Under the pieces are notes generated by a model. The model made no database searches, was not told where the DNA came from, and worked only from the letters and a program-made list of their open reading frames with translations. The translations under genes and the position numbers were made by a program. From an uncultured Clostridia bacterium (lineage in GTDB: Bacteria > Bacillota > Clostridia > Christensenellales > Borkfalkiaceae), in the NCBI GenBank assembly GCA_947629095.1, contig CANRCK010000003.1:124001-188000 (forward strand): a stretch of 64,000 nucleotides of DNA. The letters are read 5' to 3'. This document shows, in pieces, positions 1 through 64,000 of this stretch (within the stretch, counting starts at the first letter, position 1; the number at the start of each line of letters is the position of its first letter).

Positions 1-800
1 GTCTGGAAAATTTTGATAAAATCATAGCGATCGACCAGCAGCCGATAGGCAGAACGCCAAGGAGCAACCCTGCAACCTACACGGGCGTATTTACGGCAAT
101 ACGCGATTTGTTTGCCGCAACGCCCGACGCAAAGGAGAGGGGATACAAGAGCGGGAGGTTTTCATTTAATATACAGGGCGGCAGATGTGAACACTGTCAG
201 GGGGACGGCATAATACAGATTGAAATGCACTTCCTGCCGGATATCTACGTTCCCTGTGAGGTTTGCGGCGGCAAGCGGTACAACCGTGAAACATTGGAAG
301 TCAAATACAAGGGCAAATCCATTTCCGACGTGTTGGAAATGACGGTTGCCGAAGCCTGTGAATTCTTTAAACCGATATCCGCAATTTACAATAAAATTTC
401 CACTTTGAACGACGTAGGCTTGGGATATATAAAGCTCGGTCAAAGTTCAACAACCTTATCCGGCGGCGAAGCGCAGAGGGTAAAGCTTGCAACCGAACTT
501 TCAAAGAGAAGTACGGGCAGAACTTTTTATATACTCGACGAGCCAACCACGGGGCTTCACAGCTACGATGTTGACAAACTGATAAAAATACTTTACCGCT
601 TAAGGGCGGGCGGAAATACGGTGCTCGTAATCGAACATAATCTCGACGTTATCAAGTGCGCGGATTGGATTATAGATCTGGGACCCGAAGGAGGCGACAG
701 GGGAGGTACGGTGATTGCAACCGGCTCGCCGGAAGCTGTTTCCGCCTGTCCCAAAAGCTATACGGGGCAATTTTTAAAAAGGATTTTTAATAAAGCTTAA
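1..800 (+). CDS. uvrA: Excinuclease ABC subunit A, C-terminal part (5' end outside window)
   Basis: UvrA is the damage-recognition ATPase of nucleotide excision repair and acts as a dimer with UvrB. The reading frame is open from the first bases, so the gene starts upstream of the window; about 265 C-terminal residues are present. Visible are the zinc-binding cysteine pairs CEHC and CEVC about 20 residues apart, the second ABC signature LSGGEAQR and the Walker [11 protein letters not shown] hairpin terminator follows the stop. Identification is secure; only the truncation limits it. Confidence 0.97.
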
Positions 801-817
801 CTCAAATAAATATCCTT

Positions 818-855
818 TTGGCAGTCGTTTTTATACAGAGTGACTGCCAATTTTT
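818..855 (+). terminator. Rho-independent terminator after uvrA
   Basis: A nine-base arm TTGGCAGTC (818-826) pairs with GACTGCCAA (842-850), followed directly by TTTTT. It lies 18 bases after the uvrA stop codon. Confidence 0.85.
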
Positions 856-1028
856 GGTTAATTATTAAGAATTTTGCCATAAATATAGTACTATGTCACA
901 CATAATTACTAAATTTTGGCATTGTTTTACAAATTAAGGACGATTTTTTGTTTTAAAGGCAATTTTATACGGCACCAAAATTTTTATAATTTCATACCTT
1001 GAATTATACCGTTTAAGGAGCGCTGCCG

Positions 1029-1538
1029 ATGCCTGAGCCTTTAACTCTTCCCACCCCTTTCCCCACTACAGATGGTCTAATCGAGGACGCTTATAGCCTC
1101 AGACTCATTTCACCTGCGTACGCGTCCTCCACGGGCGAATTAAACGCCGTATTGCAGTACATATATCACTCGTTCTTTTTTAAAAGCCGCGGCTATGGAG
1201 AGGTGGCGGAAAAGCTCGTCTCCATTGCTGTGGCAGAAATGCTCCATCTGAGTTTGCTCGGTCAAACAATCCTTGCTCTCGGCGCTCCGCCGGTCTATTG
1301 CCGCTGCCCGTATAACGGCTTTGATTTTTACAGTACCAAATATGTCGCTTATTCCCGTTCCTTAAAGTTTATGTTGGAGGACGATATAATCGGGGAGAGG
1401 CAGGCTATATGTCAGTACGACCATATGCTCGGCAAGCTCAAAAACGCGCAGTTAATCAAAATTGTTTCACGGATCCGTGCCGACGAAATAATGCATCTCG
1501 AAGCGCTCAACAGCATTTTGAATGATTTCAAAGGTTGA
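1029..1538 (+). CDS. Ferritin-like di-metal protein (rubrerythrin/bacterioferritin type)
   Basis: A 169-residue four-helix protein with the ligand pattern of the ferritin-like di-iron superfamily: E37, E70 with H73 (EMLHL), E123, and E153 with H156 (EIMHLE). Members oxidise or store iron or remove peroxide; which of these applies here cannot be told. No rubredoxin Cys4 domain is present, so it is not a full rubrerythrin. The ATG at 1029 is preceded by AAGGAG (1015-1020) at an 8-base spacing. It stands alone between the uvrA terminator and the promoter of the next gene, which starts inside its 3' end. A clostridial rubrerythrin-like or spore-coat manganese-catalase-like role is possible. Confidence 0.75.
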   Translation: MPEPLTLPTPFPTTDGLIEDAYSLRLISPAYASSTGELNAVLQYIYHSFFFKSRGYGEVAEKLVSIAVAEMLHLSLLGQTILALGAPPVYCRCPYNGFDFYSTKYVAYSRSLKFMLEDDIIGERQAICQYDHMLGKLKNAQLIKIVSRIRADEIMHLEALNSILNDFKG

Positions 1539-1564
1539 CATATTGCTTTAAAATAAAGTATAAT
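1535..1564 (+). promoter_or_regulatory. Sigma-A promoter of the flavoprotein pair, leaderless spacing
   Basis: TTGACA (1535-1540), an 18-base spacer and TATAAT (1559-1564). The -10 ends 7 bases before the ATG at 1572, so the expected transcription start falls on or next to the start codon. The -35 lies over the stop codon of the ferritin-like gene. Confidence 0.85.
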
Positions 1565-1571
1565 TTAGCCG

Positions 1572-2747
1572 ATGAAAAGGTTCAATGTAATTATCGTCGG
1601 CGGCGGAGCGGCGGGGCTTGCCTGTGCCGTAGCTCTCTCCGAAAATACCGATATTGATATTCTTATTATCGAGGCAAGCGAACGCGTCGGCAAAAAGCTT
1701 TCCGCCACCGGCAACGGTCAGGGCAATGTCGGGAACTGCGATACATCTCTGAGCCATTACCGCAGCGGCAATTTACCCGTCGTTGATAAAATAATTTCCC
1801 GTGGGCTGTCCCCCGAGTCTGTCCGCCGAAGAATTTTCGGCTCTATGCTATTTAAGTGCGACAATATCGGCAGAGTTTATCCGCAGAGCCTACAGGCTTC
1901 GTCGCTCACCGATATTCTGTTGCGCAGGCTCAACAGCCGCGGCGTTCAAATGCTTTTGTCAACCACTGTTCTCGATATAAGGGAGGGGTTTATCGTTGAC
2001 TGCGGCGATATAAGTTTTTCCGCAGATTTTGTTGTGCTTGCCACAGGCGGCAAGGCGCAGCGGCAGTTTAAAACCGACGGCTCCGCCTACAAGCTTGCCC
2101 AAAATTTCGGGCATAAGCTCACGCCCACCCGTCCTGCAATCGTGCAGCTGAAAACTGACACTCAATATACGAAGGGTTTAAAGGGCATACGCGCAAATTG
2201 CTTTGTTAAGGCAATTATAGGCGGCAAATGCATAAAATCCGTTCAGGGCGATGTGATTTTCACCGATTACGGCGTGTCCGGCAACGCAATTTTTTATCTT
2301 TCGAGCGAACTTTCTGCGCGCGGCGGCACGCTTTCAATCGATTTTTTGCCCGACGTTTCCGCAGCTGCCGTTGCGGAGGTGCTCAACAGCCGCCTCAGTG
2401 AAGGGACAAGCTTTTGCGATATTTTAGGCGGCATTCTCCACAACGGCATAGCCCGCGCAGTATTAAAACGCGTGGGTGCAGAGGACGTTGATTCGATAGT
2501 AAAAACGGTTAAAAATTTTACGCTTGAAGTTACGGGAACGCTCGGCTTCGACTATGCGCAGGTTACGCAGGGCGGTATAGATATGCGCGACATAGCGGAA
2601 AATCTTGAAAGTAAGCTATGCAAAGGCTTATATTTTACCGGAGAAATTCTCGACGTCGACGGCGACTGCGGCGGCTACAATCTCCATTGGGCTTTTGCGA
2701 GCGGCGTTGCGGTTGCAGACGACATCAATTCAAAATTTAAAAAATGA
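1572..2747 (+). CDS. NAD(P)/FAD-dependent oxidoreductase, HI0933/YhiN (BaiN-like) family
   Basis: A 391-residue flavoprotein. The N-terminus carries the dinucleotide-binding GGGAAGLA motif (VIIVGGGAAGLACAVAL), then the family's GKKLSATGNGQGN segment. The C-terminus has a second FAD-contacting stretch, YFTGEILDVDGDCGGYNL. Family members include BaiN-like flavoproteins, but the substrate is unknown for most. No Shine-Dalgarno sequence precedes the ATG at 1572 and a consensus promoter sits immediately upstream, so the mRNA is probably leaderless. The stop overlaps the next gene's start as ATGA (2744-2747), which points to translational coupling of two flavoproteins. Confidence 0.85.
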   Translation: MKRFNVIIVGGGAAGLACAVALSENTDIDILIIEASERVGKKLSATGNGQGNVGNCDTSLSHYRSGNLPVVDKIISRGLSPESVRRRIFGSMLFKCDNIGRVYPQSLQASSLTDILLRRLNSRGVQMLLSTTVLDIREGFIVDCGDISFSADFVVLATGGKAQRQFKTDGSAYKLAQNFGHKLTPTRPAIVQLKTDTQYTKGLKGIRANCFVKAIIGGKCIKSVQGDVIFTDYGVSGNAIFYLSSELSARGGTLSIDFLPDVSAAAVAEVLNSRLSEGTSFCDILGGILHNGIARAVLKRVGAEDVDSIVKTVKNFTLEVTGTLGFDYAQVTQGGIDMRDIAENLESKLCKGLYFTGEILDVDGDCGGYNLHWAFASGVAVADDINSKFKK

Positions 2748-4294
2748 TAAAACAGCTTGACAATATAAAACTTCATATAGGCGAAAGCGAGCAAAATCTT
2801 ATAAAAATTGCCCAAAAAAGTCTCAAAAGACCTGTTAAATTCTTCAAAATTATCAAAAAATCGCTCGACGCCCGCGATAAAAACAATATTTTATGGATAT
2901 ATTCCATAGCGTTTTCCGACGAACCCGAAAAGGTAAAACCCGCTTTGGAAAAGTTGAAAAACGCCCCCCGCGTTGCCGTAATCGGCAGCGGACCTGCCGG
3001 GCTTATGTGCGCGTTGCGCCTTGTTGAACACGGCGTTGCGCCTATAATAATCGAGCGCGGGGAATGTGTGGAGGAGAGGGAAAACACCACGCGGAGATTT
3101 TTTGATCGCGGGATATTAAATCCCAAGTCCAACGTTCAGTTTGGCGAAGGCGGCGCCGGCACATTTTCGGACGGAAAGCTCAACACCCAAACTCACGGAG
3201 GCTTCAACCGTGACGTTTTGGAGTATTTTGCCCGTTTCGGTGCGCCGGAAGAAATTTTATATCTCAACAAACCGCATATCGGGAGCGATAAGCTTAAATC
3301 CGTTCTTAAAAATATCCGCAATTTCATTGTGGAAAACGGAGGAGAGTACCTTTTCAACACCGAATTTATCGGCTTAAAAAAATCGGATGATTCCAGCTTG
3401 CAGTCTATAATTTTAAAAAATACAAGAACGGGAGAGGATCGCGAACTGAAAACGGGGCTTGCGGTGCTTGCCGTCGGTCATTCCGCGCGCGATACGTTTG
3501 AAATGCTCCACAATTCGGGCGTAAAAATGTCCCCACGCGAATTTGCCATAGGAGTTAGGATCGAGCATTTATCGTCGGAAATAGGTTTTGCACAGTACGG
3601 TAAAAACTATAAGCTTTTGCCCGCCGCAGATTACAAACTTGTAAGTCACGCCCACGAACGCACCGTATTCACGTTCTGCATGTGCCCGGGAGGGGTGGTT
3701 ATACCTGCCGCAAGCGAAGAGGGCGGCGTGGTTGTAAACGGTATGTCGAATTATCTGAGGGATGGCGTAAACTCCAATTCCGCGCTTATGGTTCAGATGA
3801 AACCATCGGATTTCGGTGAAAATCTTTTTTCGGGAATGGAATTTCAAAGGAAAATCGAGCGCAAAGCATTTGAGGCGGGCGGCAGAACCTATGCCGCGCC
3901 GGTACAGCTCTACAAGGATTTTTCGTCGGACAGAATTTCCCAAAGCTTCGGCGAAGTTTTACCCACTTATGCCGCCGGAACCAAGTTTGCGCCTTTAAAC
4001 GAGGTGCTGCCCCCGGTTGCCGTTTCGGCATTAAAGGCTGCAATTCCCGATATGGACAGGCGGCTCAAAGGGTTTGCCAATCCTTCGGCGGTTTTAACGG
4101 GCGTTGAAACCCGCTTTTCGTCGCCCGTCAAAATCGAGAGGGGGGAAAATGCCGAAAGCGTTTCCGTGGCGGGTTTATATCCCTGCGGGGAGGGTTCGGG
4201 ATACTCGGGCGGAATAACAAGTTCTGCCGCTGACGGCATAAAAACAGCCGAAAAAATCTTTGAAAACTTAAAAAATCATACAATTTTCATTTAA
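2744..4294 (+). CDS. FAD-dependent dehydrogenase-like protein (COG2509 type)
   Basis: A 516-residue protein with about 80 N-terminal residues before a Rossmann FAD motif (VAVIGSGPAGLMCALRL), followed by QFGEGGAGTFSDGKL, which is typical of the uncharacterised COG2509 flavoproteins. The C-terminus has the usual GLYPCGEGSGYSGGI stretch that closes the FAD site. No substrate can be assigned. It overlaps the preceding flavoprotein gene by four bases and is followed by a hairpin terminator. The two genes form a transcription unit read from the promoter at 1535. Confidence 0.82.
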   Translation: MIKQLDNIKLHIGESEQNLIKIAQKSLKRPVKFFKIIKKSLDARDKNNILWIYSIAFSDEPEKVKPALEKLKNAPRVAVIGSGPAGLMCALRLVEHGVAPIIIERGECVEERENTTRRFFDRGILNPKSNVQFGEGGAGTFSDGKLNTQTHGGFNRDVLEYFARFGAPEEILYLNKPHIGSDKLKSVLKNIRNFIVENGGEYLFNTEFIGLKKSDDSSLQSIILKNTRTGEDRELKTGLAVLAVGHSARDTFEMLHNSGVKMSPREFAIGVRIEHLSSEIGFAQYGKNYKLLPAADYKLVSHAHERTVFTFCMCPGGVVIPAASEEGGVVVNGMSNYLRDGVNSNSALMVQMKPSDFGENLFSGMEFQRKIERKAFEAGGRTYAAPVQLYKDFSSDRISQSFGEVLPTYAAGTKFAPLNEVLPPVAVSALKAAIPDMDRRLKGFANPSAVLTGVETRFSSPVKIERGENAESVSVAGLYPCGEGSGYSGGITSSAADGIKTAEKIFENLKNHTIFI

Positions 4295-4369
4295 AATTCA
4301 CAATTGATGTCTATAATTTAAGTACAAGCTTAAATTTTAATACACAACTTTTTTTCATATTCTCTCTGA

Positions 4370-4411
4370 GACGGCGCCGCAATCCCCAAAATTGCGTCGC
4401 CGTCTTAATTT
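4370..4411 (+). terminator. Terminator after the flavoprotein pair
   Basis: GACGGCGCCGCAAT (4370-4383) pairs with ATTGCGTCGCCGTC (4391-4404) with one mismatch, followed by TTAATTT. It lies 75 bases after the stop. Confidence 0.7.
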
Positions 4412-4423
4412 GTGCAAAGCGTT

Positions 4424-4460
4424 AAAAGGCGCCCGCGGCATTTTGCCGCGGGCGCCTTTT
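4424..4460. terminator. Bidirectional terminator with a 17-bp perfect stem
   Basis: The arms AAAAGGCGCCCGCGGCA (4424-4440) and TGCCGCGGGCGCCTTTT (4444-4460) are perfect inverted repeats around a TTT loop. The A-run and T-run make it usable on both strands. It ends the minus-strand zinc-ribbon gene at 4474. A near-copy of the core lies at 5112-5138. Confidence 0.85.
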
Positions 4461-4473
4461 ACAAAATAGTCGT

Positions 4474-4791
4474 TCAAGCCATTAAGGCAGCAACTCCGAT
4501 AATCATAAGTATCACGTATAGCACGGTGATTGCCATGACAACAGCGCTTATAATTATTCCTGCAAATGCAAGCCCGCCGCCTTCAAGATTTTCCTCATTG
4601 CACTTTTTGCGCGCAATAATACTGCAAATTAATCCCGCTATCGGTATGAGAAATGAAAGCACAAATCCAACTATAGCCAAAGTGCAAGTTTCTTTTGACT
4701 CTTTTTTCTCAAATGCCGCTATCTGCACCCCGCAATTAGGGCATATAACGGCGTTGTCGTTAATTTCTTTTCCGCAATTTTTGCAAAACAT
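4474..4791 (-). CDS. Zinc-ribbon membrane protein with DUF4190-like domain
   Basis: A 105-residue protein. Residues 1-25 form a zinc ribbon (MFCKNCGKEI then CPNCG). It is followed by a DUF4190-like pair of hydrophobic helices separated by a short basic loop (ARKKCNEENLEGGGLA). The family is common in gut Bacillota; its function is unknown, and a membrane-associated sensor or adaptor is an inference. It is divergent from the XRE regulator at 4887, across two palindromes, which suggests that the regulator represses it. Confidence 0.75.
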   Translation of the reverse strand: MFCKNCGKEINDNAVICPNCGVQIAAFEKKESKETCTLAIVGFVLSFLIPIAGLICSIIARKKCNEENLEGGGLAFAGIIISAVVMAITVLYVILMIIGVAALMA

Positions 4792-4830
4792 AAATTTTCC
4801 ATCCTTTGTCTGTTACTTAAACACATTATA

Positions 4831-4848
4831 TTCCCATTATAATGGGAA
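4831..4848. promoter_or_regulatory. Operator 1a: palindrome TTCCCAT-N4-ATGGGAA
   Basis: TTCCCATTATAATGGGAA is a perfect 18-base palindrome in the gap between the divergent zinc-ribbon and XRE genes. It contains TATAAT (4838-4843) and, on the other strand, a second TATAAT, so a bound repressor would cover a -10 box. The half-site is shared with the palindrome at 4860-4877. Confidence 0.75.
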
Positions 4849-4859
4849 GTCAAGTAATT

Positions 4860-4877
4860 TTCCCATTTTTATGGGAA
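4860..4877. promoter_or_regulatory. Operator 1b: second copy of TTCCCAT-N4-ATGGGAA
   Basis: TTCCCATTTTTATGGGAA has the same 7-base half-sites and 4-base spacer as operator 1a. The centres are 29 bases apart, nearly three helical turns, so two repressor dimers could bind on one DNA face. It ends 9 bases before the XRE start codon. Confidence 0.75.
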
Positions 4878-4886
4878 AATAATTAT

Positions 4887-5090
4887 ATGAAAGAGTTCGG
4901 CGAAAGATTGCGTTCATTGCGTCTTGAAAAGGGGATAGGGCAAATACAGCTTGCAAAGGAGCTTGATGTCGGTAAGTCCGTTATAAGCTTGTGGGAGCTT
5001 GGCAAATGCGAGCCCACGCTTTCTAAGCTGGTTTCAATATCAAAGTTCTTCGGTGTCACAATAGATTTTTTGGCAGGTTTGGAGGACTGA
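4887..5090 (+). CDS. XRE-family helix-turn-helix regulator (67 aa)
   Basis: A single Cro/C1-type HTH domain: FGERLRSLRLEKGIGQIQLA, then the recognition-helix region VGKSVISLWELGKCEPTL, and the usual C-terminal LVSISKFFGVTIDFLAGL. The ATG at 4887 is chosen because the domain begins there; the frame runs further upstream, but only through the operators. It is probably a small autoregulating repressor binding the two palindromes just upstream and controlling the divergent zinc-ribbon gene. No obvious Shine-Dalgarno sequence precedes it. Confidence 0.85.
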   Translation: MKEFGERLRSLRLEKGIGQIQLAKELDVGKSVISLWELGKCEPTLSKLVSISKFFGVTIDFLAGLED

Positions 5091-5111
5091 ATAATCTTTT
5101 AGTATAGCAAT

Positions 5112-5145
5112 GCGCCCGCGGCATTTCGCCGCGGGCGTGTCTTTA
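5112..5145. terminator. Terminator hairpin between convergent genes
   Basis: GCGCCCGCGGC (5112-5122) pairs with GCCGCGGGCGT (5128-5138) around ATTTC, then TCTTTAT. It separates the XRE gene from the convergent minus-strand gene at 5151. The core is nearly identical to the hairpin at 4424-4460. Confidence 0.75.
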
Positions 5146-5150
5146 TATGT

Positions 5151-6041
5151 TTATTTAATATCTACCGGTAAAGATTTAGAAAGGCACCATTTCTTTAAAT
5201 CTTCAGCGTGCTTATTTTGTAATGTTGTTTGTACAATAATATCGGCAATTGCTGCGACGAGCCAAAGTACCAAAGCAACGTAATTAAGACTTCCCAAAAA
5301 ATCAAATTCTACATCCCAAACAAGGCAGTAAATACCTTTGTCAAGTATTTGATATAAACATATAGTTAGGCATATAGCTTGTATGGCGTAGAACATTAAA
5401 CCGAACACAACAATAAGGATATTATATTTGATTGATGATTTATTGTCTTGCCTGTATGCTGCATTAAGGGCAAAAGTCCACTCACTTGCCTTTTTGTTTA
5501 CATTATTCAAAGTGGTTTGGTGTTCTTTGCAATATTGCACGCCGTCAATTTCACACAAGGACATTTCGTTAGCGGCAAGAGTATGTAAAAAATTGCATTG
5601 CAAATTAAAAACAACAGTAATGCTTTGGGCTATAAATTCTGCAATTCCACAACAAATAATAAGAACATGTGCTGTTTGTTGTGCATTATGTAAAGCATAT
5701 AAATATTCTATTGGGTCGTCTTTTGACAATGTGCTTAACACTATGATTATTGCAGCAAAAGCGACAGCATTTAGCACTGCCAAGATAATTTGTATTGAGC
5801 GCATAATCTTTAAAAAAGTTAGCTTGCCTTTTATGTAATACTTAAATTCGTCTTGAACGGATTGCTCCACATTATGAATCACATTGTTAAAAACATGTCC
5901 GCAACTTGGACATACTTCGGGTTTTTGTGCAAACACCGCGTTGCAGTCGGGGCACACAGTAACTTCGCATCCGCAGTGCGGGCAGGTTTTTGCATTAGAA
6001 GAAATTTCTTTACCACATTCCGGGCAATTTAATAATGCCAT
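5151..6041 (-). CDS. Double zinc-ribbon multi-pass membrane protein
   Basis: A 296-residue protein. Residues 1-50 hold two zinc ribbons (CPECGKEI with CPHCGCE, and CPDC with CPSCGHVF). About four hydrophobic segments follow: near residues 80-100, 120-145, 205-230 and 250-270. No known enzyme motif is visible. It starts one base after the stop of the upstream gene at 6043 (TAA-A-ATG), so the two are co-translated. Both begin with a closely similar MAL-x-x-CP-x-CG ribbon and are probably paralogous at that end. Function unknown. Base composition is more AT-rich than the housekeeping neighbours. Confidence 0.7.
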   Translation of the reverse strand: MALLNCPECGKEISSNAKTCPHCGCEVTVCPDCNAVFAQKPEVCPSCGHVFNNVIHNVEQSVQDEFKYYIKGKLTFLKIMRSIQIILAVLNAVAFAAIIIVLSTLSKDDPIEYLYALHNAQQTAHVLIICCGIAEFIAQSITVVFNLQCNFLHTLAANEMSLCEIDGVQYCKEHQTTLNNVNKKASEWTFALNAAYRQDNKSSIKYNILIVVFGLMFYAIQAICLTICLYQILDKGIYCLVWDVEFDFLGSLNYVALVLWLVAAIADIIVQTTLQNKHAEDLKKWCLSKSLPVDIK

Positions 6042-6042
6042 T

Positions 6043-6567
6043 TTATTTCATTCCTTCCTTTTGTTTAAGTTTTTTATATTCAAGATAATATTGAGAAGAG
6101 GAACCCCACTCCCAGGTTATGTTGAGATTTTGCGTATCATTTAACCATTTCTCAAAATGAACTCTGTTTTGTATCATATTCATCATTGTGGTATTATGTT
6201 TTTTAACGGTTTTTGAAAGCAGTAGCACCAAGACACCGATTATACATAGCGGTATAGCTGAAATTGTCAAAAGTAACATATCTGCAAAAAATGCGGCAAC
6301 AAAAGAACCTACTAACGGAAATATAAACCAAATCAAAAAGACAATATATAGTTTTAGTTTTTTTGAATAAGTTCTATGTTGAGTATTAAAATCTTGCGGT
6401 AATATCCCGCCGGTTGCACTGTATTCTCTTTGCAATGTTAACTGTTTTGACGGTGGAAGTGCATAAAAATTTTCCGGTTCTTTTTTCAGTTTACAGCCGC
6501 AGTGGATACATGTCATTGCGCTGTCGCTCACGCTTTGTCCGCACTGCGGACATGTAATTAAAGCCAT
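6043..6567 (-). CDS. Zinc-ribbon membrane protein (174 aa)
   Basis: The N-terminal zinc ribbon (CPQCGQSV and CIHCGCKL) is followed by a soluble stretch, two adjacent hydrophobic helices (about residues 70-115), and a charged C-terminal region ending in a Lys-rich tail. A strong ribosome site, GGAGG, lies 9 bases upstream of the ATG. It is the first gene of a two-gene minus-strand operon with 5151-6041 and is divergent from the XRE gene at 6667. Not recognised beyond the ribbon; a membrane-bound partner of the downstream protein is an inference. Confidence 0.7.
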   Translation of the reverse strand: MALITCPQCGQSVSDSAMTCIHCGCKLKKEPENFYALPPSKQLTLQREYSATGGILPQDFNTQHRTYSKKLKLYIVFLIWFIFPLVGSFVAAFFADMLLLTISAIPLCIIGVLVLLLSKTVKKHNTTMMNMIQNRVHFEKWLNDTQNLNITWEWGSSSQYYLEYKKLKQKEGMK

Positions 6568-6589
6568 TTGTTTATCCTCCGTAATTTTG

Positions 6590-6604
6590 ATACAGAAACT
6601 GTAT
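6590..6604. promoter_or_regulatory. Operator 2a: palindrome ATACAG-AAA-CTGTAT
   Basis: A perfect 6-base inverted repeat with a 3-base spacer in the divergent gap between the zinc-ribbon operon and the second XRE gene. Confidence 0.7.
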
Positions 6605-6617
6605 ATTTAAAATTATT

Positions 6618-6632
6618 ATACAGAAAATGTAT
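6618..6632. promoter_or_regulatory. Operator 2b: second copy with one mismatch
   Basis: ATACAGAAAATGTAT differs from operator 2a by one base. The centres are 28 bases apart, almost the same phasing as the operator pair of the first module, although the half-site sequence is unrelated. Confidence 0.65.
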
Positions 6633-6666
6633 CATAATGTCAATAAAATAAAAGAGAAATTTTATT

Positions 6667-6879
6667 ATGTTGAAGGAAAGTGTGGGGAAAAAACTTAAAG
6701 AGCGGCGGGAGCAACTCCATTTAACCCAAAGGGAAGTGGCTGCAGCGCTCGGTGTGGCTCAACCTGTTTACCAACGGTTTGAAAAGGGCATTTACGAGTG
6801 CAGCTATGAGCAACTTGCGCAGTTGTGCAAACTGTTTGACATTTCATCGGATTATCTTCTTGGAATAACGCAGTATTAA
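6667..6879 (+). CDS. XRE-family helix-turn-helix regulator (70 aa)
   Basis: A single HTH domain: VGKKLKERREQLHLTQREVA, then LGVAQPVYQRFEKGIYECSY, ending in LCKLFDISSDYLLGITQY. It closely resembles the usual small phage-type repressors and is probably an autoregulating repressor of the divergent zinc-ribbon operon through the palindromes at 6590-6632. A weak AGAG purine stretch precedes the ATG. It is only distantly similar to the XRE protein at 4887, so the two modules probably do not cross-regulate. Confidence 0.85.
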   Translation: MLKESVGKKLKERREQLHLTQREVAAALGVAQPVYQRFEKGIYECSYEQLAQLCKLFDISSDYLLGITQY

Positions 6880-6905
6880 AAAAAGCGGACTTTCGTCCGC
6901 TTTTT
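6880..6905. terminator. Bidirectional terminator between the XRE gene and pyk
   Basis: AAAAAGCGGAC (6880-6890), loop TTTC, GTCCGCTTTTT (6895-6905). It serves the plus-strand XRE gene and the convergent pyk. Confidence 0.9.
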
Positions 6906-6922
6906 GCTTGCTTTTTTAACTT

Positions 6923-8341
6923 TTACACAGTTTCAACGTTTATAAGGTTGGAGTTCCCGCTCTTGCCGTTGGGCGTGCCGCCCGTGAGAACGATTTTGTC
7001 GCCTTTTTTAACGAGACCCGTGTCAATTGCCGCGCGCTTTGCATAGTGGAAGAGCACGTCAACCGAATAAAATTCTTCGCTCATAACGGGTATAACGCCC
7101 CAGCTCAGCGCAAGCTTTCTGTATGCGCGTTCGTCCGTAGTCATACCTATTATATCTATCATGGGGCGGAATCTCGAAACGGTTCTCGCCGTGCCGCCCG
7201 TTCTTGTGCACACAACTATAACCTTTGCGTCTATGTCCTGTGCCAGCGTGCAGGCGGAGTGTGAAAGCGCTTCCGAAAGATTCTTTATATGATATTTACT
7301 GTCGTCGATATGCGCTATGTAATTTGTGTTGGATTCAGCCTGCTGAGCTATTTTTGCCATTGCGCGCACCGCTTCAACGGGATATGCGCCCGCAGCCGTT
7401 TCTCCGGAAAGCATAATTGCCGAGGAACCGTCGTAAACCGCATTTGCAACGTCTGAAATTTCGGCACGGGTGGGGCGGGGTTGCTTTATCATCGATTCCA
7501 GCATCTCCGTGGCGGTAACGCTGCGTTTTCCGCGTATACGGCAGGCATTTATAATCTTTTTCTGTATTCCGGGCAGCTCTTCAAAGGGCACTTCAACGCC
7601 AAGGTCGCCGCGCGCAACCATTATCCCGTCGGCTACGTCAAGAATTTCTTCAAGATTATTTACGCCCGCACGGCTCTCTATTTTTGCTATTATTTCAATC
7701 TCTTTTTCGGGTGAACCGCACATTTTCAGCCAGTTGCGCACATCTATAACGTCCTGGGCTTTGGAAACAAAGGAGAGCGCCACAAAATCCACGCCCTGCT
7801 CAACGCCGAATTTAATGTCGTCCTTATCCTGTTCGGAAAGGTACACCATATCAAGCTGCTTGTCGGGGAAGAACATACTTTTTCTGTTGGAAAGTTCTCC
7901 GCCGATAATTGTCTTGCAGATAATGTTGGGTTTTTCAACACGGACTACTTCAAACACCATCAACCCGTTGTTAAGGAGTATTTTATCGCCGGGATACATC
8001 TGGTCGCAAAGCCCTTCAAACGTAACCGAAACTTTGGTTTTGTCGCCGATTATCTCTTCGGTTGTAAAAATGAACGGATCGCCGTCCTTTAGTGTTATCT
8101 TTCCTTCGGCAAACGTCTTTATTCTGAATTCGGGTCCCTTTGTGTCAAGCATAATGGGAAGGGGCACGTTTTTGCGCTCTCTCAGTCTCTTTATCATGGC
8201 AATCTTTTGGGCGTGCTCTTCATGCGTCCCGTGCGAAAAATTCAACCTTGCAACGTTCATACCCGCGTCAATCATAGCGGAAAGAACTATTTCGTTGTCG
8301 CTGGCGGGACCGAGTGTGCAGATAATTTTGGTTTTTTTCAT
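6923..8341 (-). CDS. pyk: Pyruvate kinase
   Basis: It converts phosphoenolpyruvate and ADP to pyruvate and ATP, the last step of glycolysis. The 472-residue length matches the standard enzyme without the extra C-terminal PEP-utiliser domain of Bacillus. Motifs seen are KIICTLGPAS at the N-terminus, MLDTKGPEFR, the catalytic-site signature IIAKIESRAGV, MVARGDLGVE and SGETAAGAYP. The ATG at 8341 is chosen because AGGGG lies 6 bases upstream; a TTG two codons earlier is open but less likely. It has its own promoter at 8376-8404, divergent from rnpB. Confidence 0.97.
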   Translation of the reverse strand: MKKTKIICTLGPASDNEIVLSAMIDAGMNVARLNFSHGTHEEHAQKIAMIKRLRERKNVPLPIMLDTKGPEFRIKTFAEGKITLKDGDPFIFTTEEIIGDKTKVSVTFEGLCDQMYPGDKILLNNGLMVFEVVRVEKPNIICKTIIGGELSNRKSMFFPDKQLDMVYLSEQDKDDIKFGVEQGVDFVALSFVSKAQDVIDVRNWLKMCGSPEKEIEIIAKIESRAGVNNLEEILDVADGIMVARGDLGVEVPFEELPGIQKKIINACRIRGKRSVTATEMLESMIKQPRPTRAEISDVANAVYDGSSAIMLSGETAAGAYPVEAVRAMAKIAQQAESNTNYIAHIDDSKYHIKNLSEALSHSACTLAQDIDAKVIVVCTRTGGTARTVSRFRPMIDIIGMTTDERAYRKLALSWGVIPVMSEEFYSVDVLFHYAKRAAIDTGLVKKGDKIVLTGGTPNGKSGNSNLINVETV

Positions 8342-8375
8342 AATCAACCCCTGAAATTAATATTTTAACGAATAC

Positions 8376-8404
8376 ATTTTAATGTAAATCTGCGCAAAAA
8401 TCAA
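8376..8404 (-). promoter_or_regulatory. Promoter of pyk
   Basis: On the minus strand, TTGATT (8404-8399), a 17-base spacer and TAAAAT (8381-8376). It lies about 35 bases before the pyk ATG. Confidence 0.65.
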
Positions 8405-8422
8405 TATCAAACGTAAAAATAC

Positions 8423-8452
8423 TTGTGTTAAATTTAAAAAAGGTGGTAAAAT
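8423..8452 (+). promoter_or_regulatory. Promoter of rnpB
   Basis: TTGTGT (8423-8428), 18 bases, TAAAAT (8447-8452). The predicted start at about 8459 coincides with the 5' strand of helix P1 of the RNase P RNA. Confidence 0.7.
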
Positions 8453-8457
8453 ATATG

Positions 8458-8809
8458 TAATCTGAGTTAACCATACGGTCGCGGGCTGCTTTTGCAGCGT
8501 GAGGAAAGTCCGAGCATCACAGGGCAAGGGTGCCTGCTAACGGCAGGTGAGGGCGACTTTAAGGAAAGTGAACAGAAATATACCGCCGCGCATTTTGCGC
8601 GGTAAGGGCGGAATGGCGAGGTAAGAGCTCACCGTTGCCTCGGTAACGCGGCAAGCCAATTAAACCCCACCCGATGCAAGATTGGGACGTATGCTCGCTT
8701 AAATGCGGGGGCTGCCCGCCCGCATACGTCCGTTAATATCGCTTGAGCGCACGGGCGACCATGCGCGTAGATAGATGACCGTACACGACAGAACTCGGCT
8801 TACAGATTA
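8458..8809 (+). ncRNA. rnpB: RNase P RNA, class A
   Basis: This is the catalytic RNA that removes 5' leaders from pre-tRNAs. The universally conserved blocks are present: GAGGAAAGTCCGAGC (8501-8515), ACAGAAATATACCG near 8573, and GATAGATGACCG (8770-8781), then ACAGAACTCGGCTTA. The terminal helix P1 is formed by TAATCTG (8458-8464) and CAGATTA (8803-8809), which sets the ends. The length of about 350 nt fits the ancestral type A fold rather than the Bacillus type B. A strong terminator follows. Confidence 0.95.
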
Positions 8810-8822
8810 ATCTCGGATTATT

Positions 8823-8861
8823 GTAAAAGGCGCTGCGCGGATTTCGCGCAGCGCCTTTTAC
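8823..8861. terminator. Bidirectional terminator between rnpB and tnaA
   Basis: The arms GTAAAAGGCGCTGCGCG (8823-8839) and CGCGCAGCGCCTTTTAC (8845-8861) are a perfect 17-bp inverted repeat around GATTT, with T-runs on both sides. Confidence 0.9.
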
Positions 8862-8871
8862 ATAATCATTT

Positions 8872-10251
8872 TTAATCGATGGGCGCAAGCTTTGCGGTAA
8901 AGTGGCGGAGAATAGGAGGTTCTTCAACAATTTTGTAACCTTTTATGCTTGCCGCCCTCTCCTTTATATTTATCAGCGCGTCGGCAATAACATCCAGATG
9001 GGACTGCGTATAAACCCTGCGGGGTATCGCAAGTCTGGTGAATTCAAAATCGGCTTGCAGCTGCTTGCCCGTGTCGGGGTCGTTGCCAAGCATATAGGAG
9101 CCTATGTCGCACGCGCGTATGCCGGCTTCCTTGTATAGCTCTACCGCAAGCGCCTGTGCGGGGAACTCATAGTAGGGGATATGCGGAAGAAGTTTTTTTG
9201 CGTCTACAAACACCGCGTGTCCGCCCACGGGGCTTTGGAAAGGTATTCCCGCTTCTTCAAGCCTGCCTGCAAGATATTGCATCTGACCTATGCGGTATTT
9301 AAGATAATTTTCGTCGATTCCCTCTTCGAGACCTACTGCAAGCGCCTCGATATCTCTGCCGGACATACCGCCGTAAGTAATAAATCCTTCAAACGAAATA
9401 GTGCGCTGCTTTATGAGTTCGAAAATTTCCTTGTCGCGGCAACCGATAAGTCCGCCCATGTTGGCAATGGCGTCCTTTTTGGAACTCATGGTAAAGCAAT
9501 CTGCGTCCTCAAACGTCGCCTTCACTATATCCATAATGGAGCTGTTTTTAAATTCCGGTTCACGCTGTTGCACAAAATATGAGTTTTCTGCGTAGCGCGC
9601 CGCGTCAATCATAAATTTGATTCCGTGCTTATGGGCGATTTCCCGCGTTTGACGTATATTTTCAACCGAAACGGGCTGCCCGCCGGCGGAATTGTTTGTG
9701 ATTGTCATTATAATTACGCCTATATTTTCCGCTCCCAGCTCTTCAATATATTTTTCAAGCTTTACGCAGTCCATATTGCCCTTAAAATCGTAGTATTTTG
9801 CCGTGTCGAGGGCTTCGGGCACAACGCAGTCTATGGCGCGGGCGCCGGCAAGCTCAACATGCGCGCGGGTTGTATCGAAGTGCATATTTGCAATGGCGTA
9901 TTTTTTGCCTTGCAAGAGGATAGGTAGAAGCACTTTTTCGGCGGCTCTTCCCTGATGGACTATCTGAACGTAGGGAAGCCCGAAGATTTTTTTCGCTTTT
10001 TCCTGAACCTTATAGTAGCAGCTTGCGCCCGCATAAGATTCGTCGCCGAGCATTACGCCCGCCCACTGGTTTGAGCTCATTGCGCCCGTGCCGCTGTCTG
10101 TCAAAAGGTCTATATAAACATCGCACGAAGCCAATGAAAAAACATTGTAGTTGGCTTCGGCAATTTTTTGTTCGCGTTCTTCTCTCGTAAGAATTTTAAG
10201 GGGTTCAACGCTCTTGATTCTGAAAGGCTCGGGAAAGTAGATAGGTTTCAT
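8872..10251 (-). CDS. tnaA: Tryptophanase (tryptophan indole-lyase)
   Basis: A PLP enzyme that splits tryptophan to indole, pyruvate and ammonia. The 459 residues follow the tryptophanase/tyrosine phenol-lyase family from end to end: [39 protein letters not shown] and the PLP lysine in TMSSKKDA (K259). At the site where tyrosine phenol-lyases carry the substrate-selective Arg (MERG), this protein has Ile ([11 protein letters not shown]), as tryptophanases do, so tryptophanase is favoured. AAGGA precedes the ATG and a consensus promoter lies at 10286-10314. No permease gene (tnaB) is adjacent and no tnaC-like leader was found. Confidence 0.9.
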
Positions 10252-10285
10252 AAATTTAAATCCTTATAATATTATTTCATAAAAT

Positions 10286-10314
10286 ATTTTAATATCTAAT
10301 CCCAACAAAGTCAA
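10286..10314 (-). promoter_or_regulatory. Promoter of tnaA
   Basis: Minus-strand TTGACT (10314-10309), a 17-base spacer, TAAAAT (10291-10286). The leader is only about 28 nt, which leaves no room for a tnaC-type attenuator. The stretch 10330-10405 between this promoter and the tRNA terminator holds small hairpins but nothing recognised. Confidence 0.7.
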
Positions 10315-10409
10315 TATGTAATTTAAAATTCAATCAGCAATCTTGAGCTTTATCGCAAAGCTTCGCTCCGCTAGCGCGGACCGCACGTGTCCTCTCGTAA
10401 CAAAATCAC

Positions 10410-10446
10410 AAAAATAAAGCGCGGAAAAAATCCGTGCTCTTATTTT
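10410..10446 (-). terminator. Terminator after tRNA-Glu
   Basis: On the minus strand, AGCACGGA pairs with TCCGCGCT (one G-U pair) around a T-rich loop, followed by TTATTTTT. It begins next to the tRNA 3' CCA. Confidence 0.75.
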
Positions 10447-10521
10447 TGGTGACCCTGCCGGGAATCGGACCCGGGATTGAACCTTGAGAGGGTTCCGTCT
10501 TAACCTCTTGACCACAGGGCC
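10447..10521 (-). tRNA. tRNA-Glu (anticodon CTC)
   Basis: A 75-nt cloverleaf with encoded CCA. Acceptor stem GGCCCTG/CAGGGTC (one G-U pair), D arm GTC/GAC with GG in the loop, anticodon stem GAACC/GGTTC with loop CTCTCAA, giving anticodon CTC that reads GAG. The T stem is CCGGG/CCCGG with loop TCCGATT. Position 55 in that loop is C rather than the near-universal U that TruB turns into pseudouridine. Confidence 0.92.
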
Positions 10522-10554
10522 ATATTAAATTTTGCTTTCCTCAATTGCTATGTG

Positions 10555-10583
10555 ATTATAACATATAAAATCGAGCTTTGCAA
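10555..10583 (-). promoter_or_regulatory. Promoter of tRNA-Glu
   Basis: Minus-strand TTGCAA (10583-10578), a 17-base spacer and TATAAT (10560-10555), about 34 bases upstream of the tRNA 5' end. Confidence 0.75.
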
Positions 10584-10670
10584 GCAAAAATGCGTCTTTA
10601 TGAAATTTTTTTACATATTAAGTTAAAAGGTTAATTCACGTAATTTTCATAATTCTGCGGCAATTTAAGT

Positions 10671-10699
10671 TTGACAACGCGTAAACATAATACTATAAT
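10671..10699 (+). promoter_or_regulatory. Promoter of the ABC exporter operon
   Basis: TTGACA (10671-10676), 17 bases, TATAAT (10694-10699): a full consensus match, 30 bases before the ATG. Confidence 0.88.
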
Positions 10700-10729
10700 T
10701 ATTTGGTAATAAAGGATTAAGGTGAATGA

Positions 10730-12559
10730 ATGGTTAAAACCCTTTTAAAAAGTGTAAGGGAGTACAAAACGGCTTCAATACTTTCGCCTGTGTTCGTGTC
10801 TTTCGAAGTAATTTTGGAATGTCTGCTGCCTTTTGTTATTAAAAATCTGATGGGTTCAATCAAAAAGGGCGTCAATCTTTGGCAATGGGAGTGGACTTCA
10901 TGGGACAGCTTGAGTATAGGTCAATATGCGCTCATCCTTATTTTGATGGCTCTCGCTTCTTTGGCGTGCGGCGCTCTGGCGGGATATTTCTGCGCCAAGG
11001 CTTCCGCGGGCTTTGCAAAAAATCTCCGCAAGGATATGTACTATAAGGTTCAGGAGTTTTCTTTCGAAAATATTGATAAATTCTCCACGTCGTCCCTTGT
11101 TACCCGCATGACAACCGACGTAACAAACGTACAATTAGCATATATGATGATAATTCGCACGGCTATCCGCAGCCCCATGATGATGATATTTTCGGCAGTT
11201 ATGGCGTTTACGATGGGCGGCAATCTTGCCTGGATATTCGTGGGGGTTATTTTCCCTTTGGCGGCAATTCTGTTTTTGATAATGATAAAAACCTTGCCGC
11301 TGTTCAAAAAACTCTTTAAAAAGTACGATAATCTCAACGAGTCCATACAGGAAAACGTAAACGGCATAAGGGTAGTAAAGTCTTACGTGCGCGAGGAATA
11401 CGAAAAATCCAAGTTCGACGACGCGGCAACGGAGTTGCAGGTCAACTTTACCAAGGCAGAGAGGATTCTTGCCTGGAATAACCCCGTAATGCAGTTTTTC
11501 TTCTATGGCGTTCTCTCGTCCATACTTTTTGTCGGTTCCTATTTGATTCTCGAAAATATTTCCGTAGGATTTGGCGCTTCGCTTAATTCCGAAACTATTT
11601 CCCAGCTTATTGTTTACGGAATGCAGATTCTGATGTCTCTTACGATGTTCTCAATGATATTCGCAATGGTTACGATGTCGATAGAGAGCGCCCGCCGTAT
11701 CTGCGAGGTTTTGAATGAGCAGAGCACTCTCCACAGCCCCAAAAACGCTCTTACCGAGGTTGCCGACGGTTCAATCGATTTTGAAAACGTTGATTTCAAA
11801 TATTCTGCCACTGCCGAACGCAACGTGCTGGAAAATATAAATCTGCACATAAATTCGGGTGAAACAATAGGAATAATAGGCGGCACGGGCTCTTCAAAGA
11901 CCTCTCTGGTAAATCTCATTTCAAGGCTCTACGACGTAACCGACGGCTCGGTAAAAGTGGGCGGCAGGGACGTGCGTGAATATGATTTGGAAGTGCTCAG
12001 AAATCAAGTTGCCGTCGTTCTTCAAAAGAATGTTTTATTTTCGGGAACCATAAAGGAAAATCTCCGCTGGGGCAATGCCGACGCTACCGATGACGAGCTT
12101 CTCGAAGCTTGCAAGCTTGCTCAGGCGGACGAATTTATTCAGACTTTCCCCGAAAAATACGATACATATATAGAACAGGGCGGCACCAATGTTTCGGGCG
12201 GTCAGAAGCAGAGGCTCTGCATAGCCCGCGCGTTGCTGAAGAAGCCTAAAATAATTATTCTCGACGACTCCACGTCGGCTGTAGACACGCACACCGACGC
12301 GCTTATAAGGAAGGCATTCCGGGAATATATCCCCACAACCACTAAAATTATAATCGCCCAAAGAACCTCTTCGGTTGAGGACGCCGACAGGATAATCATA
12401 ATGGATAACGGAAAAATAGACGCTATCGGCACCCACGAGGAGCTTTTGGGCACCAACGCCATATATACCGAAGTGTACACTACCCAAAACAAGGGCGGCA
12501 AAGCCGTAACTTCGTTTGGGGAAATGAACGGTGAAGGAGGTGCTTCAGATGCCTGCTAA
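10730..12559 (+). CDS. ABC exporter half-transporter, degenerate-site subunit
   Basis: A 609-residue fused permease-ATPase with about six transmembrane helices (residues 1-320) and a C-terminal nucleotide-binding domain. Walker A reads GGTGSSKT (384-391), with Ser389 at the usual Gly. Walker B is IIILDDSTSAVD, with Asp513 in place of the catalytic Glu. The signature VSGGQKQR is normal. This is the pattern of the non-hydrolytic site subunit in heterodimeric exporters such as TM287/288 and BmrC/BmrD. It overlaps the next gene by 11 bases. The exported substrate is unknown; drug or lipid-like compounds are typical. Confidence 0.9.
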   Translation: MVKTLLKSVREYKTASILSPVFVSFEVILECLLPFVIKNLMGSIKKGVNLWQWEWTSWDSLSIGQYALILILMALASLACGALAGYFCAKASAGFAKNLRKDMYYKVQEFSFENIDKFSTSSLVTRMTTDVTNVQLAYMMIIRTAIRSPMMMIFSAVMAFTMGGNLAWIFVGVIFPLAAILFLIMIKTLPLFKKLFKKYDNLNESIQENVNGIRVVKSYVREEYEKSKFDDAATELQVNFTKAERILAWNNPVMQFFFYGVLSSILFVGSYLILENISVGFGASLNSETISQLIVYGMQILMSLTMFSMIFAMVTMSIESARRICEVLNEQSTLHSPKNALTEVADGSIDFENVDFKYSATAERNVLENINLHINSGETIGIIGGTGSSKTSLVNLISRLYDVTDGSVKVGGRDVREYDLEVLRNQVAVVLQKNVLFSGTIKENLRWGNADATDDELLEACKLAQADEFIQTFPEKYDTYIEQGGTNVSGGQKQRLCIARALLKKPKIIILDDSTSAVDTHTDALIRKAFREYIPTTTKIIIAQRTSSVEDADRIIIMDNGKIDAIGTHEELLGTNAIYTEVYTTQNKGGKAVTSFGEMNGEGGASDAC

Positions 12560-14546
12560 ACGTTTCAAAGGTATGAAAGCGCCCAAGGGCACGTTTAAAC
12601 GCACTTTAAAGGCTTTGTTCCATTATTATCCGGTGATGATGCCCCTCACGTTGATACTTATAATCTTCAACGCCGTAGTGTCTGCGTTGCCTGCGCTGTT
12701 TATGGGCAATGTGTATACCGTTCTCGAAACTGCCGAGGCGGCTCGCGCTTCCGGCGTTGCCGTCTCGTGGGCGGAATACGGCAGACAGGTGACCGTCACG
12801 ATGGTCACGCTGATTTCGCTCTACGCAGTTTCGCTCATCGCGGGCGCCGTGGATAAGCAGCTCATGGCAATTATCACCCAGGGATTCTTAAAGAAGATGC
12901 GCGGGCAGATGTTCAACGGAATGCAGGACCTGCCCATAAAATACTTCGATACGCACAATCACGGCGATATAATGAGCTATTATACCAATGATATAGACGC
13001 TCTCCGCCAGATGATTTCGCAATCCCTGCCGCAATTACTCACTTCGGCAATTATGTGTGTAACCTTGATTGTGCTTATGCTCTTATATAGCGTGTGGCTT
13101 ACGCTCATCGTTTTGTTCGGAGTTTTTGTAATATTTTTCGTCACCAAAGTGGTCGGCGGGGGCGCAGGCAAGTATTTCCTCGGGCAGCAGCGCGCGGTGG
13201 CAAAAACCGAAGGCTATATCGAAGAGATGATGAACGGTCAAAAAGTCGTCAAGGTATTCTGCCACGAGGAGGAGGCAAAGGCTGAATTCGACAAGGTGAA
13301 CGATCACCTTTGTGAGCAATCCACAAAAGCAAACGCATATGCAAATATGCTTATGCCAATACTCGGCAATATCGGGCACGTGCTGTATGTAATAGTAGCG
13401 TTGATAGGCGGGGTGTTTGTAATATACGGCGTCACAAACGTGAGCCTTGCCTCCGCACTGAACGTTTCCGAAGCTATGCATATCCCCGGTATGCAATTCT
13501 CGTCGGTTGACGCAGCGGGAGTAGTTTCGGTTGCCGGCGGTATAGCCATAATTCTTGCGTTCCTTCAGGCTACGAGGCAATTTACAAATAATATTAACCA
13601 GGTTTCAAACCAGGTCAACTCCGTAGTAATGGGTCTTGCGGGCGCGGCGAGGTTGTTTGCGCTCATCGACGAGAAGCCCGAACAGGACGACGGATACGTC
13701 ACTTTGGTCAACGCCAAGGAAGAGAACGGTAAACTTGTGGAATGTGATGAGCGCACGGGCATCTGGGCGTGGAAACATCCCCATAAGGACGGCACTTTGA
13801 CTTACGAGCGCCTTGCCGGCGACATAGTAATGGAAAACGTTGACTTCGGCTATACGCCCGATAAAATAGTGCTGCACGATATTTCGCTCTATGCAAAACC
13901 CGGGCAAAAAGTTGCTTTTGTGGGCGCGACAGGCGCAGGTAAAACCACCATAACCAACCTGCTTACCCGTTTTTATGATATAGCGGACGGCAAAATCCGT
14001 TACGACGGCATAAACGTAAATAAAATCAAAAAAGGTGAGTTGCGCCGTGCGATAGGTATGGTTTTGCAGGATACAAACCTGTTTACGGGCACGGTTATGG
14101 ATAATATTCGCTACGGCAGGCTCGACGCTACCGACGATGACTGCATTGCCGCCGCAAAGCTTGCCGGCGCCGACGATTTTATAACGAGATTGCCCGAAGG
14201 CTACAAGACCATGCTCACCCAAAACGGCGCAAATCTTTCGCAGGGACAGCGCCAGCTTTTGTCCATTGCCCGCGCCGCCGTTGCAGACCCCCCCGTAATG
14301 ATTCTGGACGAAGCCACCAGCTCGATAGATACGCGCACCGAGGCAATAGTCCAGCGCGGTATGGATAAATTGATGGAGGGCAGAACGGTATTTGTAATCG
14401 CCCACAGGCTTTCAACGGTCAAAAACTCCAACGCCATAATGGTGCTGGAGCACGGCAGAATCATAGAGCGCGGCACGCATGAACAGCTCATAGAGCAAAA
14501 AGGCAAGTATTACCAGCTCTATACCGGCGCGTTCGAACTCGAATAA
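12549..14546 (+). CDS. ABC exporter half-transporter, catalytic-site subunit
   Basis: A 665-residue permease-ATPase partner of the preceding protein. Walker A GATGAGKT (459-466) and Walker B MILDEATSS with Glu588 are canonical. The signature is degenerate (LSQGQ, 563-567, with Gln at the second position), which fits its place opposite the partner's weak site. An insertion of about 60 residues in the extracellular part (near residues 295-330) lengthens it. The ATG at 12549 is set by AAGGAGG (12534-12540) at an 8-base spacing; an upstream GTG in frame lies before that ribosome site. Confidence 0.92.
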   Translation: MPAKRFKGMKAPKGTFKRTLKALFHYYPVMMPLTLILIIFNAVVSALPALFMGNVYTVLETAEAARASGVAVSWAEYGRQVTVTMVTLISLYAVSLIAGAVDKQLMAIITQGFLKKMRGQMFNGMQDLPIKYFDTHNHGDIMSYYTNDIDALRQMISQSLPQLLTSAIMCVTLIVLMLLYSVWLTLIVLFGVFVIFFVTKVVGGGAGKYFLGQQRAVAKTEGYIEEMMNGQKVVKVFCHEEEAKAEFDKVNDHLCEQSTKANAYANMLMPILGNIGHVLYVIVALIGGVFVIYGVTNVSLASALNVSEAMHIPGMQFSSVDAAGVVSVAGGIAIILAFLQATRQFTNNINQVSNQVNSVVMGLAGAARLFALIDEKPEQDDGYVTLVNAKEENGKLVECDERTGIWAWKHPHKDGTLTYERLAGDIVMENVDFGYTPDKIVLHDISLYAKPGQKVAFVGATGAGKTTITNLLTRFYDIADGKIRYDGINVNKIKKGELRRAIGMVLQDTNLFTGTVMDNIRYGRLDATDDDCIAAAKLAGADDFITRLPEGYKTMLTQNGANLSQGQRQLLSIARAAVADPPVMILDEATSSIDTRTEAIVQRGMDKLMEGRTVFVIAHRLSTVKNSNAIMVLEHGRIIERGTHEQLIEQKGKYYQLYTGAFELE

Positions 14547-14563
14547 TTTCGGCAATAAAAAGA

Positions 14564-14592
14564 ATAGTACAAACTGTCAAAAACATACACTA
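14564..14592 (+). promoter_or_regulatory. SigE-type sporulation promoter of sigK
   Basis: The -10 CATACACT (14584-14591) fits the SigE consensus CATACA-T, and with the following A it also fits SigK CATA-N3-TA. The -35 core ATA (14564-14566) lies 17 bases upstream, the normal SigE spacing. In Bacillus sigK is read first by SigE and then by SigK. No good sigma-A promoter is seen in this gap. Confidence 0.65.
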
Positions 14593-14621
14593 TACAGCCT
14601 GAACTACAGGGGGTACGGCGT

Positions 14622-15326
14622 ATGTTTTTTGATTTTATAGGGTTGCTTTTTTCTAAAATATTTTTCTTTACGGGACTTATCCAAAACAAAGGGACTTTCC
14701 CCAAGCCTCTCTCGCCCGAAGACGAAAAAAAATACCTCGATCTGGCTAAGAAGGGCGATGCCGAGGCAAAGGAGATATTGATTAAGCACAATATGCGGCT
14801 TGTCGCGCACGTGGTAAAAAAATACGCGGGGGCAGCCGAAACAGACGATTTGATTTCCGTCGGTTCCATAGGCTTGATAAAAGCCATAAACACCTATCGT
14901 GAAGGCAAAGGCACGGCGCTTGCCACCTACACGGCAAGATGCATAGAAAACGAAATTTTAATGCTTTTGCGCTCCGGTAAAAAGCATAAAAACAACGTCT
15001 CGCTTACAGATCCCGTCGGCACCGATAAGGACGGCAACGAACTCACCTTGATGGACCTTCTTTCCGAAAAGGAGGACAGTGTTTTTTTGCAGGTTGAAAA
15101 AAGCGTCCAGCGCGAAAAGTTTATTGCCGTACTCAAAAAATTTTTAAACGAGAGGGAGTTTACCATTCTCGCATTGAGATACGGGCTTATAGACGGCACT
15201 GCGCTGCCCCAGCGTGAAGTCGCCAAAAAGTTGGGTATATCGCGGAGTTATATTTCCCGCATAGAGAAGCGCGCCATAGAAAAAGCGCGCGAAAACCTCA
15301 ATAAGGACGATTTCCTTACCGATTAA
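14622..15326 (+). CDS. sigK: RNA polymerase sporulation sigma factor SigK
   Basis: A late mother-cell sigma factor of 234 residues. Residues 1-20 are hydrophobic (FIGLLFSKIFFFTGL), as expected for the pro-sequence removed by SpoIVFB. FPKPLSPEDEKKYL and NMRLVAHVVKKY follow; both are closer to SigK than to SigE. Regions 2 (DDLISVGSIGLIKAI, CIENEILM) and 4 (QREVAKKLGISRSYISRIEKRA) are intact. The gene is continuous, with no skin-type insertion. AGGGGG lies 8 bases before the ATG. A SigE/SigK-like promoter lies about 30 bases upstream. Confidence 0.9.
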   Translation: MFFDFIGLLFSKIFFFTGLIQNKGTFPKPLSPEDEKKYLDLAKKGDAEAKEILIKHNMRLVAHVVKKYAGAAETDDLISVGSIGLIKAINTYREGKGTALATYTARCIENEILMLLRSGKKHKNNVSLTDPVGTDKDGNELTLMDLLSEKEDSVFLQVEKSVQREKFIAVLKKFLNEREFTILALRYGLIDGTALPQREVAKKLGISRSYISRIEKRAIEKARENLNKDDFLTD

Positions 15327-15328
15327 AC

Positions 15329-15358
15329 TTGACAAAAGCCGCCCGCATTTGCTATATT
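15329..15358 (+). promoter_or_regulatory. Promoter of tyrS
   Basis: TTGACA (15329-15334), 18 bases, TATATT (15353-15358). The -10 is the left end of a 24-base inverted repeat (15353-15376). The 66-base gap is too short for a T-box leader. Confidence 0.75.
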
Positions 15359-15392
15359 ATTTTAAAAAATAATATAAGGCAAAGGCATACGT

Positions 15393-16577
15393 ATGGATAT
15401 TTACAGTGAACTTAAAGAACGCGGGCTTATAGCGCAGGTTACCGACGAGGAAGAGATAAAAACTCTCATCAACACCGGCGGCGCGCGCTTTTATATAGGT
15501 TTTGACCCTACTGCGGATTCCCTGCACGTAGGACATTTTATGGCGCTCTGTCTTATGAAAAGATTGCAGATGGCAGGGAATAAGCCCGTAGTACTTTTGG
15601 GAGGCGGCACGGGATATATTGGCGACCCTTCGGGCAGAACGGATATGCGTTCTATGCTTACGCCGGAAGCCATACGCCACAATTGCGAGTGCTTCAAAAA
15701 GCAGATGGAGAGATTCATCGAGTTCGGCGACGACAAGGCAATTATAGTAAACAACGCGGACTGGCTTTTAAAGCTCAACTATATTGATCTTTTACGCGAC
15801 GTCGGCGCATGCTTCACCGTGAACAATATGCTTCGCGCCGAGTGCTATAAGCAGCGTATGGAGAAGGGGCTTTCCTTTTTGGAATTCAACTATATGATAA
15901 TGCAGTCCTATGATTTTTGGTATTTAAGCGAGCATTACGGCTGCAATATGCAATTCGGCGGCGACGACCAGTGGAGCAATATGCTTGCCGGCACCGAACT
16001 TATACGCAAAAAATCCGGCAAGGACGCCTATGCAATGACCATAACCCTGCTTTTGAACAGCGAGGGGAAAAAGATGGGCAAAACGGCAAAGGGCGCAGTG
16101 TGGCTCGACGAAAACAAAACAAGTCCCTACGATTTCTACCAGTATTGGCGCAACGTAGACGACGCCGACGTTATGAAGTGCATAAAAATGCTCACATTTA
16201 TTCCCATTGAAGAAATCCGCGCAATGGAAAAGTGGGATTCGTCGCGCATAAACGAAAAGAAGGAAATTTTGGCTTACGAACTCACCAAACTTGTGCATGG
16301 GGAAGCCAAGGCTACGCTTGCTATGTCGCAGGCAAAGGCGGCGTTCGGCGGCAGCGGGGACCTGCCGGAAAAAGAAATTTCGGTTGAAACGGCAACAATT
16401 ATCCCCGTTCTTGTGGCAGCCGGGATTTGCGCTTCCAACGGCGAAGCCCGCAGACTTATTCAACAGGGCGGCGTATCTTTAAACGACGACAAAATAACCG
16501 ATATCAACGTGCCCGTAAAAACGGGCGATATCCTGCACAAGGGTAAAAAAGTACATGTAAAAATAATTTTAAAATAA
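15393..16577 (+). CDS. tyrS: Tyrosyl-tRNA synthetase
   Basis: It charges tRNA-Tyr in the cytoplasm. A 394-residue class I synthetase with the HIGH-equivalent HVGH in DSLHVGHFM, the YIGDPSGRTDMR segment, a KMSKS-equivalent KMGKT (227-231), and a C-terminal S4 RNA-binding domain (SNGEARRLIQQGGVSLND). The start is consistent with the family; only AGGC-type purines precede it. It is followed without a gap by yigZ. Confidence 0.97.
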   Translation: MDIYSELKERGLIAQVTDEEEIKTLINTGGARFYIGFDPTADSLHVGHFMALCLMKRLQMAGNKPVVLLGGGTGYIGDPSGRTDMRSMLTPEAIRHNCECFKKQMERFIEFGDDKAIIVNNADWLLKLNYIDLLRDVGACFTVNNMLRAECYKQRMEKGLSFLEFNYMIMQSYDFWYLSEHYGCNMQFGGDDQWSNMLAGTELIRKKSGKDAYAMTITLLLNSEGKKMGKTAKGAVWLDENKTSPYDFYQYWRNVDDADVMKCIKMLTFIPIEEIRAMEKWDSSRINEKKEILAYELTKLVHGEAKATLAMSQAKAAFGGSGDLPEKEISVETATIIPVLVAAGICASNGEARRLIQQGGVSLNDDKITDINVPVKTGDILHKGKKVHVKIILK

Positions 16578-17210
16578 ATGTCTCCGTCATATAAATCGCT
16601 TTCGGGCGAGTGCGTCACGCAAAAAGTGATAGAAAAATCAAAATTTATTACTACTTCGCGGCACGTTTCCGGGGAGGAAGAGGCACGGGTTTTTATCGCG
16701 GAAATATCCAAAAAATATTCCGACGCAACGCACAACTGCTACGCGTATATAGCCGACAGCCTCGGTAATTTTCCCCGTTTTTCCGACGACGGCGAGCCGC
16801 AGGGCACGGCGGGTATGCCCATGCTCGAGGTTTTAAAAAACAACGGGCTTTATGAAGTTTGCGTCGTGGTTACGCGTTATTTCGGCGGAATAAAACTCGG
16901 TGCGGGCGGGCTGGTGCGGGCATATTCGGGCGCGGTTGCCGAAAATATTGACGCCGCAGCCAAAGTCTTATATGAGGTCTGCGCAGAAAGCCTTTATATA
17001 ACGGATTACTCAAACGTCGATACGGCTATAAGATTTTTTTCCGGCAGGGGCGCAAACATTTTGTCGACTGAATATTTAAACGACGTGCGCTTCACCGTAG
17101 CCGTTAAAAAGGCGGAGGAGGAGAAGTTTGATTCTTCGCTGGTCAACGCCCTCAACGGCAGAGTTACTATAAAAAAATTAAAAGAATATTTCTTTCCATT
17201 TAAAATATAA
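16578..17210 (+). CDS. yigZ: YigZ/IMPACT (UPF0029) family protein
   Basis: A 210-residue protein with the UPF0029 core: KSKFITTSRHV, the central FSDDGEPQGTAGMPML signature, and VVTRYFGGIKLGAGGLVRAYS, followed by the DUF1949 ferredoxin-like C-terminal domain. The bacterial role is not settled; eukaryotic IMPACT regulates Gcn2. The ATG follows the tyrS stop directly with no Shine-Dalgarno sequence of its own, so it probably depends on translational coupling to tyrS. Confidence 0.88.
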   Translation: MSPSYKSLSGECVTQKVIEKSKFITTSRHVSGEEEARVFIAEISKKYSDATHNCYAYIADSLGNFPRFSDDGEPQGTAGMPMLEVLKNNGLYEVCVVVTRYFGGIKLGAGGLVRAYSGAVAENIDAAAKVLYEVCAESLYITDYSNVDTAIRFFSGRGANILSTEYLNDVRFTVAVKKAEEEKFDSSLVNALNGRVTIKKLKEYFFPFKI

Positions 17211-17215
17211 AAACG

Positions 17216-17238
17216 GGCGGCAATGCCGCCTTTAATTG
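17216..17238 (+). terminator. Weak terminator after yigZ
   Basis: GGCGGC (17216-17221) and GCCGCC (17225-17230) form a 6-bp stem followed by TTTAATTG. It marks the boundary before the AT-rich restriction-modification island. Confidence 0.55.
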
Positions 17239-17364
17239 TGTTTTTGCATAAGCTGTTTGGGAGGTAGTCAAACCGCTAAACATATTTCCTTATTGTATGC
17301 AGGTGAACGGTAAAAACGTTTTGCAAAGGATTAGAGAATTTTTTATTTACAGTATAAATCCTTT

Positions 17365-17392
17365 TTGAAACTTTTCAAATGTATGTTATAAT
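17365..17392 (+). promoter_or_regulatory. Promoter of the restriction-modification operon
   Basis: TTGAAA (17365-17370), 16 bases, TATAAT (17387-17392), 31 bases before the ATG. Confidence 0.75.
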
Positions 17393-17423
17393 ATAAAAAA
17401 ATATTTTTCTTCGGGAGAAAAGT

Positions 17424-19466
17424 ATGGCGAAGAAAACTATACAATCAGTTGAACCAAATATAGCAGATTTGGGGAATAGCTGGCTTAAATCGTATAACTT
17501 GAATTATAAGTTGGAACAGGAATCTATTAATGCTGAAATAGATCAAGCTTTAAATGATTATGCTTCCAAAAATGGTGGTGTTGGAGGTAACCGCCCAGAT
17601 GCTAAGTTGTTGCTCTATGATAAAAATTTAAATGCTTATCCCGTCTTAATTGAATATAAAGGTTATAAGGATAAATTAGTTAAATTAGATAGTAGCGGAA
17701 AAGTTGCAAACAATACTACAAAAAATATTCCCGATTTTAAAACTATTAACTCATATGCGGTAAACGGTGCAGTGCATTATGCCAATGCACTGCTTCATTA
17801 TACAAATTATACCAGCATATTTGCCATAGGTATGACTGGTTATAAAGATGAATTTGAGAAATTACAATACGAAATCGGCGTTTATTATGTTTCTAAAAGC
17901 AACTTTGGTTTAGGGCAAAAAATTGGAGAATATACGGATTTTTCATTTCTGAAAAAAGAAAATTTCGATGAGTTCGTACAGAAAGTAAAGCGACTTTCTT
18001 TATCGCAAGATGAGATTGATAGATTAAGAGAACAGCGTGAACACGAGATAGATGCAAGTCTTGTGAAACTTAATAATGACATTTATCAAAACGAAAAAGG
18101 ATTAGGCGAACAAGATCGAGTTTATCTTGTTGCGGCATCTATTATTGCTACACTTGGAATTCCTAATAAAGTTGCCGTACTTGAAAAAAGTGAATTAAAA
18201 TCTTCTGTTGAAGAAGGTAATCGAGATGGTGATATTATTTTGCGCAAAATCAAGGCGTTCTTAAATGAGAAGAAGTTGCCGCAAGAAAAAAAAGAAATGA
18301 TCGAGCGTACACTGGCAAATACGCTTCTTACCGATAATATTAATAAACCGGAAAATGGAGAAAGTCAATTAAAACGAGTTTTTGTAAAAATTGTTGATGA
18401 TTTGGGGATATACTATAAAATTGGTTTAACAACAGATTTTACAGGTAGATTGTTTAACGAAATGTATAACTGGCTTGGGTTTTCCCAAGACAAGTTGAAT
18501 GACGTGGTTTTGACGCCATCATATGTTGCAACTCTTTTGGCAAAATTAGCGCGAGTAAATATGGATTCTTATGTATGGGATTTTGCAACAGGTTCAGCAG
18601 GACTTCTTGTTGCTGCAATGAATGAAATGCTTATAGATGCTAAAAGAAAAATTAAATCTCCTGAAGAATTTGAAATTAAAGCTGCCACAATCAAAGCAAA
18701 TCAACTGCTCGGGCTTGAAATAATCTCAAGTGTATACATGCTTGCGATCCTTAACATGATTTTAATGGGTGATGGTAGCTCAAATATTCTCAATAAAGAC
18801 TCATTAAAAGATTTTGACGGTAATTATGGGTTTTGTAACGCAGAAAAGCCATTTCCGGCAACAGCATTTGTGCTTAATCCTCCTTATTCAACAGCGGGGA
18901 ACGGCATGGTTTTTGTTGAACACGGTCTCTCTATGATGAATAGAGGGTATGCGGCAATCATTATTCAGAGTTCAGCTGGTTCGGGGAAAGCTATAGAATA
19001 TAACAAAAAAATATTAAAACACAACACGTTACTTGCAAGTATAAAAATGCCTGAAGACTTGTTTGTCGGCAGGTCTAGTGTCCATACACATATTTATGTC
19101 TTTCGTGTGGGAGAGGAACATAAAGAAGATGACATTGTAAAATTTATTGACTTTTCTAATGACGGTTATTCAAGATCAAATCGTAAAAAGGCAAAATGCA
19201 ATTTAAAAGATACAGATAATGCTAAGGGGCGTTATCAAGAAATAGTTGACTTGGTTCGTTTTGGGAAATCCAAACTGAAAATTTTTACCGAGAAGGAATA
19301 TTTTGAAGGACATATTGATCCAAACAACGGAGCTGACTGGAATCAAACAGCACCTTTAGAAACAAAGCCTGCGTTTAATGATTTTGTCAATACTGTAAGT
19401 GATTATCTCGTATGGGAAGTTTCCCGTGTGATGAAACAGGGTGAGGACAATTGCCTGGGAAAATGA
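17424..19466 (+). CDS. Fused restriction endonuclease / N6-adenine methyltransferase (BcgI A-like)
   Basis: A 680-residue protein. The N-terminal part carries a PD-(D/E)XK-like site: PD at 58-59 and EYK at 77-79 in a beta-strand context (NRPDAKLLL, then VLIEYKGY). The middle and C-terminal part is an N6-adenine methyltransferase of gamma-class order, with the SAM-binding motif DFATGSAGLL (about residue 385) and the catalytic NPPY (485-488). An S-type specificity gene follows with a 4-base overlap. This layout matches type IIB enzymes such as BcgI, where A cuts and methylates and B recognises DNA. The cleavage activity is inferred. A/T-rich codon use is unlike the neighbours and suggests acquisition. 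Confidence 0.8.
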   Translation: MAKKTIQSVEPNIADLGNSWLKSYNLNYKLEQESINAEIDQALNDYASKNGGVGGNRPDAKLLLYDKNLNAYPVLIEYKGYKDKLVKLDSSGKVANNTTKNIPDFKTINSYAVNGAVHYANALLHYTNYTSIFAIGMTGYKDEFEKLQYEIGVYYVSKSNFGLGQKIGEYTDFSFLKKENFDEFVQKVKRLSLSQDEIDRLREQREHEIDASLVKLNNDIYQNEKGLGEQDRVYLVAASIIATLGIPNKVAVLEKSELKSSVEEGNRDGDIILRKIKAFLNEKKLPQEKKEMIERTLANTLLTDNINKPENGESQLKRVFVKIVDDLGIYYKIGLTTDFTGRLFNEMYNWLGFSQDKLNDVVLTPSYVATLLAKLARVNMDSYVWDFATGSAGLLVAAMNEMLIDAKRKIKSPEEFEIKAATIKANQLLGLEIISSVYMLAILNMILMGDGSSNILNKDSLKDFDGNYGFCNAEKPFPATAFVLNPPYSTAGNGMVFVEHGLSMMNRGYAAIIIQSSAGSGKAIEYNKKILKHNTLLASIKMPEDLFVGRSSVHTHIYVFRVGEEHKEDDIVKFIDFSNDGYSRSNRKKAKCNLKDTDNAKGRYQEIVDLVRFGKSKLKIFTEKEYFEGHIDPNNGADWNQTAPLETKPAFNDFVNTVSDYLVWEVSRVMKQGEDNCLGK

Positions 19467-20533
19467 AAGCCTCACTTAACGGGAAATTACAAAATGTTAA
19501 GTGGGGCGAATATAAACTTGAGGATTTATTTACCAGTAGCAATGGTGATGTTGATATCCAAAAAAGACATATCAATGGGTATGGAGATTTAGTTATTACT
19601 GCGGGGTTAGTTAATAATGGAGTTTTAGGTAAGACGGATATTCCTGCAAAATTATTTGATAGCGGTACAATTACCGTTGATATGTTTGGTTATGCTTTTT
19701 ATCGTGCATTTAAATATAAAATGGTTACGCACGCAAGAGTATTTTCCATAAAACCGAAATTCACAATAACAAAACGGCAAGGAATATTTTTGTCAAATGC
19801 CCTTCATTTCTTGCACAAAAAATACGGATTTGAAAACATGTGCTCATGGGAAAAAATTAAAACAGAAAACATACTTCTGCCCACAAAAAAAGAGCACATT
19901 GATTTTGAATTTATGGAAAACTTTATAGCAGAGATAGAAGCATCATATATAGCTAAGCTCAATGCTTATTTTGTTGATGCTGGATTCAAAAATTATGTTT
20001 TGAGTGAAGAGGAAAAAAGTGCTCTTAATGATTTAAAAATCGTTCAATGGAAAGAATACAAAATCAATCGTTTTTTTGTTTATCAACCAATAAAGCATAA
20101 ATTATCAAAGAAAGAATTGTCTGACAATTTTAAATATCCAGCGTATTCATCTGCAACAGTAAATGGTAGTATGGTTGGTTACGCCAATAGTGCTGAATTT
20201 ATTTGTGATAAAAATGTTCCACTCTACGTTACATTTGGCGATCATACGAGAGTATTTAATATAGTTAAAATGAGTTTTTCGGTATTAGATAATGTAAAAG
20301 TTTTAAAGCCGCGCATATTTAATGAAAACATATTGATGTTCATTATCGCCGCATGGACAAAACAAATTCCAAATTGTGGGTATGCTCGACATTGGAAGAT
20401 AGCTAAACAGTGCTGTGTGCCGCTTCCTACGAGAAATGGGCAAGTAGATTTTGATTTTATGGAAAAATATATTTCTGCAATTCAAAAACTTATTATTAAA
20501 AAAGTTGCCTTATTCATTGAAAAAAATTATTAA
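19463..20533 (+). CDS. Specificity (S) subunit of the restriction-modification system
   Basis: A 356-residue protein with two tandem target-recognition domains. Each half opens with a repeat of the form W-x-E-Y-K (VKWGEYKLEDLF near residue 10, VQWKEYKINRFF near residue 200), and each ends in a helical spacer after a DF-x-FME motif. This is the symmetry of type I S and BcgI B subunits, which read a bipartite target. The start ATG at 19463 overlaps the methylase stop (ATGA), giving translational coupling. The target sequence cannot be read from the protein. Confidence 0.85.
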   Translation: MKASLNGKLQNVKWGEYKLEDLFTSSNGDVDIQKRHINGYGDLVITAGLVNNGVLGKTDIPAKLFDSGTITVDMFGYAFYRAFKYKMVTHARVFSIKPKFTITKRQGIFLSNALHFLHKKYGFENMCSWEKIKTENILLPTKKEHIDFEFMENFIAEIEASYIAKLNAYFVDAGFKNYVLSEEEKSALNDLKIVQWKEYKINRFFVYQPIKHKLSKKELSDNFKYPAYSSATVNGSMVGYANSAEFICDKNVPLYVTFGDHTRVFNIVKMSFSVLDNVKVLKPRIFNENILMFIIAAWTKQIPNCGYARHWKIAKQCCVPLPTRNGQVDFDFMEKYISAIQKLIIKKVALFIEKNY

Positions 20534-20573
20534 ATCTTTTGTTCATAATTAATAATATAACGCACCTATATGG

Positions 20574-20611
20574 ATAGCGGTTGCAACAAAATAATTTGTT
20601 GCAACCGCTAT
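20574..20611. terminator. Bidirectional terminator between the RM island and ilvE
   Basis: The arms ATAGCGGTTGCAACAAA (20574-20590) and TTTGTTGCAACCGCTAT (20595-20611) are perfect 17-bp inverted repeats around ATAA. Confidence 0.8.
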
Positions 20612-20660
20612 TTGTAATTAGAATTATTCCCAATATTAAACTTTGTTAATAGATTGACAA

Positions 20661-21683
20661 TTATTTTATTTCCCTTATCCAGCCTTCGGGGGCAGGCAGT
20701 CTGCCCATCTGTATTCCCGTAAGCGTTTCATAAAGTTCTTTTGTAACTTCGCCCATTTTTTCCATACCAGAGGGGAAGGCTATCTCCTTGCCGTGGTCGT
20801 AAATTTTTCCCACAGGCGAAATAACCGCAGCCGTGCCGCACAAGCCGCACTCGGCAAAGTCTTTGACTTCTTCCAACTTTACGGGTCTGTGTTCAACTGT
20901 AAGCCCCAAATACGTCTCCGCTACGTAACAAAGCGAACGCCTCGTAATGGAGGGAAGGATGCTGTCCGATTTGGGCGTTATTATTTTTTTGTCCTTGGTA
21001 ACAAACAAAAAGTTCGCGCCGCCCGTCTCTTCAACGTAAGTTCTCGTTGCCGGGTCAAGATACAGGTTTTCATCAAATCCCTGTTCGTGCGCGTCTACTA
21101 TGGCGTGCAGGCTCATTGCGTAATTCAAGCCTGCCTTTATGTGCCCCGTGCCGCGCGGCGCGGCTCTGTCGAAATCGCTCACGCGTATGGTTATTGGTTT
21201 AATACCGCCCTTAAAGTAAGGACCGACGGGAGTGGCAAACAATCTGAAATGATATTCAGCCGCAGGCTTTACGCCTATAACGGCGGAAGAGCCGAACATA
21301 AACGGTCTCAGATAAAGCGTTGCGCCGCTGCCGTAAGGGGGAACATATTCCCTGTTTGCATAAACAACTTTATCCACGGCTTCCAAAAATCTTTCGGCAG
21401 GGAAAGGCGGCATTTCAAGCCTCTTTGCCGATTCAACCATTCTCTCCGCGTTCAAATCGGGGCGAAAAGTGACAATTTTGCCGTCTGCGGTAGTATATGC
21501 TTTCAATCCTTCGAATACAGATTGCGAATATTGCAAAACGCCCGCGCACTCCGTCATAACTATTTTATCGTCGCCCGTCAGCACGCCGTTGTCCCATTTC
21601 CCGTCCTTGTACAAACTAACGTAGCGATAGGGAGTTTTAACGTATCCGAATCCGAGGCTTGCCCAGTCAATATTTACAGACAT
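20661..21683 (-). CDS. ilvE: Branched-chain amino acid aminotransferase
   Basis: It transfers the amino group between glutamate and the keto acids of Leu, Ile and Val. A fold-type IV PLP enzyme of 340 residues, close in length to the larger BCAT type. Seen are SVFEGLKAY, YLRPFMFG, the PLP lysine K183 in GHIKAGLNYA, and YVEETGGANFLFV. The CGLC pair (C279 and C282) corresponds to the redox CXXC known in this subfamily. GAAGG precedes the ATG. It has its own promoter, back to back with that of recX, and no other branched-chain gene is adjacent. Confidence 0.95.
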   Translation of the reverse strand: MSVNIDWASLGFGYVKTPYRYVSLYKDGKWDNGVLTGDDKIVMTECAGVLQYSQSVFEGLKAYTTADGKIVTFRPDLNAERMVESAKRLEMPPFPAERFLEAVDKVVYANREYVPPYGSGATLYLRPFMFGSSAVIGVKPAAEYHFRLFATPVGPYFKGGIKPITIRVSDFDRAAPRGTGHIKAGLNYAMSLHAIVDAHEQGFDENLYLDPATRTYVEETGGANFLFVTKDKKIITPKSDSILPSITRRSLCYVAETYLGLTVEHRPVKLEEVKDFAECGLCGTAAVISPVGKIYDHGKEIAFPSGMEKMGEVTKELYETLTGIQMGRLPAPEGWIREIK

Positions 21684-21712
21684 AAATAACCTTCGTTTAA
21701 AAATTTGATTTT

Positions 21713-21741
21713 ATTATACAACCGCCCGGTTTTAAAGTCAA
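21713..21741 (-). promoter_or_regulatory. Promoter of ilvE
   Basis: Minus-strand TTGACT (21741-21736), 17 bases, TATAAT (21718-21713). Its -35 lies 9 bases from the divergent recX -35. Confidence 0.8.
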
Positions 21742-21750
21742 ACGCGTGGA

Positions 21751-21779
21751 TTGACAAATTTATGCGCCGGTGCTAAAAT
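21751..21779 (+). promoter_or_regulatory. Promoter of recX-birA-nnr
   Basis: TTGACA (21751-21756), 17 bases, TAAAAT (21774-21779), 19 bases before the recX ATG. Confidence 0.8.
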
Positions 21780-21798
21780 AATCGGAGAAGAGGGAAAT

Positions 21799-22416
21799 AT
21801 GTCCGAGATTACTTCAATAGAACCGCAGGTAAAGGATAAAACGCGCTGCAACGTGTACGTGGACGGCAGGTTTTACTGCGGAATAAAACTCGAGGTTGCG
21901 GTTAAGTACCGTTTGAAAGCCGGTATGCATATAGATAAATCGCAGCTCGATGAAATTCAGCTTGAAACGGAAAAGAGTCAAGCGCTCGATAAGGCTTTGA
22001 CCCATCTTTCGTCAACCATGAAAACTGCAAAGCAAATGCGCGATTTTCTTTCCGGAAAAGGCTATGTACAAGCCGTGCAGGACTATGTTTTGGAGCGCCT
22101 CGAATATTATAAATTTATCGACGACTATGCCTACTGCCGCGCATATGCCGAAAGCGTTCACGGTAAGGGCAAGCGGGCAATAGAGCTGGATTTGATTAAG
22201 CGCGGCGCCGATAAAAATGCCATAGAACAGGTCCTTGCCCAAACGGAGGAGGACGAAGAGGAGGCGTTTATCGTCTTGCAGAAGTATATGCGGGGCAAAA
22301 ACACGGATAAGCAAACTCTCTGTAAGGCGTTTAAATATCTACTTTCCAAGGGCTATGAAGCGGAAACGGCAAAAGCTGTGCTGGGTCGTCTGGGGGAAAT
22401 AGATGAAGATTATTGA
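21799..22416 (+). CDS. recX: Regulatory protein RecX
   Basis: It modulates RecA filaments. A 205-residue three-repeat helical protein: LTHLSSTMKTAKQMRDFLSG, then LEYYKFIDDYAYCRAYAES and GKRAIELDLIKRGADKNAIE, then a third repeat KAFKYLLSKGYEAETAKAVL. The N-terminal 50 residues are a beta domain of Bacillus-type RecX. The ATG at 21799 is chosen because GAAGAGGG lies just upstream and the promoter occupies the preceding bases. It overlaps birA by 14 bases. Confidence 0.88.
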   Translation: MSEITSIEPQVKDKTRCNVYVDGRFYCGIKLEVAVKYRLKAGMHIDKSQLDEIQLETEKSQALDKALTHLSSTMKTAKQMRDFLSGKGYVQAVQDYVLERLEYYKFIDDYAYCRAYAESVHGKGKRAIELDLIKRGADKNAIEQVLAQTEEDEEEAFIVLQKYMRGKNTDKQTLCKAFKYLLSKGYEAETAKAVLGRLGEIDEDY

Positions 22417-23101
22417 GCTTGACGAGGTCGACTCCACAAACGAGTATATAAAGCGGTCTGATATTTCCTGCGACGCCGCGGTTATTGCGCGCAGGCAGAC
22501 GGCAGGACGGGGCACAAAGGGCAGAAGCTTTGTTTCCGACGAGGGCGGTCTTTATATTTCCGTCGTGCGCTTTTATAATAATCTGAGCGCGGGCGACGCG
22601 TTTAAAATAATGGTAAACCACTGCGTAGCCGTATGCAAAACGCTTGAAAATTTTAATTTAAAACCCGTAATCCGTTGGGCGAACGACGTGCTCGTAAATG
22701 GCAAAAAAATCTGCGGCACACTTATTGAAAATACTGTTCGGGGCAATAAAATCGTGCGCTCAATCGTTGGCATAGGAATCAATGTCAACAACCGCTTTAC
22801 GGGCGACTTAAACAACATCGCAACGTCAATAACTCAACACGTATCCGCAAAAATTTCCGTAGACGACGTAAAATACAGGTTGCTTGGCAACCTTGGAAAA
22901 GACTATACAATCAACGATTACAAGAGTTATATAAATTGGTTCGGCAGCCGTGTAAAAATTTTTGCGGACGGCGCGGAGAGGCAGGCAACGGCGCTTGACG
23001 TTCTTGGCGACGGCAGGCTGTCAGTAAAAGAAGAGGACGGCTCTTTATCCGAAATAAGTTCGGCGGAGGTCGGTTTAAGGCTATTATGCAAAGAGTTTTA
23101 A
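22403..23101 (+). CDS. birA: Biotin--[acetyl-CoA-carboxylase] ligase, catalytic domain only
   Basis: It attaches biotin to carboxylase carrier proteins. 232 residues with the ligase motifs EVDSTNEY, RRQTAGRGTKGRSF, VIRWANDVLVNGKKICGTL and GIGINVN, plus the C-terminal SH3-like domain. The N-terminal helix-turn-helix of bifunctional BirA is missing, so it is a ligase without repressor activity. It overlaps recX (14 bases) and nnr (16 bases). Confidence 0.93.
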   Translation: MKIIELDEVDSTNEYIKRSDISCDAAVIARRQTAGRGTKGRSFVSDEGGLYISVVRFYNNLSAGDAFKIMVNHCVAVCKTLENFNLKPVIRWANDVLVNGKKICGTLIENTVRGNKIVRSIVGIGINVNNRFTGDLNNIATSITQHVSAKISVDDVKYRLLGNLGKDYTINDYKSYINWFGSRVKIFADGAERQATALDVLGDGRLSVKEEDGSLSEISSAEVGLRLLCKEF

Positions 23102-24513
23102 CGGTCGGCGAAATGCGTGAAGCCGATTATTATACAATAAACGAACTCAATATCCCGTCGGAAGTTCTTATGGGGCGCGCAGGCTCCGCTATTGCCGATG
23201 AGGTTGCAGCCGTAGCCACCCCAAGCTCCCGCGTATTGGTGGTTTGCGGCACGGGGAACAACGGCGGGGACGGCTATGTCTGTGCCCGCGAGCTTGAACT
23301 GCGCGGCTATAACGTTAAAGTCTATGCCGTTTCGGGTCGGCTGTCGGATGATTGTGCGCGTGAAAAGGCTGCATATTGCGGGGAGTACTCCCAAAATATC
23401 GAAGGCGACGTGATAGTCGACTGCATTTTCGGCACGGGATTGAGCCGGACGGTATCGGGTGAATGTGCCGAAATTATTCAAAAAATAAACTCTTCGGGGG
23501 CGTTGGTCGTTTCGGCGGATATCCCCAGCGGTTTGAACGGCAACAGCGGGCTTGCGGAAGGTTGCGCCGTAAAAGCCGACGTTACCGTTGCAATCGCAGA
23601 GTATAAAACGGGCTATTTTTTAAATGACGGAACGGATTTCTGCGGAAAAATCATAAAAAAAGATATCGGCATAGTTTGCCCGCGCAGTCAATATACTCAG
23701 ATTTTCGAAGGGAGCGATATTGCGTCTTTTTTCCCCAAACGCAAGCGAAATTCCCACAAGGGGACATACGGCACGGCCCAGCTTGTTGTAGGTTCGGATA
23801 GGTATTACGGCGCTGCCGTGCTTGCCGCGGAAGCCGCTTTAAAATCCGGTTGCGGCTATGTAAAACTGAACACAGGTGCAAATTTACGCCCCCGCCTTGC
23901 CGTAAAACTGCCTCAGATTATCTTCAACGACAATATGGATTTTTCTGCGGAATGCATTGCAATAGGCTCGGGCTGTGGCGTTTCCCAAGAGTTGTACGGC
24001 TCTGTCACAAATCTTTTAAAATCCTATTGCGGCACGTTGATTATAGATGCCGACGGTTTAAATTCGCTTGCAAAATTCGGGTTGGACGCGCTCAAAAACA
24101 AAAATTGCAACGTTTTGCTGACCCCGCACGTAAAGGAATTTTCAAGGCTGACGGGGCTTTCCGTCGAAGATATCCTTGCAGACCCCCTCACCCGCGCCGC
24201 GGAGTTTGCAAAAAAGTACAGTGTAACCGTGCTCTTAAAGGGAGCCGTGAGCGTGCTTTCGGACGGAACGCGAAAATATCTTTTGACGAGGGGAAATTCG
24301 GCGCTTTCTAAGGGCGGCAGCGGGGATATGCTTACGGGATTAGCATGCGGAATTGCCGCGCGCGGAGTGGAGGGCGTCTACGCAGTTGCCGCGGCGTCAT
24401 ACGTCTTGGGGCTTACCGCCGAAATTTGTGCCGATGAAAAAACCGAGTATTGCGTAAGCTCCAACGATATAATCAAAAATATTCATTTTGCGGTCAAGCG
24501 CTTGACAGATTGA
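23086..24513 (+). CDS. nnr: Bifunctional NAD(P)H-hydrate epimerase / dehydratase
   Basis: It repairs hydrated NADH and NADPH. The fused 475-residue form: residues 1-210 are the YjeF_N epimerase domain (VCGTGNNGGDGYVCARELE, VVSADIPSGLNG), and residues 215-475 are the ADP/ATP-dependent dehydratase domain (GTYGTAQLVVGSDRYYGAA, then the GGSGDMLTGLACG signature). In many clostridia alr and mazEF follow this gene. Here a riboswitch and antiporter come next and only mazF remains. The riboswitch promoter starts inside the last codons. Confidence 0.94.
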   Translation: MQRVLTVGEMREADYYTINELNIPSEVLMGRAGSAIADEVAAVATPSSRVLVVCGTGNNGGDGYVCARELELRGYNVKVYAVSGRLSDDCAREKAAYCGEYSQNIEGDVIVDCIFGTGLSRTVSGECAEIIQKINSSGALVVSADIPSGLNGNSGLAEGCAVKADVTVAIAEYKTGYFLNDGTDFCGKIIKKDIGIVCPRSQYTQIFEGSDIASFFPKRKRNSHKGTYGTAQLVVGSDRYYGAAVLAAEAALKSGCGYVKLNTGANLRPRLAVKLPQIIFNDNMDFSAECIAIGSGCGVSQELYGSVTNLLKSYCGTLIIDADGLNSLAKFGLDALKNKNCNVLLTPHVKEFSRLTGLSVEDILADPLTRAAEFAKKYSVTVLLKGAVSVLSDGTRKYLLTRGNSALSKGGSGDMLTGLACGIAARGVEGVYAVAAASYVLGLTAEICADEKTEYCVSSNDIIKNIHFAVKRLTD

Positions 24514-24530
24514 TTTTTGTCTGTTAGAAT
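24502..24530 (+). promoter_or_regulatory. Promoter of the Mn2+ riboswitch-antiporter unit
   Basis: TTGACA (24502-24507), 17 bases, TAGAAT (24525-24530). The predicted start at about 24537 coincides with the first base of the aptamer helix P1. Confidence 0.85.
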
Positions 24531-24536
24531 GATTGC

Positions 24537-24668
24537 GTTGAAGGGGAGTAGTTACAAGGGCGGCTACGACATAACCGGCATAATCTGCCCGGAGCCGCAC
24601 CCGTACTTTCGGGAACAAGACTTTCGACTTAAATTTCTAAAAGTTTAAGTCGAAAGTCTTGTTTTTAT
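24537..24668 (+). ncRNA. yybP-ykoY (Mn2+) riboswitch with overlapping terminator
   Basis: The two conserved metal-site blocks are present: GGGGAGTAG (24543-24551), and the late CAAGAC (24616-24621). Helix P1 is GTTGAA (24537-24542) with TTCGAC (24623-24628). The segment between holds CTACGACATAACCGG and CCCGGAGCCG, as in the family. The expression platform is a 20-bp perfect stem (arms 24614-24633 and 24644-24663) ending in a T-tract. Its left arm contains CAAGAC and the 3' strand of P1, so aptamer and terminator exclude each other. Mn2+ binding should permit read-through to the antiporter gene. The aptamer class is known; the ON direction is inferred from this geometry. Confidence 0.9.
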
Positions 24669-24701
24669 TTTGTAGATCATAATAAGAATGAGAGGCATGT
24701 T

Positions 24702-25898
24702 ATGAATTTCAAAGTAATTTTGCAAAGCGTCGGCGCAACGTGGGTAGTCAATATAATGCTGCTCATCGTCGGCTTCGTTTTACTTGTAAAGGGTGCTGAT
24801 TTTTTTGTCGACGGTGCGGCGGGAATTGCAAAAAAACTTAAAATCTCTACCTTCATAATAGGCGTTACAATCGTTGCGATAGGCACGTCGGCTCCCGAGC
24901 TTGCCGTAACCATAGTCGACGCTCTTAAGCCCGACGGCGGCGCCGTAATCGTGGGCAATATAATAGGCAGCAATGCTCTCAATATACTTTTGATTTTGGG
25001 TATATCCGCCCTCATTTGCAATCTCCCCTCCGAAAAGACCACGCGCATGATAGATATGCCTTTTTTGATTTTTGTGTCCGTTCTCTTTTTGGTTTTGGGC
25101 GTCTTTGTCGGACCGTTCGAGTTCGGTCATACGGCAGGCGGTCAACTCTATCTCGACGCCGTTATGAATTGGGTCTGCGGCTTGATTTTAATCGTTTTAT
25201 ATGTTGCTTTCATGGTATATAACATTCTGCTTGCTAAAAAGCAGTCCAAAGCGCAGCTCGAACAGGCTGTGGCTGTGTCGGTGACGGCAGGCGATGAAGC
25301 GGTTATTTCAGACGACGGGCTAAAATGGTATCAAAAATTCGACCCATGGTATGAAAAAATGCAGGCAAAGACCTGGTTTTTGATAGTTATTGCGGTGTTC
25401 GGTTTGGGTATGGTCGTTATAGGCGCACAGTTGGTCGTCGATTCCGCTACGGTCGTTGCCGAAAATCTTTTGCATATCCCCACGGAAATTGTGGCAATGA
25501 CGGTTGTAGCTTTCGGCACCTCTCTTCCTGAGCTGATAACTTCCGTTTCGGCGGCAAAAAAGGGAGACGTAGGCATTGCCACGGGCAACATAATAGGCAG
25601 TAATATAGCAAATATTTTATTGATAGGCGGCGTAGGAGCGCTTTGCACGGGCAGCCGCGGGATTCCTTTCACCATGGAGGGAATGGTCGGCGGAATCGTT
25701 TCGGTTGCTGCCGCGCTGCTTATTTTCAGCTTTACGGTTGGCAGCAAATCCAAAAGTCTCGGCAAGGTCGCCGGCGCCGTTATGCTTACGTGCTTTGCTG
25801 TGTACTACACTTTTATTTTCCTCAACCAGTACGCGTTACATTTTTATCTTCCGTCGGGAACGGCAGAATTTATTTCGCAGTCGATTTTTAACGTATAA
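24702..25898 (+). CDS. Ca2+/Na+ antiporter family (CaCA, YrbG-like), probable Mn2+/Ca2+ exporter
   Basis: A 398-residue membrane protein with the two inverted alpha-repeats of the CaCA superfamily: GTSAPELAVTIVDAL with GNIIGSNALNILLI (about residues 65-105) and GTSLPELITSVSAAKKGD with GNIIGSNIANILLI (about 270-310). About ten membrane helices flank an acidic loop near residues 185-215. GAGAGG precedes the ATG. Being under a Mn2+ riboswitch suggests manganese efflux or homeostasis rather than calcium alone; this is an inference from the control element. Confidence 0.88.
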   Translation: MNFKVILQSVGATWVVNIMLLIVGFVLLVKGADFFVDGAAGIAKKLKISTFIIGVTIVAIGTSAPELAVTIVDALKPDGGAVIVGNIIGSNALNILLILGISALICNLPSEKTTRMIDMPFLIFVSVLFLVLGVFVGPFEFGHTAGGQLYLDAVMNWVCGLILIVLYVAFMVYNILLAKKQSKAQLEQAVAVSVTAGDEAVISDDGLKWYQKFDPWYEKMQAKTWFLIVIAVFGLGMVVIGAQLVVDSATVVAENLLHIPTEIVAMTVVAFGTSLPELITSVSAAKKGDVGIATGNIIGSNIANILLIGGVGALCTGSRGIPFTMEGMVGGIVSVAAALLIFSFTVGSKSKSLGKVAGAVMLTCFAVYYTFIFLNQYALHFYLPSGTAEFISQSIFNV

Positions 25899-25973
25899 AA
25901 GGGCGGCGGTCGGTCAACAATAATTAGTAGGCAGTACATATAATGGAATATACCCTGCCGAAAAGAGGTTGAT

Positions 25974-26324
25974 ATGACTATTAAGCGCGGAGAACTCTAC
26001 TATGCCGACTTATCGCCGGTTGTAGGCAGCGAGCAGGGAGGCGTCCGCCCCGTGCTCGTAGTGCAGAACGACGTGGGTAACAAATATTCCCCCACGGTTA
26101 TAGCGGCGGCGGTAACGAGCAAAATAAACAAGGCTAAGTTGCCTACTCACATAGAACTTCCGTCCGATACGTACGGATTGCAGAAGGACAGCGTAATTCT
26201 TTTGGAGCAGATACGTACTCTCGACAAGCGCAGGTTAAAGGAGCGTATAGGCGAGCTTCCATTAACCACAATGTCCAAGGTGGATAGGGCGATACTGATT
26301 AGTCTCGGATTTGTAAAACAATAA
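25974..26324 (+). CDS. mazF: MazF/PemK (EndoA-type) endoribonuclease toxin
   Basis: A 116-residue ACA- or UACAU-type mRNA interferase of the MazF fold: [45 protein letters not shown], and [13 protein letters not shown] near the end. The residues forming the catalytic pocket (R in GGVRP, T in VTSK) are present. AAGAGG lies 5 bases upstream of the ATG. The 75-base gap before it holds no antitoxin gene, only a 9-codon ATG frame (25942-25971). In Bacillus the antitoxin ndoAI precedes it. The target sequence is not predictable. Confidence 0.92.
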
Positions 26325-26330
26325 CGCGGG

Positions 26331-26362
26331 CGGCGTGCAGGTTTGCACGCCGTTCTTTGCTT
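26331..26362 (+). terminator. Terminator after mazF
   Basis: CGGCGTGCA (26331-26339) pairs with TGCACGCCG (26344-26352), followed by TTCTTTGCTTTTT. Confidence 0.8.
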
Positions 26363-26399
26363 TTTCACCTTTATTTCGGTTGTTGAAGCCCCAACTTAA

Positions 26400-26428
26400 T
26401 TGACAAACGGTCCACGTTATTATATTAT
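26400..26428 (+). promoter_or_regulatory. Promoter of lspA, leaderless-type spacing
   Basis: TTGACA (26400-26405), 17 bases, TATTAT (26423-26428). The ATG at 26438 is only 9 bases after the -10, and no Shine-Dalgarno sequence lies between. Confidence 0.7.
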
Positions 26429-26437
26429 ATTATTTGT

Positions 26438-27133
26438 ATGATAAAATCCAGATTCAAACCACATATAGGCAAAAAAAGTATTATTCTAATAGCCGTCTGC
26501 GGAGTTCTTATTGCCGCAGATCTTTTAACTAAATACTTTGAAGAATTATATGGGTGGAATTTTACCGTAATTCCGGGCTTTATCGAAGTTTTAAGCCGCT
26601 TGCGCAACCAGGGATGCGCTTTCAGTTTTTTAAACGATAACCCGCAGATAGGACAGCCTGTTTTGATTTCGTTTACCTCATTAATGCTCGTTGTTTTGAT
26701 ATTCGTATTCACGGTCACGCCCGAGCGTTTTACGGTTATTAAAATCGCCGTTTCAATCATCATAGCTGGCGCAATAGGCAATCTCGTGGACAGATGTATG
26801 CTTCACGAGGTGAGGGATTTTATAGGTTTGAATATGCTCTTTAACAGTAGCCGTCTGGTGTATTGCAATCTTGCGGACTTTTTTATAGTAATAGGCGCGG
26901 TTTTAATACTTGCCGATATGCTCTTTTTAAATGAAAATGCAGTATTCCCTCTCACAAAAAAGGCAAAAGCCGCACAGGCAAAGCGCGCGGAAGAGGAGAA
27001 AGCGAATAACGGGCAAAGCCCGGCATCAGACAGCGCAACTGAAAGCGGCGCAGATAATTTTTCTTACGGAGACGCGGACGCCCCGCGGGAAGGTGGGAAC
27101 GGCAATGAAGACGGAAATATTGACGGCAACTGA
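26438..27133 (+). CDS. lspA: Lipoprotein signal peptidase (signal peptidase II) with a long C-terminal tail
   Basis: It cleaves prolipoproteins in the membrane. Four membrane helices and the aspartate dyad are visible: GNLVDRC followed by D127 in VRDFI, and D147 in YCNLADFF; NQGCAFSFL is the conserved asparagine segment. At 231 residues it is about 70 longer than usual: after residue 165 comes an Ala/Lys/Glu stretch and a Gly/Asn/Asp-rich end. The last 29 bases overlap the next gene and supply its ribosome-binding site. The start has no Shine-Dalgarno sequence and a promoter right upstream. Confidence 0.92.
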   Translation: MIKSRFKPHIGKKSIILIAVCGVLIAADLLTKYFEELYGWNFTVIPGFIEVLSRLRNQGCAFSFLNDNPQIGQPVLISFTSLMLVVLIFVFTVTPERFTVIKIAVSIIIAGAIGNLVDRCMLHEVRDFIGLNMLFNSSRLVYCNLADFFIVIGAVLILADMLFLNENAVFPLTKKAKAAQAKRAEEEKANNGQSPASDSATESGADNFSYGDADAPREGGNGNEDGNIDGN

Positions 27134-28019
27134 ACCGTGCCGCCGCGCCGACGTTTTCGTAAGCTCGCGGCTCGAAGGGCACACCCGTTCGTCGGTAAAA
27201 AAATTATTCGACGACGGAAGCGTTTTGGTCAACGGCAGGCGCGCAAAGTCCTCCGCGGCGATATGCGCCGGCGATAAAGTGGAAATCACGCTGCCCGACG
27301 CCGTCACCTACGACGCAAAGCCCGAGGATATCCCTATAGATATTATTTACGAGGACGAAGATATCGCCGTTGTGAACAAGCCGCAGGGAATGACGGTACA
27401 TGCCGGTAACGGCAATACCGAGGGCACCCTCGTAAACGCGCTTTTATATAGGCTGGATAATCTGAGCGGCATAAACGGCGTGCTCAGACCGGGTATAGTG
27501 CACAGGATAGATAAGGATACGTCGGGGCTACTTGTGGTTGCCAAAAACGATAAATCGCACTTGAGCCTTTCGGCGCAGATAGAAAAAAAAGCTTGCCGCC
27601 GCACCTATCTTGCCCTGCTGGACGGATTGGTAAAGGATGAAAGCGGCACGGTTACAACATATATCGGCAGGCATCCGCAGGACAGGGTAAAGATGGCGGT
27701 GGTGCCGCCCGAAAAGGGCAAACTTGCCATAACCGACTATAAAGTTATAAAGAGGTACAAGCAGGGTTACACCCTTTGCCGTTTTGACCTGCACACGGGC
27801 AGAACCCACCAAATCCGCGTTCACGCCCGCTATATGGGGCATCCGGTAGTGGGGGATCCCGTATACGGCACAAAAAAACAGAAATTTGCGTTGAACGGGC
27901 AGCTTCTGCATGCATGGCAGCTTCAGCTTATTCACCCCAAAACAGGGGAAGAGATGCTGTTTGAAGCGCCTTTGCCCGAATATTTTAAAGACGTTTTATC
28001 AAAATTAAGCGAAATATAG
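27105..28019 (+). CDS. RluA/RluD-family 23S rRNA pseudouridine synthase
   Basis: 304 residues: an N-terminal S4 RNA-binding domain (SSVKKLFDDGSVLVNGRRAK), then the synthase domain with VVNKPQGMTVHAG, the catalytic Asp motif HRIDKDTSGLLVVAKN, and HTGRTHQIRVH near the end. RluD is the likeliest member by domain content. The ATG at 27105 is chosen because AAGGTGG sits upstream and the S4 domain starts at once; the open frame before it is read in another phase as the lspA tail. Confidence 0.9.
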   Translation: MKTEILTATEPCRRADVFVSSRLEGHTRSSVKKLFDDGSVLVNGRRAKSSAAICAGDKVEITLPDAVTYDAKPEDIPIDIIYEDEDIAVVNKPQGMTVHAGNGNTEGTLVNALLYRLDNLSGINGVLRPGIVHRIDKDTSGLLVVAKNDKSHLSLSAQIEKKACRRTYLALLDGLVKDESGTVTTYIGRHPQDRVKMAVVPPEKGKLAITDYKVIKRYKQGYTLCRFDLHTGRTHQIRVHARYMGHPVVGDPVYGTKKQKFALNGQLLHAWQLQLIHPKTGEEMLFEAPLPEYFKDVLSKLSEI

Positions 28020-28039
28020 ATTTAAATAAGGAGGCTACT

Positions 28040-28405
28040 ATGGCAAGAAAAAACAAGAAGAATTCGGAGACCGCGGAGAAACCCGAAAAATCCTCCAAAC
28101 GCGAATCGCGCAAGATTACAAACAGCGGATTTTCCAAATTTTGCGCTTTTTGGGGAATAACGCTTGCCGCGCTCTTGTTTGCGGTAAACGCACTTTTGCA
28201 ACTCCTCGACCAGACTTTCAACATTCATCCCGACAATCTGGGCGTAGCTATGACTGCAATTGATTTTGTGTCAAAGCTTGCTCTCTTGTTTGCGGTGGGG
28301 GTTCCTGCTTACGGCTACGTTCACAATAAAAAACTTGCATGGAAAATTGTTTACATAGCCGCCGTGGTATTCTATGCCTGCTTCTGCATTTATCGTCTTT
28401 TTTAA
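28040..28405 (+). CDS. Small membrane protein, unknown function (121 aa)
   Basis: A highly charged Lys/Glu/Ser-rich N-terminus of about 30 residues is followed by three hydrophobic segments (about residues 34-55, 70-90 and 98-118). No family recognised. AAGGAGG precedes the ATG. It sits between the pseudouridine synthase gene and der, probably in one transcript. A gut-clostridial conserved hypothetical is likely. Confidence 0.75.
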   Translation: MARKNKKNSETAEKPEKSSKRESRKITNSGFSKFCAFWGITLAALLFAVNALLQLLDQTFNIHPDNLGVAMTAIDFVSKLALLFAVGVPAYGYVHNKKLAWKIVYIAAVVFYACFCIYRLF

Positions 28406-28417
28406 AGAGTTTCAATT

Positions 28418-29728
28418 ATGGCAAATCCTTTAGTTGCAATCGTCGGCAGACCTAACGTTGGTAAAAGCACTTTTTTTAACAAGGTTGCCGGCAGAAAAAT
28501 TTCCATAACCGAGGACAGACCGGGCGTCACCCGCGACAGGCTTTACGTAGATGCGGAGTGGCGCGGAAAGCCCTTTACAATGGTCGATACCGGCGGCATC
28601 GAGATGCGGTCGGAGGATACTATGTGGCGCGAAATCAAAAACCAGGCGGAAATTGCCATAGAAACCGCGCAGGTGATACTGTTTTTCGTGGACGGTAAGG
28701 AGGGGCTTACATCTTCCGATTACGACGTTGCCGACAGGCTCCGCCGTTGCAAAAAGCCGGTCATTTTGGTTGTTAACAAGGTTGACGAGTACTCCGAGGA
28801 TAAGGTTTTCGAATTTTATTCTCTTGGCTTGGGCGAACCCTACCCCATATCCGCCGAGCACGGAAAGGGCGTCGGCGACGTTCTGGACGAGGTTGTAAGT
28901 TGGTTTGAAAAGGGTGAAAACATAGAGGACGACAGTATAAAAATCGCCGTTGTAGGCAAACCCAACGCCGGTAAAAGCAGCCTTGTAAATAAACTTTTGG
29001 GCTTTGAGCGTTCCATCGTCACCGACATAGCCGGCACCACGCGCGACGCAATCGATACAAAATTTTCGTATAACGGTAAAAATTATACCATAATCGATAC
29101 GGCGGGTATCCGCAAGAAAAGTAGAGTAGAGGACGACGTTGAGTACTATTCCGTTATGCGCGCATTCGACGCAGTCCGCCGCGCCGATGTGTGCTTGCTC
29201 GTTGTGGACAGCACCGGGGGACTGACCGAGCAGGACACCAAGATTATAGGTTACGTGCACGAGCAAGGCAAGCCCTCCGTAATAGTGATGAACAAGTGGG
29301 ATTTGGTTGAAAAAGATACCAACACCATTAACAAGTTCCGCAAACAGCTTGAAGAGGACCTGAAATTTATGGACTACTTCAAGAGCATTTATATTTCCGC
29401 AAAAACCGGTCAGCGCACCGAAAAAATTTTTGCGCTTGTGGACGAGGTGTACAGCCATGCGCGTTATAGGGTGGCAACGGGCACGCTGAACGACGTCATT
29501 GCCGACGCGGTCCGCACGAGCGAGCCGCCCTCATACAATGGCAAAAGGCTTAAAATTTACTATTCTTCGCAAGTTTCGGTAACTCCGCCCACGTTTGTTC
29601 TGTTTGTAAATTCAACGGATCTGCTCCATTTTTCGTACGAGAGATTTTTGGAAAATACTCTGCGCAAAAGCTTTGATTTTTCGGGCACTCCCATAAAAAT
29701 AATAGTAAGAGAAAGAGGCGAACAATGA
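28418..29728 (+). CDS. der: Ribosome-assembly GTPase Der (EngA)
   Basis: It acts in maturation of the 50S subunit. The double-GTPase architecture is intact: G1 motifs GRPNVGKST (residue 8 onwards) and GKPNAGKSS (about 183), G3 DTGG and DTAG, G4 NKVD and NKWD, and the C-terminal KH-like domain. The length of 436 is standard. The ATG overlaps nothing upstream; the stop overlaps plsY as ATGA. Confidence 0.97.
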   Translation: MANPLVAIVGRPNVGKSTFFNKVAGRKISITEDRPGVTRDRLYVDAEWRGKPFTMVDTGGIEMRSEDTMWREIKNQAEIAIETAQVILFFVDGKEGLTSSDYDVADRLRRCKKPVILVVNKVDEYSEDKVFEFYSLGLGEPYPISAEHGKGVGDVLDEVVSWFEKGENIEDDSIKIAVVGKPNAGKSSLVNKLLGFERSIVTDIAGTTRDAIDTKFSYNGKNYTIIDTAGIRKKSRVEDDVEYYSVMRAFDAVRRADVCLLVVDSTGGLTEQDTKIIGYVHEQGKPSVIVMNKWDLVEKDTNTINKFRKQLEEDLKFMDYFKSIYISAKTGQRTEKIFALVDEVYSHARYRVATGTLNDVIADAVRTSEPPSYNGKRLKIYYSSQVSVTPPTFVLFVNSTDLLHFSYERFLENTLRKSFDFSGTPIKIIVRERGEQ

Positions 29729-30444
29729 CGGCGCTTTCATTTGCCTCAAGTTGGTATTGGTTTTTGCTTGGCGGCATAGCAAGTTATATGATAGGCTGCT
29801 TTAATTTTGCCGTGCTTATTTCACACTTCAAAAAGAAAGATATACGCGATATGGGCAGCGGCAATCCGGGCACGATGAATATGACCCGAAGCTTCGGGCT
29901 TAAATTCGGCGCAATAAATTTTTTCTGCGACGTGTTCAAGGGCGGCATACCCGCGCTTGCCGGCTGGCTGATTTTCAAGGACTACTATTTTGAGGGCACC
30001 GCGTTTATAGTCGGGGATTTTGTCCGCTATTTCTTCGGCATAATGGTTATAATCGGTCATATTTTCCCCGTCACAATGAAATTCAAGGGCGGCAAGGGAA
30101 TAGCCTCAACAATGGGTCTGTTTCTTTTTGCCGTCTCCTGTGAGGAATGGTGGTATGCGTTCATTGTGGTACTCTTTCTTACGGGCGTGCTCTTGTACAT
30201 AGTCTTTACCGAAATGGGCAGCATGGGGTCCCTTCTCGGCGTGTCCGGCTTGAGCGTATTCCAGGCTGTTGTCACCATAATAAAATACAGCGACTGCTTA
30301 AACAGCGTATGGGTAATTGTTACCCTTATGCTTATTTTGGGGATAAACGTTCTCACATGGACCGCCCACCGCGCGAACATATGGCGGCTGCTTGCCGGTG
30401 AAGAGCACCGCACCTCCGTGCGCAAACATAAAAAAAAGGCATAA
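29725..30444 (+). CDS. plsY: Acyl-phosphate glycerol-3-phosphate acyltransferase PlsY
   Basis: A membrane enzyme making lysophosphatidic acid from acyl-phosphate (made by PlsX). The three PlsY motifs are seen: SGNPGTMNMTRSFG, FKGGKGIAST and the C-terminal H-R-x-N-I region (AHRANIWRLL). 239 residues with about six hydrophobic stretches, somewhat longer than the usual 200 because of extended loops. The 4-base overlap with der suggests translational coupling. Confidence 0.93.
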   Translation: MTALSFASSWYWFLLGGIASYMIGCFNFAVLISHFKKKDIRDMGSGNPGTMNMTRSFGLKFGAINFFCDVFKGGIPALAGWLIFKDYYFEGTAFIVGDFVRYFFGIMVIIGHIFPVTMKFKGGKGIASTMGLFLFAVSCEEWWYAFIVVLFLTGVLLYIVFTEMGSMGSLLGVSGLSVFQAVVTIIKYSDCLNSVWVIVTLMLILGINVLTWTAHRANIWRLLAGEEHRTSVRKHKKKA

Positions 30445-30449
30445 TATAA

Positions 30450-30485
30450 GCGCCGCCGAGAAGCTCGGCGGCGCAAATTGTTTTT
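30450..30485. terminator. Terminator between plsY and the convergent gene
   Basis: GCGCCGCCGAG (30450-30460), loop AAG, CTCGGCGGCGC (30464-30474), then AAATTGTTTTT. Confidence 0.85.
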
Positions 30486-30488
30486 GGT

Positions 30489-30971
30489 TTACTTTTTCAG
30501 TTGGTCGTCAGGTGAATTTTTAACGGAATTTATAATATATTCAATCTTCGGGTTGCATTTTAAAAGTTCATTCACAAATTCTTCATACCACTCGGGTTTT
30601 ACCACGATCATCACAAAAGACTCGTCTTTAAAATAGACCGCAAGCTTATCGGAGGATCTGTCAAGTATAACTTTTTCGATATCGCTTATTCTGAACTTGC
30701 TTTTAATTATCCCGAAACTCGTTTTAAGCTCGTCTCCGCCAAGGGAGTAATAGGAAGAGAAAAGCAGGCTGATTAAAATCACAAGCAGCAAAACGGACAC
30801 AATGAACATCGCAACATATCCTATTATGGAATAAATTGCCTTGTCTGTATAGATATAATCGGCTTTTATAACGTTGTATAAGGTAATGCCGAACGCGGCT
30901 ACTGCAAGAACTATACCTGCATAAATGAAAGCAGTTGTGAGCTTTGAAAATTTGAATTTAAAAATCTTCAT
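30489..30971 (-). CDS. Membrane protein with a bacterial PH-like domain (160 aa)
   Basis: Two hydrophobic segments (about residues 12-35 and 50-75) are followed by a soluble domain resembling the bacterial PH domain of YdbT/DUF-type membrane proteins (SLGGDELKTSFGIIKSKFRI then DIEKVILDRSSDK). Function unknown. The ATG at 30971 is chosen rather than an upstream TTG because the promoter covers the upstream bases. The -10 ends 6 bases before this ATG and no Shine-Dalgarno sequence exists, so a leaderless mRNA is likely. Confidence 0.65.
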   Translation of the reverse strand: MKIFKFKFSKLTTAFIYAGIVLAVAAFGITLYNVIKADYIYTDKAIYSIIGYVAMFIVSVLLLVILISLLFSSYYSLGGDELKTSFGIIKSKFRISDIEKVILDRSSDKLAVYFKDESFVMIVVKPEWYEEFVNELLKCNPKIEYIINSVKNSPDDQLKK

Positions 30972-30977
30972 ACCGTT

Positions 30978-31006
30978 ATTATAGTTCAACCTAACCCAAA
31001 AATCAA
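30978..31006 (-). promoter_or_regulatory. Promoter of the PH-domain gene, leaderless spacing
   Basis: Minus-strand TTGATT (31006-31001), 17 bases, TATAAT (30983-30978), then six bases, then ATG. Confidence 0.75.
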
Positions 31007-31043
31007 CAAAAATATCTCATTTTAAATTATAGCCTCCAAATAA

Positions 31044-31072
31044 TTGAAAAAATACGCGGATAGTTGTAAAAT
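31044..31072 (+). promoter_or_regulatory. Promoter of the aconitase-family gene
   Basis: TTGAAA (31044-31049), 17 bases, TAAAAT (31067-31072). Its position makes the ATG at 31101 the start codon rather than the TTG at 31044. Confidence 0.75.
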
Positions 31073-31100
31073 AAACATATCAACTTTTAAGGAAAACGTT

Positions 31101-33323
31101 ATGATAAAACTTATTAAGAACGGAGTTTACTATATGGACGGCGGGCTTGTAAAAGAGAACGTCGCCTTTATGGTCGAAAGCAAAAAGCGGGCTGCCATAA
31201 AAAACACTATGGCATACGGCGTGCTTCAATCGCACAACAAGGGCGACAACGAGAATTTGAAAATAAAATTCGACGCTTTAACCTCCCATGATATCACCTA
31301 TGTCGGCATAATCCAAACGGCAAAGGCTTCCGGGCTTAAAGAATTTCCCGTTCCGTACACGCTTACAAATTGCCATAATTCGCTTTGCGCGGTGGGCGGA
31401 ACGATCAACGAGGATGACCACGTGTTCGGTCTCACTGCGGCTAAGCGCTACGGCGGGAATTTCGTTCCCCCGCATCTTGCCGTTATCCATCAATATATGC
31501 GCGAACAGCAGGCAAAGTGCGGCGCCATGATTTTAGGCTCGGACAGCCACACGCGCTACGGCGCCCTGGGAACTATGGCTGTGGGCGAAGGCGGTCCCGA
31601 GCTTGTCAAGCAGCTTTTAAACCAAACCTACGACATAAAGCGCCCCGAAGTTATTGCCGTATATCTGCGCGGCAAGCCCCGCAAGGGCGTCGGTCCCCAC
31701 GACGTGGCGATAGCCCTTGTTGCGGCAACGTTCAAAAAAGGTTTTGTAAAGAACAAGGTGCTTGAATTTATAGGTCCGGGAATCAAAAACCTTTCCATGG
31801 ATTTCCGCTGCGGTATAGACGTAATGACTACCGAAACGACCTGCCTTTCAAGCATTTGGGAAACGGACGATGCAACCAAAGAATTTTTCAAGACGCACGG
31901 AAGAGAGGGAGATTATAAGCCTATGCATCCCGTTCAGCCCGCTTACTACGACGGCGCTGTCGTAATCGACCTGTCGCGCATAGAGCCGATGATTGCTTTG
32001 CCATTCCACCCGTCCAACGCCTATACCATAAAAGAATTTTTGGAGAACGCAGACGATATTTTGGCTAAGACGGAGGAAGAGGGGGCAAAACTTCTCAAAA
32101 ACGGTTCTTTCTGCCTCCGCAACAAAATAAAAGACGGCAAAGTTTATGTAAATCAGGGCATTATAGCGGGATGCGCCGGCGGCAGTTATGAAAACATAGC
32201 CGAAGCGGCGGAGATTTTGCGCGGCGGAAGTTGCGGCAACGGAGAATTTTCTTTAAGCGTCTATCCGGAGAGCCAGCCCGTTTTCAAGTGCCTTGCCGAT
32301 AACGGCTATGTTTCGGGGCTTATATCTTCGGGTGCGATAATAAAAACAGCGTTCTGCGGACCTTGCTTCGGCGCGGGCGATACACCCGCCAACAACGGGT
32401 TGTCGGTCCGCCACACAACCCGCAATTTCGAAAACCGTGAAGGCAGCAAGCCCGCCGAGGGTCAGCTTGCCGCGGTGGCGCTTATGGACGCCCGTTCTAT
32501 AGCGGCAACCGCCCTTAACGGCGGTGCGCTCACTCCCGCAACCGAAACGGAATACGTCAAAAAAATCAAAAAATATTATTTTGATAAAACTATCTACGAT
32601 AACAGAGTCTACCTCGGTGCCGGCAAGCCCGATTATAGCGTAGAAATTGTTTGCGGACCGAATATCGCGGACTGGCCTGAGCAAATACCTCTTTCAAATA
32701 ATATATTAATGAAAGTCGTTTCCGTGCTTTCGGAACCCGTAACCACAACAGACGAGCTTATTCCCTCGGGCGAAACGTCCTCATATCGTTCAAATCCGCT
32801 GAGACTTTCCGAATTTGCGCTCTCCCGCAAAGATCCGTCATACGTTTCAAAAGCCAAGGAAGTAAGGGCGGATGAAATTTACCGCAGACAAAACGGCGCT
32901 TTGCCGCAGTCTGTGTTGAGCGGATTGGGTTTTGAAGTTGCCGCGGATACGGTTTACGGCAGCGTAGTCGTAGCCAAAAAGCCGGGCGACGGCTCCGCGC
33001 GCGAACAGGCGGCATCCTGTCAGCGCGTGCTGGGCGGAGTTGCGAATATCGCTTTGGAGTATGCAACCAAGCGCTACCGCTCAAACTTGATAAATTGGGG
33101 TATGCTGCCGCTCGTATGTAAAAATTTCAATTTTGCGGCGGGGGACTATATCTATATCGAAAATATTTCAACGCTTATTTCCCAAGGCACCGCGGTAATC
33201 CCCGCAAAGCACGTTTCGGGCAACAAAGTAAAGGATATCGAACTCAGCTTCGGCGAACTCACCGACGAGGAAAAGAAAATAATCCTCTCGGGCTGCCTTA
33301 TAAACTACAACAAAGCCAAATAA
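31101..33323 (+). CDS. Aconitase-family hydratase (YbhJ-like)
   Basis: 740 residues with both aconitase parts: the cluster-binding core with NCHNSLCAVGG, ILGSDSHTRYG and TAFCGPCFGAGD, and the C-terminal swivel domain with KPGDGSAREQAASCQ and YRSNLINWGMLP. It is closest to the bacterial hydratase group that includes E. coli YbhJ rather than to AcnA or AcnB; whether it uses citrate or another tricarboxylate is not decided here. The ATG at 31101 has AAGGAAAA upstream. It stands alone, with no other citric-acid-cycle gene in the window. Confidence 0.82.
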   Translation: MIKLIKNGVYYMDGGLVKENVAFMVESKKRAAIKNTMAYGVLQSHNKGDNENLKIKFDALTSHDITYVGIIQTAKASGLKEFPVPYTLTNCHNSLCAVGGTINEDDHVFGLTAAKRYGGNFVPPHLAVIHQYMREQQAKCGAMILGSDSHTRYGALGTMAVGEGGPELVKQLLNQTYDIKRPEVIAVYLRGKPRKGVGPHDVAIALVAATFKKGFVKNKVLEFIGPGIKNLSMDFRCGIDVMTTETTCLSSIWETDDATKEFFKTHGREGDYKPMHPVQPAYYDGAVVIDLSRIEPMIALPFHPSNAYTIKEFLENADDILAKTEEEGAKLLKNGSFCLRNKIKDGKVYVNQGIIAGCAGGSYENIAEAAEILRGGSCGNGEFSLSVYPESQPVFKCLADNGYVSGLISSGAIIKTAFCGPCFGAGDTPANNGLSVRHTTRNFENREGSKPAEGQLAAVALMDARSIAATALNGGALTPATETEYVKKIKKYYFDKTIYDNRVYLGAGKPDYSVEIVCGPNIADWPEQIPLSNNILMKVVSVLSEPVTTTDELIPSGETSSYRSNPLRLSEFALSRKDPSYVSKAKEVRADEIYRRQNGALPQSVLSGLGFEVAADTVYGSVVVAKKPGDGSAREQAASCQRVLGGVANIALEYATKRYRSNLINWGMLPLVCKNFNFAAGDYIYIENISTLISQGTAVIPAKHVSGNKVKDIELSFGELTDEEKKIILSGCLINYNKAK

Positions 33324-33329
33324 AAATCA

Positions 33330-33357
33330 GAGCTTCGCATATCGCGAAGCTCCTTTT
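33330..33357 (+). terminator. Terminator after the hydratase gene
   Basis: GAGCTTCGC (33330-33338) pairs with GCGAAGCTC (33344-33352), followed by CTTTT. It also touches the end of the convergent small gene. Confidence 0.85.
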
Positions 33358-33634
33358 ATATAGCTTTTTTGGGAATTAAAGGCACGCCGTTGCCTATACG
33401 CGGTTTTGGCGTTCTAAATCTGAATCCGTATCTGTGGTAGTCCTTATGCGGGCATTCGGGGCACTTCCCGTCCGGGCATTCGTCTTTTTCGGGTTCTTCG
33501 TTTCCGTTCTCTTCGGCTGTTTTACCGGAGTATACGGGAGCGGGTTGCGAGGTGCTGCCCGCCGCAGACCAGCCTGCACCGAAGATTATCGCCAAACTTA
33601 AAACGCTTACAATAAAAAACAGTAATTTTTTCAT
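33356..33634 (-). CDS. Small exported cysteine/histidine-containing protein (92 aa)
   Basis: The N-terminus MKKLLFFIVSVLSLAIIFGAG is a signal peptide or anchor. An acidic linker (KTAEENGNEEPEKDE) is followed by a cluster C-P-D-G-K-C-P-E-C-P-H with a further His (KDYH), then a basic Arg/Pro-rich tail. The cluster could bind a metal outside the cell; that is an inference. The ATG at 33634 is chosen because the signal peptide begins there, although no clear Shine-Dalgarno sequence precedes it. Not recognised as any family. Confidence 0.55.
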   Translation of the reverse strand: MKKLLFFIVSVLSLAIIFGAGWSAAGSTSQPAPVYSGKTAEENGNEEPEKDECPDGKCPECPHKDYHRYGFRFRTPKPRIGNGVPLIPKKAI

Positions 33635-33674
33635 ATCTACAGTATGGATATTTAAAATTACGTTATTCAAAAAG

Positions 33675-33703
33675 TTGCAAATTTTGTTAAATATATGTAA
33701 AAT
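33675..33703 (+). promoter_or_regulatory. Promoter of the TM1266-ABC operon
   Basis: TTGCAA (33675-33680), 17 bases, TAAAAT (33698-33703). A leader of about 100 nt follows, with a hairpin TCCGCC (33752-33757)/GGCGGA (33768-33773). Confidence 0.7.
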
Positions 33704-33813
33704 AAAATTACCTGAACGCAAAGAGCAATCTGAGGGCAAAGGATTTAATATTCCGCCGTATAAAAATGGCGGAGGTATACCTTTTCCCCCTTAAACCCGA
33801 GGAGGAATTTTTT

Positions 33814-34062
33814 ATGTCCGAAAACAGAATAGCCGTAATCAGTATAATAACCGAGGCAAGGGAGCAAAGTCCCGCAATTAACGCAATTTTATCGGAGTTC
33901 GGCGATTTTATAATCGGAAGAATGGGAATACCGTATAAACAAAAATCCGTATTCATAATAAGCGTCGCCGTTGACGCCCCCGCAGAAGTCATAAACACCA
34001 TAACGGGCAAAATCGGGCAGTTGAAGGGCGTAACGGCAAAAACCCTGATGTCAAAGCACTGA
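33814..34062 (+). CDS. TM1266-family putative regulator of the [FeFe]-hydrogenase system
   Basis: 82 residues with the ACT/NikR-C-like fold of the TM1266 family: RIAVISIITE at the start, then LSEFGDFIIGRMGIPY, IISVAVDAP and TGKIGQLKGVTAKTL. The family co-occurs with hydrogenase maturases HydE/F/G, hence the name; its effector is unknown. GAGGAGGAA lies 7 bases before the ATG at 33814; the open frame further upstream is leader. It leads an operon with an ABC importer, about 50 bases before the binding-protein gene. Confidence 0.85.
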   Translation: MSENRIAVISIITEAREQSPAINAILSEFGDFIIGRMGIPYKQKSVFIISVAVDAPAEVINTITGKIGQLKGVTAKTLMSKH

Positions 34063-34112
34063 TTAAAATTTTTGAGGTAAAAGGTTAAGCCTGATACCGA
34101 AAAGGAGCAAAT

Positions 34113-35102
34113 ATGAAAAAATTTTTAGCAACAGTTTTACTTGCGGTAATTTCGGTAGTTGCAGCTATCGGCTTTACGGCATGCAACAATGGCAGCGCAA
34201 CGGTGATAGATGTCTACGCCCCCGACGGTGCGCCGGCGCTTGCGCTTGCCAAGCTCATGCATGAAGAAAACGATTTCGGCGAAAATGTAAGCTATCACAT
34301 TGTTGACGCCGGCACGTTGGCAAGCCGGGTTACGGCTGAGGAAGAGGATAAAAACGCAGATTTGATAATTATGCCCGTCAACATGGCAAGCAAATTGCTT
34401 ACTGACGGTTCAAGGTATAAAATGCTCGGAGCTGTTACGCACGGCAATCTTTATATCCTTGCAAACAAGGATACGGAGCCGCTTACAAAAGACAATTTTG
34501 CCCAAAATATAAGCGGTAAAAGAGTGGGTGTTATAAATCTTTCGGAATTTCCGGGGGTAATGTTTAATACGTTGCTTGCCGATTACGAGGTTGAAGCCGA
34601 ACTTTCATCCGTAGATGCTCAAAGTGTATTGGGAACAGACAAAACGCACGATTACTTTATAGTTCCCGAACCGGCAGCAAGCACAAAGGCGGGAAACGCT
34701 GCAACCGAGCTTGCAATTGTCGGAAGTGTGCAGGAGCTTTATGGGGAGGGTGGATATCCCCAAGCCGTGATTATGGCAAAAACAGCTTTGATTGAAAGCA
34801 ATCCGGCGTTTATAAACAATTTTACGGATGCGCTTATAGGTGCCGGTGAATGGCTTATGAGCGATAGCGTTACTTCGGATATGATATTGTCTGCCATTAA
34901 AGCGCATTATCCCGACCCCGACAATACAACTCCGGCGTTTACCAATCTTACGAAAAATGTTATTTCCGGCTGCGCTGTGCGTTTTGAAGAAGTTTCATCT
35001 TGCAAAACCGCGGTTCAATCTCTCCTTACGAAATTTAAAGCCGTAAACGCCCAATTTGCAAAAGAAGTTAACGACAGCTTCTTTTATATGTCCGTCAAAT
35101 AA
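34113..35102 (+). CDS. ABC importer substrate-binding lipoprotein (NMT1/NitT-TauT type)
   Basis: 329 residues with a lipoprotein signal peptide: hydrophobic run, then lipobox FTAC with Cys near residue 23. Then a periplasmic-binding-like fold beginning VIDVYAPDGAPALALAKLM, with the two-lobe pattern of the NMT1/SsuA group and VVPEPAAS-like hinge segment (FIVPEPAAS). The substrate cannot be read from sequence; family members bind thiamine precursors, sulfonates or nitrate. AAGGAG precedes the ATG. The stop overlaps the permease start by one base. Confidence 0.85.
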   Translation: MKKFLATVLLAVISVVAAIGFTACNNGSATVIDVYAPDGAPALALAKLMHEENDFGENVSYHIVDAGTLASRVTAEEEDKNADLIIMPVNMASKLLTDGSRYKMLGAVTHGNLYILANKDTEPLTKDNFAQNISGKRVGVINLSEFPGVMFNTLLADYEVEAELSSVDAQSVLGTDKTHDYFIVPEPAASTKAGNAATELAIVGSVQELYGEGGYPQAVIMAKTALIESNPAFINNFTDALIGAGEWLMSDSVTSDMILSAIKAHYPDPDNTTPAFTNLTKNVISGCAVRFEEVSSCKTAVQSLLTKFKAVNAQFAKEVNDSFFYMSVK

Positions 35103-35884
35103 TGAAGAAATTTTTTTCAAACAGAAAATTCAATATAATTTATTCTTTGATTGCCATTATTCTAATGTGGGCGGTATGGGTTATTGCGTATAAAGCCGTT
35201 GGCAACAGTTTGATTGTCCCGTCCTCCGGTAATACATTCAAGGAAATGTTCGCGTGCTTTACGGAAGCCGATTTTTGGTTGGCTTTGGGCGGTTCATTAT
35301 GGAGAACGCTCACGGCTTTCGTAATTTCTTTTGTTTTGGCGGTGGTTTGCGCGGCGCCTGCATATTGCTTACCGCCGGTTCGGGCAGCCCTTCGCCCGGT
35401 AATGGCGTTTATAAGGATATTGCCGACGGTTGCAGCTATCGTAATCATTTTGAGGTGGACCGAAACAAACAAAAATATTGCGCCTATAATAGTGACTGTT
35501 CTTGTATTGTTTCCCATGATATACGCGCAAATTTTGGCTGCGGCGGACGGAATAGATACAGGACTTGGAAATTTTGTCAAGGTTTATAAAATTAAAAGAA
35601 CCGTGGCATTATTTAAAATTTATTTGCCTGCTATATGTCCTAACATTTTGAGTCAAATCGGCGCAAACATATCTCTCGGTCTCAAAATAATGGTTTCCGG
35701 AGAAATAATCACAAGTACGTTTGGATTAGGAGGGTTGATGCACAACGCGAACAGCGATATAATGATCGCTCGTCTCGCTGCACTGACTGTTATTACTGTG
35801 TTACTTGGGCTTATAGTCGATATTGCCTTTTCACAGCTTGCCCGCGTCACCTATAAGTGGAGCAGGAAGGAGAGCGCAAGATGA
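35102..35884 (+). CDS. ABC importer permease (NitT/TauT type)
   Basis: 260 residues with six predicted helices and the EAA-like loop around residues 150-180 (ILAAADGIDTGLGNFVKVY). LIVPSSGNTF near residue 38 is the family's typical N-terminal 'P-x-P' equivalent segment. It starts on the last base of the binding-protein stop and overlaps the ATPase gene as ATGA, so the three are coupled. Confidence 0.88.
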   Translation: MKKFFSNRKFNIIYSLIAIILMWAVWVIAYKAVGNSLIVPSSGNTFKEMFACFTEADFWLALGGSLWRTLTAFVISFVLAVVCAAPAYCLPPVRAALRPVMAFIRILPTVAAIVIILRWTETNKNIAPIIVTVLVLFPMIYAQILAAADGIDTGLGNFVKVYKIKRTVALFKIYLPAICPNILSQIGANISLGLKIMVSGEIITSTFGLGGLMHNANSDIMIARLAALTVITVLLGLIVDIAFSQLARVTYKWSRKESAR

Positions 35885-36540
35885 TTGAAATCAAAAATCT
35901 TTATAAAAGCTACGGCAACAAGGTTATTTACAGCAATTTCAATCTTTCGCTTGATGAGGGCAAAATCACCTGTCTTTTGGGCAGCAGCGGCAGCGGCAAA
36001 ACAACGCTTTTGAACGTGCTCGCCGGAATAACTCCGTTTGAGGGCGAAGTTCCCGCGCTGAATTGTTCATATATTTTTCAATCGCCCGCACTCGTCCCCA
36101 ACCTTACCGTTTTCGGCAATTTAAAGCTCGTTTGCAAGGAAGAAGCGGCAATAAATGATATGATTTCCCGCGTGGGGCTTAAAGGCAAGGATAAAAGCTA
36201 TCCCATAAACCTCTCCGGCGGCGAGGCGCAGAGGGCTGCAATAGCCCGCGCTTTTCTCTGCAAAAGCGATATTCTTCTTATGGACGAACCGTTTGCTTCT
36301 CTCGATTTAAAAATAAAAAAACAGATAATCGAATTGTTTTTCGAGATGTGGGAGGAGGACAGGCGCACGGTGTTTGCCGTCACGCACGACCCCGACGAAG
36401 CCGCGGCGATTGCGCAGCGCGTTCTCCTTTTAAAAGACGGGCGCATTGCCGAAGATTTTACTCCCCAAACAGATGCGCCGAGGTCGCTGTACGCAGGCGG
36501 GGAGCTACGCGAAAAACTCGTCAATTTGTTGATAAAATAA
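35881..36540 (+). CDS. ABC importer ATP-binding protein
   Basis: 219 residues: Walker A LLGSSGSGKTT (residue 33 onwards), Q-loop YIFQSP, signature LSGGEAQR and Walker B LLMDEPFASLD, then the switch His in VTHDPDEA. It lacks a C-terminal regulatory domain. The ATG at 35881 is chosen because GGAAGGAG sits upstream and it forms the 4-base overlap with the permease; an in-frame alternative start eight codons earlier lies inside that ribosome site. Confidence 0.92.
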   Translation: MIEIKNLYKSYGNKVIYSNFNLSLDEGKITCLLGSSGSGKTTLLNVLAGITPFEGEVPALNCSYIFQSPALVPNLTVFGNLKLVCKEEAAINDMISRVGLKGKDKSYPINLSGGEAQRAAIARAFLCKSDILLMDEPFASLDLKIKKQIIELFFEMWEEDRRTVFAVTHDPDEAAAIAQRVLLLKDGRIAEDFTPQTDAPRSLYAGGELREKLVNLLIK

Positions 36541-36559
36541 ATTAAAGTCCGATATTTAC

Positions 36560-36588
36560 TTGACTTTATCTGTTTTGAATTTTATAAT
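36560..36588 (+). promoter_or_regulatory. Promoter of mscL
   Basis: TTGACT (36560-36565), 17 bases, TATAAT (36583-36588), 29 bases before the ATG. Confidence 0.85.
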
Positions 36589-36617
36589 TGTCCTTGTAAA
36601 ATAATAAGGAGAACGAA

Positions 36618-37220
36618 ATGAAGAAATTTTTTCAAGAGTTTAAAAAGTTTATAACCCGCGGTAACGTAATAGATATGGCTGTCGGCGTTATAATCGGCGG
36701 CGCGTTCAGCGCAATTGTCACTGCATTGACCAACAACATTTTGATGCCCTTAATAAATTGGGTGCTTCTTGCGATTACCGGCGGTCAGGGTATTGACAAA
36801 ATTTATACATATTTAAGCAAGGTATATGAAGTAAACGACGCCGGCGAACTGACAAATGTGGTTGATTTAACAAAATCCATTTACATCGATTGGGGTGCGT
36901 TTATTACCGCTATAATCAACTTCCTTCTTATCGCTCTTGTGCTGTTCCTTATCATCAAGCTGATAAACGGTCTGCATGAGGGTGTAGCGAAGCAGAAGGG
37001 CAAATATGCTCCTCTTACAAAGGAAGAAGTTAAGGCTTTAAGAAGAGCAGGAAAGAGCAACGACGAAATTCTTGCCGTTGCCGCAGCAAAGAAAGCCGAG
37101 GCTGAAGCCGCCGCCCAAAAGGCTGCGGAGGAAGCTGCCGCAAACGCTCCCGAAAGCGAACAGAAGTTGCTTTCCGATATCCGCGACCTCTTAAAGGCGC
37201 AGAGCGGGAAATCCGAATAG
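36618..37220 (+). CDS. mscL: Large-conductance mechanosensitive channel with an extended C-terminus
   Basis: It relieves turgor on hypo-osmotic shock. Residues 1-130 are a standard MscL: amphipathic MKKFFQEFKKFITRGNVIDMAVGVIIGGAFSAIV, first membrane helix, periplasmic loop, second helix (NFLLIALVLFLIIKLI). At 200 residues it is 50-60 longer than usual: an Ala/Lys/Glu-rich segment (about 140-180) is inserted before the conserved C-terminal bundle SEQKLLSDIRDLL. AAGGAG precedes the ATG. Monocistronic, with its own promoter and terminator. Confidence 0.93.
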   Translation: MKKFFQEFKKFITRGNVIDMAVGVIIGGAFSAIVTALTNNILMPLINWVLLAITGGQGIDKIYTYLSKVYEVNDAGELTNVVDLTKSIYIDWGAFITAIINFLLIALVLFLIIKLINGLHEGVAKQKGKYAPLTKEEVKALRRAGKSNDEILAVAAAKKAEAEAAAQKAAEEAAANAPESEQKLLSDIRDLLKAQSGKSE

Positions 37221-37231
37221 TTAAATTGAAA

Positions 37232-37270
37232 ACGCCGTCCGTGTAAGCTGCGGGCGGCGTAAATTTTTTT
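37232..37270 (+). terminator. Terminator after mscL
   Basis: ACGCCGTCCG (37232-37241) pairs with CGGGCGGCGT (37251-37260) with one G-T pair, then AAATTTTTTT. The stretch 37271-37416 to the next gene has a TATAAT at about 37385 but nothing else recognised. Confidence 0.8.
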
Positions 37271-37416
37271 CATAAAATGTTAATTTGTATTTGTCAACCG
37301 TTTGGCAGGGTTATTTCTGAAATTTTTGTAAAAGATATTTTGCAAATACCGTGCTAAACGTTTTCATTTTTACTATATCTTGTGCTATAATTTAAATGAA
37401 TTTTGAAAATATTGTG

Positions 37417-37716
37417 TTATAGGATAAAAAACGTAAATCCCGAGCGGAAGGCAAGATAGAAGAAATACACATTGAATACTCCTATTACCGGCAGGATTAC
37501 CATCAGCAGCATATTTTTCAGCCTGTATTTCATTACGAACATACTCACGTAAATAGCTATGGCTCCGCCCAAAATAGCCGTAAGAATCAGCTTTCCGTCG
37601 CCGGTTACGCGGGATGGGTCGTCGCCGTATTCGTCCCTTTGGGTGCGGATTAGCATAACGGCGTAAAAATTGATTGCCATAATATAGACTGAAAAGATTA
37701 TATACAGCAAAATCAT
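37417..37716 (-). CDS. DUF1294-like membrane protein (99 aa)
   Basis: Three hydrophobic helices. The second half (RVTGDGKLILTAILGGAIAI, then MFVMKYRLKNMLLMVILPVI) follows the pattern of DUF1294 membrane proteins, in which a Gly-Gly helix is followed by a basic loop. Function unknown. The start codon lies within the 15-base palindrome CATACTTAAAGTATG (37714-37728), which could be an operator. It is divergent from purE. Confidence 0.65.
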   Translation of the reverse strand: MILLYIIFSVYIMAINFYAVMLIRTQRDEYGDDPSRVTGDGKLILTAILGGAIAIYVSMFVMKYRLKNMLLMVILPVIGVFNVYFFYLAFRSGFTFFIL

Positions 37717-37760
37717 ACTTAAAGTATGTTCAAATACAGCTTAAAAATACGGAGAATGCT

Positions 37761-38258
37761 ATGGCACGGATTGCAATAATAATGGGTAGCAAGTCGGATT
37801 TCGGTGTGGTTAAGCCTGCCGTAAGTATTGTAAAAAGCTTCGGCGTAGAGTGCGAAGTCCGCGTAATTTCCGCGCACCGCACCCCGGAAGAGGCGCACGA
37901 GTTTTCGCGCACGGCTCAAGCCCGCGGGGTAGAAGTCATAATTTGCGCGGCAGGTAAGGCTGCGCATCTCGGCGGGGTTATTGCGGCAAACACAACCTTG
38001 CCGGTTATAGGTCTGCCGGTAAAAACCGATATGATGGGCGGGCTTGACAGCTTGCTTTCAACGGTTCAGATGCCGTCGGGCATACCTGTTGCCACAGTGG
38101 GCGTAAACGGCGGGGAAAACGCCGGACTTCTTGCTCTTCAGATTCTCGGCATTAAATATCCCGAAATTTCCGCAAAGCTTGCCGACTACAAAAAAACAAT
38201 GAGAGAAAAAATCAATTCGGACGACGCCTCTTTGCAGGCGGAACTCGAACAGCTTTAA
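37761..38258 (+). CDS. purE: N5-carboxyaminoimidazole ribonucleotide mutase (PurE)
   Basis: It moves the carboxylate to give CAIR in purine synthesis. 165 residues with the class I signature IIMGSKSDF, then VRVISAHRTPEEA, CAAGKAAHLGGVIAA and STVQMPSGIPVATVGVN. No purK, which makes its substrate, lies in the window. CGGAG precedes the ATG. It is the first gene of the purine cluster; a hairpin and a TATAAT follow before purC, so a second promoter is possible. Confidence 0.96.
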   Translation: MARIAIIMGSKSDFGVVKPAVSIVKSFGVECEVRVISAHRTPEEAHEFSRTAQARGVEVIICAAGKAAHLGGVIAANTTLPVIGLPVKTDMMGGLDSLLSTVQMPSGIPVATVGVNGGENAGLLALQILGIKYPEISAKLADYKKTMREKINSDDASLQAELEQL

Positions 38259-38264
38259 TTCAAC

Positions 38265-38297
38265 ACCCGCAGTGCACTCTGCGGGTTATAGCTTTTT
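38265..38297 (+). terminator. Hairpin between purE and purC (attenuator or terminator)
   Basis: ACCCGCAG (38265-38272) pairs with CTGCGGGT (38279-38286), then TATAGCTTTTTATAAT. The T-run is off-set by six bases, so termination would be partial. A TATAAT at 38297 could restart transcription for purC. Confidence 0.5.
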
Positions 38298-38348
38298 ATA
38301 ATACCGAAAATTTCGGCAACATTTTTAATTTTTTAAAGGAGAAAACCT

Positions 38349-39074
38349 ATGCAAAAAAAGGAACAGCTTTACGAAGGCAAAGCAAAAAAAGTGTACGCAA
38401 CGGAAGATCCCGACTACGTAATAGTATCCTACAAGGATGACGCTACGGCGTTTAACGGTCTCAAAAAGGGTACGATTGCAGGCAAGGGCGTCATAAACAA
38501 CAAAATGAGCAATCTTATGATGACCATGCTTGAAAAGAAAGGCATACCTACGCATTTCGTAGAGCAAATCGACGACCGAAATACGGTTGTAAAAAAGGTG
38601 CAGATAGTTCCTCTCGAAGTAATAATAAGAAACGTTGCCGCAGGCAGTTTTTCAAAGCGCTACGGCGTTGCCGAGGGCACGGCATTCAAATCGCCCACAA
38701 TAGAATTTTCATATAAGAACGACGAGCTTGGCGACCCTTTGATTAATGATTATCACGCGCTCGCGCTCAATCTTGCCACGGCGGAAGAAATCGACGCAAT
38801 AAAAAAGATGGCGTTTGCCGTAAACGACGCCATGAAAGAGTTCTTTAAGCAGCTTCATATCGACCTTATCGATTTCAAGCTCGAGTTTGGCAGATTCCAC
38901 GGTCAGATAGTGCTTGCCGACGAAATTTCACCCGATACCTGCCGTTTTTGGGAAGCGGATAGCTGGGATACCACCAAGCATGTCAGCCTCGATAAAGACA
39001 GATTCCGCCGCGATCTCGGCGGCGTAGAGGACGCCTATCGCGAAATTTTTAAACGCCTCACCGGAGAAGAGTAA
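38349..39074 (+). CDS. purC: SAICAR synthetase (PurC)
   Basis: It joins CAIR and aspartate, using ATP, to give SAICAR. 241 residues, the normal bacterial length, with [13 protein letters not shown] at the start, [25 protein letters not shown]-type [13 protein letters not shown], and the SAICAR signature [10 protein letters not shown], then [18 protein letters not shown] precedes the ATG. Four bases separate it from the next gene. Confidence 0.96.
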
Positions 39075-39077
39075 TCT

Positions 39078-40499
39078 ATGGGCGGATTTTTCGGGGCAGT
39101 CAAAAAAACCGACGCCGTTTTCGACGTATTTATAGGCACCGACTATCATTCCCACCTCGGCACCAAGAGGGGCGGAATGGCAGCCTACAATCCCGCAATC
39201 GGCTTGCAGCGTGAAATTCATAACATTGAAAACGCGCCATTCAGAACAAAATTCGAAAGAGCGGTTTCCGAAATGAAGGGCACCGCGGCAATAGGCTGTA
39301 TAAGCGATACGGATCCGCAGCCCCTGATAATGGTTTCAAAGTTCGGAACTTATGCAATCTGCACAATAGGCGTTATAAATAACGAAGAAGAGATTATAAA
39401 GGAAGTGCTCGGGCGCGGCGGATATTTCGACGCAATGACGGGCAGCAAGGTGAATGCCAACGAGATTATTGCTGCGCTCATCAACAGCCAAAGCAACTAC
39501 GTGGACGGCATACGCTACGCACAGGAAAAAATTGTAGGCACGGCTTCCATATTGCTTTTGACCGACCGCGGCACGATAATTGCCGCGCGCGACAAAATGG
39601 GCAGGCTGCCCATACGGATAGGCAAGTGCGAGGACGGATACTGCGCGTCTTTTGAGAATTTTGCTTATAGAAAACTCGGTTATACCGACGTGCGGGAGCT
39701 TGGTCCGGCTGAAATGGTGGAGCTTACGGCAGACGGAATCACGCAGCTCTCTCCCCCGGGGAAGGAAATGCGTATCTGCGCCTTTCTATGGTCGTACTAC
39801 GGATATCCCACCTCCAGCTACGAGGGTGTGAATGTTGAAGCGATGCGGTGCCGAAACGGCGAAATTTTTGCAAAAAACGATGCAAAAACGCACGATTTGA
39901 GCCAAATTGATTATGTAGGAGGGGTTCCCGATTCCGGCACGCCCCACGCAATAGGATATGCAAATGCCTGCAAGGTTGCGTTTGCCCGCCCTTACATAAA
40001 ATACACGCCCACATGGTCGCGCAGCTTTATGCCCGTAAACCAGTCGGAGCGCAACAAAGTGGCAAAGATGAAGCTCATTCCCGTCCACGAGTTTATCGAC
40101 GGCAAAAGATTGCTTCTCGTGGACGATTCCATAGTCCGCGGCACGCAGCTTAAAGAGACCGTTGAATTTCTCTATTCACACGGAGCAAAAGCGGTGCATA
40201 TGCGTTCCGCGTGCCCGCCTATAATGTACGGCTGTAAATATTTGAATTTTTCGCGCTCTTCAAGCGACATGGATCTGATTACCCGCCGCACGATGATGGA
40301 ACTTGAGGGCGAGGAAGCCGTTAAATATATGGACGAGTACGCAGATTCGAATTCCGTGCGCGGCAAGGCAATGCGCAAGGCGATTTGCAATAAATTCAGG
40401 TTTGAATCTTTGGAGTTTCAATCCATCGACGGACTGATTGAGGCGATAGGTTTGGAGCCGTGCAAGCTCTGCACCTATTGCTGGACGGGTAAAGAATAG
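39078..40499 (+). CDS. PurF-like amidophosphoribosyltransferase paralog lacking the catalytic cysteine
   Basis: 473 residues aligning along PurF: an N-terminal Ntn-glutaminase fold and a C-terminal phosphoribosyltransferase domain with an intact PRPP loop (LLLVDDSIVRGTQ). The catalytic Cys that opens active PurF (CGVFG in the neighbour) is Gly here (MGGFFGAV). Glutamine-site residues also differ: GTKRGGM for HRGQESAG, and VINNEEE for HNGNLIN. The C-terminus CKLCTYCW keeps cysteines like those of iron-sulfur PurF. It sits four bases after purC and just before a normal purF. A role as NH3-dependent enzyme, regulatory partner or different transferase is open. Confidence 0.8.
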   Translation: MGGFFGAVKKTDAVFDVFIGTDYHSHLGTKRGGMAAYNPAIGLQREIHNIENAPFRTKFERAVSEMKGTAAIGCISDTDPQPLIMVSKFGTYAICTIGVINNEEEIIKEVLGRGGYFDAMTGSKVNANEIIAALINSQSNYVDGIRYAQEKIVGTASILLLTDRGTIIAARDKMGRLPIRIGKCEDGYCASFENFAYRKLGYTDVRELGPAEMVELTADGITQLSPPGKEMRICAFLWSYYGYPTSSYEGVNVEAMRCRNGEIFAKNDAKTHDLSQIDYVGGVPDSGTPHAIGYANACKVAFARPYIKYTPTWSRSFMPVNQSERNKVAKMKLIPVHEFIDGKRLLLVDDSIVRGTQLKETVEFLYSHGAKAVHMRSACPPIMYGCKYLNFSRSSSDMDLITRRTMMELEGEEAVKYMDEYADSNSVRGKAMRKAICNKFRFESLEFQSIDGLIEAIGLEPCKLCTYCWTGKE

Positions 40500-40518
40500 A
40501 ATCTCACGGGGATTAAGT

Positions 40519-41931
40519 ATGGATGATATTCAAAGTGAAATCCATGAGGAATGCGGCGTTTTCGGGGTGTTTTCGCAGGAAAACCGCAACGTAGCCCAAA
40601 CGGTGTACTACGGGCTGTTTGCCCTTCAACACAGGGGGCAGGAGAGCGCTGGCATTGCCGTTGCGTTTGCAGATAAAATGACTTACTACAAAGGTATGGG
40701 GCTTGCCGCCGACGTGTTTGCCCACGGCGCGCTTGACGAACTCCCCGAGGGCGACGTAGCCATAGGGCACGTGCGCTACTCCACAACGGGCGCCAGCCGG
40801 CTTTTGAATGCCCAGCCCGTGGTTTTTACGGGGAAGTGCGGTAAAATGGCTGTGGCGCACAACGGAAATCTGATAAATACAAGGCAGCTGCGCAACGAAC
40901 TGATCGCGCAGAACGCCGTTTTTCAGACGACTATCGACTCGGAAGTTATAGCCGTGATGATAAACAGCCTTTCGGACGGGGATATAGTAAAGGGAATCAG
41001 GCGTGCCTGTGCAAAGCTAAAAGGCTCGTATGCTCTCGTTATAATGACATGCGATAAGCTTATCGCCGTTCGCGACCCGTACGGCATACGCCCGCTCTGC
41101 ATAGGGGCAACCGACAGCGACATAGTTGTAGCGAGTGAAACGTGCGCCCTCGACGCGGTAAACGCCAATTTTGTGCGCGACGTAAAGCCAGGCGAAATAG
41201 TTGTTATTGACGATAAGGGTATACACTCGGAGTTAATGGAGAATATACCCGAAAAACCGAGAATGTGTATCTTCGAATACGTATATTTCGCCCGTCACGA
41301 TTCCATTCTGGAGGGATACAGCGTTTACGCCGCGCGCAAGGAGGCGGGTAAATTGCTTGCAAAAAATTATCCCGTGGAAGCCGACCTCGTTTCGGGAGTT
41401 CCCGATTCCGCAAACGTTGCCGCGCGAGGATATGCGGAGGAGAGCGGAATACCTTTTGTTGAGGCGCTTGCAAAAAACAGATACGTGGGGAGGACGTTTA
41501 TTCAGCCTGACCAGCGGCAAAGGGAGAGCAGTTTAAACGTAAAAATGAACGCGCTGCGCGCCAATATACGCGATAAACGGGTCATCATAATAGACGACTC
41601 TATAGTTCGCGGCACCACAATGCGAAAAATAGTAAAAATGTTGAGGAATGCGGGCGCAAAGGAGGTTCATATAAGAATATGTTCCCCCATAATCAAGCAT
41701 CCTTGCCACCTCGGCATAGATATTCAAACTTATTCTCAACTCATAGGCGCATATAAAGACGAGGAGCAGATATGTGAAAGCCTCGGGGCTGACAGCGTAC
41801 GGTATCTGACAATAGATCAGCTTATAAGCACTTGCCGTGGCGCAAACACCGAATTTTGTTTGGGGTGCTTCAACGGAGAATATCCATATCCTCCCGAAGA
41901 GTACGAAACGGACAAGTCCAAACTTGAATAA
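40519..41931 (+). CDS. purF: Amidophosphoribosyltransferase (PurF)
   Basis: It is the first committed step of purine synthesis: PRPP and glutamine to phosphoribosylamine. 470 residues with an 11-residue propeptide (MDDIQSEIHEE) before the nucleophile Cys12 in CGVFGVF, then HRGQESAGIAV, VAHNGNLINT, the PRPP loop VIIIDDSIVRGTTMR and the terminal cysteine pair FCLGCFNG of the Bacillus type with a [4Fe-4S] cluster. The ATG follows 19 bases after the paralog's stop, with AACGGGGATT-type weak ribosome site. Confidence 0.96.
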   Translation: MDDIQSEIHEECGVFGVFSQENRNVAQTVYYGLFALQHRGQESAGIAVAFADKMTYYKGMGLAADVFAHGALDELPEGDVAIGHVRYSTTGASRLLNAQPVVFTGKCGKMAVAHNGNLINTRQLRNELIAQNAVFQTTIDSEVIAVMINSLSDGDIVKGIRRACAKLKGSYALVIMTCDKLIAVRDPYGIRPLCIGATDSDIVVASETCALDAVNANFVRDVKPGEIVVIDDKGIHSELMENIPEKPRMCIFEYVYFARHDSILEGYSVYAARKEAGKLLAKNYPVEADLVSGVPDSANVAARGYAEESGIPFVEALAKNRYVGRTFIQPDQRQRESSLNVKMNALRANIRDKRVIIIDDSIVRGTTMRKIVKMLRNAGAKEVHIRICSPIIKHPCHLGIDIQTYSQLIGAYKDEEQICESLGADSVRYLTIDQLISTCRGANTEFCLGCFNGEYPYPPEEYETDKSKLE

Positions 41932-41952
41932 TGATTACAACGGAGGTCACAT

Positions 41953-42972
41953 ATGGCAATTTCCTATAAAGACAGCGGCGTAGACGTGGAGAGAGGATAC
42001 GAGGCGGTGCGCCTTATGAAAGAACACGTCAAATCAACCTATACCGAAGGTGTGCTCGGTGACATCGGGTCGTTCGGCGGCTTTTTCGCAATGCCAAAGG
42101 GCATGAAAGAGCCGGTGCTCGTTGCAGGCACGGACGGCGTGGGCACCAAATTAAAATACGCCATATTGTCTCACAGATACAATACAATCGGCATAGACGC
42201 GGTTGCTATGTGCGTGAACGACATAGTTTGCCAAGGCGCAAAACCGCTGTTTTTCCTTGATTACTTTGCCTCGGGCAAGCTTGACCCCGCGCAGGTAGCC
42301 GAGGTCGTTTCGGGTATTGCGGAAGGGTGCAGACAGTCCGGGGCGGCGCTCATCGGCGGCGAAACTGCCGAAATGCCGGGCTTTTATCCGGGCGGCGATT
42401 TCGACGTTGCAGGTTTTGCCGTAGGCGTTGTGGATAAAAAGAAGATTATAAACGGCAGCAATATAAAGCCGGGCGACATTCTTATAGGAATAAAGTCAAG
42501 CGGTATTCATTCAAACGGCTATTCGCTTGTAAGAAAGCTTTGGGGAGAGGATGTGGAAGATTTGCAAAAATACGACGCCGACCTCGGCGCCGCGCCATTG
42601 GACGTTTTGTTGACCCCTACTAAGATATACGTAAAGAGTATCCTTGCCCTCATTGAAAAGGTTAAAGTAAAGGGCATAGCCCACATAACGGGCGGCGGGT
42701 TTATTGAAAATATTCCGCGCATATTCCCGAACGGCATAGGATGCCGTATAGATACAAAATCCTACGAAGTTCCGCCGGTTTTCAGAATTATGGTCAAAAA
42801 GGCGAAAATCAGCAAGCAGCAGGCATACAACACTTTCAATATGGGAATCGGAATGGTCGTCTGCGTTGCAAAAAAGGACGTCGACGCCGCAATTGCCTTG
42901 CTTGAAAGCGCGGGCGAGAGCTGCGTGATTCTCGGTAAAACCGTAAAGGGAAGCGGAGTTGTTTTAAAATGA
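41953..42972 (+). CDS. purM: Phosphoribosylformylglycinamidine cyclo-ligase (PurM)
   Basis: The AIR synthetase. 339 residues: SYKDSGVDVERGYEAV at the start, LVAGTDGVGTKLKYA, MCVNDIVCQGAKPLFFLDY, and ALIGGETAEMPGFY, all standard for the ATP-grasp-unrelated PurM fold shared with PurL. GGAGG precedes the ATG. It overlaps purN as ATGA. Confidence 0.97.
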   Translation: MAISYKDSGVDVERGYEAVRLMKEHVKSTYTEGVLGDIGSFGGFFAMPKGMKEPVLVAGTDGVGTKLKYAILSHRYNTIGIDAVAMCVNDIVCQGAKPLFFLDYFASGKLDPAQVAEVVSGIAEGCRQSGAALIGGETAEMPGFYPGGDFDVAGFAVGVVDKKKIINGSNIKPGDILIGIKSSGIHSNGYSLVRKLWGEDVEDLQKYDADLGAAPLDVLLTPTKIYVKSILALIEKVKVKGIAHITGGGFIENIPRIFPNGIGCRIDTKSYEVPPVFRIMVKKAKISKQQAYNTFNMGIGMVVCVAKKDVDAAIALLESAGESCVILGKTVKGSGVVLK

Positions 42973-43583
42973 AGCGTATAGCCGTTTTTGCGTCCGGCGG
43001 CGGAACCGATTTTCAGTCGGTTATCGACGCCAACGAAAGGGAACATTTTTGTGAAATTTCCGTATTGATAGCGTCAAAAGAGGGTATCGGCGCCATAGAC
43101 AGGGCACATTCACACGGTATAGATACGGCAGTCTTTTCCAAAAAGGATTACTCCGACCTTGAAACGCTGTATGCGGAGCTGACTACGTTCCTGCAACAAA
43201 AGCAAATAGATTATATAGTGCTTGCCGGCTGGCTTAAAATAATTCCGGGAAGTTTTATAAAGACCTTTGCCGACAGAATCATAAATATTCATCCGTCGCT
43301 CATTCCCGCATTTTGCGGAGCGGGATATTACGGATTGAATGTACATCGCGCGGTTCTGGAATACGGTGCAAAAGTTTCCGGTTGCACCGTGCACTTCGTG
43401 AATGAAATACCGGACGGTGGAGCGATAATCGCTCAAACTGCGGTAAAAGTGGAGGACGGCGACACGCCCGAAGCTCTACAGGCGCGTATTCTTGAAGAAG
43501 AACATAAGCTTCTTCCGTATTGCGTAAAAATGCTCTGCCTCGGTAAAATAGAAAAGCACGGCAGACAGGTTACAATAAAATAA
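42969..43583 (+). CDS. purN: Phosphoribosylglycinamide formyltransferase (PurN)
   Basis: It transfers the formyl group from 10-formyl-THF to GAR. 204 residues: FASGGGTDFQSVID at the phosphate-binding loop, NIHPSLIPAFCG with the catalytic His, and GCTVHFVNEIPDGGAIIAQ with the catalytic Asp. Coupled to purM by a 4-base overlap. Confidence 0.96.
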   Translation: MKRIAVFASGGGTDFQSVIDANEREHFCEISVLIASKEGIGAIDRAHSHGIDTAVFSKKDYSDLETLYAELTTFLQQKQIDYIVLAGWLKIIPGSFIKTFADRIINIHPSLIPAFCGAGYYGLNVHRAVLEYGAKVSGCTVHFVNEIPDGGAIIAQTAVKVEDGDTPEALQARILEEEHKLLPYCVKMLCLGKIEKHGRQVTIK

Positions 43584-43602
43584 ATTTCAGGAGGATATAA
43601 GT

Positions 43603-45222
43603 ATGATTATGAAAAAGCGTGCGCTCGTGAGCGTATCCGATAAAACCGGAGTGGTAGAGTTCTGCAAAGGACTTGTTGAAAACGGTTTTGAAATCATTTC
43701 CACGGGCGGCACGGCAAAAGCTTTAAAGGACGCGGGGCTGAACGTTATAGGTATTTTCGAAATTACGGGCTTCCCCGAGTGTCTGGACGGAAGGGTAAAA
43801 ACTCTTCACCCCAACGTACATGCCGGGCTTCTTGCAATGCGTTCCAATCCCGAACATATGGCACAGCTTGAAAAACTCAATATAAACACCATAGATATCG
43901 TGTGCGTAAACTTGTATCCTTTTAAAGAAACTCTTGCTAAGGGCGCCGACTTTGCCACGTGCATAGAAAATATAGATATCGGCGGTCCCACAATGATAAG
44001 AGCCGCGGCTAAAAATTATCAGGACGTAGCCGTGATCGTAGACCCCAAGGACTACGGCAAAGTTTTGGAAGAGCTTGATAACGGCGGGGTTACGCTCCAA
44101 ACAAAAAAATATCTCCAATACAAGGTGTTCGCTCATACCGCCGTTTATGACAGCCTGATCTCCAACTATCTTGCAGCTCAGCTTGGAATAACTTTCCCCG
44201 ACCAAATTACTTTTGCATACGAAAAGGCTCAGGATATGCGTTACGGCGAGAATCCCCAACAGCAGGCTGTGTTTTATAACGAAGAGTTTATACGCAAAGG
44301 CTCTCTGTCGTCCGCAAAACAGCTTTGGGGCAAGGAGCTTTCATATAACAACGTAAACGACGCCAACGGCGCGCTCGAACTTTTAAAGGAGTTCGGCAGT
44401 ACTCCCGCGGTTGTGGCATGCAAACACGCAAATCCCTGCGGAGTGGGAACGGGCGCAACGATCTATGAGGCGTATATGCGCGCATATAACTCCGACCCTG
44501 TTTCCGTATTCGGCGGCATACTTGCAATAAACGGTACGGTTGACGCCGATACGGCAACCGAAATCAATAAAATTTTCATAGAGATAGTAATGGCGCCCGA
44601 CTATACGCCCGAAGCGCTCCGTATTCTGGAATCAAAAAAGAATATCCGTCTCCTCAAAATAGACGATATTTCCGCACGGCGCGAAGCCGCCGCATTTGAT
44701 ATGAAAAAGGTTTACGGCGGACTTCTCGTTCAGCAGTACGACGAAACGCTTATCCGCGGCGAAGATATGAATTTATTTAAGAACAGGGCGCAGGTAGAGG
44801 AAATAACCACGGCTTCCGGTAAAAAGAGGAAGAGTTACGGCTTGGGCGTTGTAACCGACCGTATCCCCACGCAGGAGGAGGTTGAAGCGCTTTTATTCAA
44901 TTGGAAGGTAGTAAAGCATACAAAATCCAACGCCGTTGTTATAGGGAAAACGGGCAGAACCACGGGCATTGGTATGGGGCAGACCAACCGCATATGGGCG
45001 GCGCAGCAGGCAATTGCCCACGCCGGGGCGGAGGCAAAAGGCTCGGTTATGGCTTCGGACGCGTTCTTTCCTTTCCCCGATTGCGTGGAGGAGTGCGTAA
45101 AGGCGGGCATTACCGCCATAATCCAGCCGGGCGGTTCCATTCAGGACGAGGCTTCGGTTGACGCATGCAACGCCGCGGGAATCGCAATGGTTTTTGTAGG
45201 CGACAGGCACTTCAAACATTGA
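43603..45222 (+). CDS. purH: AICAR transformylase / IMP cyclohydrolase (PurH)
   Basis: It catalyses the last two steps to IMP. 539 residues: the N-terminal cyclohydrolase domain (SVSDKTGVVEF, STGGTAKAL, ITGFPECLDGRVKTLHP) and the C-terminal transformylase with the catalytic Lys-His pair in ACKHANPCGVG and SDAFFPFPD. AGGAGG (43589-43594) is 8 bases before the first of two nearby ATGs, which supports 43603. Confidence 0.97.
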   Translation: MIMKKRALVSVSDKTGVVEFCKGLVENGFEIISTGGTAKALKDAGLNVIGIFEITGFPECLDGRVKTLHPNVHAGLLAMRSNPEHMAQLEKLNINTIDIVCVNLYPFKETLAKGADFATCIENIDIGGPTMIRAAAKNYQDVAVIVDPKDYGKVLEELDNGGVTLQTKKYLQYKVFAHTAVYDSLISNYLAAQLGITFPDQITFAYEKAQDMRYGENPQQQAVFYNEEFIRKGSLSSAKQLWGKELSYNNVNDANGALELLKEFGSTPAVVACKHANPCGVGTGATIYEAYMRAYNSDPVSVFGGILAINGTVDADTATEINKIFIEIVMAPDYTPEALRILESKKNIRLLKIDDISARREAAAFDMKKVYGGLLVQQYDETLIRGEDMNLFKNRAQVEEITTASGKKRKSYGLGVVTDRIPTQEEVEALLFNWKVVKHTKSNAVVIGKTGRTTGIGMGQTNRIWAAQQAIAHAGAEAKGSVMASDAFFPFPDCVEECVKAGITAIIQPGGSIQDEASVDACNAAGIAMVFVGDRHFKH

Positions 45223-45247
45223 GTTTAATTTTATTAAGGTGTAGGTT

Positions 45248-46528
45248 ATGAACGTTCTTGTTATAGGTAACGGCGGCAGGGAGCACGCCATATTGTTGGC
45301 TTTGAAAAAAAGTCCCAAGGTGGATAAACTTTACTGTATGAAAGGTAATGCGGGTACTGCCGAAATTGCCGAAAACGTAAACGTGGACTATATGAATATT
45401 GCCGCGGTAACAAAATTTGTCGCAGAACATCCGGAAATTGATTACTATGTGGTAACTCCCGACGACCCGCTTGCGCTGGGGCTTGTAGACGAGCTTGAAG
45501 CCATGGGCAAGCGCTGCTTCGGTCCGCATAAAAATGCGGCTGTAATAGAATCAAGCAAGGCGTATGCCAAGAACCTTATGAAAAAATATAATATCCCCAC
45601 CGCAGAGGCGGAGATATTTGACAACTATGAAAAGGCGCTTGAATATGTCCGTCGCAAGGGAGCGCCGATAGTATTAAAAGCCGACGGGCTTGCTCTCGGC
45701 AAAGGTGTGCTGGTATGCGAAACTTTAAAAGAGGCTGAAGAGGGCTTAAAGGAAATAATGCTCGATAAAGCGTTCGGCGCCGCTGGCAACGTGGTGGTTA
45801 TTGAGGAGTGTATGCACGGCCTCAAATATACGCCCGGGGAAGAAGTTTCCGTGCTTGCATTTACCGATGGAAAGACAATTGTGCCCATGATAACCTCATG
45901 CGACCATAAACGCGCCGGCGACGGCGATCAGGGGCTGAATACGGGCGGAATGGGCACGTTTTCCCCCTGTCCCTTCTGGACCGAAAAGCTTGAACGGGAA
46001 GTTCTTGAAACAATAATGATTCCCACTATGAACGCTCTCAATGCGGAGGGAAGAACTTTCAAGGGGTGCCTGTATTTTGGACTTATGCGAACGGATAAGG
46101 GCATAAAAGTCGTTGAATACAATTCCCGTTTCGGCGATCCCGAAACTCAGGTCGTTCTGCCGATGCTCAAAACGGATTTGATGGAAATTTTCGAGGCAGT
46201 CACCGACGGCAGGCTCTCGGATATCAAAATCGAATGGGAGAGCGGCGCATGCGTCTGCGTTGTGCTTGCAAGCGGCGGATATCCGTTGAGTTATGTAAAG
46301 GGTAAAGAAATTACGATAGGCGACGTAGGCGATTGCACGGTTATACACGCAGGCACTGCCTTAAAGGACGGTAAACTCGTAACTAACGGCGGCAGGGTAT
46401 TAAACATCGTAGCAAAAGGCGCAAATATCGAGGCGGCAAGGGTAAAGGCATACGCCGCCGCAGGAAATATAAGTTGGGAAAATATGTTTTACCGCAAGGA
46501 TATAGGCATAAAGTATCGTGAAGGTTAA
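45248..46528 (+). CDS. purD: Phosphoribosylamine--glycine ligase (PurD)
   Basis: The GAR synthetase, second step of the pathway. 426 residues with an ATP-grasp fold: VIGNGGREHAI at the start, VVTPDDPLALGLVD, VLKADGLALGKGV, and the metal-site VVEYNSRFGDPETQVVLP. The start is preceded by AAGGTG. Two bases separate its stop from purL. Confidence 0.97.
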   Translation: MNVLVIGNGGREHAILLALKKSPKVDKLYCMKGNAGTAEIAENVNVDYMNIAAVTKFVAEHPEIDYYVVTPDDPLALGLVDELEAMGKRCFGPHKNAAVIESSKAYAKNLMKKYNIPTAEAEIFDNYEKALEYVRRKGAPIVLKADGLALGKGVLVCETLKEAEEGLKEIMLDKAFGAAGNVVVIEECMHGLKYTPGEEVSVLAFTDGKTIVPMITSCDHKRAGDGDQGLNTGGMGTFSPCPFWTEKLEREVLETIMIPTMNALNAEGRTFKGCLYFGLMRTDKGIKVVEYNSRFGDPETQVVLPMLKTDLMEIFEAVTDGRLSDIKIEWESGACVCVVLASGGYPLSYVKGKEITIGDVGDCTVIHAGTALKDGKLVTNGGRVLNIVAKGANIEAARVKAYAAAGNISWENMFYRKDIGIKYREG

Positions 46529-46530
46529 AG

Positions 46531-49500
46531 ATGTTTAGGATTTACGTTGAAAAAAAGAACAATTTAAAAGCAAAGCAAGTTAAAAGCGATATTTTAAATC
46601 TTTTAAAGATTTCTGTTGACGACGTCCGTCTGCTTTTGCGCTATGATGTCGACGGCATATCCGAAGAGGAATTTAACGCCGCGGTTCCCTGCGTATTTTC
46701 CGAACCGCCCGTCGATAACGTATATTTTGAAACAGTATCTTTCCCCGAGGGCTACAGCGTGTTTGCAATAGCCTATCTCACGGGGCAGTACGACCAGCGC
46801 GCGGATAGTGCGGCACAGTGCGTTCAGCTCCTCACACAAAAGGAGCGTCCCATTATAAAATGCGCCAATATATATGCGATAAAAGGCGCTGACGGCGGTC
46901 AACTTGAAAGAATTAAAAAGCACCTCATAAACCCCGTAGAAAGCGAGGAAGTATCGCTTGAAAAGCCGTCGTCGCTCTGCCATGTCACGGTTGAAGCGGA
47001 GGACGTAAAGGACGTTGAAGGTTTTATAACCTTTGACGATTGCGCCATACGCGGCTATCACAAAAAAATGGGGCTTGCAATGTCCGTGGAGGACCTTGCT
47101 TTTGTGCGCGATTACTTCAAAAAAGAGGGGCGGAATCCCACCGAGACGGAAATCAAGGTTATAGACACCTATTGGTCGGACCATTGCCGCCATACTACGT
47201 TTTCAACCGAGCTTAATAATATAACAGTAAACAGCGACAACTCCAAAGTGGAGGAGGCTTTAAATTTGTACCGAAGCCTCTTTGCGGAGCTATATAAAAA
47301 CAGACCCGAAAAGTATCCTTGCCTTATGGATATTGCAACGATTGCGGCAAAAAAGCTCAAAAAAGAGGGTAAGCTCGATAATTTGGATGAGTCGGACGAA
47401 ATCAACGCATGCTCTATAAAGGTTGACGCCGTGTTGGACGGCAAGCCTCAGAAATATACCGTAATGTTCAAAAACGAAACCCATAACCACCCCACGGAGA
47501 TAGAGCCTTTCGGCGGCGCCGCAACGTGTCTTGGCGGAGCCATACGCGACCCTCTTTCGGGCAGGACTTATGTTTTACAGTCAATGCGCGTCACAGGTTG
47601 TTCTGATCCCACGGAGCCTATTGAAAACACGCTTCCCGGCAAGCTTCCGCAAAGGATAATAACCAAAACGGCTGCCGCCGGGTTTTCATCGTACGGCAAT
47701 CAGATAGGTTTGGCTACGGGGCAGGTTGACGAAGTATATCACCCCGGTTACAGGGCAAAGAGACTTGAAACGGGCTTTGTTGTCGGCGGCGCAAAATCGG
47801 ATATGATTTACCGTGAAAAACCCAAAAAGGGCGATATAATTGTTCTCCTGGGCGGCGAAACGGGGCGGGACGGCTGCGGCGGCGCCACGGGTTCTTCCAA
47901 GGCGCACGATAAAAAATCCGTTCAAACCTGCGGCGCAGAAGTACAGAAGGGCAACGCCTTGACCGAGCGCAAGCTTCAGCGGCTGTTTTTAAACAAAAAA
48001 GCTACCACGCTTATAAAAAAATGCAATGATTTCGGCGCGGGCGGCGTGTCCGTAGCCATAGGCGAGCTTGCCGACGGGCTGGAAATCCAGCTTGACCGCG
48101 TGCCCAAAAAATACGAGGGGCTTTCGGGGACAGAACTTGCAATCTCCGAGTCTCAGGAGAGAATGGCGGTAGTGGTTGCAAAAGAGAACGTTCAAAAGTT
48201 TATATCGCTTGCCGCCGCGGAAAATCTCAACGCCACTCCCGTTGCGGTGGTGACGGACGACAGAAGAATAAAAATGTTCTACCGCGGCAGAGCCATTGTA
48301 AATATTTCACGCGATTTTTTGGATACAAACGGTGTAAAACAGGTTACTGACGCAGAAATAAACGAAAGTATCACTACGTTTTTTGACGCTCCGGATAAAA
48401 AACCTTTCCAAGTTGCGGCAAAGGAAACGCTTGCTCATTTGAACGTATGCTCAAAAAAGGGTCTCGCCGAAATGTTTGATTCAACAATAGGCGCAAAATC
48501 CGTATATATGCCATTCGGCGGCAAATACCAATTGACGCCGGTTATTGCAATGGCTGCCAAGTTTACGGGCGGTGAAACCGACGACTGTACCGTTTCCGCG
48601 TACGGTTATAACCCGGACCTCATGTCAGCTTCGCCCTTTACGGGGGCAATCTATTCAATAGTGGCTTCCGTTTCAAAAGTTGTTGCGGTTGGGGCTAAAT
48701 ATGAAGATATAAGACTTTCGCTCCAGGAGTTCTTTATGAGGCTCAGGGAGGATAAAAAGAGATGGGGCGTGCCTCTTTCGGCTCTTCTCGGCGCGTTGTA
48801 TGCGCAGATGGGGCTGGGGCTTGGCGCAATTGGCGGAAAGGACAGCATGAGCGGCACGTTTGAGGATATTGACGTCCCGCCCACGCTGATTTCGTTTGCG
48901 CTGGCGCCCTCCAAGGCTTCTGAGCTCATAACCAACGTCCTCCGCTCAAAGGGTGAAAAACTCTATGTATTGCCCATTAAAAAGGATAAGAACCTTATTC
49001 CGGACTTTGAATATCTTAAAAAATTGTATTCCGAAGTAAATTCCAATATTAAAAGCGGAAACATTGAATTTGCAACGGTTATAGAAAAGGGCGGCGCGTT
49101 TGCCGCGGTTGCAAAATCATGCTTCGGCAACGGGCTTGGTTTTGTGTTTACGGCAGATTACAATACGCTTTTTGCCGAGCGTTACGGTGAAATAATCGTT
49201 TCCGCAAGAGATATTACCGTATTTAACGGCATCGAAGTTGTTGAACTCGGCAGTACAGCCGAAGGCGGGTTTACTTTGGGAGAGGAAAGTATTTCCTTTG
49301 CCGAAGCACTTTCGGCATATACCGACAAGCTCGAAGGTGTGTTCCCGGCAACGGCTTTTGCCGGTGGGGATATACCCGATTGCGACTATTCGGGCGAAAA
49401 GAAATATACATGTATTGCAACCAAAATTGCCAAGCCACGCGTATTTATCCCCGCGTTTCCGGGAACAAACTGCGAGCTTGACACGGCGCGTGCGTTTGCT

Positions 49501-50229
49501 CTTGCCGGAGCCGAGCCGGAAATACTCGTAATAAAAAACCGCACGCCTGCGGATATCGAGGAGAGCGTGCGTGCAATAATAAAAGCAATAGACGGCTGTA
49601 ATATAATCGCCTTCCCCGGCGGTTTTTCGGGCGGCGACGAGCCGGACGGTTCGGGGAAATTTATAGCCACAACGTTTAAAAATCCTGCAATTTCCGAAAG
49701 GATTATGGAGCTGATAAACCATCGTGACGGGCTTGTCCTCGGAATATGCAACGGCTTTCAGGCGCTGATAAAGCTCGGACTCGTGCCCTACGGTAAAGTT
49801 TGTCCTCTAACTTCGGGGTCGCCCACCTTAACGTACAATAATATTTCAAGGCACGTTTCAACTATGGTAAATATTCGCGTTGCTTCGACGATAAGCCCCT
49901 GGCTTTCGGCTTGCAAAGTGGGCGAAATTTATTCCGTGCCTGTGTCGCACGGCGAGGGTAAGCTTGTTGCGCCGCAAAAGGAGCTTGAAAAGATGCGCCG
50001 GAGCGGGCAGATTGCAACCCAATACGTGGATTTATCCGGCAAGCCCACAATGCTCAGTCCCTACAATCCAAACGGGAGCAACTGGGCGATTGAAGGAATT
50101 ACTTCGCCCGACGGCAGAGTGTTCGGTAAAATGGGGCACAGCGAGAGAACAGGCGTAAATCTTTATAAAAATTTCGACGGAAATTTTGATATGAAGATAT
50201 TCGAGAGCGGCGTTAAATATTTTAAATAA
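46531..50229 (+). CDS. purL: FGAM synthase, single-chain form with glutaminase domain (PurL)
   Basis: It makes FGAM from FGAR, glutamine and ATP. 1232 residues, the clostridial one-chain type: an N-terminal PurS-like region, the synthase domains with YWSDHCRHTTF and FKNETHNHPTEIEPFGGAATC, a second PurM-like half with IGGKDSMSGTF, and a C-terminal class I glutaminase whose Cys is in LVLGICNGFQALI, with His and Glu in PVSHGEGKL. Separate purS and purQ genes are therefore not needed. It ends the operon. Confidence 0.97.
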   Translation: MFRIYVEKKNNLKAKQVKSDILNLLKISVDDVRLLLRYDVDGISEEEFNAAVPCVFSEPPVDNVYFETVSFPEGYSVFAIAYLTGQYDQRADSAAQCVQLLTQKERPIIKCANIYAIKGADGGQLERIKKHLINPVESEEVSLEKPSSLCHVTVEAEDVKDVEGFITFDDCAIRGYHKKMGLAMSVEDLAFVRDYFKKEGRNPTETEIKVIDTYWSDHCRHTTFSTELNNITVNSDNSKVEEALNLYRSLFAELYKNRPEKYPCLMDIATIAAKKLKKEGKLDNLDESDEINACSIKVDAVLDGKPQKYTVMFKNETHNHPTEIEPFGGAATCLGGAIRDPLSGRTYVLQSMRVTGCSDPTEPIENTLPGKLPQRIITKTAAAGFSSYGNQIGLATGQVDEVYHPGYRAKRLETGFVVGGAKSDMIYREKPKKGDIIVLLGGETGRDGCGGATGSSKAHDKKSVQTCGAEVQKGNALTERKLQRLFLNKKATTLIKKCNDFGAGGVSVAIGELADGLEIQLDRVPKKYEGLSGTELAISESQERMAVVVAKENVQKFISLAAAENLNATPVAVVTDDRRIKMFYRGRAIVNISRDFLDTNGVKQVTDAEINESITTFFDAPDKKPFQVAAKETLAHLNVCSKKGLAEMFDSTIGAKSVYMPFGGKYQLTPVIAMAAKFTGGETDDCTVSAYGYNPDLMSASPFTGAIYSIVASVSKVVAVGAKYEDIRLSLQEFFMRLREDKKRWGVPLSALLGALYAQMGLGLGAIGGKDSMSGTFEDIDVPPTLISFALAPSKASELITNVLRSKGEKLYVLPIKKDKNLIPDFEYLKKLYSEVNSNIKSGNIEFATVIEKGGAFAAVAKSCFGNGLGFVFTADYNTLFAERYGEIIVSARDITVFNGIEVVELGSTAEGGFTLGEESISFAEALSAYTDKLEGVFPATAFAGGDIPDCDYSGEKKYTCIATKIAKPRVFIPAFPGTNCELDTARAFALAGAEPEILVIKNRTPADIEESVRAIIKAIDGCNIIAFPGGFSGGDEPDGSGKFIATTFKNPAISERIMELINHRDGLVLGICNGFQALIKLGLVPYGKVCPLTSGSPTLTYNNISRHVSTMVNIRVASTISPWLSACKVGEIYSVPVSHGEGKLVAPQKELEKMRRSGQIATQYVDLSGKPTMLSPYNPNGSNWAIEGITSPDGRVFGKMGHSERTGVNLYKNFDGNFDMKIFESGVKYFK

Positions 50230-50276
50230 TGCAACAAACGGCTCAATCGCTCAGATTACGGTTTTTGTTCAAACGC

Positions 50277-50305
50277 TTTACAAAAGGAATATATCGTGTT
50301 ATAAT
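50277..50305 (+). promoter_or_regulatory. Promoter of nrdR
   Basis: TTTACA (50277-50282), 17 bases, TATAAT (50300-50305). Confidence 0.75.
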
Positions 50306-50342
50306 AGTACAAACAATACAATATATGACGAGGGGTTGACGT

Positions 50343-50801
50343 ATGAAATGTTTATATTGCGGCTGTGAGGACAGCAAGGTTATAGACAGCCGTTCTGCGG
50401 ACGAGGGAAGGACCATAAGAAGAAGACGCGAGTGCATTCAATGCGGCAAGCGGTTTACTACGTACGAGACGATTGAGGATACGCCCGTCCTTGTTATAAA
50501 GTCAAGCGGGCTGCGCCAAGCATACGATCCACAGAAGATTAAAAACGGTATTATAAAATCCTGTGAAAAGCGCCCGGTATCGCTCAACGCGATTGACGAC
50601 ATTGTATCAACAATAACCAAAAAAATTTACAACTCCATGGAGCAGGAAATTTCCTCCAAAAAAATCGGGGAAATGGTTATGGAAGAGCTTAAAAAGGTAG
50701 ATGAAGTCGCCTATGTGCGATATGCAAGCGTTTACCGCTCGTTCAAGGATATACCAAGCTTTATGGAAGAGCTTCAAAAGCTGATGGAAAATAAAAATTA
50801 A
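50343..50801 (+). CDS. nrdR: Transcriptional repressor NrdR
   Basis: It represses ribonucleotide reductase genes in response to dATP/ATP. 152 residues: a zinc ribbon (MKCLYCGCEDSKVIDSR, then ECIQCGKRFTTYE) and an ATP-cone (VIKSSGLRQAYDPQKIKNGI). GAGGGG precedes the ATG. No ribonucleotide reductase gene is in the window. Confidence 0.96.
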   Translation: MKCLYCGCEDSKVIDSRSADEGRTIRRRRECIQCGKRFTTYETIEDTPVLVIKSSGLRQAYDPQKIKNGIIKSCEKRPVSLNAIDDIVSTITKKIYNSMEQEISSKKIGEMVMEELKKVDEVAYVRYASVYRSFKDIPSFMEELQKLMENKN

Positions 50802-50843
50802 TTGTTGCAGACAGTGAATTTCACTGTCTGTATTCTTTGAATT

Positions 50844-51899
50844 ATGCAATATATAACCGATAAAGTCAAAATAGGCAACGTCGCCGTCGGCGGCGGCGAA
50901 AGCGTAAAAATTCAATCTATGTGCACAACAAAGACGTCCGATATTGACGCCACGTGCACACAAATTTTGCGGCTTGAAGAGGCTGGGTGCCAAATTATAC
51001 GCGTTTCGGTCCTCGACGAAAGCGATGCGTATGCAATAAAAGAAATAAAAAAGAAAATTCATATTCCCTTGGTTGCGGATATACATTTTTCTGCCGCGCT
51101 TGCGGTAAAAGCAATTGAAAACGGTTGCGATAAGGTCCGCATAAACCCCGGCAATATAGGCGGAGAAAGAGAAATAAAGTATGTTGCCGATTGCATAAAG
51201 GAACACGATATTGCCGTAAGAGTTGGCTCGAACACCGGCAGCATAGAAAAAGAGTTTCTTCAAAAGTACGGCAAAAACGAGTACTCACTGGTTGAAAGCG
51301 CCTTAAAAAGCGTAGGAATTTTGGAAAAGTACGGAGTCCGAAAAATTGTGATTTCCGTAAAGGCTTCAAGCGTGCCGTTGACCGTCAAGGCGTACAGGCT
51401 GCTGGCGACCCGCACACAGTATCCGCTGCACTTGGGGGTGACCGAAGCCGGCACCGAACAGATGGCGGTGGTAAAATCGTCAGCTGCTCTGGGCGCTCTT
51501 CTTCTGGACGGAATAGGCGACACATTGCGTATCTCCATAACCGACGACCCGGTTAAGGAAGTTATTGCCGCGCGCAGGCTGCTGCGCGCCGTCGGTCTCG
51601 ACATGAATTTTGTGAATGTAATCTCCTGCCCGACGTGCGGCAGATGTATGTGGAATTCCATGGAGATCGCAAACAAAGTGTCTGGGTACGTTGAGAACAG
51701 CGCCAAGCGGCTAAATATCGCCGTAATGGGCTGCGTTGTGAACGGTCCCGGAGAGGCAAGGGATTGCGATCTCGGGATTGCCGGAGCAAAGGACTATTGC
51801 ATAATTTTCAAAGGCGGCGAAATTATAGCAAAAGTTGATGCAAAGGACGCCGAAAAAGAATTTTTTAAGGAGATAGATAAATTTTTAAATGAGCGGTGA
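50844..51899 (+). CDS. ispG: 4-hydroxy-3-methylbut-2-enyl diphosphate synthase (IspG)
   Basis: A [4Fe-4S] enzyme of the non-mevalonate isoprenoid route. 351 residues: a TIM barrel opening with KIQSMCTTKTSDID, VADIHFSA, KVRINPGNIG, and a C-terminal cluster domain with ISCPTCGRC and MGCVVNGPGEA. It overlaps the next gene by 11 bases. In many clostridia it is preceded by dxr and rseP and followed by polC; here it is preceded by nrdR. Confidence 0.96.
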   Translation: MQYITDKVKIGNVAVGGGESVKIQSMCTTKTSDIDATCTQILRLEEAGCQIIRVSVLDESDAYAIKEIKKKIHIPLVADIHFSAALAVKAIENGCDKVRINPGNIGGEREIKYVADCIKEHDIAVRVGSNTGSIEKEFLQKYGKNEYSLVESALKSVGILEKYGVRKIVISVKASSVPLTVKAYRLLATRTQYPLHLGVTEAGTEQMAVVKSSAALGALLLDGIGDTLRISITDDPVKEVIAARRLLRAVGLDMNFVNVISCPTCGRCMWNSMEIANKVSGYVENSAKRLNIAVMGCVVNGPGEARDCDLGIAGAKDYCIIFKGGEIIAKVDAKDAEKEFFKEIDKFLNER

Positions 51900-53427
51900 T
51901 ATTTTATCGGCAGTGCGCGCTTCGTCACAAAACTTAAAAAACGCCATATTGCGCTCCGTCACCGTGGAAAGAGCAACGCGCACAGTAAAAATAGAAGTTG
52001 TAACGGACAATACTTTCAGCGAAGCGGACACAAATTCCGCGCTGGGCGCTGTTAAGCCTTATATTCCCGAATATTTCGATTGTATCGTCAACGTCATAAA
52101 GCTGATGCCCGACTGCGAAATGGTAAAACATAAAATAGAGGAAGCCATATCCGTAAATTTCAAGGCAATTTATGTTACTTTGATCGAAGGGGACGTAACG
52201 GTTGAAAAAACCACCAGCGGATTTGATTATACGGTTGCGGTGATGCCCTTTTTGCAGGTCGGGCAGGATTTTACCGAAAAAATCAACGCATATCTTTCCG
52301 CAAACTTCTGCGGAGAGTTCAGCGGGGAATGCATTTCTTCACAGAGGGGGGTGAGCGATATAAATATAGCCGAAAAACCGGATGAAATAGAATATGAAAT
52401 CCCCGTGCGCACATTTGCTATAAATGATTTCAGGTATCTCGAAGGTACAAAAAAACAGACTTCGGCGGTTTATCTTGCCGATTTGAATTTTGCGGCGGAA
52501 GAGGTTGTTATTTGCGGAACCATAGAACAGCTGAACGAGAGGGAATATACCAATAAAAAGGGCGTCAAAAAAACATATTTATCATTGATTATTTCCGATA
52601 CGACCGCAAGCGTACATATAACTTACTTCATCCGCCAAAAAACTTATGATAAAATCAAGAGTCTCAAAGTCGGCGACAGTATAGTCTGCACAGGCTCGAA
52701 CGAAATGTATAACGGGAGCCTCAGATATACCGCGAATATCATAGATTACGGCAAATTTCCTAAAAATTTCGTGCCGGAACAAAGGCAATCAAAACCCGTT
52801 CCAAAATACTATCATTTTGTTTCTCCACAGCCGTTTTCCGATATCGAGCAGACCGATTTCTTTACCCAAAGAATAATCCCCGAATGCTTGAAAAACAACA
52901 CTTTTGTGGTTTTCGATCTCGAAACGACGGGTTTGAATTCTTCGCCCGTATCAGGCAATATGGACAGGATAATAGAGATAGGCGCCTATAAGATCGTTGA
53001 CGGGCAAATCTGTGAATCTTTTTCTACGTTTATAAATCCCCAAAGGAAACTTTCCGATGAAATCATAAAACTTACGGGTATCACAGAAGAGATGGTTTCC
53101 GGCGCGCCCACGTATGAGGAAGTTATGCCGGATTTCTACAAATTTTGCAGCGGCAGCATACTTGTAGGGCACAATATTGTTGGTTTTGACTATAAATTTG
53201 TGGAGTATTATTGCGCACGTCTCGGCTATATTCTCGACAGAAACATGATTGACACCATTCCGCTTTCGCAGGAGCTTTTGTTTTTGCCTAATTATAAGCT
53301 CAATACCGTGGCGGAGAAGTTTAATATAACTTTCAATCATCACAGGGCTATAGATGACGCGCTTGCCACGGCAAAAATATTTATAGAGCTTATAAAACTT
53401 AAAAAATCTTTGCCCAAGACGGCATAA
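51889..53427 (+). CDS. PolC-like protein reduced to N-terminal, OB and DEDDh exonuclease domains
   Basis: 512 residues at the usual polC place between ispG and rimP. Residues 1-190 resemble the PolC N-terminal domain, 190-290 an OB fold (VVICGTIEQLNEREYTNKKG, SLKVGDSIVCTGS), and 335-505 a DEDDh proofreading domain with all catalytic residues: D343 and E345 in FDLETTGL, VGHNIVGFDYKF, and H485-x-A-x-x-D490. The PHP segment that surrounds the exonuclease in PolC and the whole polymerase part are absent, and the frame closes cleanly after LKKSLPKTA. It could be a free exonuclease or repair factor. Full-length PolC is about 1,400 residues. Confidence 0.82.
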   Translation: MSGDILSAVRASSQNLKNAILRSVTVERATRTVKIEVVTDNTFSEADTNSALGAVKPYIPEYFDCIVNVIKLMPDCEMVKHKIEEAISVNFKAIYVTLIEGDVTVEKTTSGFDYTVAVMPFLQVGQDFTEKINAYLSANFCGEFSGECISSQRGVSDINIAEKPDEIEYEIPVRTFAINDFRYLEGTKKQTSAVYLADLNFAAEEVVICGTIEQLNEREYTNKKGVKKTYLSLIISDTTASVHITYFIRQKTYDKIKSLKVGDSIVCTGSNEMYNGSLRYTANIIDYGKFPKNFVPEQRQSKPVPKYYHFVSPQPFSDIEQTDFFTQRIIPECLKNNTFVVFDLETTGLNSSPVSGNMDRIIEIGAYKIVDGQICESFSTFINPQRKLSDEIIKLTGITEEMVSGAPTYEEVMPDFYKFCSGSILVGHNIVGFDYKFVEYYCARLGYILDRNMIDTIPLSQELLFLPNYKLNTVAEKFNITFNHHRAIDDALATAKIFIELIKLKKSLPKTA

Positions 53428-53442
53428 ATTGCCAAAAAAAAG

Positions 53443-53471
53443 TTGCAATTTTAGCTACGGTATGTTAAAAT
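53443..53471 (+). promoter_or_regulatory. Promoter of the rimP-nusA-infB operon
   Basis: TTGCAA (53443-53448), 17 bases, TAAAAT (53466-53471). Transcription should begin at about 53478, ahead of the leader hairpin. Confidence 0.7.
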
Positions 53472-53498
53472 AAACATAACCTTAATAGAAATGTTAAG

Positions 53499-53524
53499 AT
53501 TGAGTGTCCTTCGGGGCACTCAAT
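53499..53524 (+). other. Leader hairpin with UUCG tetraloop upstream of rimP
   Basis: ATTGAGTGTCC (53499-53509) pairs with GGGCACTCAAT (53514-53524), with one G-U pair, capped by TTCG. No T-run follows, so it is not a standard terminator. It lies in the predicted 5' leader of the nusA operon, 20 bases before rimP. Confidence 0.6.
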
Positions 53525-53543
53525 ACTTGTATTAGAGGATTGT

Positions 53544-54002
53544 ATGGACGTAAAACCTTTGTGCGAGATCCGTGCGTTTATCGAGGGCATAGCCGGTCCC
53601 ATGGGCATTGAAGTCGTTGATGTGGAGTGGAACGACCGTTCGGCGGAGCTTACCGTGTATATAGATACGGAGAACGGGGTGGATCTGGACACGTGCGAAA
53701 AATTCCATAATGCCATAATGGACCCTATCGACGAATTGGACCCGACATACGATAAACCATATACGCTTAACGTATCCAGCCCGGGACTTGACAGACCTTT
53801 TAAAACGGACAGGGATTTTGAAAGGAACCTTAACAAGGAAGTGGAGGTTAAACTCTATGCGCCTTTAAAAGGAAAAAAATATCTCGAAGGGATGTTGACG
53901 GGCTATGACGGCAACTGCATTACATTAAAAACCGAAAGGGAAGAGTTGAAAATCGCTCTCAACAAAGTCGCAAAAATAAATAAAGCAATTAAATTTGAAT
54001 AA
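53544..54002 (+). CDS. rimP: Ribosome maturation factor RimP
   Basis: It assists 30S assembly. 152 residues: the N-terminal domain with MGIEVVDVEWN and LTVYIDTENGVDLDTCE, the linker NVSSPGLDRPFKTDRDF, and a C-terminal SH3-like domain. It is the first gene of the rimP-to-ribF cluster; 27 bases separate it from nusA. Confidence 0.95.
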   Translation: MDVKPLCEIRAFIEGIAGPMGIEVVDVEWNDRSAELTVYIDTENGVDLDTCEKFHNAIMDPIDELDPTYDKPYTLNVSSPGLDRPFKTDRDFERNLNKEVEVKLYAPLKGKKYLEGMLTGYDGNCITLKTEREELKIALNKVAKINKAIKFE

Positions 54003-54029
54003 ACCTTACAAATTGTCAGGAGAAATAAA

Positions 54030-55106
54030 ATGACCAACAAAGATTTTTTTGTAGCATTGGAAGACCTTGAAAAGGAAAAAGGCATACCTCAGGAAGTGTT
54101 TATGGAAGCGCTTTCCAACGCCCTCGTTTCAGCATGCAAAAAGCAATATGCCGGTGCGGCGGGGAAGGTGGATATAAAGCTCAATCCCGAAAAGGGCACG
54201 ATCGACTTTTATACCGTTAAATCGGTTGTTGAAGAAGTAGTCGACCGCGAGACGGAGATTTCCTTGGAGGACGCCCAAAAAATCAAAAAAAGCTACAAAG
54301 TAGGCGATCAGGTTGCCGAAAAGTTTGTCCCCAAAGATTTCAGCCGCATAGCTGCGCAAACGGCAAAACAGGTTATTCTGCAAAAGATCCACGAGACCGA
54401 GCGCGACGCCGCCATGAACGAGTTCTCCAACAAAGAGGGCGAGCTTTTGGTGGGCGTTATAAGAAAAATCGACGCACGCAACGTCTACGTCGAACTCGGC
54501 AAAGGGCAGGTGGAGGGGCTTATGCTTCCTTCCGACCAAGTGCCCGGGGAGAAATATAACGTTAACGACAAAATAAAGGTCTTTGTAAAGCGCGTAAAGA
54601 GCGGTTATAACGGCGCACAAGTGCTGGTAAGCCGTTCTGCGCCCGGTTTGGTGAGAAAGCTCTTTGAAGAAGAGGTTCCCGAAATAAAGCAGGGCACCGT
54701 GATAATAAAAGAAATCAGCCGGGAAGCGGGGGCAAGAACCAAGATGGCTATCTACTCCGAAGACGAAAGAGTGGACGCCATAGGCGCGTGCGTTGGCAAT
54801 AAGGGCGCAAGGGTAAACGCCATAGTAGAAGAGCTCAGGGGCGAAAAGATAGATATTATTCCCTGGAGCGACAATCCTTTGGAGTTTATTGCAAAGGCGC
54901 TTTCTCCGGCAAAGGTAATTTCCGTAACGCAGCTTGACGGCGACAAGACAGCCATGGCTGTAGTGCCCGACGACAAGCTGTCGCTTGCAATAGGCAAGGA
55001 CGGACAAAACGCACGTCTTGCCGTAAGACTAACGGGTTGGAAAATCGACGTTAAAAGCGAATCCGCGGCTGCAAAGCTCGGTTTCATAGCGCCCGAACAG
55101 GGATAA
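54030..55106 (+). CDS. nusA: Transcription termination/antitermination factor NusA
   Basis: 358 residues, the short Gram-positive form without the C-terminal acidic repeats. An N-terminal RNA polymerase-binding domain is followed by S1 (EGELLVGVIRKIDARNVYVELG), KH1 (GACVGNKGARVNAIVEEL) and KH2 (LAIGKDGQNARLAVRLTGW). AGGAG precedes the ATG. Followed by rnpM after 13 bases. Confidence 0.97.
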   Translation: MTNKDFFVALEDLEKEKGIPQEVFMEALSNALVSACKKQYAGAAGKVDIKLNPEKGTIDFYTVKSVVEEVVDRETEISLEDAQKIKKSYKVGDQVAEKFVPKDFSRIAAQTAKQVILQKIHETERDAAMNEFSNKEGELLVGVIRKIDARNVYVELGKGQVEGLMLPSDQVPGEKYNVNDKIKVFVKRVKSGYNGAQVLVSRSAPGLVRKLFEEEVPEIKQGTVIIKEISREAGARTKMAIYSEDERVDAIGACVGNKGARVNAIVEELRGEKIDIIPWSDNPLEFIAKALSPAKVISVTQLDGDKTAMAVVPDDKLSLAIGKDGQNARLAVRLTGWKIDVKSESAAAKLGFIAPEQG

Positions 55107-55119
55107 TAAGGAAGAGTTT

Positions 55120-55395
55120 ATGCCCGATAAAAAAATTCCCCTTCGCCAGTGTATAGCGTGCAGAGAACTCAAGGAAAAGCGGTCGATGCTGAGGATTGTA
55201 AAGAATTCCGAAGGCAAAATTTTTCTTGATTTCTCCTCAAAGGCGGCGGGGAGGGGAGCTTATATTTGCAACAACCCCGAGTGTATTAAAAAACTTAAAA
55301 AAGGACGGCTTCTGAACAGGGTGTTCGCCTGTGCGGTGGACGATGTGGTTTATACCGCCGTTGAGGAGGAATATTTTGGGAAGAACCAAAATTGA
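55120..55395 (+). CDS. rnpM: RNase P modulator RnpM (YlxR)
   Basis: 91 residues: IPLRQCIACRELKEKRSMLRIVK at the start, then GRGAYICNNPECIKK, the pattern of the YlxR family, shown in Bacillus to bind RNase P RNA. The two cysteine pairs may hold zinc. The gene is linked to nusA in all Gram-positives. It overlaps ylxQ by 20 bases. Confidence 0.92.
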   Translation: MPDKKIPLRQCIACRELKEKRSMLRIVKNSEGKIFLDFSSKAAGRGAYICNNPECIKKLKKGRLLNRVFACAVDDVVYTAVEEEYFGKNQN

Positions 55396-55699
55396 AACGT
55401 TCATAGGGTTCTGCAAAAAGGCAGGCAAGCTTTCGCTCGGCTCAGGTGCGGTCGATACGCTTAAAAAGGAAGTATATTTGCTGATAGTCAGCGCCGACGC
55501 ATCCGAAAACACAAAAAAGCTTGCCGTAAAATATAAAAACAGATTTATGTGCCCGCTGCTTATCTGTAAATCCGAATTTGATTTTATTGTAAATAAACCG
55601 GGCTGTAAAATTGCGGCGGTGCGGGACGGACAGCTGGCAAAAGCTATTTTGGATAACTTAGACGATAACTACGAATTATATGCCGGAGGCAATTATTAA
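55376..55699 (+). CDS. ylxQ: L7Ae-family RNA-binding protein YlxQ, TTG start
   Basis: 107 residues of the L7Ae/L30e fold: IETFIGFCKKAGKLSLGSGAV, VYLLIVSADASENTKK, and the kink-turn-binding region. The likely start is TTG at 55376, because GAGGAGGAA lies directly upstream and the fold begins right there; no ATG is suitably placed. It overlaps rnpM by 20 bases. The exact ligand RNA is not settled. Confidence 0.85.
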   Translation: MGRTKIETFIGFCKKAGKLSLGSGAVDTLKKEVYLLIVSADASENTKKLAVKYKNRFMCPLLICKSEFDFIVNKPGCKIAAVRDGQLAKAILDNLDDNYELYAGGNY

Positions 55700-55701
55700 A
55701 T

Positions 55702-58203
55702 ATGGCAAAAAAGTACGAGAATATCGAAAATATAGTTAAGCTCATTTCTGACGGAGCTATTTCCGAACTCTCAAAAAAGGTCGTTGCGGCAGAGCGTACT
55801 GCGGCGGACGTCCTTAAAAAATTGAATGGCGTTGAAGCTGCCAGATTGCAGGCAAAGCTCGAAGAGGAAAGGTTGGCTGCGGAAAAAGCCGCTGCCGAAG
55901 AGGCGGCAAAGCTTGCCGCCGAAAAGGAAGCCCTGGAAGCAGCCAAAAAACAAGAGGAGCAGCAAACAACGGCAAAAGCGCCCATCGAAGAAACTCCCGT
56001 TGAGGTGCCTTCTCCCGTACAGCAAAACACCGAAGTTTCTGCGGAGCAAAAGCCTCAACAGCCCGCAAAAGACAATAAAACATTTATAAACCGCGATGTC
56101 CGCCCTCCCAAAGCCGACAAAAAGAGTGGATCCGTTCATTCCGCCACGCCCCAACGCCCCGCCCAGCAAACGCAGGGTCGTCCGCAGGCGGGTGCAAAAT
56201 TTAATTCTTCCGCGGCAGCTCCGGCGCCGGCGGCACAGGCGCCCAAAAAGAATTTCGGACCCGATAAAAAGAAACAGAGTTACGATAAAACCTATGTTGA
56301 AAAGGAGCGCCGCGCACCGTCTAAGCGCGCTCTCCAAAAGCAGCAGGGCGCAAGCATTGAGGATTTTGACGAAGACAAGAGCGGATACAGAAAGCTGCGT
56401 GTAAAAAAGGAAAAGACCAAACAGAATACGCAGGTAATAAAGATTGAAAAAGCGGTGGTTACAACCAACGAAATTCCTTTGAAAATGTTATCGGAAAAGC
56501 TTGGAATTTCGGCTGTGGAAATCACCAAGCGGCTGTTCAAAGAGGGAATAATGAAAACGGTAAATGAGTCTATCGACTACGATACCGCCGCGCTTATTGC
56601 CGCAGATTTGGGAATAGAGCTTGAATACAAGCCCGAAAAAACGGCGGAGGAAGTACTGTTTGAAAAGCAGGCTGACACTGTGGAAGAGATTGAAAGTCTT
56701 GTTCCCCGCGCGCCTGTGGTTACGGTTATGGGACATGTAGACCACGGCAAAACCTCCCTTCTCGACTATATAAAGCATACAAAAGTAGCCGCAGGAGAAG
56801 CCGGCGGCATAACCCAGCATATAGGCGCATATACGGTGACGGTAAACGGGAAAGGCATAACCTTTATCGATACCCCGGGGCACGAGGCGTTTACGGCAAT
56901 GCGCGCCCGCGGGGCACAGATTACCGATATAGTAATTCTTGTTGTCGCCGCCGACGACGGCGTGATGCCGCAGACCGTGGAGGCAATCAACCATGCCAAA
57001 GCGGCCGGCGTTACGATAATTGCCGCCATAAATAAAATTGATAAACCCGGCGCAAATATCGATAAGGTTAAACAGGATCTTACGGCACAGGGGCTTGTTC
57101 CCGAAGAATGGGGCGGCGACACGGTAGTTTGTCCCATCTCGTGCAAGACGGGCGAGGGCATAGACCAGCTTCTTGAAAGCTTGCTGCTTGTTGCGGAGAT
57201 GAAAGAGCTTCTTGCAAATCCCGCAAGAGAGGCAAGGGGCGTGATAATCGAAGCTCAGCTCGACAAGGGCAAAGGTCCCGTTGCCACCGTCCTCGTGCAG
57301 AACGGCACATTGCATACGGGCGACAACCTTATTTCCGGCACCGTAACGGGAAGGGTGCGCGCGATGATAGACGACAAGGGCAGGACGGTTAAAGAGGCAG
57401 GACCCTCCATGGCTGTCAATGTTTTGGGGCTTGAAGAGGTCCCCAACTCCGGCGATTCTATTTTTGCCGTATCCCAGTCGCTCATGAAGCAAGTTATGGA
57501 TGAACGCAAGAGAAAAGAGAGCGAATCGATGATAAAATCATCCTCCAAAATTTCTCTCGACGATATATTCAACAACATTGCCGAGGGTAATTTAAAAACT
57601 CTCAATCTCATTATAAAAGGCGACGTGCAAGGCTCGGTCGAGGCGATAAAACAGTCTGTTGTCAAGCTTTCTAACGAAGAGGTTAAGGTCAAAGTTATTC
57701 ACAGCGGAGCCGGCGCCATAACCGAAACCGACGTTATGCTTGCCGATTCATCCAACGCAATAATCCTCGGCTTTAACGTGCGCCCGGATGCAAAAGCCAA
57801 GGTGCTTGGAGAAAGGAGCAAGGTAGACATAAGAACATATCGCATAATTTACGATTTGATTGACGATGTTACGGCAGCTTTGAAAGGTATGCTTGCTCCT
57901 AAATATCACGAGATACTTCTCGGTAAGTGCGAGGTTCGTCAAACTTTCAAAATAACCGGGGTCGGCAATATTGCGGGTTGCTACGTGCTCGACGGCAAAA
58001 TCGTGCGCGGCGGCAAGTTGCGCATATATCGTGACGATGTGTTGATAGTAGAAGGCAACGTAAAGCAGCTCAAACGCTTTAAAGACGACGTAAAGGAAGT
58101 AAACGCCGGATTTGAGTGCGGCTGTGCAATCGAAGGCTTTAACGATATACAGATAGGCGATATAATAGAGTGCTATCTCATTGAGCAGATAGCTGCGGTG
58201 TAA
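55702..58203 (+). CDS. infB: Translation initiation factor IF-2
   Basis: 833 residues. A long low-complexity N-terminus (about 1-260: Ala/Glu/Lys coiled-coil stretch at 40-80, then Pro/Gln-rich) precedes the IF2-N domain (PLKMLSEKLGISAVEITKRLF). The GTPase core has G1 VMGHVDHGKTSLLD, G2 EAGGITQHIGA, G3 DTPGHEAF and G4 NKID, followed by domains II-IV. The variable N-terminus is normal for the family. Confidence 0.97.
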   Translation: MAKKYENIENIVKLISDGAISELSKKVVAAERTAADVLKKLNGVEAARLQAKLEEERLAAEKAAAEEAAKLAAEKEALEAAKKQEEQQTTAKAPIEETPVEVPSPVQQNTEVSAEQKPQQPAKDNKTFINRDVRPPKADKKSGSVHSATPQRPAQQTQGRPQAGAKFNSSAAAPAPAAQAPKKNFGPDKKKQSYDKTYVEKERRAPSKRALQKQQGASIEDFDEDKSGYRKLRVKKEKTKQNTQVIKIEKAVVTTNEIPLKMLSEKLGISAVEITKRLFKEGIMKTVNESIDYDTAALIAADLGIELEYKPEKTAEEVLFEKQADTVEEIESLVPRAPVVTVMGHVDHGKTSLLDYIKHTKVAAGEAGGITQHIGAYTVTVNGKGITFIDTPGHEAFTAMRARGAQITDIVILVVAADDGVMPQTVEAINHAKAAGVTIIAAINKIDKPGANIDKVKQDLTAQGLVPEEWGGDTVVCPISCKTGEGIDQLLESLLLVAEMKELLANPAREARGVIIEAQLDKGKGPVATVLVQNGTLHTGDNLISGTVTGRVRAMIDDKGRTVKEAGPSMAVNVLGLEEVPNSGDSIFAVSQSLMKQVMDERKRKESESMIKSSSKISLDDIFNNIAEGNLKTLNLIIKGDVQGSVEAIKQSVVKLSNEEVKVKVIHSGAGAITETDVMLADSSNAIILGFNVRPDAKAKVLGERSKVDIRTYRIIYDLIDDVTAALKGMLAPKYHEILLGKCEVRQTFKITGVGNIAGCYVLDGKIVRGGKLRIYRDDVLIVEGNVKQLKRFKDDVKEVNAGFECGCAIEGFNDIQIGDIIECYLIEQIAAV

Positions 58204-58206
58204 AAA

Positions 58207-58569
58207 ATGAAAGGTGTGAGAGGAGAACGTCTTGCCGGTGAATTCCGGAAGGAAATATCAAGCGTGATTGCGGGGAAGCTTAAGGCTAAGTTTCCTGAGC
58301 TTTCTGCCATAATAAGCGTCACGGCTGCGGATATCGCGCCCGATTTAAAGAGTGCAAAAATATACGTCAGCATATACGATACGGATAAGGAGAGAGCGCA
58401 AAACAGCTTTGATATAATAAAGCAGAACGCAGGCTTTATAAGACACGAGCTTGCGCAGGTAATGCGTATAAGAACAATGCCGGAGCTGAGATTTATTTTG
58501 GACGGCAGCATGGAATACGGCGAGAGAATAGACAAGATTCTTTCCGATATCGGAACCGAAGATGAATAA
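58207..58569 (+). CDS. rbfA: Ribosome-binding factor A
   Basis: 120 residues with the RbfA KH-like fold: RGERLAGEFRKEISSVIAGK and ISVTAADIAPDLKSAKIYVSI, ending in MRTMPELRFILDGSMEYG. It helps late 30S assembly. The start is three bases after the infB stop, and the stop overlaps nrnA by 8 bases. Confidence 0.95.
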   Translation: MKGVRGERLAGEFRKEISSVIAGKLKAKFPELSAIISVTAADIAPDLKSAKIYVSIYDTDKERAQNSFDIIKQNAGFIRHELAQVMRIRTMPELRFILDGSMEYGERIDKILSDIGTEDE

Positions 58570-59521
58570 TACTTTAGAAGAGACGGTAGCAAAACTAAAA
58601 AATGCAAAATGCGTGGCTGTTTTTTGCCACGTAAGACCTGACGGCGACGCTCTTGGCAGCGGGCTTGCGCTCCTTTTGGCTCTGCACAATGCAGGAAAAA
58701 AAGCGGTTATGTGCTGTGAGGACGTTCCGCCCGAAAAGGTACGTTTTTTGCCGGCTATGAATATGGTTTTGCAGCAGTTGCCGAATTGGGATTACGACTT
58801 GTTCGTAAGCGTCGATTGTTCGGATATTACGAGAATGGGCGCATTCTCGAAGCGTTACTCACGATTTAAAAAGGATACCCTAAATATCGACCATCACGTT
58901 TCCAACAATGGCTACGCAAAAACAAATTACGTAATAGACTGCCCTGCTTGCTGTGAAATAATGACCGATATATTGGTAAAGTGCGGCTATGAAATTTCAA
59001 CCGAGATTGCAAATCTTTTAATGCTCGGCTTGATTACCGACAGCGGTACTTTCACCCATCAGAACGTGACCGAAAACACTTTTAAAGTTGCCGGCTACCT
59101 TTGTTCAAAGGGCGCGGACTGCAATACGATTAATTATAATGTCAATGTGCGCCAACCCAAGGCGCGCGCCCTTCTGTACGGCAGGGTGATGGACAAAATA
59201 CGCTTTGACCTCGGGGACAAGCTGGCAATAATAGTTATTACCGCAAACGATATGTCGGATTTCGGCGCGGACGGAAGTCTCACGGAAGGCTTTGTTGACT
59301 TCCCGCTTACTATTGACGGCGTGGAAGTATCCGTATCATTAATGGAGTTTAAAAAAGGACAATACAAGACTTCGCTCAGAAGCAAAGGAAAAGTTAACGT
59401 CAATGCCGTTGCCTCTGTCTTTGGCGGCGGCGGTCACGTTTTGGCGAGCGGCTGCATGCTTTTCGGGGAACTTGAAGAAGTTGTCGAGCGGTTGACCCGT
59501 GCGGTATCTTTGAATTTATGA
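58562..59521 (+). CDS. nrnA: DHH-family oligoribonuclease / pAp phosphatase (NrnA)
   Basis: 319 residues: DHH domain with CHVRPDGDALGSG, VSVDCSDI, NIDHHVSN and LITDSGTF, followed by the DHHA1 domain with GGGGHVLASGC. In Bacillus NrnA degrades nano-RNAs and pAp. It overlaps rbfA and touches truB as ATGA. Confidence 0.94.
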   Translation: MNNTLEETVAKLKNAKCVAVFCHVRPDGDALGSGLALLLALHNAGKKAVMCCEDVPPEKVRFLPAMNMVLQQLPNWDYDLFVSVDCSDITRMGAFSKRYSRFKKDTLNIDHHVSNNGYAKTNYVIDCPACCEIMTDILVKCGYEISTEIANLLMLGLITDSGTFTHQNVTENTFKVAGYLCSKGADCNTINYNVNVRQPKARALLYGRVMDKIRFDLGDKLAIIVITANDMSDFGADGSLTEGFVDFPLTIDGVEVSVSLMEFKKGQYKTSLRSKGKVNVNAVASVFGGGGHVLASGCMLFGELEEVVERLTRAVSLNL

Positions 59522-60366
59522 TGGGCTTTATTAACGTAAATAAAGAGCAGGGGCTGTCTTCGGCAAAGGAAGTAGCCAAAATAAAGTTTTTAACAAAAAC
59601 GCCCTGCGGACATATGGGCACACTCGACCCGATGGCTTCTGGTGTTTTACCTGTCGCCATAGGGAATGCAACCAGGCTTTTCGACTATTTTTTATCGAAA
59701 AACAAAACATATATCGCGGTTTTTAAATTTGGCGTCGATTATGACACGCTTGATACAACCGGCAATTTACTGTCCTCCCAAGGCAGAATTCCGTCTCGGC
59801 GGGAAATAGAAAGCGTTCTTTGCGAATTTTTAGGCGAAGTGGAGCAGCTTCCGCCCAAATACAGCGCTAAGTGCGTCAACGGCAAAAGAGGATACATGCT
59901 TGCCCGCGAGGGAATAGATTTTGAGTTGCAGCCCAAAAAAGTGAGGATAGACTCAATCTCGTTGCAAGACAGCATAAGTACAGATGAGTTTGCGTTTAAA
60001 ATAGAGTGCGGCAGCGGAACCTACATTCGTTCTATTGCGCGCGATCTGGGTATGCGGCTCGGCACATACGCCGCAATGAGCGGTCTTGTGCGCACCAAAA
60101 GCGGGATTTTTACCATTGAAAACTCGGTCAGGACAGATAATCTTACCGCTGAAAATATAGATAACTATATCATAAAAACGCAGGACGTGTTAAGTTTTTC
60201 AAGCATTTACCCTTCCGCGGCTGAGGCGGACAAGCTTTTGAACGGACTTACGGTAAAGTGCAACAAGCCCGACGGTATTTACAAATTTTTTGACGGTGCA
60301 GGTGAGTTTTACGGTCTTGCGGAAGTCAAATCAAACGCATTGAAGGTCAAAACGAAGCTATGTTAG
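59518..60366 (+). CDS. truB: tRNA pseudouridine-55 synthase (TruB)
   Basis: It converts U55 in the tRNA T-loop to pseudouridine. 282 residues: GFINVNKEQGLSSAKEVAK, catalytic Asp37 in CGHMGTLDPMASG, and KPPKYSAKCVNGKRGYMLAR-type QLPPKYSAKCVNGKR. Two ATGs in tandem (59518 and 59521) can both serve. The tRNA-Glu at 10447 in this window has C at position 55 and should escape it. Confidence 0.96.
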   Translation: MMGFINVNKEQGLSSAKEVAKIKFLTKTPCGHMGTLDPMASGVLPVAIGNATRLFDYFLSKNKTYIAVFKFGVDYDTLDTTGNLLSSQGRIPSRREIESVLCEFLGEVEQLPPKYSAKCVNGKRGYMLAREGIDFELQPKKVRIDSISLQDSISTDEFAFKIECGSGTYIRSIARDLGMRLGTYAAMSGLVRTKSGIFTIENSVRTDNLTAENIDNYIIKTQDVLSFSSIYPSAAEADKLLNGLTVKCNKPDGIYKFFDGAGEFYGLAEVKSNALKVKTKLC

Positions 60367-61262
60367 AAATAATTAACTACAATAACGAAGAATATGGGTT
60401 CCCGAGTCTTTTGGTGCTCGGTTGTTTTGACGCGCTTCATAAAGGTCACGCGGCGCTTTTAAAAAAAGCAAAGCTGCAGGCAAAAATAAACGGTCTTGAT
60501 TTGGGCGTTATGCTCTTTGCGGAAGGAAAAGGCGGCAAGCAGGTCTTTACCTATGAAGAGAGGCTTGAGTTCCTTAAAGAATATAACGTTAAATTTGTTT
60601 TGAAGATAGACTATAACGAAGAGTTCAAAAAAACAACAGCTGCGGAATTTTTGCATATTATCGACGAAAAAATCAATATTAAAGGTTTGATGAGCGGTAA
60701 GGATTTTCGTTTCGGCGCGGGCGCAAAGGGCAAGTCGGTTACTCTGAAAAGCTATGCCGATGACGAAGAAAACGGAGTTTGGTACGAATCGGTCAAGGAC
60801 GTAACCTACGGCGATGAAAAAATCAGCACTACGCTCATCAAGTCAATGCTGGAAAACGGCGATATCGGGCTTGCCGACGAGCTTCTCGGCAGAAATTATT
60901 TTATATGCGGAAAGGTCGTAAACGGTTCGGAACGCGGCGGCAAGCTCCTCAATTATCCCACGATAAACGTTACCTATCCCGAAAACAAAGTCGAGGTTAA
61001 AACGGGAGTGTATACTGTTCTGTGCACCGTCGACGGCAATACATATAAGGGTATTGCGAATTATGGCGCAAGACCCACGTTCAATGAGGAAACTACCGTT
61101 CTCGAGGCATATCTTGATGGTTTCGAGGGCGATCTATACGGTAAAGACGTTAAAATAGAATTTTGTGAATACATACGCGATATCCAAAAGTTCGATAGCG
61201 CGGAGGCGCTCAAAGAGCAGCTGGATAAAGATATTTTAAAAATAAGAGAAAACAATGATTAA
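60360..61262 (+). CDS. ribF: Bifunctional riboflavin kinase / FAD synthetase (RibF)
   Basis: 300 residues. N-terminal adenylyltransferase with LVLGCFDALHKGHAAL (the usual G-x-FD-G-x-H-x-GH pattern with minor changes) and MSGKDFRFGAGAKG. C-terminal kinase with GKLLNYPTINV and GVYTVLCTVDGNTYKGIANYG. The N-terminal part is slightly diverged. It overlaps truB by 7 bases and the next gene by 8. Confidence 0.94.
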   Translation: MLEIINYNNEEYGFPSLLVLGCFDALHKGHAALLKKAKLQAKINGLDLGVMLFAEGKGGKQVFTYEERLEFLKEYNVKFVLKIDYNEEFKKTTAAEFLHIIDEKINIKGLMSGKDFRFGAGAKGKSVTLKSYADDEENGVWYESVKDVTYGDEKISTTLIKSMLENGDIGLADELLGRNYFICGKVVNGSERGGKLLNYPTINVTYPENKVEVKTGVYTVLCTVDGNTYKGIANYGARPTFNEETTVLEAYLDGFEGDLYGKDVKIEFCEYIRDIQKFDSAEALKEQLDKDILKIRENND

Positions 61263-62118
61263 ATTCGGACCGAGCGGCAACTGCGATTCCTTTTACGCCG
61301 CGGGACATAAACATACAACCGAGGCGGCGGAATATTGCCGCGCGCTCGGGCTTGATTGCTATGAGTATTCCTTCGGCAGGGGGGTTAACCTCTCCGAGGG
61401 CAAGGCAATCGAGATTGGCGAAGCTTTCAAAAACGCGCATGTTGAAATCAGCGTGCACGCGCCGTATTTTATAAACTTTGCCAACCCCGACGACGAGGCT
61501 GCTGCAAAGTCATATAATTACGTTCTTGCAAGCGCAAGCTGTTTGAAGCTGATGGGCGGCGAAAGAATAGTATTCCATCCCGCGGCTCAGGGCAAAGTTT
61601 CAAGGGAAGAGGCAGTTGCAAAAACTGCGGACAGATTAAAAATTCTGCGCGATTTTATCTATCTTAACGGGTATGAAAATTTTAAATTTTGTCCCGAAAC
61701 GATGGGTAAGCTTGCCCAGATAGGCACGCTCGAAGAGATTGTGGAATTCTGCAAAATAGATAAATGCTACACGCCGGCAATAGATTTCGGACATATCAAC
61801 GCCCGTGAAGGGGGCAGCTTGAAAACTGTCGGCGACTACAAAAGCCGTCTTGAATATATGATTGCGGAATTGGGCTACGAAAGGGTAAAGGATTTCCACG
61901 TACATTTTTCAAAAATTATGTACGGAGGGAAAGGCGAAATAAAGCACCTGACTTTCGAAGATACTGTTTACGGTCCGGAGTTCGAACCGCTTGCAGTGGC
62001 TTTAAGCGATTTAAAGCTCGGGCCATACATAGTGAGCGAGTCGGCGGGCACACAGGCGGAGGACGCCGCCGAAATGAAACGTATATATAAACTCATAAAT
62101 AATTGTATTGACACGTAA
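61255..62118 (+). CDS. Endonuclease IV-like TIM-barrel protein
   Basis: 287 residues of the AP endonuclease 2 superfamily: FGPSGNCDSFYAAGHKHTTE, ISVHAPYFINFA, RIVFHPAAQG, the metal-site FCPETMGKLAQIGTLEEI, and IDFGHINA. The metal residues (H in VHAP, H in FHP, E in CPETM, D and H in IDFGH) are as in endonuclease IV. It is a probable AP endonuclease (Nfo) but could be a sugar isomerase-type relative; the H-x-H ending (FHVHFS) supports Nfo. Confidence 0.8.
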   Translation: MIKFGPSGNCDSFYAAGHKHTTEAAEYCRALGLDCYEYSFGRGVNLSEGKAIEIGEAFKNAHVEISVHAPYFINFANPDDEAAAKSYNYVLASASCLKLMGGERIVFHPAAQGKVSREEAVAKTADRLKILRDFIYLNGYENFKFCPETMGKLAQIGTLEEIVEFCKIDKCYTPAIDFGHINAREGGSLKTVGDYKSRLEYMIAELGYERVKDFHVHFSKIMYGGKGEIKHLTFEDTVYGPEFEPLAVALSDLKLGPYIVSESAGTQAEDAAEMKRIYKLINNCIDT

Positions 62119-62136
62119 GGATTTTTTTGATAAAAT
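62108..62136 (+). promoter_or_regulatory. Promoter of the M24 peptidase and efp
   Basis: TTGACA (62108-62113), 17 bases, TAAAAT (62131-62136). It begins in the last codons of the upstream gene; the leader is about 12 nt with GGAAGG. Confidence 0.8.
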
Positions 62137-62154
62137 ATTTTCGGAAGGCATTAT

Positions 62155-63204
62155 ATGGCAATCAACAACACCGGAAAAATCTTCAAAGCCGTATCGTCGC
62201 AGGCAGTTTTAACCGAACAGAGTGATTTGCGGCAGTATCTTACGGGTTTATCCACGTCTTTCGGCTATGTTCTAAGCGATAAAAACGGTTCGACATTTTA
62301 TACCGACCCGAGATATCTCGAAATGGCTGAAAACGTTCTTGCAAACACGGGAATAAATGTAAAGCTGTTTAAAGAACCCCTAAAAAAAATATTGGAACCA
62401 TACGACGAGGTCGCCATTCCCCTTTCGCGCACTCTTTACGAAAGTTGGAAAAGCTTGTCGGATATGAATTTAAAAATAGTGGACAGCACTCCTGCGTTCG
62501 AGTCGGCAATGGCGGTTAAAGAGCAGGAGGAGACAGCGCTCATAAAGGAGGCGTGCAAAATTGCCGACAAGGCTTTTGTGGCTCTCCTCGGAAAAATAAA
62601 AGAGGGAATGAGCGAAAACGAAGTTGCGGCGGAACTTGAATATCTCATGCGCCGCTACGGAGCTACGGGCACGAGTTTTGATACGATAGTGGCTTTCGGT
62701 GAAAATTCCAGCGTGCCCCATCACGAAACGGGCTATACAAAACTTAAATTCGGCGATATAATTTTAATAGATTTCGGTTGCAAATACGGCGGATACTGTT
62801 CGGATTGCACCAGAACTTTTCTCTTTGGCGACGACGGCAAGCATCAAGAGTTTAAAACTGCGTACGGTCACGTTTTAAACGCGCACATGCTGGCAAAGGA
62901 AAAAATTGTCGAAGGCGTGAGCGGTAAACAGGCTGACGCATTTGCGCGGGACTATCTCCGCGGTTACAATCTCGACGGATACTTTACCCACACGCTCGGG
63001 CACGGAATAGGGATAAACATTCATGAGCGCCCCTATTTGTCGCCTAAAAGCGAGGAAATTTTAAAGAACAATATGGTATTTTCCGATGAACCCGGGGTAT
63101 ATTTTGCGGGGAAGTTCGGCATAAGAATAGAGGACACGGTTATGCTTAGTGACGGGCACGCCGAAAGTCTTACAAATTCGGATAAAAAATTAACCGTTTT
63201 ATAA
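62155..63204 (+). CDS. M24 Xaa-Pro aminopeptidase/dipeptidase
   Basis: 349 residues, the short PepQ/YqhT type. Creatinase-like N-terminal domain (residues 1-115), then the pita-bread catalytic domain. Metal ligands are seen in [18 protein letters not shown] (two Asp), [13 protein letters not shown] (His) and two Glu near the end ([16 protein letters not shown]). It lies next to efp, as is usual in Gram-positives. Confidence 0.93.
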
Positions 63205-63229
63205 AGGTTTTATTATAAGGAGAAATTTT

Positions 63230-63805
63230 ATGGCATCGATTTTAGCAGGCGATATCAGAAAGGGAACAACTTTCGAGTATAACGGCAAAGGCGTTTACAC
63301 GGTAACGGAATTCCAGCACGTAAAACCCGGCAAGGGCGCAGCGTTTGTGAGAACCACGCTTAAAAACGTCGTTACGGGGCAGGTTCTTTCCGACATTACG
63401 TTCAACCCCACGGCAAAGCTCGAAACAGCTCAGGTGGAAACGAGGAAAATGACCTATTCCTACTTCGACGGGGAATTTTATAACTTTATGGACCCCGATA
63501 CCTTTGATATCATCACCTTAAACCATGACCAGGTGGAGGAAGCGCTCAAATACATCAAGGAAAACGATATGGTTACCGTTAAATCGTTAAACGGCGTGGC
63601 GTTCTCCGTAGAGCCGGAAAATTTTGTTGAGCTTAAGATTATAGAGTGCGAGCCAGGCGTGCGCGGCAACACGGCGACCAACGTTATGAAGAACGCCGTA
63701 GTCGAAACGGGCGCTACCATTCAGGTGCCTATGTTCGTAGAAGAGGGCGAAACAATCCGCATAGATACCCGCACGGGCGAGTATATGTCCAGAGTCGGCA
63801 AGTAA
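63230..63805 (+). CDS. efp: Elongation factor P
   Basis: 191 residues, three beta-barrel domains: [15 protein letters not shown], the loop lysine in [13 protein letters not shown] (K35), and [18 protein letters not shown], ending with the conserved [13 protein letters not shown]. It relieves polyproline stalling. AAGGAG precedes the ATG. The modification enzyme is not in the window. Confidence 0.97.
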
Positions 63806-63809
63806 TTGA

Positions 63810-64000
63810 ATGAAAGCGGTAGTACAGCGCGTAAAGCACACCGCGCTCTCGGTGGACGGCAAACTGATTTCCGAAATTGATTTCGGACTTGCCGTCTTTC
63901 TCGGCATAAAAGCCGGGGATGAAGCGGCGCAGACGGACTTAATGGCTAAAAAAATAGCTCATCTCCGTATTTTTGAGGATATTAAAGGCAAAATGAACCT
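63810..64000 (+). CDS. dtd: D-aminoacyl-tRNA deacylase, N-terminal part (3' end outside window)
   Basis: 63 residues of DTD: MKAVVQRVKHTALSVDG at the start, then GLAVFLGIKAGDEA and KIAHLRIFED, all characteristic of the enzyme that removes D-amino acids from tRNA. The start is five bases after the efp stop; the catalytic motif lies beyond the window edge. Confidence 0.9.
   Translation, partial: MKAVVQRVKHTALSVDGKLISEIDFGLAVFLGIKAGDEAAQTDLMAKKIAHLRIFEDIKGKMN

Follow-up and report, generated by a model that had tools for sequence, protein, structure and literature searches.

The polC position of the window (the whole stretch of 64,000 nucleotides that was analysed) is occupied by a gene for a protein of only 512 amino acids, which probably derives from PolC and serves DnaE as a proofreading subunit tethered to the clamp, resembling epsilon but with another origin. 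In most Bacillota, the essential replicase is PolC. Judged from its sequence, the protein corresponds to PolC minus both PHP segments and everything past the exonuclease. The genes and the parts of the protein are located as follows, all on the forward strand (+):

50844..51899, +, ispG, with an 11-nt overlap with the start of the 512-aa gene
51889..53427, +, gene of the 512-aa, probably PolC-derived protein, from ATG start to TAA stop, with N-terminal domains, OB fold, linker and DEDDh exonuclease
51892..52338, +, N-terminal domains of PolC type, residues 2-150 (modelled by AlphaFold2 as two alpha/beta subdomains; hhalign)
52462..52755, +, OB fold, residues 192-289 (Pfam match, AlphaFold2, match of PolC 3f2b)
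52756..52899, +, linker, residues 290-337 (place of the first PHP segment in the alignment with PolCs)
52849..52863, +, QTDFF, residues 321-325, similar to clamp-binding motifs (consensus QxxLF), in a column conserved in homologues
52900..53403, +, DEDDh exonuclease domain, residues 338-505 (PF00929, match of 2p1j, catalytic residues)
53544..54002, +, rimP, the next gene downstream of the 512-aa gene
54030-55106, +, nusA, after rimP

Domain architecture and locus

The sequence-only reading had described the gene in the polC slot as coding for a 512-aa protein with N-terminus, OB fold and exonuclease of PolC. This was confirmed by the open reading frame, Pfam, NCBIfam, profile-profile comparison and an AlphaFold2 model. 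The exonuclease was recognised by Pfam RNase_T (PF00929) at residues 340-498 (E 4.2e-39), and the full set of DEDDh residues that had been claimed was found with D343, E345, D434, H485 and D490. The OB-fold match of Pfam (residues 206-278, E 1e-4) lay under Pfam's cut-off. When profiles of the short proteins were used, the PolC exonuclease 2p1j matched profile A1 with E 5e-59 and the PolC 3f2b matched at positions 199-308 with E 4.5e-6. The best NCBIfam matches were PolC models, with the OB and exonuclease parts only; the match to NF001688 was confined to model positions 225-325 and 419-589. With 177.4 bits, the protein scored below the curated PolC cut-off of 873.

A C-family polymerase domain is absent from the protein, as the PolC models matched the OB fold and the exonuclease alone, and the alignment with PolCs shows no PHP segment either before or after the exonuclease. 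The reported lack of both parts is hereby upheld. Without polymerase and split PHP, and with its score beneath the curated cut-off, the protein is not a PolC. The PolC features that it does contain are an N-terminal KH-like pair followed by the OB fold and a PolC-type DEDDh exonuclease. The protein passed the cut-off of the DnaQ family TIGR00573 (112.4 bits against 71.5), but not that of the stricter dnaQ_proteo model (96.1 against 222.7). Despite the former, it was not filed as an epsilon, because we only infer its descent and its binding to DnaE.

The N-terminus was hardly visible in single-sequence Pfam searches, which gave one weak NII match (E 0.025) among 25 homologues. The comparison by hhalign of the short forms with the colinear ~150 N-terminal residues of PolCs from the same order gave a probability of 97.3 (E 2.3e-11), rising to 99.4 when the OB fold was included, and the AlphaFold2 model agreed with the PolC-type N-terminus proposed before. 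The model (mean pLDDT 88.6, pTM 0.62) contains two small alpha/beta N-terminal domains, the OB fold at 192-289 and the exonuclease at 338-505. The mean pLDDT of the linker is 83-89 up to residue 320 and falls to 62 at residues 321-330. The modelling against PolC domains that had been suggested returned the PolC chain 9qpc as top PDB match (E 2e-18), followed by a second PolC chain and then by PolC-exonuclease and DinG/DnaQ-type exonucleases.

The gene order in the window is ispG, 512-aa gene, rimP and nusA. Among 45 distinct loci of relatives, ispG adjoins the short protein in 43 and rimP in 41; 39 loci have the two together and the remaining 6 have a single one, which answers the proposed comparison across relatives in favour of a common locus. 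PolC loci of the same order (n=15) have ispG in 12 and ispG with rimP in 8 cases. No further long frame occurs on the forward strand within the 116 bases upstream of rimP, and a promoter-like site (53443-53471, consensus match only) lies between the 512-aa gene and rimP, in line with the earlier statement that no polymerase remnant precedes the rimP promoter. An Rfam scan of 50200 to 55400 gave no match.

In an exonuclease tree (171 columns, quick search), 33 chosen active short forms, without dead ones, formed one side of a branch with an SH-aLRT of 98 against 33 PolCs and 9 other exonucleases. These 9 DnaQ-like exonucleases fell among the PolC rows and the short forms stood apart, in a tree computed without a true epsilon. 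The locus and the N-terminal homology favour a descent of the short protein from PolC.

Complementary distribution of PolC and the short protein

The order, which we take to be GTDB Christensenellales with Borkfalkiaceae as the window's family, was sampled with 247 genomes. PolC polymerase sequence was present in 81 of them (79 above the curated cut-off, plus G095 and G106, which are fragmented). It was lacking in the other 166, which are all at least 90% complete except for the window's own assembly, G000. The best E-value of the PolC model in these 166 was no better than 3e-55, i.e. the strength of an exonuclease-only match. PolC status tracked the family codes with the sole exception of G086, a genome without PolC from the PolC family f11.

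A profile of 25 short proteins was searched against the same 247 genomes. At E 2.1e-70 or lower, it matched 136 of the 166 genomes without PolC and none of the 81 with PolC, where the best match (1.4e-69) was a PolC frame and where the search is blind to a degenerate or dead short form. Most of the 136 matched over nearly the whole profile and some in part, with frames of 438-556 aa. The frameshift or assembly error that the sequence-only reading had considered is not borne out by these counts. The remaining 30 PolC-less genomes comprise G086 and 29 genomes from three lineages, to which family f16 contributes 8, family f19 18 and genus g73 of f32 the last 3. In G086, as well as in G481, ispG had no match either and the PolC slot is therefore probably unassembled.

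Outside the order, the families f63 and f97 gave no PolC match above the cut-off, and no full-length short form was found in six out of six of their genomes, while ispG was found in all four genomes tested. The assumption that PolC loss always leaves the short protein behind was therefore rejected. In a sample of the phylum with 158 genomes besides G000, in which degenerate short forms would be missed, the best E-value was 1.3e-70 and the best rows among the matches listed were PolC frames; no full-length short form was seen among them. The class sample was searched with the PolC model only.

The linker motif and loss of the active site

PolC has a PHP segment after the OB fold; the short proteins have a linker of ~45 residues there, with a conserved Y..V.P followed by Qxx[LF]F. 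The linker was examined in an alignment of 100 short proteins from fetched loci only. Omitted were the unrelated L076, the second copies L081 and L082 (of L035 and L036), the partial, edge or exonuclease-only sequences L060, L080, L149, L168, L173, L186 and L190, all frames longer than 900 aa, and L126 and L166, two duplicates whose last 300 residues are identical; N-termini were trimmed in the 7 frames >560 aa. At the column of QTDFF, 86 of the 100 proteins fit Qxx[LMIFV][FLY]. The glutamine reaches 0.89 in weighted frequency, whereas the adjacent columns are variable. A stricter pattern was found in 84 linkers out of 100; in 200 shuffles of the linkers the average was 3.5 and the highest count 8. 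None of 34 PolCs had the motif in the 42 residues before the exonuclease (38 were taken and 4 dropped, their exonuclease not being located by the script). The 14 non-matching proteins include 6 dead ones and 8 with an intact exonuclease, namely three with ETTLF, one each with VKSVF and ANTVF, and L075, L078 and L172.

According to PMC12309361, the clamp-binding motif that is most frequent in bacteria takes the general form QxxLF; the paper also reports that substitutions at its last positions weaken clamp binding. PolCs of the same order end in a Qxx-type C-terminal motif (15/15, judged by eye), which was apparently lost from the short protein along with the polymerase. The sequence-only reading had suggested a 'free' exonuclease. 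This is probably wrong, since a conserved, clamp-binding-like motif in the linker leads us to expect attachment to the sliding clamp. The motif and the dead versions in three lineages (see below) are additions to that reading.

Among known systems, the short protein is similar to PolC in its locus, in the colinear order of N-terminal domains, OB fold and exonuclease, and in its best matches among solved structures (PolC chains 2p1j and 9qpc). It differs by the missing PHP, polymerase and C-terminal clamp motif, instead of which it has the clamp-like motif in the linker. Epsilon (DnaQ) of E. coli Pol III is likewise a separate DEDDh protein alongside a DnaE replicase and has a clamp-binding-type motif close to its exonuclease domain, QTSMAF directly past the catalytic domain, according to the part of PMC3642679 that was accessible. 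In contrast to epsilon, the short protein appears to be PolC-derived, carries its clamp-like motif before the exonuclease and not after it, has additional N-terminal domains and an OB fold, and ends soon past the exonuclease. In the sections at hand of Timinskas et al. 2013 (PMC3919608), 6% of PolCs are described as lacking the Exo insertion. These variants also stand for a loss of PolC domains in Clostridia that have DnaE1, but they are the mirror image, with the exonuclease lost and the polymerase kept. PolA2/APEX bears a QxxLF clamp motif on a loop of its vestigial, inactive exonuclease domain; unlike the short protein, to which it is unrelated, it is an A-family polymerase that keeps its polymerase (PMC12926913, in part). 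A PolC remnant of this kind is not mentioned in the available parts of Timinskas et al. 2013 (PMC3919608) or of the 2026 survey (PMC12926913), and no description of the short protein was found in the accessible PMC literature, which includes no preprints and few subscription papers.

The protein is under purifying selection. In four same-genus pairs, pN/pS was 0.04-0.12 for the exonuclease, 0.05-0.23 for the linker and 0.19-0.33 for the N-terminus; these values are rough, most pairs being close to saturation at synonymous sites. The exonuclease was the most constrained domain in three of the four active pairs and nearly equal to the OB fold in the fourth.

Eight of the 29 genomes from the three lineages were opened (G063, G091, G123, G066, G094, G111, G155 and G260). 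Every one of them contains a protein of 485-546 aa that has lost the DEDDh set and lies beside ispG (8/8) and, in 7/8, also beside rimP. A ninth dead form was found in G162 of f19, which is counted among the 136; all nine proteins, from three lineages, have kept their length in the range given. Genus g84 of f19 is intact (G195), and inactivation therefore occurred inside this family. L076 was rejected as the short form of G063, being an unrelated exonuclease-BRCT-like protein by sequence reading; the form of f16 is L218. Small DnaQ-like proteins may go together with the dead short forms, a candidate link that draws on the dead lineages. All five catalytic residues are present in 92 of the 100 aligned proteins and the set is missing in 8, a ratio that is no estimate of the frequency of dead forms because the named loci were found by their active-site pattern. 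Given that the nuclease is dead in three lineages, proofreading cannot be the universal function of the protein.

With these dead forms in mind, a mainly structural role has to be weighed, in which the protein would bridge the clamp, DnaE, ssDNA or the clamp loader and the nuclease would be secondary. The retained length and locus speak for it, as does the motif glutamine, which is kept in 8/8 dead aligned forms and belongs to the 7 columns that are invariant in alignment A2 (16 rows, 5 dead). Two dead pairs still showed pN/pS values of 0.24-0.30, and one dead protein was predicted with an exonuclease fold (pLDDT 81.9, pTM 0.44) from an alignment that included active relatives. However, the complete catalytic set in 92/100 proteins and the strong constraint on the exonuclease in 3/4 active pairs argue against a secondary nuclease. 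Moreover, the full motif pattern remains in only 2/8 dead forms (QSSLY) and is degraded beyond the glutamine in the other 6 (QMNFV, QINFV, QMSFV, QIRFD, QLSFA and QTQTLF), so that the tether is not clearly the feature that was retained. Overall, a mainly structural role appears unlikely for the family.

DnaE as the probable replicase and the proposed role of the short protein

The sequence-only reading had left open whether PolC is encoded elsewhere or another polymerase is used. The genome search that it had proposed found neither a PolC polymerase domain (no PF07733 match) nor a C-family polymerase of any sort in G000, an 85% complete MAG, and PolC elsewhere in this genome was rejected. The nearest relative by the 512-aa protein, G006, has DnaE, and its 16.8-kb dnaE neighbourhood gave two matches of <100 bases in G000. 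The dnaE region is probably missing from the assembly, and a lack of DnaE in the organism was rejected. A DnaE-type match (DNA_pol3_alpha) was found in 45 of 48 same-genus genomes, which favours the second alternative. It spans the whole profile in 44 of the 45, with frames of 830-1266 aa, and is partial in G036; G005, G010 and G047 had no such match. A second, weak polymerase match occurred in G031, G042, G043 and G048 (frames of 269-681 aa). A PolC-type match pair in a ~1400-aa frame, as seen in other families, occurred in 0/48, and no congener had a polymerase match in a frame of this size. In the PolC-less relatives, no C-family replicase other than DnaE was seen.

In a DnaE tree of 30 rows (13 with PolC and 17 without, five of the latter from the window's family; quick search), a single change of PolC status was observed with an SH-aLRT of 100. 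A clamp-type motif was present in 21 of 22 full DnaE frames, the miss being G071. Segments of the PHP ligand type, defined by what we take to be the ligand positions, were matched in 29/30 (first) and 30/30 (last) DnaEs, in the sets with and without PolC alike; exceptions were f26, which is truncated, and single unmatched segments in L016 and L029. DnaE itself may hence proofread and the DEDDh site be redundant. Clostridial DnaE is DnaE1 by a published rule (PMC3919608), and the name is used here on the basis of this rule and the clamp motif, with a tree that contains no DnaE3. In the part of Timinskas et al. 2013 (PMC3919608) that was available, some Clostridia are said to have DnaE1 only, and whether clostridial DnaE1 alone can replicate a genome is raised as a question.

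We propose that the polymerase half of PolC disappeared together with its two PHP segments in the ancestor of a large part of the order, and that DnaE became the sole replicase in the ancestor of the PolC-less part. The remainder of N-terminal domains, OB fold and exonuclease would have stayed in the polC slot and been kept as a separate replisome subunit. It would most likely sit on the sliding clamp via Qxx[L/F]F in the linker that replaces PHP, beside DnaE with its own clamp motif. The OB fold and the N-terminal domains may help to hold ssDNA or partner proteins, and the DEDDh site would remove mispaired 3' ends. In three lineages, the nuclease site would then have decayed and the motif mostly weakened (the glutamine stays, the last residue often changes) while the protein was kept, which suggests a probable structural role there, too. 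More tentatively, and with somewhat less than even confidence, the replicase may have been taken apart only once, its N-terminal domains, OB fold and exonuclease becoming an epsilon-like subunit of another polymerase with a clamp motif gained at the site of the lost PHP; several lineages would later have dropped catalysis, so that a place in the replisome and not the nuclease alone was kept.

The short protein could also be a repair or RNA-processing exonuclease outside the replisome, recruited to the clamp at repair by its motif, with the PHP of DnaE proofreading. Clamp binding through such motifs is common to various repair proteins (PMC12309361, in part), inactive short forms exist, and the DnaE of PolC-less families has PHP ligand-type segments. 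The same segments are, however, present in the DnaE of PolC-bearing relatives, which argues against a new takeover by PHP. Descent from PolC, the position in the polC slot and the fact that the protein takes the place of PolC also speak for the replisome. A role outside of it is thus rather improbable, and a proofreading subunit of DnaE on the clamp is still preferred.

From the polC position, the missing domains and the incomplete MAG, one might suspect an assembly artefact or a polC pseudogene in decay, but this is barely credible in view of intact ~510-aa frames in many families that form a single group in the exonuclease tree, of purifying selection and of sequence lost on both sides of the exonuclease. 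Equally remote is a paralogue of a full PolC encoded elsewhere: the absence of PolC from the 85% complete G000 alone proves little, yet the 166 PolC-less genomes reach exonuclease-only match strength at best and PolC-less families have DnaE-type matches without the PolC-type pair in a ~1400-aa frame.

A clade in which DnaE appears to be the sole replicase and the PolC proofreading module is separate offers a natural experiment on polymerase change and fidelity. PolC is a drug target (PMC12592400, in part), and its inhibitors are predicted to have no effect on these gut bacteria by way of PolC. Named records with the short protein include MAGs of Candidatus Coproplasma and Candidatus Gallimonas. 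The last 300 residues of the Coproplasma avicola protein (L126) are identical to those of G028 from the window's genus, and NCBI taxonomy places Coproplasma in Eubacteriales incertae sedis.

DnaE and families lacking PolC

In the DnaE tree (30 rows, 13 with and 17 without PolC), the end branches outside the window's family measured 0.59-1.12 in the PolC-less set and 0.51-0.73 in the PolC set. Among these rows, which were compared informally, the branches tend to be longer without PolC, as if DnaE had evolved faster once alone. Neither PolC nor the full-length short form was found in two genomes of family f63 (G328 and G351) and four of f97 (G505, G527, G549 and G560), families that lie outside the order. 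A DnaQ-like protein of about 200 aa is present in two f97 genomes.

Loss of the exonuclease site

Catalytically dead short proteins, lacking the DEDDh set, were found in three lineages (L204, L208, L211, L213, L214, L215, L218, L077 and L247). Small DnaQ-like exonucleases of 192-202 aa (L222, L223, L226, L227 and L228) were observed in a sample made up of genomes with a dead form. The inserted exonuclease had also lost its DEDDh residues in all ten fetched full-length PolCs of family f11 (L234-L243), most of which were picked for weak matches, and likewise in the full-length PolC L098 of f13. Here PolC is retained and its nuclease gone, the reverse of what the window shows.

Other homologues and the spacer before rimP

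Within the same genus, G042 encodes a diverged short protein (37% identity) and, elsewhere, a 213-aa exonuclease-only homologue (about 50% identity; loci L079 and L080). The latter lacks the clamp-binding-like Q motif.

The spacer that separates the 512-aa gene from rimP contains the following, for which Rfam gave no match:

53443-53524, a promoter-like site and a hairpin

Outside the window but in the same genome, the 289-aa frame L002 (G000:C3:63339-63578) gave a weak match (E 3.5e-5) to positions 329-411 of the PolC model, which lie in its PHP part; the frame may encode an ordinary stand-alone PHP enzyme.
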